Under the pieces are notes generated by a model. That model had not been told where the DNA came from and did no database searches. It was given only the letters and a program-made list of their open reading frames with translations. This document shows positions 1-34,761 of a DNA stretch of 34,761 bases, one piece after another. Location: positions 18,858-53,618 of the forward strand of contig MGVZ01000020.1 of the NCBI GenBank assembly GCA_001800745.1, read 5' to 3'. The position numbers and the translations under genes are program-made. This DNA comes from Euryarchaeota archaeon RBG_16_67_27 (GTDB lineage Archaea > Thermoplasmatota > Thermoplasmata > RBG-16-68-12). Each line of letters starts with the position of its first letter. Positions within the stretch are counted from its first letter, which is position 1.

Positions 1-558
1 CGGGAGGCGTTCGTTCCGCCGGAGGTCGGGCGGGACGCGTACGCGGACCTCCCTCTGCCGATCGGCTACGGGCAGACGATCTCCGCACCCTCGATGATTG
101 CGATCATGCTCGAGGAGGCGCGCCTCGAGGAGGGGGAGAGGGTCCTCGAGGTCGGCACGGGTTCCGGCTACAACGCCAGCCTTCTCGCACGCCTCGTCGG
201 CCCGGCGAACGTCGTCACAATCGAGCGGATCCCGGAGCTCGCGGCGGTCGGCCGCGCGAACCTCGCCCGGTGCGGCCTCGCGGCCGTGGAAGTCGTCGTG
301 GGAGACGGGAGCCTCGGGTACCCGCCAAGGGCTCCGTACGACGCCATCCTCGCGACGGCCGGCGCCCCTGGGATTCCGGGCCCATGGGTCGACCAGCTCT
401 CCCCCCGCGGGCGGATCGTCGCTCCGGTCGGTCGCCGCGTGTTCGACCAGGTGCTCGTCGTCGCGCGCCGCCGGCCCGATGGGACCCTGGACGTCCGCGA
501 GGGGACGCCGTGCGCGTTCGTCCCCCTCATCGGGGAGAAGGCGTGGCCGTCGGACTGA
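1..558 (+). CDS. pcm: Protein-L-isoaspartate O-methyltransferase, 5'-truncated by window edge
   Basis: Frame 1 is open from base 1 (REAFVPPEVGRDAYADLPLPIGYGQTISAPSMIAIM...) and continues into the 94..558 ORF; SAM motif VLEVGTGSGYNASLLA; typical Pcm PIGYGQTIS segment. Confidence 0.93.
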   Translation, partial: REAFVPPEVGRDAYADLPLPIGYGQTISAPSMIAIMLEEARLEEGERVLEVGTGSGYNASLLARLVGPANVVTIERIPELAAVGRANLARCGLAAVEVVVGDGSLGYPPRAPYDAILATAGAPGIPGPWVDQLSPRGRIVAPVGRRVFDQVLVVARRRPDGTLDVREGTPCAFVPLIGEKAWPSD

Positions 559-915
559 TCACGTCGTCGCCGGCGAGTGGCCCCATGCCTCGTCGGGGAG
601 GCGCTCGTACAGGGGCTCCCCCGTCTTCCGGTTCTCCACGAGGAGCCGGTCCAGGTCCGCCTCGACGATCTCCCAGTAGAAAATCCTCCAGTTCCTGCCG
701 CTGAGGAGGAGCACGGTCTCCCAGGAGCTCCGCAGGAGCCCCGCGTCCTGCAGCTCGTAGAAGAGCTTGCGGTCCTCCGAAGCGATCGCGTTGTCGATGA
801 TCACCGTGCGGAAGCCGAAGTAGTCCAGGAGTCTCTTCGCCTTCGCGGATGCGTCCCCGGGCGGCACGCCGAGTCGTCGCTCGATCGCGCGCGCGAGCTT
901 CGCGAGGTTGATCAT
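559..915 (-). CDS. Small conserved hypothetical protein (resembles archaeal DUF6015-type proteins)
   Basis: 118 aa ORF MINLAKLARAIERRLGVPPGDASAKAKRLLDYFGFRTVIIDNAI...; stop codon abuts the pcm stop (TGA|TCA at 556-561). Family name is from memory. Confidence 0.7.
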   Translation of the reverse strand: MINLAKLARAIERRLGVPPGDASAKAKRLLDYFGFRTVIIDNAIASEDRKLFYELQDAGLLRSSWETVLLLSGRNWRIFYWEIVEADLDRLLVENRKTGEPLYERLPDEAWGHSPATT

Positions 916-1099
916 CCCCCTCCCGGTCCGTGCATCGTATATGTCCCCCCCTCGTCCATATTAGAGTTGTGCCCGAGTTCGGCCGGAACCTTACGGCCGG
1001 GCGCCCGACCCGGGGGTTCCGTGTTTCGTTTATCAGTAGTGAATTTCGCGCGGCACGCTTTAAGGTCCTCGCGACGCGTGCATTCCTCCAGAGGTCAAC

Positions 1100-1258
1100 A
1101 TGAAGCGCAAGTCCGGCAAGGCCATGGTCGATTTCGACCGCCATGTCACCGTGATCCACTTCAACGTCGGTTCTGGCTACCTGACGTACATCGAGGAGGA
1201 CTCCCCGGACAGTCCTCCGCGCGTGCGAAACGTCGTCATCGACAAGGCCCACGCGTAG
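1100..1258 (+). CDS. Small protein (52 aa), unknown function
   Basis: ATG at 1100, TAG at 1256-1258: MKRKSGKAMVDFDRHVTVIHFNVGSGYLTYIEEDSPDSPPRVRNVVIDKAHA; non-random composition; TATA-like gctttaagg about 35-40 nt upstream. Below the length cutoff of the supplied ORF track. Confidence 0.6.
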   Translation: MKRKSGKAMVDFDRHVTVIHFNVGSGYLTYIEEDSPDSPPRVRNVVIDKAHA

Positions 1259-1298
1259 GCCGGAAGGTTTTTCGTCGCGCACACGGGTCGACGAGTCC

Positions 1299-1649
1299 GT
1301 GGCTCCGCTTCCCTCTGAGGCGCCGCCGGCTGACGTCCCGACGCCCCGTCCGGAGCTCTCGATCGTCGAGGCGTCGTCCGCGCGCGAGCGGGCCTGTTCG
1401 GAGTGCGGCCGGCGCATCGCAGAATGGAAGCCTGTGCGGCGCGGGGGCACGGAGGTCATCCTCTGTTCCGAGTGCGCCGCGCGCCCGCCGGAGGGCGAGG
1501 GATGCCCGACGTGCGCAGGCCCGCTCCGCCCCGCGGACCGGTTCTGCGGAAAGTGCGGGACGCGGATCGAGTACGCGTGTCCGGTCTGCGGGGCCGCGAT
1601 CGAGGCATCCGACTCGTACTGCGGGGCGTGCGGCACCCGGGTCGCCTGA
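1299..1649 (+). CDS. Multi zinc-ribbon protein
   Basis: GTG start; repeated CxxC pairs: CSECGRR, LCSECAA, CPTCAG, CGKCGTR, CPVCGA, CGACGTR. Confidence 0.75.
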   Translation: MAPLPSEAPPADVPTPRPELSIVEASSARERACSECGRRIAEWKPVRRGGTEVILCSECAARPPEGEGCPTCAGPLRPADRFCGKCGTRIEYACPVCGAAIEASDSYCGACGTRVA

Positions 1650-1716
1650 GCTCCGCGGGGCCCATGGGACGGATCCGCCCGGGGTCCGAGGACTCCGGGA
1701 GGACGCCGCTCGAAAG

Positions 1717-1788
1717 TGGACCGAGTGGGATTTGAACCCACGGCTTCCGCCTTGCGAAGGCGGCGATCTTCCGCTGATCTATCGGCCC
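1717..1788 (-). tRNA. tRNA-Ala (anticodon CGC)
   Basis: Reverse complement GGGCCGA TA GATC AGCGGAA GATC G CCGCC TTCGCAA GGCGG AAGCC GTGGG TTCAAAT CCCAC TCGGTCC A folds as a 72-nt cloverleaf; G3:U70 pair (alanine identity element); no encoded CCA. Confidence 0.97.
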
Positions 1789-1816
1789 GCTGCCTCGGGT
1801 CAAACCCGGGCCCGGG

Positions 1817-1822
1817 ATATAG
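1817..1822 (-). promoter_or_regulatory. TATA-like box for tRNA-Ala
   Basis: gatatagg on plus strand (cctatatc on minus), about 30 nt upstream of the tRNA 5' end at 1788. Confidence 0.6.
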
Positions 1823-1899
1823 GTTTTGGTCGCGCTCCGGAAACCCGATTGTCCGGGCCAAGGGCTTAATAGCGCGGCCCACGTCCGCCGCGTCTGAGC

Positions 1900-3117
1900 A
1901 TGGTCCTCCGGCTGTACAACACGCGGACCCGGAAGAAGGAGCCCCTCGAGCCGCCCCCGGACGGCCGCATCCGGATGTACGTGTGCGGGCCGACGACGTA
2001 CGACCACAGCCACCTCGGTCACGCGCGTTCCTACGTCGCGTTCGACACGATACGCCGGTACCTCGAGGCCTCCGGGCTCCGGGTGACGTTCGTCCAGAAC
2101 TTCACGGACATCGAGGAGGTGATCATCCGACGGGCAGCCGCCGCCGGGAAGCCTCCCCTCGAGTACGCGCAGTACTTCATCGACGCGTTCCTCGAGGACA
2201 TGCGCGCGCTGAACGTCCGAGTACCGGACCACATGCCGAAGGTCACCGAGCACATCCCGGACATCCTCTCTCTCGTCGAGCGCCTCATCGACCGCGGATA
2301 CGCGTATTCGGTGGGGGGCGATGTGTACTTCCGCACGCGGAAGGCGGAGCATGCGTTCGGAATCCTGTCCCACCAGCGGGTCGACGAGATCGTCGTCGAG
2401 CCGCTGCCGCCCGGGAGCCCGAAGGAGCACCCGCTCGACTTCGCGCTCTGGAAGCGGTCGAAGGCGAGCGAGCCTTCCTGGCCGAGCCCCTGGGGCGAGG
2501 GCCGCCCGGGTTGGCACGTCGAGTGCAACGCGATGGCTCACAAGTATCTCGGTGCGCCGCTCGACATCCACGGCGGGGGCGTGGACCTGAAGTTCCCGCA
2601 CCACGAGAGTGAGGCGATGATCGCCGAGGGCGCGTGGGGCGTGGAGTGGTCCCGGCGGTGGATGCACAACGGGTTCATCACCCTCGAGCGCGAGAAGATG
2701 TCGAAAAGCCTTGGGAACTTCGTGACGATCCGCGAGGTCCTCAAGGAATACCCCGGCGAGGTGATCCGGATGTGCCTCCTGAAGTCGCACTACCGGGAGG
2801 ACGTCGAGTACGACCGAGAGTGCTTCCGGCGCACGCAGGCGGAGTACGACGCGGTCCTCGCGCAGATCGGCCGCGCGGAGTCCGCATCGGGCCGGGGGAC
2901 CGGCGGGAAGGTCGACGCGCTCCTCGCGCGGACGCGCCAGGTCTTCCGGAAAGCGATGGACGACGACGTCCGGACGGACGAGGCCGTGTACGCGCTCCAG
3001 CAGATGACGGAGGGGCTCGCGGAGGTCGAGGAGATGTCCGCGGCGGAGGGTGGCGCCGTCGTCGCGGCGGTCAAGGAGATCGGCGCGACCCTCGGCCTCT
3101 TCGAGAGCGTCCCTTGA
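1900..3117 (+). CDS. cysS: Cysteinyl-tRNA synthetase
   Basis: LYNTRTRKKEPLEP...MYVCGPTTYDHSHLGHARSYVAFD, GWHVECNAMAHKYLG, ERE-KMSKSLGN motif; TATA-like cttaatag about 35 nt upstream. Confidence 0.97.
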   Translation: MVLRLYNTRTRKKEPLEPPPDGRIRMYVCGPTTYDHSHLGHARSYVAFDTIRRYLEASGLRVTFVQNFTDIEEVIIRRAAAAGKPPLEYAQYFIDAFLEDMRALNVRVPDHMPKVTEHIPDILSLVERLIDRGYAYSVGGDVYFRTRKAEHAFGILSHQRVDEIVVEPLPPGSPKEHPLDFALWKRSKASEPSWPSPWGEGRPGWHVECNAMAHKYLGAPLDIHGGGVDLKFPHHESEAMIAEGAWGVEWSRRWMHNGFITLEREKMSKSLGNFVTIREVLKEYPGEVIRMCLLKSHYREDVEYDRECFRRTQAEYDAVLAQIGRAESASGRGTGGKVDALLARTRQVFRKAMDDDVRTDEAVYALQQMTEGLAEVEEMSAAEGGAVVAAVKEIGATLGLFESVP

Positions 3118-3174
3118 GGTCCAAAACCCTTTTATGACACCCCGACATCAATGCGTACCCTCCAAGGAGATGCC

Positions 3175-3564
3175 ATGGCGGAATTCAAGGCCGTAATCGC
3201 CGACCCGAAGTCCGGGCGCACCCACAAGCGGGACATCACGGGGCACTACGCGAGCGCGCTCGTCGGGAAGAAGGTCGGTGACGAGGTCGACGGCCTGTAC
3301 GTCGGCCTGCCGGGGTACAAGCTCCAGATCACGGGAGGGAGCGACAAGGACGGCTTCCCGATGCGGCGCGACCTGCCGGGGCCGCGGCGGAAGCGTCTCC
3401 TCCTGAGTGGCGGCGTCGGGTTCCACCCGGTCCGCCCGGGCATGCGAAAGAAGAAGACCGTGCGCGGGAACGCGGTCTCGCCGGACATCCTCCAGCTGAA
3501 CCTGAAGATCGTCCAGCGCGGCCCGAAGTCGATCGAGGATGCGTGGCAGGAGCAGACGCGATGA
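3175..3564 (+). CDS. rps6e: 30S ribosomal protein S6e
   Basis: MAEFKAVIADPKSGRTHKRDITGHYASALVGKKVGDEVDGLYVGLPGYKLQITGGSDKDGFPMRRDLPG...; start at 3175 preferred because an AAGGAGA Shine-Dalgarno precedes it. Confidence 0.95.
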   Translation: MAEFKAVIADPKSGRTHKRDITGHYASALVGKKVGDEVDGLYVGLPGYKLQITGGSDKDGFPMRRDLPGPRRKRLLLSGGVGFHPVRPGMRKKKTVRGNAVSPDILQLNLKIVQRGPKSIEDAWQEQTR

Positions 3565-4793
3565 AGGTTCCCGACCAACCCGTCGTGAACATCGGCGTCG
3601 TCGGGCACGTGGACCATGGCAAGTCCACGCTCACAGAACGCCTGACCGGGGAGCGGACGGATCGCCATTCCGAGGAGATCAAGCGAGGCATCTCCATCCG
3701 CCTGGGGTACGCGGACATGGCCGTCTACCGTTGCCCGAAGTGCGAGCCGCCGCAGGCGTACTCGACCTCGGACGCCTGCAAACACTGCGGATCGAAAGGG
3801 GAGCTCCAGCGGATCGTCTCGTTCGTCGATTCCCCCGGCCACGAGACCCTCATGGCGACGATGCTGAGTGGCGCGGCGATTATGGACGGCGCGCTCCTCG
3901 TGATCGCCGCGAACGAGAAGTGCCCGCAGCCGCAGACGAAAGAGCACCTCATGGCCCTCGGGATCATCGGTGTGGACCGCATCGTCGTGGTCCAGAACAA
4001 GATCGACATCGTCGACGCGAAGCAGGCGGGTGAGAACCACCAGCAGATTGTCGACTTCGTCAAGGGGACCGTCGCGGAGGGAGCGCCAATCGTTCCCGTC
4101 TCGGCCCACCATGACGTGAACCTCGACGTCCTCCTCATGCTCATCGACCAGGTCATCCCGACGAAGCCTCACGACGAAGCGAAGCCGCCGAAGATGTACG
4201 TCGCGCGGTCGTTCGACGTGAACCAGCCGGGCTCCCCGCCAGAGAAGTTCGTCGGCGGGGTCCTCGGCGGAAGCCTCGTCCAGGGGCACCTCCGCGTCGG
4301 CGACGAGATCGAGGTCGCCCCCGGGCGCCAGGTCACGGTCGGCAACCGGACGGAGTGGAAGGACCTCACCACGACCGTGCGTTCCTTGCATTCCGGAGGC
4401 ACCGCGCGCAAGGAGGTGCGGCCCGGAGGGCTCATCGCGATCGGCACGAACCTCGACCCGAGCCTCACGAAGTCCGACAGCCTCGTCGGGCGGGTCGTGG
4501 GACCGCCTGGCGGCGTGCCCGAAATCATCCTGAGGATGTCTGTCGAGGTCCACCTCCTCGAGCGCGTCGTCGGGACCGCGGAGGACCTCAAGGTCGAGGG
4601 CATCAAGACGTCGGAGCCGCTGATGATCTCCGTCGGCACGGCGACGACGGTCGGCGTCGTGACCTCCGCCCGCGAGGACGTCGCGGACATGGCCCTGAAG
4701 ATCCCCGTCGTCGGCGAGCCGGGCCAGCGCGTCGCCGTCTCCCGGCGGATCGGGGGGAAGTGGCGCCTCATCGGCTACGGCGTGATCCGCTGA
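3561..4793 (+). CDS. Translation initiation factor 2 subunit gamma
   Basis: NIGVVGHVDHGKSTL G1, DSPGHE G3, NKID G4, Zn knuckle CPKC...CKHC; ATGA overlap with S6e stop. Confidence 0.97.
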   Translation: MKVPDQPVVNIGVVGHVDHGKSTLTERLTGERTDRHSEEIKRGISIRLGYADMAVYRCPKCEPPQAYSTSDACKHCGSKGELQRIVSFVDSPGHETLMATMLSGAAIMDGALLVIAANEKCPQPQTKEHLMALGIIGVDRIVVVQNKIDIVDAKQAGENHQQIVDFVKGTVAEGAPIVPVSAHHDVNLDVLLMLIDQVIPTKPHDEAKPPKMYVARSFDVNQPGSPPEKFVGGVLGGSLVQGHLRVGDEIEVAPGRQVTVGNRTEWKDLTTTVRSLHSGGTARKEVRPGGLIAIGTNLDPSLTKSDSLVGRVVGPPGGVPEIILRMSVEVHLLERVVGTAEDLKVEGIKTSEPLMISVGTATTVGVVTSAREDVADMALKIPVVGEPGQRVAVSRRIGGKWRLIGYGVIR

Positions 4794-4834
4794 TTCCCCC
4801 GTTGAGAATCGTTCATGATAGACGCTCGGCATCC

Positions 4835-4990
4835 TTTATTACCCAACAGGCACCTCGATGCGTCCGGAGCCGGGTAGGGGTAAGTCGGCTTCCCCGCACG
4901 ACGCACTGACGTCCTGCTCCGAAATCGGAAATTGGGAGCCGCGCCCGCCAGGAAGGAGCCCGATAAGGGCTTGCCTGCCCGGCCCCCTCT
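4835..4990 (+). ncRNA. Candidate structured ncRNA or long leader (unassigned)
   Basis: TTTATTA box at 4835-4841 predicts a start near 4862-4866; consecutive hairpins at 4866-4893 (GGAGCCG/CGGC-T-TCC), 4918-4929 (TCCG-AAAT-CGGA) and 4950-4976 (AGG..GGAGCCC-GATAA-GGGCTTG..CCT). No recognisable RNase P or SRP signature. Confidence 0.3.
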
Positions 4991-5107
4991 TCTTCGAAGG
5001 ATCCGCGGCGTGGGCCCGCGCCCGGGCTCTCCCGATCCCGCGCGTTGCCGGCCATCCCTCGACGGTCGATATCGAGAAATAGAGTCCGTTTCCATGGCCC
5101 GCTCCGG

Positions 5108-6142
5108 ATGCGCGTCCTCCACCGCGATCCGAAGACCGGCGAGATCAAGCTCCGGATCGAGAACCCGGACGACCTGTGGCACCTCCACAACCTCCTCGTC
5201 CCGGGGGACGCCGTTCGCGCCTCGACGTACCGTCGCCAGGAGGGGAAGGCGGACAAGATCCGGCCGGAGCGGATGGAGAAGCTCCGCGTCACGCTCACGG
5301 TCCGCGTCGATCGGGTCGAGTTCCAGGCGTTCTCGGACCGCGTGCGAATCGCCGGTGTCATCGTCGAGGGGCCGCAGGACGTCGGCCAGCACCACACGCT
5401 CCTCCTCGGGGTCGAGGATGTCCTGTCGATCATCAAGGTCTGGAAGCCTCACGAGCTCCGTCGAATCGAGGAGGCCGTTGCCGCGGCGCAGAAGCCGATG
5501 GTCTCCCTCCTGGCGCTCGATGACGAGGAGGCCCTCCTCGCGCAGCTCCGGCAGTACGGCGTGCGCGAGCTCGCGACGGTTCGCGCGCCGGGCCACGGCA
5601 AGATGTTCCCTTCCGGAGGCGGCACGGCCGTATACTTCGAGGAGATCCTCGGGACGCTCTCCCTCACGCCGCTCGGCGAGGCCCTCGTCATCTTGGGGCC
5701 CGGGTTCACGCGGGACGAGTTCGCGGCGTACCTGCGGTCGAAGGCGCCGGACCTCGCCGCCCGCCTCCATGTCCACGGCACTTCGTACGCGGGGATGCGC
5801 GGCGTGCATGAGGCCCTCAAAGCGGGCGTCGGCGCGAAGGTCTTCGAGGAGAGCCGGGTCGCGCAGGAGACGCGGCTCGTCGACCGGCTCCTGGAGGCGA
5901 TCGCGAGGGGCGAGCCGTGCGCCTACGGGCCCGCGGAGGTCTCGCGCGCGATCGACGCGGGTGCCGTCGAGATCCTCCTCGTGGCCGAGGCCGTCGTCCG
6001 CGATCGCGGGGTCGAGGAACTCATGCGCCGCGCAGAAGCCACCCGCGCGGCCGTCGTCCTCGTGAGCCGTCACCACGAAGCGGGCCAGCGCCTCGGATCC
6101 CTCGGGGGCGTCGCGGCGCTCCTCCGGTTCGCGATTGCGTGA
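5108..6142 (+). CDS. pelA: mRNA surveillance protein pelota (Dom34-like)
   Basis: MRVLHRDPKTGEIKLRIENPDDLWHLHNLLVPGD...; eRF1-like three-domain length and motifs. Confidence 0.95.
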   Translation: MRVLHRDPKTGEIKLRIENPDDLWHLHNLLVPGDAVRASTYRRQEGKADKIRPERMEKLRVTLTVRVDRVEFQAFSDRVRIAGVIVEGPQDVGQHHTLLLGVEDVLSIIKVWKPHELRRIEEAVAAAQKPMVSLLALDDEEALLAQLRQYGVRELATVRAPGHGKMFPSGGGTAVYFEEILGTLSLTPLGEALVILGPGFTRDEFAAYLRSKAPDLAARLHVHGTSYAGMRGVHEALKAGVGAKVFEESRVAQETRLVDRLLEAIARGEPCAYGPAEVSRAIDAGAVEILLVAEAVVRDRGVEELMRRAEATRAAVVLVSRHHEAGQRLGSLGGVAALLRFAIA

Positions 6143-6169
6143 CACGCCCCCATGACCGGCGGCAATCCC

Positions 6170-6742
6170 TCACGCGCGCCCGCGGCTCTCGCCCTTCACA
6201 ATCGCCGCGGCGACGAGGTGGGCGACGCGGAGCGGCTCGGGGAGGGCGCCTCGGACCGTGGTGAGCCCGAGCGCCTCGCAGACCTCAGCGCGGCTCGCGC
6301 CGACGGACGTCACGTAGACCGGGGTGTGCTTCGTCGGGATCTCATCGATCCGGTGACGGCGGATGAGCGCCCATCGGTCCTCCCAGTCGTCGAACTTCCG
6401 ACGGAGCGCGCGCTCGATCGCGTCGAGATCCGGCCGCCGCCGGGTGACGGTGACCACGGGCACCTCCGCGACCTCGTGCAACGCGTCGAGGTCGATCACG
6501 TTGAACCCCCCGACCGCGACGCCGTTCAAGAAGAGCATCGCGAGCCCCTCGCGATAGCGAGACGTCCGGAGCATGCCCGCGATCCGCTCCGTCCCGTCCC
6601 GCCCGTCGACGCGGGCGGTCGTCGTGAGCACGCCCTCGATGTACGCGGGCGCCTGCACGACGATGCCCACGATAGGTACATCCGCGTCGGTGAACCGGAA
6701 GGGCGCGTCGTCGATCCCCATGAACCGGGACTTCGCCTTCAT
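6170..6742 (-). CDS. DUF99 family protein (UPF0215, endonuclease V-related fold)
   Basis: MKAKSRFMGIDDAPF...VPIVGIVVQAPAYIEGVLTTTARVDGRDGTERIAGML... characteristic of DUF99. Confidence 0.88.
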   Translation of the reverse strand: MKAKSRFMGIDDAPFRFTDADVPIVGIVVQAPAYIEGVLTTTARVDGRDGTERIAGMLRTSRYREGLAMLFLNGVAVGGFNVIDLDALHEVAEVPVVTVTRRRPDLDAIERALRRKFDDWEDRWALIRRHRIDEIPTKHTPVYVTSVGASRAEVCEALGLTTVRGALPEPLRVAHLVAAAIVKGESRGRA

Positions 6743-6743
6743 C

Positions 6744-7097
6744 CTAGACCAGCTTGAGGTGCCCGGTCACCTGGTCGACGAGTTCGTTCGGCCCCGGGCC
6801 GACGCCGAGGCACGTGACGGTCCCGGGCGGCAGCTCCGTGAGACCCGCGTCCTCGACGAGGGCCGTGGGCAGGCCGATCCCGCGAGCCCTCACCTGGAGG
6901 GCGTGGAGGTCCTGGAGTCCCGCCACCCGCACGACGACCTTCTTCTGACCCTCTCCGACCCACGCGCCGAACCAGCGGCGGTGCTTCGCCTTCGCCTCGA
7001 GCGCCGCGATCACCGCGGCGTGGGCGACCTGAACGGCGAGCTTCCCGCGGGACAGGGCGAGGTCCGCGCGCACAGCGACGACGAGCTTGTGGTCCAT
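6744..7097 (-). CDS. pth2: Peptidyl-tRNA hydrolase, Pth2 type
   Basis: [26 protein letters not shown]...[13 protein letters not shown]...[24 protein letters not shown]; 117 aa. Confidence 0.95.
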
Positions 7098-7106
7098 CGC
7101 CCCGCC

Positions 7107-7724
7107 TCAGTACAGCTCCGCGGCGCGCTCCTCCTCGAGCTTCCGGAGCTCCTCCTCGAGCGCCTTGAGCCGTGCGCGGGCCTTGTCCCTCGCCCGTTCG
7201 TAGTGGGCCTGCGCGTCCGAGGACTGGAGCCGCATCCGGCGTTCCGCATCCCGGATCTCCCGACGGAGGCGTTCCCGCTCCGTCGCGAGCTCGAGGAGAC
7301 GGAGCCGAACCTTGTGGTCGCGGTCCTCCGCGGCGAACAGGTCCCCCGCCGCGGGGGGCGGCATGCGCGCGAGGGCCGGGTGCACGCGGGCGAGCCGGGG
7401 GTAGGCGCCTCGCCACCAGCCGATCGCGAAGAAGACGCCCGCGAGGCCGAGGAGCCCGGCGGCGATGTTCACGTCGACGACGAAGCCCAGGTCCGTGACC
7501 GGGTTCACGCCGAGGGAGTTCAGGAAGAACGACCACAGGACCGTGAGGGCGATCGAGAGGACGATCCCGAGGGTCAGGCGGTACAGCCCGTCGTACTCCC
7601 GGTCGAGCTCCCCCCGTCGGGGATAGAGCGCATTGACGAGGAGGAAACCCGGGAGGAAGAAGATCAGCACGAGAGCCCCGACGACCCGGGCCGTGGCAAC
7701 CGCGTCGGCGAGGAGGTCGACCAC
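7107..7724 (-). CDS. DUF1616-like membrane protein with C-terminal coiled coil
   Basis: Hydrophobic N-terminal half (VVGALVLIFFLPGFLLVNALYP...LTLGIVLSIALTVLWSFFLNSLG) followed by charged helical tail. Confidence 0.75.
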   Translation of the reverse strand: MVDLLADAVATARVVGALVLIFFLPGFLLVNALYPRRGELDREYDGLYRLTLGIVLSIALTVLWSFFLNSLGVNPVTDLGFVVDVNIAAGLLGLAGVFFAIGWWRGAYPRLARVHPALARMPPPAAGDLFAAEDRDHKVRLRLLELATERERLRREIRDAERRMRLQSSDAQAHYERARDKARARLKALEEELRKLEEERAAELY

Positions 7725-7827
7725 CGGTCGGCCAGCCTCCGGACGCTATTTGAACGTTGCGCGCTCGCGGTCCGCGGCGGAAAAGTCCTTACGCCGCAGC
7801 AGGCATTGTGCCGCCGAGGCGGACCTG

Positions 7828-8538
7828 GTGGAGAGACCTCGCATCCCGACCCACGTGAAAGGGTTCGACGAGGCGGTCGGAGGCGGCCTGCCCGAGGGGT
7901 ACGTCGTCCTCGTCGCCGGCGCGCCGGGCACGATGAAGTCGAGCCTCGCTTTCTCGATTGCCTACAACAACGCCCTTCGGGACGGGCGGAAGGGCGTCTA
8001 CTTCACTCTCGAGCAGAGCAAGGACAACCTCCTCGAGCACATGGCGTCCATGGGGATGGCGGACGAGAAGGCCCTCGGCCTCGTCACGATCCTCGACATG
8101 GGGAGCATCCGGAAGAACCTGAACTTCCTGCAAGGCCGCGGGACTTGGTTCGAACTGTTCAAGATGCACTGCACGAACATCATGAAGGCGGACCGGCAGT
8201 CGATTCTCGTCGTCGACTCCCTCGACGTCCTCGAGACGATGGCGAAGATGGCGGACCGCCGGACGGACATGTACTTTCTGTTCGAGTGGCTCCGGGACCT
8301 CGGTCCCCTTACCCTGCTCGTCTCCGAGCGTCCGGGGGACGCCACCGCCGGGGTCACCGCCGCGGAGGAGGCGTACCTCGCTGACGGCATCGTCCAGGTC
8401 GCGATGCAGCCGACCTCCGACCTCCAGATCCAGCGGCGGATCCGCGTCGTCAAGCTCCGCGCCACGCGCCACGAGACCGCGGTGTACGCCCTCGCATGGG
8501 CGCCGGGTGGATTCGAAGTCACCCGCGCCGTTTCCTAG
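7828..8538 (+). CDS. KaiC/GvpD-like RecA-superfamily ATPase, single domain
   Basis: GTG start 7828 in frame; GFDEAVGGGLPEGYVVLVAGAPGTMKSS Walker A; SILVVDSLDVL Walker B. Confidence 0.88.
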   Translation: MERPRIPTHVKGFDEAVGGGLPEGYVVLVAGAPGTMKSSLAFSIAYNNALRDGRKGVYFTLEQSKDNLLEHMASMGMADEKALGLVTILDMGSIRKNLNFLQGRGTWFELFKMHCTNIMKADRQSILVVDSLDVLETMAKMADRRTDMYFLFEWLRDLGPLTLLVSERPGDATAGVTAAEEAYLADGIVQVAMQPTSDLQIQRRIRVVKLRATRHETAVYALAWAPGGFEVTRAVS

Positions 8539-8576
8539 GGGATGAGTCCCCCCAGCGGGAATGACCGGAAAAGGCC

Positions 8577-8582
8577 TTTATA
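8577..8582 (+). promoter_or_regulatory. TATA-like box for the histidine kinase gene
   Basis: TTTATA, about 70 nt upstream of ATG 8651; argues against the upstream ATG at 8561 as the start. Confidence 0.5.
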
Positions 8583-8650
8583 CCCCGGCGGGTGATGCGC
8601 GCGCACCTCCCGAGAGTCGGTTCGCTCGGAGGCCACCGTTCACACTGGCC

Positions 8651-11600
8651 ATGGCGCAGACCGTCCCGACGCCCACCGTCCCCGCGCCGCAGAGAGGCGC
8701 GGCCGTCCTCGTCATCGACGGGAACGAGGAGCACCAAATCCTGAGCGTGACCGCCCTCGGCCGCCGCGGGTTCCGCGTTGCCGTCGCGGACACCGCGCGG
8801 GAGGGCCTCCGGCTCGCCCTGACGGAGCGGTTCGACGCGATCGTGCTCGCGCACAAGCTCCGGGACGCCGCGGGGCTCGACGTCCTGCGGGTCCTCCACG
8901 AGCGCCTCCCCCGCGTCCCGCTGATCTTCGTCGTCACGGAGGGGTCCGAGGAGATCGCGGTCCGTGCCCTGGGCTCGGGCGCGTCCGGCCATCTCGTGAA
9001 GACGCCGCGGTACCATGAGCTCCTCCCCTCGGAGGTCGAGGAGCAGCTCGCGAAGGCGAGGGACCAGGCGCAGATCGAGGATCAGAAGCGCGTCCTCACG
9101 GAGACCCAGGCTCGATTCCGGGAGTTCATCGAGAGCACCCAGGAGCCGATCTTCGTCCTCGATGCGACCGGCGGGTTCGTGGCGTTCAACGAGGCGATGT
9201 GCACGACGATGGGCTATTCGAAGGAGGAGCTCGCGCGGAAGCGGCTCCCCGACCTCCTGTCGCCGCGGGTCCCGTCCGACGCCGCGCGGCCCCTGCTCGA
9301 CTTCCGCAGCCCCGGGCCCTTCCCGGTGCTCGAGCTCCCCGTGATCCGGCGCGACGGGCGGGAGATCTACCTCGCGCTCACCCCGCATCCCGTCCAGCGG
9401 GATGAGGGCGTCGTCGGCATGGAGGTCCTCGCGAAGGACGTGACGGAGCGGAAGCGAGCGGAGGAGCAGCTCAAGGACCTCTACGGGTGGCTCAAGGCCG
9501 TCTACGAGTCGACGACGGACGCGATCCTCCTCGCGGACCGGGATCTCCGGGTCATCCAGTGGAACGCGGGTGCGATCCGGCTGTTCGGAACCGACGACGC
9601 CGGGATCGCGGACGCGGGGTTGGAGGCGCTCGCGCGCCGACTCGCGGAGCGGGCGAAGGACCCCGAGGCGGTCCTGCGTATCCACGAGCGGTACGAAGAG
9701 AGCCCCGATGCAGTGATCGAGGGAGACATCGACCTCGCGACGCCGGAGGCGCGCGTCTTCTCGCACGTGACGGCTCCGGTCCACAATCCCGAGGGCGTGC
9801 GGATCGGCCGCCTGTGGACGTTCCGGGACGTCACGGATCGCCGCGTCGCGGAACTCGAGCTCGTCCGCCGGGAGGCGCAGCTCGCGGAGGCGCAGCGCAT
9901 CGCGCGGCTCGGAAGCTGGGAGACCGATCTCGTCGAAGGGATCCAGACGTGGTCCGACGAGCTCTACCGAATCCTTGGCTGGGAACCGCGGTCGTTCAAG
10001 CCGGACTTCGCGAAGGTGATCGAGCGCACGGTGCCGGAGGACCGCCACCTCCTCACGGACGCCGCGGAGCGCATGCGCGTGTCGCTCGCCTCGGACGGCT
10101 ACGACCACCGGATCCGTCTCCCCGACGGCGCCCTCCGCACGATCCATTCCGAGGGTCGGGCCGTCCTCGACGCTGCGGGCAGACCCGTACGGCTCGTCGG
10201 CACCGCGCAGGACGTCACCGAGATCCGACGCGCGGAGAAGGTCCGCGAGGCGACGTACGGGATCTCCGCCGCGGCGACGGCAACGGAGAACCTCGACGCG
10301 CTGTTCGCGTCGATCCACCGGACCGTCGGCGGGCTCATGCCCGCGAAGAACTTCTACATCGCCCTCTACGACGGCGCGAGTCGGACGCTCAGCTTCCCGT
10401 ACTTCGCGGACGAGCAGGAGCCGCCCCCGCCGCCACAGGCCCTCGGTCGCGGTCTGACGGAGTACGTCCTGCGTACCGGTAAGGCGCTCCTCGTCGACCC
10501 GATCGGATTCCAGGGCCTCGTGGACCGTGGCGAGGTCGAGTCCGTGGGGCCGCCGTCCGTGGACTGGCTCGGCGCGCCCCTCGTCGCGAAGGACCAACCG
10601 ATCGGCGTCCTGGTCGTCCAGAGCTATACGGACGGCGTCCGCTACCATCCGGAGGACCGCGAGATCCTCCAGTTCGTGTCCGCCCAGGTCGCGAGCGCGA
10701 TCGATCGCATGCGCGCGGATCAGGCGCTCCGGGAGAGCGAGGAGCGGTTCCGCCGGATTGCGGAGAACGCGCAGGACCTGATCTACCGGTACCGGCTCGA
10801 CGAACCGCGGGGCTTCGAGTACGTGAGTCCGGCGTCCATGCGGCTGACGGGGTACACCCCGGAGGAGCACTACGCGGACCCCGAGCTCGGACTCCGAATG
10901 GTCCATCCCGAGGACCGACACATCCTCCAGAACCTCATCGACGAGGCGGTGCAGACGGGACGGCTCAGCGGAAAGGGCGAGCCGATCACGTTCCGCTGGA
11001 TCCGGAAGGACGGAAAGATCGTTTGGACCGAGCAACGGAACGTGCCCATCCTCGATGGCGCGGGGCGTGTCGTCGCGATCGAAGGAATCGCACGCGATGC
11101 GACGGACCGGGTCCTGGCGGATCAGGATCTGCGGGCGAGCGAGGAGCGGTTCCGGCTCCTCGCGAAGGCGGCGCAGGACGCGATCTGGGACTGGAACGTG
11201 GACACGGACACGCTCGTCTGGAGCGAGGCGATCCACTCGATCCTCCGGTGCGAGCCCGGGGAGGTCCAGCCCACGGGCTCCTGGATCGACGCCCGGATTC
11301 ATCCCGATGAGCGGGAGCGCATCCTTTCGGAGTTCTGGGCGACCCTCCATGAGGGCAAGGACTCCTGGACGTCGGAATACCGGCTGGAGCGGGCGGACGG
11401 CTCGTATGCGACCGTTTTCGACCGCGGGTTCATCCTCCGCGACGCGGACGGCCGCGCGCGCCGTGTCATCGGATCCTTGACGGACATCTCGGAGAGGAAG
11501 CGGGCGGAGGAGCAGCTCATCGCGCGGGAGCGCCAGCAGGCCGCCGTCGCATCCCTCGGCCAGCGGGCCCTCGAGGTGTCGTCCCTTCGCGCCCTCTTCG

Positions 11601-13447
11601 ACGAGACCGTCGGCGTCATCGCGAAGACCCTCGACGTCGAGTTCGCGAAGATCCTCGAGCTCCACCCGACGGAGGACGCGTTCCTCCTTCGCGCGGGAGT
11701 CGGCTGGAAGGACGGTCTCGTCGGCACGACGACGGTCCCCGCTAATCTCGAGTCTCAGGGCGGGTTCACTCTCCGGTCGCAGGCGCCCGTCCTCGTCGAG
11801 GACCTCCGGACGGAGACCCGGTTCCAGGGACCCGCGCTCCTGCGCGACCACGGTATCGTCAGCGGGATGAGCGTGACGATCCAGGGCCCCGGCCGCGCGT
11901 ATGGCGTTCTCGGCGTGCACACGACGCGGAGACGGTCGTTCACCCAGGACGACGTGAATTTCCTCCTCGCCGTCGCGAACGTCCTCGCGGGGGCGGTCGA
12001 ACAGGCGCGGGCGGAAGCAACGCTCCGGAGTTCCGAGGAGCGCTACCGGATGCTCTTCGCGAGCAACCCGCACCCGATGTGGGTGTACGGGGTGGAGGAC
12101 CTGCGGATCCTCGCCGTGAACGACGCGGCGGTGCGTCACTACGGGTACACGGGCGACGAATTCCTATCGATGACGATCAAGGACATCCGGCCCCCGGAGG
12201 ACGTGCCCGCCCTTCTCACCGCCGTGGCGGACCTCGGGGCGAAGATGTCCTCGGGCGGCGTGTGGCGGCACCGGAAGAAGAACGGCTCCATCATCAACGT
12301 GGAGATCGCCTCCCATCCTCTCGAGTTCGCGGGGCGTCCCGCGCGCCTCGTACTCGCAACGGACGTCACCGAACGCCTCCGCGCCCGCGAGGACCTCGAG
12401 CGGTCCGAGCGGAAGTTCCGCGCTCTGTTCGATGCGGCCGCGGATGCGATCGTCCTTCTCGATCCGCACGGCCGTGTCCTGGACGTCAACCCGGCGGGAG
12501 AAGGTCTTTCTCATGCCACGAAGGCCGACCTCGTCGGCATGAACATCCTTGAACTCATCCCCGCGGAGGAGAAGGAACGGGCGCTCGAGTACTTCCGCGC
12601 CCTCCTCGCAGACGAGCCAACGCCCGAGCCGTTCGAGGCGACCCTCCGCCTCGCGACGGAGGCGCGGCGCTCCGTCGAGGTCCGCTCTCGCGTTCTCCGA
12701 CACCCGGACGTACCTGCGTTCCTCGAGATGATCGTCCGGGACGTCACGGAGCAGAAGGAGATGCAGAAGAAGCTCGTGCAGAGCGAGCGGCTCGCGTCGA
12801 TGGGGCAGCTCTCCGCGTTCGTCGCGCACGAGATCAACACGCCCCTCACGAGCATCTCCCTGCTCACCGCGAGCATCGCGCGCAAGGTGAAGGACGAGGA
12901 GATCCTCGCCAAGCTCGAGAAGATCAACGCGCAGCGGCGGCACGCCGCAGCGATCATCGCGGACCTTCTGACTTTCTCGAAGCATCGCGAAATCAGGGCC
13001 GTCGAGGCGGACCTCCGGGAGATCGTGGACCGGGCGCTCGAGCAGGTGGAGGGGTACCGGCCGCCGGACGTTTCCCTGGACCGGGTGATCGGGGACGGTC
13101 CGGTGCGCGCCCGTGTCGACCCGCTTCAGATCCAGGAGGTCGTCGTGAACCTCGTCAAGAACGGGCTCCAGGCCACGACCTCGGGCACCGTGAGCGTCCG
13201 GCTGGCGGAGCGGCCCGATGCAATCCTGATCGAGGTCACGGACACGGGCGCGGGGATGCCCCCCGAGGTCCGTGCGCATCTCTTCGAGCCCTTCTTCACG
13301 ACGAAGGCTCACGGCGAGGGGACCGGTCTCGGGCTGTCGATGTGTCAGAACATCGTGACCGCGCACGGCGGGAAGATCGAGGTCTCGACCGGGGTCGGGC
13401 GGGGCTCGACATTCACCGTGGTCCTGCCGAAGGAGGCGGGAGCTTGA
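8651..13447 (+). CDS. Large hybrid sensor histidine kinase: degenerate N-terminal receiver, about 7 PAS and 2 GAF domains, HisKA, HATPase
   Basis: H-box AFVAHEINTPLTS, N-box VVNLVKNGLQA, G boxes DTGAGMP and GTGLGLS; repeated PAS/PAC segments ending in xDVTERKRAEEQ-like linkers; GAF-like segments near YGISAAATATENLDALFASI and LGQRALEVSSLRALFDETV. Confidence 0.93.
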   Translation: MAQTVPTPTVPAPQRGAAVLVIDGNEEHQILSVTALGRRGFRVAVADTAREGLRLALTERFDAIVLAHKLRDAAGLDVLRVLHERLPRVPLIFVVTEGSEEIAVRALGSGASGHLVKTPRYHELLPSEVEEQLAKARDQAQIEDQKRVLTETQARFREFIESTQEPIFVLDATGGFVAFNEAMCTTMGYSKEELARKRLPDLLSPRVPSDAARPLLDFRSPGPFPVLELPVIRRDGREIYLALTPHPVQRDEGVVGMEVLAKDVTERKRAEEQLKDLYGWLKAVYESTTDAILLADRDLRVIQWNAGAIRLFGTDDAGIADAGLEALARRLAERAKDPEAVLRIHERYEESPDAVIEGDIDLATPEARVFSHVTAPVHNPEGVRIGRLWTFRDVTDRRVAELELVRREAQLAEAQRIARLGSWETDLVEGIQTWSDELYRILGWEPRSFKPDFAKVIERTVPEDRHLLTDAAERMRVSLASDGYDHRIRLPDGALRTIHSEGRAVLDAAGRPVRLVGTAQDVTEIRRAEKVREATYGISAAATATENLDALFASIHRTVGGLMPAKNFYIALYDGASRTLSFPYFADEQEPPPPPQALGRGLTEYVLRTGKALLVDPIGFQGLVDRGEVESVGPPSVDWLGAPLVAKDQPIGVLVVQSYTDGVRYHPEDREILQFVSAQVASAIDRMRADQALRESEERFRRIAENAQDLIYRYRLDEPRGFEYVSPASMRLTGYTPEEHYADPELGLRMVHPEDRHILQNLIDEAVQTGRLSGKGEPITFRWIRKDGKIVWTEQRNVPILDGAGRVVAIEGIARDATDRVLADQDLRASEERFRLLAKAAQDAIWDWNVDTDTLVWSEAIHSILRCEPGEVQPTGSWIDARIHPDERERILSEFWATLHEGKDSWTSEYRLERADGSYATVFDRGFILRDADGRARRVIGSLTDISERKRAEEQLIARERQQAAVASLGQRALEVSSLRALFDETVGVIAKTLDVEFAKILELHPTEDAFLLRAGVGWKDGLVGTTTVPANLESQGGFTLRSQAPVLVEDLRTETRFQGPALLRDHGIVSGMSVTIQGPGRAYGVLGVHTTRRRSFTQDDVNFLLAVANVLAGAVEQARAEATLRSSEERYRMLFASNPHPMWVYGVEDLRILAVNDAAVRHYGYTGDEFLSMTIKDIRPPEDVPALLTAVADLGAKMSSGGVWRHRKKNGSIINVEIASHPLEFAGRPARLVLATDVTERLRAREDLERSERKFRALFDAAADAIVLLDPHGRVLDVNPAGEGLSHATKADLVGMNILELIPAEEKERALEYFRALLADEPTPEPFEATLRLATEARRSVEVRSRVLRHPDVPAFLEMIVRDVTEQKEMQKKLVQSERLASMGQLSAFVAHEINTPLTSISLLTASIARKVKDEEILAKLEKINAQRRHAAAIIADLLTFSKHREIRAVEADLREIVDRALEQVEGYRPPDVSLDRVIGDGPVRARVDPLQIQEVVVNLVKNGLQATTSGTVSVRLAERPDAILIEVTDTGAGMPPEVRAHLFEPFFTTKAHGEGTGLGLSMCQNIVTAHGGKIEVSTGVGRGSTFTVVLPKEAGA

Positions 13448-14514
13448 GGGTCCTCGTCGCGGACGACGACGTCACGATCCGGTCCGAGCTCGCGGAGCTC
13501 CTCCGAGAGGACGGCCACGAGGTCGATACTGCAGCGGACGGCGCGGAGGCGATCCGAAAGCTCGAGACGGTGGGCTTCGACGTGGTCCTCCTCGACCTCG
13601 TCATGCCGCGGGCGAACGGCCTCGACGTGCTCCGTCGGGCGCGCGTGTCCACGCCACGCACGGCGGTGATCATGGTCACGGGCCGGGCCACGGTCGACGC
13701 CGCGGTCGAGGCGATGAAGTCCGGTGCGATGGACTTCATCGAGAAGCCCCCGGAGCTCGAGGCGATCCAGGGCGCCCTCCGCGCCGTCGCGGAGGAGCAG
13801 CGCGCGCGCCTCATGCTCTCGGCGCCCCCGAGGATCGATGCGCTGAGCCTACTCCTCGAGGAGAGTGCCCAGAGGAATGCCCTCCTCGCGGTCATGGGTC
13901 CGACCGGTGCGCCCCCGAAGGCCGCGGGCCGCGTCGTCCGCATCTCGGAGGACGCCCGCCCGCCGGACGGGCTCACCCCGAAACAGCTCTACCAGATCAA
14001 TGCGAGCGTCGAGGCGCATCTCTCGGGCGTCGAGCGACCCGTGCTGTACCTCGCCTGCCTTGGCGCCCTCGTGACCGTGCACGGGACCGAGGACGTGCGC
14101 GCGTGGGTCCGGCAGGTCCGCGCGAGGTGCGACGGAGCGAGGGGCACGCTCATCGTCGCAGGGGCGCCGCCCGAGCTCCGCGGGCAGATCGAGTCGGACC
14201 TCGCGAGCGAGGAGGCCGACGCAGGACTCCAGGGGATGCTCGAGTCGATCGCGAACCCGACCCGCCGGGCGATCGTCTCGTACGTGTTCGCGTCGGGTCC
14301 CGTCGCGTACTCCGCGATCCTCAAGAGGAACTTCGTCGACTCGTCCTCGAAGCTGTCGTTCCATCTCCAGAAGCTGCAGGCGGACGGCCTCCTGACGAAA
14401 GCAGGGGGCGGCGCGTACGCGCTCACCGAGGACGGCCGCCGGGCCTGGCGCGTCGTCCGGGCGTTGAGCGAGGAGCGACAGCACCCCTCCGTCCTGTTCG
14501 CGCCACGCGGATGA
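13444..14514 (+). CDS. Response regulator with C-terminal winged-helix domain
   Basis: TTG start overlapping the kinase stop (TTGA); RVLVADDDVTIRSEL...VVLLDLVMPRANGLDVLR...MVTG...KP; DUF835-like middle region; C-terminal IANPTRRAIVSYVF...SSSKLSFHLQKLQADGLLTKAGGGAYALTEDG ArsR-like wHTH. Confidence 0.9.
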   Translation: MRVLVADDDVTIRSELAELLREDGHEVDTAADGAEAIRKLETVGFDVVLLDLVMPRANGLDVLRRARVSTPRTAVIMVTGRATVDAAVEAMKSGAMDFIEKPPELEAIQGALRAVAEEQRARLMLSAPPRIDALSLLLEESAQRNALLAVMGPTGAPPKAAGRVVRISEDARPPDGLTPKQLYQINASVEAHLSGVERPVLYLACLGALVTVHGTEDVRAWVRQVRARCDGARGTLIVAGAPPELRGQIESDLASEEADAGLQGMLESIANPTRRAIVSYVFASGPVAYSAILKRNFVDSSSKLSFHLQKLQADGLLTKAGGGAYALTEDGRRAWRVVRALSEERQHPSVLFAPRG

Positions 14515-14601
14515 CGGTCAACGCGACTCGACAGGGGCTGTCAAGCACGCTCGACCGGTCCCATCAAGAGCGGTCGGTGCCATCGAAACGCCGCGAAGGA
14601 C

Positions 14602-14997
14602 ATGGCGATGGCGTCCCTCGAGGTCACCCGACCGGCGCGGGTCCTCGTCGTCGAGGACGACCCGGATCTGCGCGAGAACCTTGCGGAGCTCCTGGCGGCC
14701 TCGGGGTACGTCGTCGTCACCGCGGAGAACTCCGTGGAGGCCCTCCGCGAGATCGCCGCGGGAGGCGTCGACCTCCTGATCACGGACCTGCGGATGCCCG
14801 GTCCGAACGGCGTCGACCTCATCAACGCCGCGCAACGCGAGCGCTCGGACCTTCGGGCGATCCTCATGACCGCGTTCGAGGCGGATCCTCCGGCCGAGGA
14901 CATGCGAGGCGGGACCGTCCGATACCTCCGGAAGCCGTTCGAGGCGGAGGAGGTGACCCGGCTCGTCGCCCGGGTCCTTTCCTCCAGAGGGGGATGA
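14602..14997 (+). CDS. Stand-alone response regulator receiver protein
   Basis: RVLVVEDDPDLRENLAELL...LLITDLRMPGPNGVDL...LMTAFEA...YLRKPF: canonical receiver residues. Confidence 0.9.
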   Translation: MAMASLEVTRPARVLVVEDDPDLRENLAELLAASGYVVVTAENSVEALREIAAGGVDLLITDLRMPGPNGVDLINAAQRERSDLRAILMTAFEADPPAEDMRGGTVRYLRKPFEAEEVTRLVARVLSSRGG

Positions 14998-15003
14998 GCC
15001 GGG

Positions 15004-15381
15004 ATGGAAGCTCTCCAGGTGAGCCAGACGGTGATGGACGAGTACTCCGCAAGGATCCTGCTCGGCACGTTCGACCGTTCCGTGTCCGCGCTCGAGCTCA
15101 GCCAGCGCTTCGGGATCCCGATCGCCGCCTGTTACCGGCGGATCCGGGAGCTCGAGGGGATGGGGCTCGTGTTCGTCGAGCGGGAGCTCCCGTCCAGGAA
15201 CGGGAAAGGCCTCCAGCTGTTCCGGTCCCGCCTCCGCTCCGTCCGGGTCAGCCTCGAAGAGGGCCGGCTGCGGGCGCGGGTCCTCCTCGACGCCCGTGGG
15301 CCCGCCGGGTCCGCGGAGACGGTCGCGGCGGAGCAGGTCCTGAACCTCGAAGACCGCCCCGCGCGGCCGCAACCCTTGTGA
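15004..15381 (+). CDS. Winged helix-turn-helix transcriptional regulator
   Basis: DEYSARILLGTFDRSVSALELSQRFGIPIAACYRRIRELEGMGLVFVERE: wHTH pattern; starts 6 nt after the preceding stop. Confidence 0.75.
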   Translation: MEALQVSQTVMDEYSARILLGTFDRSVSALELSQRFGIPIAACYRRIRELEGMGLVFVERELPSRNGKGLQLFRSRLRSVRVSLEEGRLRARVLLDARGPAGSAETVAAEQVLNLEDRPARPQPL

Positions 15382-15404
15382 GGCGGCGCGCCCTACGACG
15401 TCGC

Positions 15405-15773
15405 ATGTCGGATGCGACCACGACCGTCGCCGCGCTCCGGGACCGGGTCCGCGCCTTCGTTCGGGAGCGGGACTGGGAGGGATACCACAACCTGAAGGAC
15501 CTCGCGACCGCGCTCAGCGTCGAGGCATCGGAGCTCCTCGAACTCTTTCTGTGGCGGCCCGCGGTCCCTGCGTCCGAGATGGGTTCGGAGGACCGCGCGG
15601 CCGTGGCCGACGAGATTGCGGACGTCGTGATCTACGGCCTGCACATCGCGAACGCCCTCTCGATCGACCTGTCCGACGCCGTCACGGCGAAGGTCGCGAG
15701 GAGCGCAGAGAAGTACCCCGTGGAGCGGTTCAGGGGGCGCGCACGCGGGCCCGTTCCAGGCGGTCCGCGGTGA
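15405..15773 (+). CDS. MazG-like nucleotide pyrophosphohydrolase
   Basis: ATG 15405: MSDATTTVAALRDRVRAFVRERDWEGYHNLKDLATALSVEASELLELFLWR...DEIADVVIYGLHIANAL, EEx and DExxD-type MazG signatures. Confidence 0.9.
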   Translation: MSDATTTVAALRDRVRAFVRERDWEGYHNLKDLATALSVEASELLELFLWRPAVPASEMGSEDRAAVADEIADVVIYGLHIANALSIDLSDAVTAKVARSAEKYPVERFRGRARGPVPGGPR

Positions 15774-16527
15774 CGAACTCCTCGCCGCGGATCTGCGTGC
15801 GGAGTCCGGTGTAGGCGAGGTCCGCGAGCGTCTCGAGGTGGATCACGTCCTCCATGTTGTACTGGAGGAGGAGTTCGAGGGCCCCCTCGTCCCCGCTCTC
15901 GTGCGCCTCCCACAGCCGGACCGCATCCCAGCCCCGGAGCCCGGCGGTCTCCTCGGACCGCTCGATCCCGAGCTGCGCCTCGATCCGCTTGAGTCCACCG
16001 TGGTACCCGAGCCGGTGCATGCCGTGGAGGAGGTCCACGTGGATCTGGTCGAGGCGCATCCGCGGGAACGCACGCCGGAGGAACGGAAGGTCGAAGCGGC
16101 CGCCGTTGAACGTGACCAGGATCTTCATGCGGTCGAGGGTCGCCGGGAGCTCGTCGAGGTTCTCTCCCTTCACGAACGACCGCTCGCGCCGGCCGTCGTA
16201 CACGCCGACGACAGTGACCGCGTCCCGGCCGATTGACAATCCGGTCGTCTCGATGTCGAGGTACCCGACGGCGCCGCGGAACTCGGGGAGGGCACGCCAG
16301 TGCTCGCGGGCCGGCAGGGCGTCCGCGAAGTACCGATACCGGCCACGGCGGAGCGCCTCGTCGCTCCGGACGACCTCCGAGTCGATCCGGTGGACGACGG
16401 ACGCGGGCAGCCCGGCGCCGCTCCCGAGCCGCGGGACGTCGTCCCACGTCCGGATCCCCGATCGCCAAAGGATCTCCTCCCGGCGGCGCCCGACGCCGTC
16501 GATGTGGAGGAACGTCTCTCGCAGCAA
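15730..16527 (-). CDS. RNase H-fold exonuclease-like protein (YprB-type) with N-terminal HhH-like segment
   Basis: GYLDIETTGLSIG, ILVTFNGGRFDLPFL, YNMEDVIHL (DEDD-type motifs); N-terminus HIDGVGRRREEILWRSGIRTWDDV. TTG start at 16527 is a guess. Confidence 0.8.
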   Translation of the reverse strand: MLRETFLHIDGVGRRREEILWRSGIRTWDDVPRLGSGAGLPASVVHRIDSEVVRSDEALRRGRYRYFADALPAREHWRALPEFRGAVGYLDIETTGLSIGRDAVTVVGVYDGRRERSFVKGENLDELPATLDRMKILVTFNGGRFDLPFLRRAFPRMRLDQIHVDLLHGMHRLGYHGGLKRIEAQLGIERSEETAGLRGWDAVRLWEAHESGDEGALELLLQYNMEDVIHLETLADLAYTGLRTQIRGEEFVTADRLERARVRAP

Positions 16528-16627
16528 CGCGGGTCGGGCCGCGACACGCCCGCGGGGGCATATCCGTTGCGGCGGGGTGCCCGGACGCGTCCGCAAAGCG
16601 CATATCCCGAGCTCCCCATGGACGCGC

Positions 16628-18583
16628 GTGTTCGAGGTCCTCGAACGGGACGGGCTCGCGCGGATCGGCGCGCTCGACACGCCCCACGGGCGGGTGACGA
16701 CCCCCGCCCTCCTCCCCGTCGTGAACCCGGGTCGCCCGATCGTGCCGCCCGTGGAGCTCGCGGACCGCTTCCATGCGGAGATCCTGATCACGAATGCGTA
16801 CATCCTGGGCAAGGGCGCGCACCGCGAGGAGGTCATGCGGCGGGGCGTCCACGACTTCCTCGGTTTCCAGCGAGCGGTGATGACGGATTCCGGGGCGTTC
16901 CAGGCCCACGTGTACGGGGACGTCGCGGTCTCGAATGTGGAGGTCCTCGAGTTCCAGAAGGCGATCGGCTCGGACCTGGGCACGATGCTCGACGTGTTCT
17001 CGGAGCCGGAGCACGATCACGACCGGGCGTCCGCGGACGTCGACGAGACGATCCGGCGCGCGAAGGAAGCGGACGCGATTCGCGGGGACCTCGGGCTCGT
17101 CGGCGCGGTCCAGGGCGGACTCCACGCGGACCTCCGGGAGCGTTGCGCCCGGGAGGTGTCCACCCTCGGGATCGCCGTCGCCGCGATCGGGGGCGTGGTC
17201 CCCCTGATGGAGGCGTACCGGTTCCGCGACCTCGTCCGCGTGATCGTCGCCTCGAAGCGGGGCATGGACCCTTCGAAGCCCGTCCACCTGTTCGGCGCAG
17301 GGCACCCGATGCTCTTCCCCCTCGCGGTGCTCCTCGGCTGCGACATGTTCGATTCCGCATCCTATGCGAAGTACGCGCGCGACGGGCGCATGCTCTTCCC
17401 GGACGGGACCCGTCGGGCCGCGGAGCTCCGGGACAGCGGATGCGTCTGTCCCACGTGCGCGTCCCACGGAATCGATGAGCTGTCGAGGGACGAGCGGCTC
17501 CTCGCGGAGCACAACCTCCACGTCTGCTTCGCGGCCGTCCGCGAGGTCCGCCGCGCGATCGCCGCAGGGGAGCTGTGGGAGCTCGTCGAGCGTCGGGCGC
17601 GGGACCATCCCGCGCTCCTCGACGCGCTCCGGGATCTCCGGGCGCACAACGATTTCCTCGAGGCGTCCGAGCCTCTCTCCCGCCGCGGCGCGCTGTACTA
17701 CGTCGGCCCGGAGACCGCCCACCGGCCGGTCCTCCACCGATACCGCTCGCGGCTCCTTGCGCGCTACTCGAGCCCGCCCGCGAAAGGCCTCCTCGTCCTG
17801 CCCGAAGGCGACCGGCCGTACGCGCACCGGTACCGGGGCACCGTCGCGCGGGTGACGGCGGCCGCAGATGTCCACGTCGTCGTGAAGTCCCTCTGGGGGC
17901 CGGTACCTCTCGAGCTCGACCACGTGTGGCCGCTCTCCCAGTCCCTGATCCCGGACCGCGTGGACGTCGAGGCGCTCGAGGCCGCGGAGGTCTTCTTCCG
18001 GGAGTGGGCCGCGGGCGCAGGCTACGCGTTCGGCGTTCTCTGGGAGGGACCGGGCACGCTCGAGGATCTCGCACGACGGGCCCCCGGCGGTCGCAGCGTC
18101 GACTGGAACCTCCTCCGCGTGCGTGCGACCGCGGACCTCCAGTTCGGGCGGGGCGCGGCGGACGCCCTGCTCCGCGGTCAGGTCTCCCTCGTCGTCTCAA
18201 AGAACACGAAGAAGGTCCGGAACGTGATCGTGGGCGGCGAGCACGTCCTCTCCCTGCGGGCGGAGGACGGCTACTTCACCCTCAAGGCCGCGGGCGCCCG
18301 CCGTCTCCGGGAGGCGTTCGCCCCGCCCCGGCTCCGGGTCGTCGTCGACCCCGACGCGATTCCGTTCCACCGCGAGGGAAAGAACGTCTTTGCGAAGTTC
18401 GTCCGGGACGCGGATCCGGACATACGTCCGGGCGACGAGGTTCTCGTCGTCTCCCCCGAGGACGACCTGTGCGCGGTCGCCCGCTCGGCGATGAACCGCC
18501 GCGAGATGCTCGCGTTCACCCGCGGCGTCGCCGCGTTCGTCCGCGAGGGCGTGCCTCCCGCGACGTCCGCTCCGCTGCGCTGA
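16628..18583 (+). CDS. tgtA: Archaeosine tRNA-guanine transglycosylase with C-terminal PUA domain
   Basis: TPALLPVVNPG, MTDSGAFQ, GLVGAVQGGLH, CVCPTCASHG Zn site, C-terminal KNVFAKFVRDADPDIRPGDEVLVVSPEDDLCAVARSAM PUA; GTG start, TATA-like gcatatcc about 25 nt upstream. Confidence 0.95.
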   Translation: MFEVLERDGLARIGALDTPHGRVTTPALLPVVNPGRPIVPPVELADRFHAEILITNAYILGKGAHREEVMRRGVHDFLGFQRAVMTDSGAFQAHVYGDVAVSNVEVLEFQKAIGSDLGTMLDVFSEPEHDHDRASADVDETIRRAKEADAIRGDLGLVGAVQGGLHADLRERCAREVSTLGIAVAAIGGVVPLMEAYRFRDLVRVIVASKRGMDPSKPVHLFGAGHPMLFPLAVLLGCDMFDSASYAKYARDGRMLFPDGTRRAAELRDSGCVCPTCASHGIDELSRDERLLAEHNLHVCFAAVREVRRAIAAGELWELVERRARDHPALLDALRDLRAHNDFLEASEPLSRRGALYYVGPETAHRPVLHRYRSRLLARYSSPPAKGLLVLPEGDRPYAHRYRGTVARVTAAADVHVVVKSLWGPVPLELDHVWPLSQSLIPDRVDVEALEAAEVFFREWAAGAGYAFGVLWEGPGTLEDLARRAPGGRSVDWNLLRVRATADLQFGRGAADALLRGQVSLVVSKNTKKVRNVIVGGEHVLSLRAEDGYFTLKAAGARRLREAFAPPRLRVVVDPDAIPFHREGKNVFAKFVRDADPDIRPGDEVLVVSPEDDLCAVARSAMNRREMLAFTRGVAAFVREGVPPATSAPLR

Positions 18584-18773
18584 CGGACGCGAGGTACCCG
18601 TCCAGGGCGTGGAGGAGGCTCATCGGCCCGTCCGCGGCCGCGACCGCCGTGACCGTCCGGCCGCGGCGCCGCGTGCGTACGGAGCGCTCGTCGTCCGGAG
18701 CGACGGCGCCCTCGACCGCCCGCGCGCGCTCGTCGTCGTCGAATGTGAGGGTGAGCCGGGCACGAGACTTCAT
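18516..18773 (-). CDS. KEOPS complex subunit Pcc1-like
   Basis: MKSRARLTLTFDDDERARAVEGAVAPDDERSVRTRRRGRTVTAVAAADGPMSLLHALDGYLASVSAAE matches the Pcc1/CTAG pattern; ATG lies 5 nt after the tRNA-Gln 3' end. Confidence 0.8.
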   Translation of the reverse strand: MKSRARLTLTFDDDERARAVEGAVAPDDERSVRTRRRGRTVTAVAAADGPMSLLHALDGYLASVSAAERTSREARPRGRTRRRRG

Positions 18774-18778
18774 CGGGA

Positions 18779-18851
18779 TAGCCCCGGGCAGATTCGAACT
18801 GCCGTCGCGGGTTCCAAAGACCCGTATGCTTGACCGCTACACCACGGGGCT
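18779..18851 (-). tRNA. tRNA-Gln (anticodon TTG)
   Basis: Reverse complement AGCCCCG TG GTGT AGCGGTCAA GCAT A CGGGT CTTTGGA ACCCG CGAC GGCAG TTCGAAT CTGCC CGGGGCT A; 73-nt cloverleaf; no encoded CCA. Confidence 0.97.
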
Positions 18852-20135
18852 GCAGGCGTGCATTTCCGCGGGTGTATAAAGCCCATCGGTTGCGACGTAC
18901 CCACGGAGGTCCGTCGCGCCCGCGCCGTCGATGCGCACGCGGACGAACTCTCCGATCGCGACGGGCTCGCGGAGGACGACCTGCCGGTACTCCGGCGTTC
19001 GGGCGAGGACCGTGCCCTCCTTCCCTGGCTCGGTGACAACGACCTCGACCTCGCGACCGACGTGCGCGGCGTGGACCTCGGTCGCCACCGCGAACCGAAG
19101 CGCGGCGAGCCGACGCGACCTCCCCTTCACCTGCCACCCGACGATCTGGCCGGGCATCGCGGAGGCGGGGGTCCCGGGGCGCGCGGAGAACCGCGTGACG
19201 TTCACGATGTCCGGCCGCACGCGCCGCACGAGGTCCATGGTCCCCTCGAAGGCGGCTTCCGTCTCTCCGGGGAACCCCACGATCGCGTCCGTCGAGAGGC
19301 ACAGCTCCGGGTACGCGCGACGGAACCCGGCGACGATCTCCTCGAAGTCGCGCACGATGTACTCGCGCTGCATCGCCTCGAGGACGCCGTCGCTCCCGCT
19401 CTGGACGGGAAGATGGAGGAACTTGAACACCTTCTCCGATGCGAACGACTCGATGAGCTCGTCGACGATCGGGAGGACCGTGAGGGGGTCGGCCATGCCG
19501 ACGCGCACACGGAATGTCCCGGGGATCTCGTCGATCGCTTCCAGGAGGCGAGGGAGGTCCGTTTCCGTGTCCCGGCCATACGCCGCGGTGTCCTGCCCCG
19601 TGAGCTTGATCTCCCTCACACCGCGCGCGACATGGCGGCGCACCTCCGCGACGAGGTCGCCGATCAGCCGCGACGACACCCGGCCCCGCGCGACGCGGGT
19701 GATGCAGTACGTGCAGCGGCCTGCACATCCCTGGGCGATCGGGACGATCGCGTCGTGCCAGCCGAACGACCGGGACTCGACCTCCGCCGCCCGGTCCCCG
19801 CATGCCGTGCCCGCACCGATGAGGTCGACGATCTCGGGCCACTTCCGGGGCGGCAGGAGTTTCGCGCGGGGCGCGAGCGCCATCACCCGGTCCCGTTGCG
19901 CCGCCGCCATGCAGCCTGCGACGACGAGCGGCCGGTCATGGGCCGCGAGGGCGCGGATCCGGCGGGCCATCCGCCGTTCCGTCGCATCGACGACCGTGCA
20001 CGTGACGAGGACGTGGGCATCCGCCTCCGCCTCGGAGCGCTCGATCGAGTGTCCGCTCCGGGAGAGCGCCTCCTCCATGAGCCGGGCCTCCCCGTAGTTC
20101 TGGGTGCAGCCGTACGCCTCCACGTAGACCTTCAC
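18837..20135 (-). CDS. tRNA-t6A37 methylthiotransferase-like (e-MtaB/CDKAL1/MiaB family), radical SAM plus TRAM
   Basis: GTG 20135: VKVYVEAYGCTQNYGEARLMEEAL; VTCTVVDATERR; VVAGCMAA; radical SAM CAGRCTYC; C-terminal TRAM-like VGREVEVVVTEPGKEGTVLARTPEYRQVVL. TATA-like tatatc about 23-27 nt upstream. Confidence 0.93.
   Translation of the reverse strand: MKVYVEAYGCTQNYGEARLMEEALSRSGHSIERSEAEADAHVLVTCTVVDATERRMARRIRALAAHDRPLVVAGCMAAAQRDRVMALAPRAKLLPPRKWPEIVDLIGAGTACGDRAAEVESRSFGWHDAIVPIAQGCAGRCTYCITRVARGRVSSRLIGDLVAEVRRHVARGVREIKLTGQDTAAYGRDTETDLPRLLEAIDEIPGTFRVRVGMADPLTVLPIVDELIESFASEKVFKFLHLPVQSGSDGVLEAMQREYIVRDFEEIVAGFRRAYPELCLSTDAIVGFPGETEAAFEGTMDLVRRVRPDIVNVTRFSARPGTPASAMPGQIVGWQVKGRSRRLAALRFAVATEVHAAHVGREVEVVVTEPGKEGTVLARTPEYRQVVLREPVAIGEFVRVRIDGAGATDLRGYVATDGLYTPAEMHACSPVV
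18875..18880 (-). promoter_or_regulatory. TATA box for tRNA-Gln, inside the e-MtaB-like CDS
   Basis: tataaa on plus strand (TTTATA on minus), centred about 27 nt upstream of the tRNA 5' end at 18851; encodes Leu-Tyr of the C-terminus. Confidence 0.7.
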
Positions 20136-20272
20136 GACCCGAACGAAGGCGGCCAATGTATATCTCGGCTTCCCCGGGCGATCCCGGAGTCGTCCCCCGG
20201 CGCCGCGGATCCGACGGGACCTCGGGCGCGCGTCCGCAACTCTTATGGATGAGGGGCCTCTTCGGGTCGTCG

Positions 20273-20527
20273 ATGGATGCCCCTCCGGCGTCTCCACCGG
20301 CCGCTCCGGCTCCTGCCCCACGGCCCTCGAAGGTGCCCGAGCACGAGCTCCGCGATCGCGCGAGGGCGGCGAAGCTCCGCGCGAAGGCGGCGAAGGCCCG
20401 CCTGAAGTCGAACCGGCTCGAGGCGAAGGCGAAGCTCCTGTCCGAGAAGGCGTCGTACTGGGAGCAGCGCGCCGACGATCTCGATGGAGTCGTCCGTCCG
20501 CAGCCTCAGCCCAGTGTGGCCAAGTGA
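20273..20527 (+). CDS. Small coiled-coil protein, unknown function
   Basis: MDAPPASPPAAPAPAPRPSKVPEHELRDRARAAKLRAKAAKARLKSNRLEAKAKLLSEKASYWEQRADDL: Pro/Ala linker then Lys/Ala helix. ATG 20249 is an alternative start. Confidence 0.6.
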   Translation: MDAPPASPPAAPAPAPRPSKVPEHELRDRARAAKLRAKAAKARLKSNRLEAKAKLLSEKASYWEQRADDLDGVVRPQPQPSVAK

Positions 20528-20658
20528 CGGACCGGCGTAGGCGCGGGCACGTCGAGGTTCGGCCGCATCGGGACGCCCCGCTGCGCGACCTCGTTCACAT
20601 ACTCCAGCTCAAGGATCCACGAAAGGAGAGGGCTGTCCGTCTTCGTGAGTTTGCACAT
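20506..20658 (-). CDS. Candidate small protein (50 aa), unknown function
   Basis: MCKLTKTDSPLLSWILELEYVNEVAQRGVPMRPNLDVPAPTPVRHLATLG; fills the gap before the O-methyltransferase gene; stop overlaps the end of the coiled-coil CDS by 22 bp. Confidence 0.45.
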   Translation of the reverse strand: MCKLTKTDSPLLSWILELEYVNEVAQRGVPMRPNLDVPAPTPVRHLATLG

Positions 20659-20759
20659 GTCCCATCCCGGGTCCGGATTCGACCGTCCTCCGTCTTAATC
20701 GTTTGTCAACCGGTGCGAAGCTTCTTCCCACGCCCCGACGTGTCGAGCCCGGCGGATCG

Positions 20760-21395
20760 ATGACGGGAATCGTCGCTGAGGATGTGGACACGTACGTCGA
20801 CCGTCTCGCGAACCGCGGGGACTCCGTCCTCGCGGAGGTCGAGCGGGAGGGCCGGACCGAAGGCTGGCCGATCGTCGGCGCCGCGGAGGGGAGTCTCCTC
20901 CATATCCTCGCACGGTCCCTCGGCGCCCGCCGGATCCTGGAACTCGGGACGGCGATCGGGTACTCGGGCACGTGGCTTGCTCGCGCCTTGCCGTCGGGAG
21001 GCGAGCTCCTCACGGTGGAGGCGGATCCGAAGACGGCGGAGCGGGCCCGGCGGACGTTCGAGCGGACGGGGGTCGCGGACCGCGTGTCGATCCTCATCGG
21101 ACTCGCGGAGGACGTCCTCGCGGACCTCGCCGGTCCGTTCGATCTGATCTTCAACGACATCGACAAGGAGGCGTACCCGGCCGTCCTGGATCCGTGCATC
21201 CGTCGGATCCGCGTCGGGGGGCTCCTCGTCACGGACAACGTCCTCTGGAGCGGCGAGGTGGCCCGGGCGGGCCGGTCCCGGGAGACGAAGGCGATCCGGG
21301 CGTACAACGAGCGGCTCGCGAGGGACCCGCGCATGATCGCGTCGATCCTGCCCTTGCGGGACGGGGTGTCCGTCGCGGTCAAGGTCCGAGAGTGA
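20760..21395 (+). CDS. O-methyltransferase (COG4122/CCoAOMT-like)
   Basis: GWPIVGAAEGSLLHILARSLGARRILELGTAIGYSGTWLARAL...DLIFNDIDKEAYPAVLDPCIRRIRVGGLLVTDNVLWSGEV. Confidence 0.92.
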   Translation: MTGIVAEDVDTYVDRLANRGDSVLAEVEREGRTEGWPIVGAAEGSLLHILARSLGARRILELGTAIGYSGTWLARALPSGGELLTVEADPKTAERARRTFERTGVADRVSILIGLAEDVLADLAGPFDLIFNDIDKEAYPAVLDPCIRRIRVGGLLVTDNVLWSGEVARAGRSRETKAIRAYNERLARDPRMIASILPLRDGVSVAVKVRE

Positions 21396-21495
21396 CGCCC
21401 GCGTCCTGTCGTCCGTGGGTCGGCGGACGTGGACCGGACCGACCGTCGATCTCGGGCGTCCACAGGCTTCTTACCGGACACGGGCATGGCGGCCC

Positions 21496-22809
21496 GTGGC
21501 CCGCCGTCGCGCCGTGGAGCACATCTACGCGGAGACGGACGGCCAGGTCTATCTCGTCCGGGAGTCCGGGGTCCTACGGTTCCCTAGGACGGGCGAACCG
21601 CTGCCGTTCAAGACGGAGCGCCAGGAGTCGATGGACTTCGGTGCCTACCGCGTCCTCAAGGTGAAGCCCCTCCTCGACCACCACCCGGAGGAGTGGCTCG
21701 GCCGGGACGCGATCTTCGACCGCGACGACGTCGACCCCGTCGTGAAGCAGGCCGTGTACACGACGATGATCCGATGTGTCTCCGAGGTCGTCCTCTCGAA
21801 GGGCGCCCGCGTCCTCCTCGTGAAGGCGGTCCGCGGGTTCTCGAAGGGCCACTGGAATGTGCCTGGGGGGTTCATGGACTACGGCGAAGGTCCCGAGGCC
21901 GGCGTCGTCCGGGAGGCGGAGGAGGAGATCGGCGTGCCCGTCGCCCTCGACGGCCTCCTGAACGTGTATGTGAGCGGTTTCCCCGGGAAGCCGTCGTACA
22001 CCCTCGGGTTCGTCTACCAAGGGCACGTCCTCTCCGAGGGATTCGAGCTCAAGCCGGACGAGATCGAGTCCGCGGGTTGGTTCACGGTGGACAAAGGGCT
22101 CACCCTGACGCGCAACCCGTTCGCGAAGTGGGGACTCGTCGACTTCTTCCTCCAGAGCCCCGAGGCCCGGCGGTCGCTCCGTGTCAAGCGCCACGGCCTC
22201 TTCCGCGACGCGAACGCGGTCGTGCGGCCGACCGTCTTCCTCGACCGGGACGGAGTGATCAACCGCGGCCGGCCCGGGTACGTGCGGAGGCCGGCCGACT
22301 TCGAGTTCCTCCCCGGCGCGGTGGAGGGGATGCGGCGCCTCCAGGACGCGGGCTGGCGCCTCGTGATCGTGACGAACCAGGACGCCACGGGATGGAAACT
22401 CGTCCCGGAACGGCAGCTCGCACGGATCCACGACACGATGGTCCGAGGACTCCGGTCGGAGGGCGTCGAGGTCGCGGAGGTCTACTACTGCCCTCACCCC
22501 CTGCTCCGCGACTGCCCGTGTCGGAAGCCACGCCCGGGGATGCTCCTCGCCGCGGCCCGGGATTTCGGCGTGAATCCGCGGATGGCCTGGATGATTGGGG
22601 ACAAGGTCCTCGACGTCGCGACGGGTCGGGCGTTCGGCTGCCGGACCGCGTGGGTCGGACCCCGGGACTGGCGCGCGCGGTTCCGCGCGGAGGTGCGCCC
22701 GTGGCACCCCGACGTCGTCGCGGACGACCTCCTGGGGGCGGCGAAGGCGATCCTCCGGCGCGGATCGGCGGAGGACCCGCGAGGCTCCCACGACAAGGTC
22801 ACCGCGTGA
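21496..22809 (+). CDS. NUDIX hydrolase fused to HAD-superfamily phosphatase (GmhB/HisB-N-like)
   Basis: NUDIX box GGFMDYGEGPEAGVVREAEEEIGV; HAD FLDRDGVIN, VTNQ, Zn-type CPHPLLRDCPCRKPRPGM, GDKVLDVATGRAFG. GTG start 21496 (21514 alternative). Confidence 0.9.
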   Translation: MARRRAVEHIYAETDGQVYLVRESGVLRFPRTGEPLPFKTERQESMDFGAYRVLKVKPLLDHHPEEWLGRDAIFDRDDVDPVVKQAVYTTMIRCVSEVVLSKGARVLLVKAVRGFSKGHWNVPGGFMDYGEGPEAGVVREAEEEIGVPVALDGLLNVYVSGFPGKPSYTLGFVYQGHVLSEGFELKPDEIESAGWFTVDKGLTLTRNPFAKWGLVDFFLQSPEARRSLRVKRHGLFRDANAVVRPTVFLDRDGVINRGRPGYVRRPADFEFLPGAVEGMRRLQDAGWRLVIVTNQDATGWKLVPERQLARIHDTMVRGLRSEGVEVAEVYYCPHPLLRDCPCRKPRPGMLLAAARDFGVNPRMAWMIGDKVLDVATGRAFGCRTAWVGPRDWRARFRAEVRPWHPDVVADDLLGAAKAILRRGSAEDPRGSHDKVTA

Positions 22810-22932
22810 CCTCGGCGCCGCTCCGCGGTGAACGTGTGCTCTCGGACGACCCTGCAGACCTAGACCGGGTGGCTCCGGCACCGGCTTTCCCACGGTCGCT
22901 TCTGGGCCGCGCCAGGAGGCTCGCCCGAGGCA

Positions 22933-23376
22933 TCACACTCTCTGTTGCCGCCGGTGCGCCGCGGCGGAGCGGGCGACCTGGCGGGTCACGAGCTTCAGGC
23001 CGGACCACGTGGCGTCGATCGCGCACGCCTTCACGCCGACGAGGCCGTGGGCGCGCGCCTCCTCGCGCACCGCGGCTTCCGTGAGGTCCGTTGGCACGCC
23101 CGACGTCTCCGCCCAGGAGACCCAGATCGTTCCGTTCGGCTTGATGCTCCCCATCACCGCGTCAAACCGATCCCGAAGGATCGAGCGCTTCGCCGCGAAC
23201 ACGTGGACGAAGTCGAGGTTCCCCGCCGCGTGGGGGAGGAACAGCACGCCGGCGGGGACATGGCCGAGGATCCTCCTGTAGTCGCCGGGCGCACCGACGA
23301 CCGCAGCGACGACGCCAGCCCGGAGGCCGAGCAGCTCCGCGACCGACCTTCGCGATTCCTTGCCGGGTCGCGGCAC
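22933..23376 (-). CDS. DUF3052-like protein
   Basis: LLFLPHAAGNLDFVHVFAAKRSILRDRFDAVMGSIKPNGTIWVSWAETSGVPTDLTEAAVREEARAHGLVGVKACAIDATWSGLKLVTR. Confidence 0.75.
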   Translation of the reverse strand: MPRPGKESRRSVAELLGLRAGVVAAVVGAPGDYRRILGHVPAGVLFLPHAAGNLDFVHVFAAKRSILRDRFDAVMGSIKPNGTIWVSWAETSGVPTDLTEAAVREEARAHGLVGVKACAIDATWSGLKLVTRQVARSAAAHRRQQRV

Positions 23377-23379
23377 GGC

Positions 23380-24798
23380 CTACCCGCCGCCGGTGCCCAG
23401 GAGGTCCTTGCTCGGTTCCGTGAGGTACTTCGGGTCGAGGACCCGCTCCGCCTCCTCGGCGCCGAGGATCCCCTTCTCAACGACGATCTGCTTGACCGTC
23501 TTCCCGGTCCGGCCGGCCTCCTTCGCGATCTCCGCGGCCTTCTCGTAGCCGATGATCGTGTTGAGCTTCGTTGCGATTGCGGGGCTCGACTCCGCGTACT
23601 TCAGGAGGGTCTCGACGTTCGCGGAGATCCCGTCGATGCAGCGGTGCGCGAACACCCGCGCGGCGTTGCCGAGGAGTTCGATGTTCTGCTGTAGCCGCTG
23701 GGACATCATCGGCATCATCGTGCACAGGTCGAGGTTTGAGTGGCTGTTCCCGACGGTGATCGCGACGTCGTTCCCGATCACCGTCGCCGCGACCTGCATC
23801 ACGGCCTCGGGGATCACGGGGTTCACCTTTCCCGGCATGATCGACGACCCCGGCTGGACCGCGGGGAGGTTGAGCTCCCGGAGGCCCGTGTGGGGTCCGG
23901 ACGCCATCCAGCGGAGGTCGTTCGAAATCTTCATCATCGAAACGGCGACGGTCCGAATCGCGCCGCTCGTCTCGACGAGGGCGTCCTGCGCCGCCTGGCT
24001 CTCGAAGTGGTTCTCCGCGACGCGGAACTTCGCCTGGGTCGTCGAGCTGATCTTCTCGACGACGCGGCCGGGGAAGTCGGGGTGTGCGTTGATGCCCGTG
24101 CCCACGGCGGTCCCTCCGATCGCGAGCTCCGCGAGCGCGCCGCGGGACGCGGAGACCCGGCGGATCCCGTGATCGATCTGGGACACGTACCCGGAGAACT
24201 CCTGGCCGAGTCGAATCGGGGTCGCGTCCATGAGGTGCGTGCGGGCCGCCTTGACGACGGGGTCGAACTCCTTCGCCTTCTTCGCGAGGCTGTCCTCGAG
24301 GTCGCGAAGGGCGGGGAGGAGATCCTGGTCGATCGCGAGCAAGGCCGCGATGTGGATCGCCGTCGGGATCACGTCGTTCGAGGACTGGCCCATGTTCACG
24401 TGATCGTTCGGATGGATCGGCCCCTTCTCGCCGAGCGCGTGGCCGAGGATCTCGTTCGCGCGGTTCGCGATGACCTCGTTCGCGTTCATATTCGTCGACG
24501 TGCCGCTTCCCGTCTGGAAGACGTCGAGCGGGAACTGCGGGTCGAGCTTCCCGTCCATGACCTCGTCCGCGGCCTTCGCGATCGCCTTCCCGAGCCTCCC
24601 CTCGAGAAGGTCGAGCTCCATGTTCGTCTCCGCCGCGGCCCTCTTGATGAGCCCGAGGGAATAGATGAACCGCCGCCCGAAGCGGATTCCGCTGATCGGG
24701 AAGTTCTCGATCGCCCGCTGGGTCTGCGCGCCCCAGTACGCATCCTTGGGGACCTTCAGCTCCCCGAGGAAATCCTTCTCAACCCGATGGTCCGTCAT
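23380..24798 (-). CDS. fumC: Fumarate hydratase, class II
   Basis: ATG 24798: MTDHRVEKDFLGELKVPKDAYWGAQTQRAIENFPISG; signature GSSIMPGKVNPVIPE. Confidence 0.96.
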   Translation of the reverse strand: MTDHRVEKDFLGELKVPKDAYWGAQTQRAIENFPISGIRFGRRFIYSLGLIKRAAAETNMELDLLEGRLGKAIAKAADEVMDGKLDPQFPLDVFQTGSGTSTNMNANEVIANRANEILGHALGEKGPIHPNDHVNMGQSSNDVIPTAIHIAALLAIDQDLLPALRDLEDSLAKKAKEFDPVVKAARTHLMDATPIRLGQEFSGYVSQIDHGIRRVSASRGALAELAIGGTAVGTGINAHPDFPGRVVEKISSTTQAKFRVAENHFESQAAQDALVETSGAIRTVAVSMMKISNDLRWMASGPHTGLRELNLPAVQPGSSIMPGKVNPVIPEAVMQVAATVIGNDVAITVGNSHSNLDLCTMMPMMSQRLQQNIELLGNAARVFAHRCIDGISANVETLLKYAESSPAIATKLNTIIGYEKAAEIAKEAGRTGKTVKQIVVEKGILGAEEAERVLDPKYLTEPSKDLLGTGGG

Positions 24799-24921
24799 CG
24801 CCGTCCGCCGGGAGTGCAAGAAGAGCCCGCCGCTATTAACCTTCTCCCGTAGGGGCAATACATACTCCACAGGGCCAACGTAGAAATCGCCGGCCGGCGG
24901 AGTGGGGGCGAGGGTGGAAGC

Positions 24922-25764
24922 GTGCGCGTCGTATCCGTGGATAAGGTTCGCGAGACCGTCCGCGATCTGTACAAAGAAGCCTGCGTGATCGCGAATCCCG
25001 AGCTCGTCCAGGCGTTCGAGAACGCGCGCGCCACGGAGCCGTCGCCCGTGGGCAAGGAGATCCTGACGATGCTCATCGAGAACGTCGAGCTCGCGAAGCG
25101 GGAGAACCTCCCGATGTGCCAGGACACGGGGATCGCGATCGTGTTCCTCGAGATCGGCGAGGAGGTCCGGTTCGACCGACCCGGCCTCGTCGATGGCGTC
25201 CACGCGGGCGTCCGGGAGGCATGGAAGGAGGCGTACCTCCGCGCATCCATCGTCAAAGACCCGCTCCGCCGCGGGAACACGGGGGACAACACGCCTGCGA
25301 TGGTCCACGTGGACTTCGTGCCCGGGGACAAGGTGAAGATCCGCGTCGGCGCGAAGGGGACCGGTGCGGAGAACATGTCGAAGATGAAGATCCTGAGCCC
25401 GTCCGCAGGCGTCGAGGGCGTGAAGCAGTTCCTGCTCGAGACCGTGAAAGCCGCGGGCCCGAACGCCTGCCCGCCCCTCGTCCTCGGCGTGGGCATCGGC
25501 GGGAACTTCGAGGAGGTCACCCTGCTCGCGAAGCGCGCCCTCTACCGGGATCTGGGCAAACCCCACCCCGACGCGTACTACGCGGACCTCGAGAAGGAGT
25601 GGCTCGACGCGGTCAACCGGCTCGGGGTGGGGCCGCAGGGGCTCGGCGGCCGCGCGACCGCGCTCGCCCTCCACATCGAGACGAAGCCATGCCACATCGG
25701 GGCCCTCCCCGTCGCGGTGAACATCGATTGCCATGCGCACCGGCACAAGGAGGCGATCCTGTGA
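24922..25764 (+). CDS. Fumarate hydratase class I, N-terminal (alpha) subunit
   Basis: NLPMCQDTGIAIVFLEIGEEV, NTGDNTPAMVHVDFVPGD, KGTGAENMSKMKILSPSAGVEG, PPLVLGVGIGGNFE. Confidence 0.94.
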   Translation: MRVVSVDKVRETVRDLYKEACVIANPELVQAFENARATEPSPVGKEILTMLIENVELAKRENLPMCQDTGIAIVFLEIGEEVRFDRPGLVDGVHAGVREAWKEAYLRASIVKDPLRRGNTGDNTPAMVHVDFVPGDKVKIRVGAKGTGAENMSKMKILSPSAGVEGVKQFLLETVKAAGPNACPPLVLGVGIGGNFEEVTLLAKRALYRDLGKPHPDAYYADLEKEWLDAVNRLGVGPQGLGGRATALALHIETKPCHIGALPVAVNIDCHAHRHKEAIL

Positions 25765-26333
25765 CCGGGGACATCCGCCTGACGCCGCCCCTCTCCGAGG
25801 GGGACGTCACGAAGCTCGGCGTCGGGGACCGTGTCCGGCTCAGCGGGACGATGTACGGCGCCCGCGACTCCGCGCACAAGAAGATGGTCGAGCTCCTCGA
25901 CCAGGGCCGGCCACTCCCCGTGGATCTCCGCGGCCAGGTGATCTTCTACGTGGGGCCGACGCCCGCCCCTCCCGGGCGCGTGATCGGGTCGGCGGGACCG
26001 ACGACGTCCTTGCGGATGGACGCGTACGCGCCGCGGATGTACGAGTACGGTGTGCGGGCGACCGTGGGCAAGGGGAACCGCGGGCAGCCGGTGATCGACG
26101 CCCTCGTGAGGCACAAGGCGGTCTACCTCATCGCCATCGGAGGCCTCGGGGCGACCCTCGCGCAGCGGATCAAGTCCGCGAAGGTCGTCGCATACCCGGA
26201 GCTCGGGACGGAGGCCCTTTGGGAGTTCCGGGTCGAGGACTTCCCCGCGATCGTCGCGAACGACGCCCGGGGCCGGGACATCTTCAAGGAGGGCCAGGAC
26301 ACGTGGGCGAGAAAGCTCGCCGCGGTGGCCTGA
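25761..26333 (+). CDS. Fumarate hydratase class I, C-terminal (beta) subunit
   Basis: GTG start overlapping the alpha stop (GTGA); RLSGTMYGARDSAHKKMVELLDQG, IGSAGPTTSLRMD, GKGNRGQPVIDALVRHKAVYLIAIGGLGA. Confidence 0.94.
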   Translation: MTGDIRLTPPLSEGDVTKLGVGDRVRLSGTMYGARDSAHKKMVELLDQGRPLPVDLRGQVIFYVGPTPAPPGRVIGSAGPTTSLRMDAYAPRMYEYGVRATVGKGNRGQPVIDALVRHKAVYLIAIGGLGATLAQRIKSAKVVAYPELGTEALWEFRVEDFPAIVANDARGRDIFKEGQDTWARKLAAVA

Positions 26334-26422
26334 CCCCCATCCGGGTTTCGTCCCATCCGAAACCGCACGCTCGGCGCGCCAACCCCTAGGGCCGCTTGTC
26401 ACCCGGGCGGATGACAAGGTCT

Positions 26423-26441
26423 AATATAAGACCGTTATATT
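26423..26441 (+). promoter_or_regulatory. TATA-like inverted repeat upstream of TFB
   Basis: AATATAA-GACCG-TTATATT, perfect 7-bp arms; right arm about 50 nt upstream of the TFB ATG. Confidence 0.65.
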
Positions 26442-26490
26442 CCCTGGAGCACAGGCGGAGGTCGGAGGAAACCTCCACGGAGGCGCCGCG

Positions 26491-27477
26491 ATGCCGAGCG
26501 GATCCCATGCCGAGACGTTCCTCGACGAGGAGCGCTCGTGCCCCGAGTGCGGGAGCGAACACCTCGTACGCGACTACGCGCGCGGGGAGCTCGTGTGCGA
26601 CGCCTGCGGCCTCGTCGTGAGCGAGGGCGCGATCGACGAGGGCCCCGAGTGGTCCGCGTACTCCGCGGAGGACAGTCAGCGGCTCGCCCGGACCGGGGCG
26701 CCGAGGAGCATCGTCGCGGGCGCATCGAGCCTCACCACGATCATCCCGATCTCCTCAAAGGACGCTCGCGGGAACCGGATCCCGCTCAAGGAGCGGGAGA
26801 AGTTCTACCGGATGCGGAAGCTCCAGCACCACTCCGGCCACTCGCGGCCCGGGGAGCGCAGCCTGCCGGAGACGGTCCGGGCTCTCGAGCGGGTCGCCTC
26901 GCTCATGGGGCTGCCGCGTGCCGTGAAGGAGGAGGCCGGGTTCATCTGCAAGAAGGCCCTGGAGAAGGGCCTCGTGCGCGGGCGCTCGATCGAGGGGATC
27001 GTCGCCGCCGCGGTGTACGCCGCGTGCCGGATTCACGAGGTCCCCCGCACCCTCGACGAGCTTCAGCAGGTCACGGGGATCCGGAAGAAGGTGATCGGCA
27101 AGGCGTACGGGGCGCTTCTGAGGAGCCTGACGCTCCGAGTGCCCCCGTCCCGTCCCACGGACTACGTCAGCCGGTTCTGCTCCCAGCTCGGCCTGTCGAA
27201 CGCGGTCCAGGCGGAAGCGTTGCGGATGCTCAAGGAGCTCGAGAAGATCGATTCCTCGATGTCCCTTTCGCCGATCGGGACGGCGGCCGCGGCGATCTAC
27301 CTCGCGTCCCTCGCGCACGGAGAGCGGCGCCCGCAGAAGGCGATCGCGAAGGTTGCGGGCGTGAGCGAGGTGACCCTCCGGAACCGGTTCCAGTTCATGG
27401 AGGACTTCATGCAACAGGTCGTCATGCCACGGGGTCGCGCGCCGAAGCCCTCCGCACCCCCGGTCGCCGGGCGCTGA
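26491..27477 (+). CDS. tfb: Transcription initiation factor IIB (TFB)
   Basis: Zn ribbon CPECGSEHLVRDYARGELVCDACGLVV; two cyclin repeats (AACRIHEVPRTLDELQQVTGIRKKVIGKAY; AAAIYLASLAHGERRPQKAIAKVAGVSEVTLRNRF). Confidence 0.96.
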   Translation: MPSGSHAETFLDEERSCPECGSEHLVRDYARGELVCDACGLVVSEGAIDEGPEWSAYSAEDSQRLARTGAPRSIVAGASSLTTIIPISSKDARGNRIPLKEREKFYRMRKLQHHSGHSRPGERSLPETVRALERVASLMGLPRAVKEEAGFICKKALEKGLVRGRSIEGIVAAAVYAACRIHEVPRTLDELQQVTGIRKKVIGKAYGALLRSLTLRVPPSRPTDYVSRFCSQLGLSNAVQAEALRMLKELEKIDSSMSLSPIGTAAAAIYLASLAHGERRPQKAIAKVAGVSEVTLRNRFQFMEDFMQQVVMPRGRAPKPSAPPVAGR

Positions 27478-27714
27478 GCCCGTTCCGCGCATGCCGGGGA
27501 CGCGATCTCGTCTCGGAATCCAGACGAAAGGGTTGATATTGGAGCGTTGTCTCCGTTCGGACACCGAGCGTCCGGCGGAGACCCGGGCGTGATCCCCATG
27601 CCGCCGAGCACCCCACTCGCTCACCCGCAGGTCGCAAAGGGTTTCGCCCGCGCGACCGGAAGAAGGGGAAACATCCAAGACCGCGCGCGGAATCCCTCAT
27701 AGGAAGGACGAGCC

Positions 27715-30676
<2,962 letters not shown>

Positions 30677-30680
30677 CCGG

Positions 30681-31505
30681 TCAGCGCCTGCCGCCCCGGG
30701 CGTCGGCGACCAGGTCTTCCGGCGGCGGCGCGCCCGCGTGCCAGATCCGCTCGACCATCTGCGCCATCGCCCGCGCGATCGCGGGGTCGTCCGTCCAGAT
30801 CGAGATGTCGTCCCCTTTCGTGAACGCCGCGTCGTCGGGGATTGGATGGCTCATCAGGAACTCCCGCCCGTCGACGACGTGGAGGTACACAGGCATCTGG
30901 AAGTCGATGTCCCGGACCTCGGCGTGGCGGAGGAGTCCCCTGACGTCGTCGCGATTCTCCGGCGTGAACATGAACGCGTACTTCAGAGAGACGCCCTCGC
31001 GCGCCTTCTGGGCGATGCTCGACCCGAACGCGCGGAGGATCCGGCCGGGGCTCCGCGTGGTTCCGATCCCGAAGATCTCCCCGCGCGCGGAGTCGTACAT
31101 CTTCGTCAATCGCTCGCGGACGTTCCGGCGGCCGTAGATCGCCTCGAAGCCTCCGCGGCCCTCCGGCTCCCGCTGCGCGAGGATCGCGAACTCGCGGGAG
31201 AGGGCATCGAGGCTGCCGTCGATCTGCCCTGCCCGCCCACGGAGGTCCTCCGCCATCGCGCGGAGGTACGCGGCGAAGGCGACGGCCTTGTAGCGGAGCG
31301 GCGTCTCCGGTAGGATCTCGACGAGCCCCTTCGCATGGAGCTGCTGCATCGTCGAGTAGATGCGGGTTCGCGGGACGCGGGAGAGGGGCGGGATCTCGCT
31401 CGCGGTCGAGGCGCCGAGGTCCAACAGGGCGAGGTACGCACGGGCCTGATACTCCGTGAGCCCGAACTCCACGAGCTTGCGGATCCGGTCCGCGTTGATC
31501 GGCAT
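30681..31505 (-). CDS. TrmB-family transcriptional regulator
   Basis: RKLVEFGLTEYQARAYLALLDLGASTASEIPPLSRVPRTRIYSTMQQLHAKGLVEI; converges on the oxidoreductase beta gene with a 4-nt gap. Confidence 0.9.
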   Translation of the reverse strand: MPINADRIRKLVEFGLTEYQARAYLALLDLGASTASEIPPLSRVPRTRIYSTMQQLHAKGLVEILPETPLRYKAVAFAAYLRAMAEDLRGRAGQIDGSLDALSREFAILAQREPEGRGGFEAIYGRRNVRERLTKMYDSARGEIFGIGTTRSPGRILRAFGSSIAQKAREGVSLKYAFMFTPENRDDVRGLLRHAEVRDIDFQMPVYLHVVDGREFLMSHPIPDDAAFTKGDDISIWTDDPAIARAMAQMVERIWHAGAPPPEDLVADARGGRR

Positions 31506-31614
31506 GTGCCTAGGCCGGGTCGCCGAGGCGGGCCGCGGGGATAAAGATTGTTACTCGGGCCAGTGACAGTCCGTGACGGAAGGGATATGCCGTCCGCCGT
31601 CTTCGCCGCGGGAG

Positions 31615-33195
31615 ATGGACTCCGACTCGCTCGTCGATCGCTTGGTCACCGCGGTCGGCGCGGACCGGGTCCTCGCGGACCCGTCGGCGCGTCACACGTA
31701 CGCGATGGACGCGAGCCCCTGCTACGTGCCCCCGCGCGCGGTCGTCCAGCCGAAATCGGAGGCGGACGTCCTCCGTGTCCTCGCCGTGTGCCGTCACCTT
31801 GACGTCTCCGTCACGCCCCGAGCCGCGGGGACCTCTCTCTCGGGCGCGGCGGTGGGTCCCGGGGTTGTCCTCGACGTCTCCCGGATGGCCGCGGTCCTCG
31901 CGTTCAGCGCGGAGGAGCGATGGGTGCGGGTGCAGCCGGGGGTTCAGCTCCTCGAGCTCAATGCGATGCTCCGAGAGAACGGCTTGGTCTTCCCGCCAGA
32001 TCCCGGCAGCCAGGAGTGGTGCCGGATCGGTGGGATGATCGGACACAACGCCTCGGGGTACCGGAGCGTGAAGTACGGCCAGACCGCCGACTACGTCCTC
32101 GGACTCCGCGTCGCGCTCGCTGACGGGACAATCTTCGATGCGCGCGATTTCCCAGTGGACGCTGCGGAATGGAAGGAACTCGCGCGCCGCGTGCCCGCGC
32201 TCGCGTCGGTCCACCAGGTGATCGCGCGCGGGCGAGCGGCGATCCGCGCGGCGCGTCGGCCCGTGAAGAAGCACGCATGCGGCTACGATGTCTTCGGGAT
32301 CTCTGACGCGCTGGAACGCGGGGTGTTCCCCGTGACCCGTCTGTTCGCAGGGAGCGAGGGCACGCTCGGGGTCGTCACGGAGGCAATCCTGCGCGTCGTC
32401 CCGTTACCCCCGCGACGCGTCACGGTCCTCCTGTACCTCGATCGCTTCGAGGACCTAGGCCGCGTAGTCGCGGACGTCCTCACCCTTGGACCGAGCGCGA
32501 TGGAGGCGATCGACGGCGGCTCGCTCGATCTCGTCGGCCGCGGGACACTCGGCGTTCCCGCGTCGGCGCGGGCGATGCTCCTCGTCGAGTTCGATGCGGG
32601 GGACCTCGAGGGGATCGCGGACCGCATCGCGCGGGAGATCGCGCCGCGATACGCGCTCAGCCAGCCGATTGAGGTCGCCCTCGAGCGCGAGCGGCAGGAC
32701 GCCCTGTGGAAGGCGCGGCGAGCGTTGTTCCCGAACCTCCTTGCGCGGCCGGGCCGCCGCAAGCCTTGGGGGTTCGTCGAGGACCCGATCGTCCCTCCCG
32801 ACCTCGTCGCCGAGTTCATCGCCCACCTCGCGGAGCTCGCGGCCCGGCACGGGACCGTCGCGGGGATTTACGGACACATCGGGGACGGGAACACCCACTA
32901 CCGTCCGCTGTTCGACCCCACGGACCCCGAGGACTTCGCGCGGATGCAGGCCTTGCGCGAGGCGTTCGACGATGCCCTGCTCGACCGGTTCGACGGGGTC
33001 CCCTCCGCGGAGCACGGCATCGGCCGGATCCGCCAGGAGATCCTGGAGCGGACGTGGGGCCCGGAGGTGTACGGGCTCATGATCGAGATCAAGCGCTCCC
33101 TCGATCCCCGCGGGCTGATGAACCCGGGCGTCCTGCTGGGGAGTACGCCGTGGTGGGAAGCATGGGGAGGGCTCGAGGCGCGTGTGCCCCAGTGA
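31615..33195 (+). CDS. FAD-binding oxidoreductase (GlcD/D-lactate dehydrogenase-like)
   Basis: VTPRAAGTSLSGAAVGPGVVLDVSRM, DPGSQEWCRIGGMIGHNASGYRSVKYGQT, GSEGTLGVVTEAILRV, HIGDGNTHYRP; ATG 31615 preferred (TATA-like gatatgc upstream); ORF extends to 31573. Confidence 0.93.
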   Translation: MDSDSLVDRLVTAVGADRVLADPSARHTYAMDASPCYVPPRAVVQPKSEADVLRVLAVCRHLDVSVTPRAAGTSLSGAAVGPGVVLDVSRMAAVLAFSAEERWVRVQPGVQLLELNAMLRENGLVFPPDPGSQEWCRIGGMIGHNASGYRSVKYGQTADYVLGLRVALADGTIFDARDFPVDAAEWKELARRVPALASVHQVIARGRAAIRAARRPVKKHACGYDVFGISDALERGVFPVTRLFAGSEGTLGVVTEAILRVVPLPPRRVTVLLYLDRFEDLGRVVADVLTLGPSAMEAIDGGSLDLVGRGTLGVPASARAMLLVEFDAGDLEGIADRIAREIAPRYALSQPIEVALERERQDALWKARRALFPNLLARPGRRKPWGFVEDPIVPPDLVAEFIAHLAELAARHGTVAGIYGHIGDGNTHYRPLFDPTDPEDFARMQALREAFDDALLDRFDGVPSAEHGIGRIRQEILERTWGPEVYGLMIEIKRSLDPRGLMNPGVLLGSTPWWEAWGGLEARVPQ

Positions 33196-33257
33196 CATCC
33201 GCACCGGCGAAGCCTCGCCCCACGCAAGGCTTATCGTGCCGAGAACGATGAACGGGC

Positions 33258-33524
33258 ATGAGCTTCCACGGGGTCCAGCTTTCGGGGCTCGGGCTTCTCG
33301 TCCTCGGTTTCTCCATCCTCAATCTCTGGGTCCTCGTCTCGGGCCTCATCGTGGTCTTGCTTGGCGCATACATCGACCTCGTGATCGATGAGAACTCGCA
33401 GCGACGAATGGCCGTCTTCCACCGCGCCGGCCCGGCCCCGCCGCCCTGCCCTCGGTGTGGGAAGCCGCTGGAATGGCTCCCCGAAACGTCGAAGTACAGC
33501 TGTCCCGTGCATGGGCTCATCTAG
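33258..33524 (+). CDS. Small membrane protein with C-terminal zinc ribbon-like motif
   Basis: MSFHGVQLSGLGLLVLGFSILNLWVLVSGLIVVLLGAYIDLVI (two probable TM helices) then CPRCGKPLEWLPETSKYSCPVHG. Confidence 0.7.
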   Translation: MSFHGVQLSGLGLLVLGFSILNLWVLVSGLIVVLLGAYIDLVIDENSQRRMAVFHRAGPAPPPCPRCGKPLEWLPETSKYSCPVHGLI

Positions 33525-33706
33525 CGCGCACGGTTCCTACCGCCTCGAACTGCGGCCCCTCAGCTCCCTCGACGGTCGTCTTGCGGCACATCGCCGAACC
33601 TTTAAGCCCGCGGACGTGTGGGACGGAAGGGCGTTCGAGGCAAGAGTTAAGAAGGCCATGGCGATAGGGCCGCGACCCGGCGCTCGAGCATCGGGGTGAG
33701 CACGTC

Positions 33707-34372
33707 GTGATTCCGGCCGAACAGGCGAACATCGTCGGGCTGCGGTCGAAGGACTTCGTGAAGTGGGTCACCGAGAACATCGACGCGCCCTTCAAGCGCG
33801 GGCCCGGCGGGGCTCTCGTCGAGAAGCTCAAGGACGGGGTCGTCGGGGAGTTCATGAACTGGGCGAAGCGCAACTCCACGTGGCCCCTCCACTTCGGGAT
33901 CATGTGCTGCGCGATCGAGATGGCCGCGACCTCCGACCCGCGGTACGACATCGAGCGGTTCGGCGTCATCTACCGATCGTCCCCGCGCCAGTGCGACGTC
34001 CTCCTCCTGAACGGCCCGATCTCGCTCAAGCTCCGCCCCGCGGTCCGCCGGCTGTACGAGCAGATGGCGGAGCCGAAATGGGTCATCGCGATGGGAGAGT
34101 GCACGATCTGCGGCGGGCCGTACTACGATTCCTATGCGGTCGTGAAGGGCGCGTACACGTTCGTCCCGACGGACATCTTCATCCCCGGATGCCCTGTGCG
34201 GCCGGAGGCGCTCATCGACGGATTCCTCAAGCTCAGCGCGAAGATCAAGGCGGAGAAGGGCGGCTGGATCCGGACGCGCAAGGGCCGGCTCGTGAGCGCG
34301 CGCGAGGGACAGCTCATCGCGATGGAGAAGGGAGAGTACTCGTATGAGGTCCCGGAGCAGGTCCGAAGCTGA
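33707..34372 (+). CDS. nuoB: NADH-quinone/F420H2-type oxidoreductase subunit B
   Basis: LHFGIMCCAIEMAATSDPRYDIERFGVIYRSSPRQCDVLLLNGPIS, GECTICGGPYY, DIFIPGCPVRPEALIDG: Nuo/Fpo-type cysteine pattern. Confidence 0.93.
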   Translation: MIPAEQANIVGLRSKDFVKWVTENIDAPFKRGPGGALVEKLKDGVVGEFMNWAKRNSTWPLHFGIMCCAIEMAATSDPRYDIERFGVIYRSSPRQCDVLLLNGPISLKLRPAVRRLYEQMAEPKWVIAMGECTICGGPYYDSYAVVKGAYTFVPTDIFIPGCPVRPEALIDGFLKLSAKIKAEKGGWIRTRKGRLVSAREGQLIAMEKGEYSYEVPEQVRS

Positions 34373-34761
34373 TCTCGCGGCGCCGCGGAAGGTCGGCACC
34401 GTCCGTGGCCTCGTGCGGCCCGTCGTGGCGACCCTCAAGCAAGCTCTGCAGACGATGCCCGGGATCCGCCGGGTGTTCCCCGGAGGCCGGAAGCCGGTGA
34501 CCGTACTCTATCCGTACGAGAAGATCGAGCTCCCCACGTCGTACCGCGGACAGCACAGCATCGACTGGTTCAAGTGCATCGGCTGCGAGCTGTGCGCGAA
34601 GGTCTGCCCGAATGAGTGCATCTACTTCGAGTTCTACGAGGTCGGCACGGGGGAGCCGTGGCTCCATCCGAGCCGGGCCATGCTCGACGAGATGAAGAAG
34701 GTCGTGCGCCGGCCCGCGGTCGACATCGGGCACTGCCTGTTCTGCGGGAACTGCATGGAGT
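34344..34761 (+). CDS. nuoI: Complex I-like subunit I (2x[4Fe-4S] ferredoxin-type), 3'-truncated by window
   Basis: ATG 34344: ...VTVLYPYEKIELPTSYRGQHSIDWFKCIGCELCAKVCPNECIYFEF...DIGHCLFCGNCME; overlaps nuoB by 29 bp. Confidence 0.9.
   Translation, partial: MRSRSRSEADLAAPRKVGTVRGLVRPVVATLKQALQTMPGIRRVFPGGRKPVTVLYPYEKIELPTSYRGQHSIDWFKCIGCELCAKVCPNECIYFEFYEVGTGEPWLHPSRAMLDEMKKVVRRPAVDIGHCLFCGNCME

Follow-up and report, generated by a model that had tools for sequence, protein, structure and literature searches.

In animal mitochondria, tRNAs abut or overlap protein-coding genes, and their excision generates the ends of the mRNAs (tRNA punctuation). In E. coli, the tRNAs of the thrU-tyrU-glyT-thrT-tufB cluster are located 5' of a translation-related protein gene and share one transcript with it, with tufB being preceded by a leader that contains a ribosome-binding site after the tRNA. 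In Thermococcus kodakarensis, a tRNA-Lys is located in the 5'-UTR of TK0306 (PMC4247193). Archaeal tRNase Z also acts on joints other than those of tRNAs, such as the 5' end of 5S rRNA (cited in PMC7714728), and mRNAs with leaders of 0–5 nt are counted as leaderless in Haloferax, in which slightly longer leaders are rare (PMC4983044). The accessible portions of the actinobacterial literature on leaderless mRNAs contained no mRNA derived from a tRNA transcript.

The window analysed here, i.e. the whole stretch of 34,761 nt from Euryarchaeota archaeon RBG_16_67_27 (contig MGVZ01000020.1), contains the genes e-mtaB, tRNA-Gln(UUG) and pcc2 in this order on one strand, followed by the convergent gene tgtA. 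This arrangement is real, conserved and unusual, and it would represent a new form of the known tRNA-mRNA co-transcripts. As at TK0306, a tRNA gene is located 5' of a protein gene and apparently transcribed with it, but the mapped 5'-UTR has a length of 159 nt there, whereas the spacer of 4–6 nt found here would leave a leaderless mRNA if the transcript were cut, and the order is genus-wide. The locus differs from mitochondrial punctuation in that it involves a single tRNA with a putative box A of its own in an archaeal genome, rather than a whole polycistron, and from tufB in that there is almost no leader between the tRNA and pcc2. Similar to the 5S rRNA joint, a tRNase Z cut at the tRNA would define where the RNA behind it begins, although this RNA would be an mRNA.

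Genes and signals of the locus

The following features were assigned (positions in the window, strand, description and basis):

20159..20164, minus: GATATA, possible weak box A of e-mtaB (reading of the sequence)
18837..20135, minus: e-mtaB, tRNA (t6A37-C2) methylthiotransferase (TIGR01578, Pfam, sequence)
18875..18880, minus: TTTATA within the e-mtaB coding sequence, putative box A of tRNA-Gln (kept in 16/16 genus genomes)
18837..18851, minus: overlap of e-mtaB and tRNA-Gln, 15 nt, encoding SPVV-stop (9/16 genus genomes)
18779..18851, minus: tRNA-Gln(UUG), without encoded CCA, G37 (ARAGORN; Rfam RF00005, 61 bits)
18774..18778, minus: spacer TCCCG, 5 nt, between tRNA-Gln and pcc2 (4–6 nt in 17/17 genus genomes)
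18516..18773, minus: pcc2, probable Pcc1 paralog, fifth subunit of KEOPS (PF09341, NF011470, residues of relatives, PDB matches)
16631..18583 (start approximate), plus: tgtA, archaeosine tRNA-guanine transglycosylase, convergent (TIGR00432, 490 bits)

The e-mtaB gene starts with a GTG at 20135. Its product scored 408 bits against TIGR01578 (cut-off 314.7) and contains the Pfam domains UPF0004, Radical_SAM and TRAM. GATATA is located 29 nt 5' of the GTG and, if used as box A, could make the e-mtaB mRNA leaderless. ARAGORN and Rfam agreed on a tRNA-Gln(TTG) at 18851..18779 on the minus strand, and the TAG stop codon of e-mtaB (18839-18837) coincides exactly with nt 13-15 of this tRNA, as stated in the initial annotation. 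The discriminator base (A, 18779) is followed by TCCCG alone and then by the pcc2 ATG at 18773, again precisely as described initially. Nucleotide 37 is a G, which agrees with the earlier remark that tRNA-Gln is not a substrate for t6A formation.

Promoter signals were scored with a motif (roughly gAANNTTTAT) that was learned from 64 regions upstream of tRNAs in two genomes and mostly starts 37–40 nt before the tRNAs. For tRNA-Gln, the motif score amounted to 5.3–8.6 bits in 15 of the 16 genus genomes with a known e-mtaB side. The first base of TTTATA lies at -29 from tRNA-Gln nt 1 in the window, and the hexamer was found 28–30 nt 5' of the tRNA in all 16, irrespective of whether the DNA is coding or non-coding there. 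It is a rare word, with 10 occurrences on both strands of ~374 kb of genome G014. The previous reading of TTTATA as the TATA box of the tRNA is thus upheld, and since the hexamer is kept in 16/16 genomes but the overlap with e-mtaB in only 9/16, tRNA-Gln probably has its own promoter within the end of e-mtaB. A test for 3' oligo-T terminators was dropped as uninformative, because hardly any tRNA of the lineage is followed by a T run and the lack of one after tRNA-Gln is therefore meaningless.

The small gene downstream of the tRNA had initially been called pcc1-like but is best read as pcc2. Its product has a Pcc1-fold sequence (PF09341, 23.0 bits, cut-off 20.9; NF011470, 28.9 bits, cut-off 27), and the starts of its homologs align with the ATG. 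Two matches to the Pcc1 family were obtained in most genomes searched, and a canonical pcc1 gene with an NSYLRW motif is located elsewhere in the same genome as the window (G000:C45:17703-17882, 37.9 bits). Pcc2 is marked by acidic residues that replace N72 and S/T73 of Pcc1; its gene is poorly conserved and can be missed by annotation (PMC9889334). Where canonical Pcc1 has N-S, the aligned tRNA-linked genes of relatives have D/E-D, with LDDYL or LDEYL in the genus and acidic residues at both positions in the linked genes of other families as well. The window copy resembles the published Pcc2 as a Pcc1 paralog with an acidic first position but reads L-D-G-Y-L, thus deviating from D-D/E by a G at the second position. 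In a PDB sequence search with the protein of a relative, the family matches were the Pcc2 chains 7a66 and 7a67, both weak (E ~0.4), and no Pcc1 chain was among the matches. The assignment as pcc2 is based on the acidic residues of the relatives, the canonical pcc1 elsewhere and the Pcc2 chains taken together. It agrees with the initial proposal that both proteins of the locus act in the t6A/ms2t6A37 pathway. A Cgi121 gene was detected in 4/5 genus genomes tested; it was not found in the assembly that contains the window (75% complete). No account of an operon, gene neighbours or genomic context of pcc2 was found in PMC9889334.

Conservation of the junction between tRNA-Gln and pcc2

Nineteen genomes of the genus were examined, of which 17 contained tRNA-Gln(UUG), with the e-mtaB side known in 16. 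The remaining two gave no match to tRNA-Gln(UUG), both assemblies being incomplete. The gap between the tRNA and the pcc2 ATG was 4–6 nt in 17/17 genomes. In a genome of another family of the same taxonomic order (G029), it was 8 nt, with no e-mtaB recognised in the available stretch 5' of the tRNA, while the sister genus g2 lacked the tight spacing. Among the other tRNAs of the window's own genome and of G014, none was followed within 8 nt by the ATG of an open reading frame of ≥60 aa. Given the constancy of the gap and the lack of other tRNAs placed in this way in these two genomes, the tight spacing is, judged from the sequences, not due to chance. Of the order pointed out in the initial annotation, the junction between tRNA-Gln and pcc2 is therefore conserved in all genus genomes with this tRNA, whereas the overlap with the e-mtaB stop codon is restricted to nine of 16 genomes.

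Several similar junctions were discarded. In another class (G245, L237), a tRNA-Gln is followed by 4 nt and an ATG, but the frame that begins there has only 2 residues, and the junctions in G028, G030, G001 and G006 involve tRNA-Gln(CUG) or look-alikes that do not lead into pcc2. A tRNA-Arg(CCG) of G014 with an ATG 9 nt downstream was without counterpart in the window's own genome.

Probable expression of pcc2 through tRNA-Gln

The learned motif was enriched 36–40 nt before protein starts (31 genes vs 8 in a reversed control), a distance that matches the one seen for tRNAs, and leaderless genes are thus, by this measure, common in the lineage. Exact TATA words were too few before protein genes to give any pattern. 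In the 50 nt before pcc2, the best motif score was -1.3 bits, compared to a background median of -1.6. Since no promoter signal above background was detected, transcription most likely reaches pcc2 by way of tRNA-Gln, and pcc2, being adjacent to the tRNA on the same strand, would be classed as part of a tRNA-mRNA dicistron. The motif may miss promoters, as five of 11 separated pcc2 genes from other families show none above background either; of the others, four have a clear box A (L184, L209, L220 and L226, rank ≤0.007) and two are borderline. The contrast in promoter signal between tightly spaced and separated pcc2 genes is thus suggestive, not complete.

In the reading that we favour (probability about 0.65), pcc2 is driven by the tRNA-Gln promoter, and a cut by tRNase Z yields a pcc2 mRNA that has a leader of 4–6 nt and is translated in the leaderless mode. 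Briefly, transcription would be directed by the box A in the end of e-mtaB, begin at tRNA nt 1 or no more than a few bases from it, and continue into pcc2, which would have no promoter of its own. Cleavage after the discriminator base would then create the 3' end of the tRNA together with the 5' end of the mRNA. Read-through from e-mtaB may contribute to the pcc2 transcript. We infer co-transcription, cleavage and leaderless translation from the observed geometry, its conservation, the identities of the genes, the missing promoter signal and the presence of tRNase Z genes, which were found in 5/5 genomes tested, including that of the window. The same observations, and the lack of room for a promoter, lend support to the earlier suggestions that the small gene is co-transcribed with the tRNA and that tRNase Z leaves a near-leaderless mRNA. 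The predicted leader falls into the 0–5 nt class in most members of the genus but slightly exceeds it in G016 (6 nt) and G029 (8 nt). A stricter version, in which the tRNase Z cut is the only route to a translatable pcc2 mRNA and the capacity for tRNA processing sets that for t6A modification through a conserved coupling, is doubtful.

The tight spacing could also persist by genome compaction alone, with pcc2 having an unrecognised start or promoter, or with ribosomes translating it on the uncut transcript; tRNA processing would then play no special part. Both ends of pcc2 are tight in all genomes checked, and the overlap of its 3' end with that of tgtA (~67 nt in the window) is just as constant, measuring 67 nt in 15/15 genus genomes; archaeal promoters, moreover, can be weak. 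This explanation is nevertheless unlikely, considering that a box A for pcc2 would have to lie in the T-arm and acceptor stem of the tRNA, where the motif does not rise above background, and that a folded tRNA 4–6 nt before the ATG would leave little room for ribosome entry.

It is also quite unlikely that most pcc2 expression comes from a long e-mtaB-tRNA-pcc2 transcript that is initiated at the e-mtaB promoter and in which the tRNA serves as punctuation, RNase P removing the e-mtaB stop codon in the nine overlapping genomes. The three genes lie on the same strand without a gap, and e-mtaB and pcc2 share a pathway and lie next to each other in several families. However, e-mtaB and tRNA-Gln are ~570–600 nt apart in G014, G001 and G016 while the gap between tRNA and pcc2 is unchanged, G029 retains the tight junction with no e-mtaB recognised in the available upstream stretch, and every genome has a box A at ~-29 from the tRNA. 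With this box A, the tRNA can be made without any processing of e-mtaB transcripts. The removal of the e-mtaB stop codon by RNase P, as initially put forward, would thus apply to read-through transcripts only; as a designed feature it finds no support, given the tRNA's own box A and the absence of the overlap from 7/16 genomes. RNase P RNA was identified in 3/5 genus genomes.

If pcc2 is indeed expressed through tRNA-Gln and tRNase Z, this enzyme would act in mRNA maturation in these archaea, leaderless mRNAs could arise from cleavage in addition to initiation, and the synthesis of a tRNA-modifying complex would be tied to tRNA maturation. Whatever the mechanism, the class-wide neighbourhood of e-mtaB, tRNA-Gln, pcc2 and tgtA provides a positional marker for pcc2.

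The e-mtaB stop codon and the history of the neighbourhood

The stop codon lies inside the tRNA, in identical frame, in nine of the 16 genus genomes with a known e-mtaB side, which refutes a sequencing error as the cause of the overlap. In the other seven, e-mtaB and the tRNA are separated by ~22 to 600 nt, so that their distance ranges from -15 to ~600 nt across the genus. On an e-MtaB tree, whose basal forks are poorly supported, the overlap requires at least three changes, and a single origin followed by losses is compatible with it. Box A and tRNA nt 1-15 largely dictate the residues of the additional e-MtaB tail, so that the overlap seems to have arisen when an earlier e-mtaB stop codon was lost and the tRNA provided the next one in frame. 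The overlap further looks like a by-product of the loss of spacer DNA and, as TTTATA is kept independently of it, incidental. That the stop codon in the tRNA is a selected switch, by which a transcript gives either e-mtaB mRNA or tRNA-Gln and e-MtaB levels are tuned, is very improbable: the overlap does recur in nine genomes in the same frame, and the alternative is logically forced for any single transcript, but seven genomes lack it, the tree requires three or more changes and allows one origin with losses, much of the tail is encoded by box A and the tRNA themselves, and other families have gaps instead. The broader idea that tRNA maturation is coupled to the expression of both proteins as a means of regulation may still hold.

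Beyond the genus, most Thermoplasmata loci with sufficient flanking DNA, many Methanomassiliicoccales included, have tRNA-Gln(UUG) 3' of e-mtaB and in the same orientation. The 33 gaps measured there span 6–76 nt, with one at 304 nt. On the sequences compared, the neighbourhood of e-mtaB and tRNA-Gln is an old one. In L192 and L202, e-mtaB at first seemed to overlap the tRNA, but not once the real stop codons had been placed. In other families, as in L183 and L199, genes for a small membrane-like protein and a nitroreductase (PF00881), both on the opposite strand, are located between tRNA-Gln and pcc2, with e-mtaB upstream and convergent tgtA downstream as in the window; L199 carries an additional gene after e-mtaB, before the tRNA. 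The layout of the genus would result if both opposite-strand genes were deleted, and the genus has probably lost them. The nearest named records, UBA8695, the EA_ series and RBG_19FT_COMBO_69_17, are Thermoplasmata metagenome-assembled genomes of soil and sediment origin.

e-mtaB and tRNA-Gln in other Thermoplasmata

In several Thermoplasmata, including Methanomassiliicoccaceae and relatives, the stop codon of the t6A37 methylthiotransferase gene e-mtaB is located just 6-8 nt upstream of tRNA-Gln (loci L189, L200, L203, L205, L219 and L227), so that the AT-rich box A region of the tRNA must overlap the 3' end of e-mtaB.

The pcc2 gene and its convergent neighbor

18516-18773, minus strand: pcc2, encoding a Pcc1 paralog, the probable fifth KEOPS subunit
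16631-18583, plus strand: tgtA, the archaeosine tRNA-guanine transglycosylase gene, with an approximate start

The two genes overlap on opposite strands by 67 nt (18516-18583) in all 15 genomes compared within the genus, and the overlap is shorter in other families. Pcc2 from the window reads L-D-G-Y-L-A-S, compared to L-D-D-Y-L-A-C in relatives, and the second acidic residue of the D/E-D pair that marks the family is thus missing.

tRNA-Gln(CUG), tRNA leaders and RNase P RNA

The other glutamine tRNA, tRNA-Gln(CUG), contains an intron (L301, corresponding to positions 2200-3600 of contig C21 in the window's own genome, G000, as well as L302, L290 and L299). An apparent second insertion of ~25 nt is present in its D arm in G001, G006 and G014. 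Because of the intron and the apparent D-arm insertion, the tRNA is misnamed by ARAGORN.

For most tRNAs of G000 and G014 (loci L091-L156), box A was detected at around -33 to -29, and their leaders would therefore be nearly nil. RNase P RNA was nonetheless found in the genus, despite this predicted near-lack of leaders. Genome G011 yielded four archaeal RNase P RNA matches, three sharing contig C33 (1-237, 819-993 and 2456-2616) and one on C24 (722-1025), with one above the family cut-off and three below.
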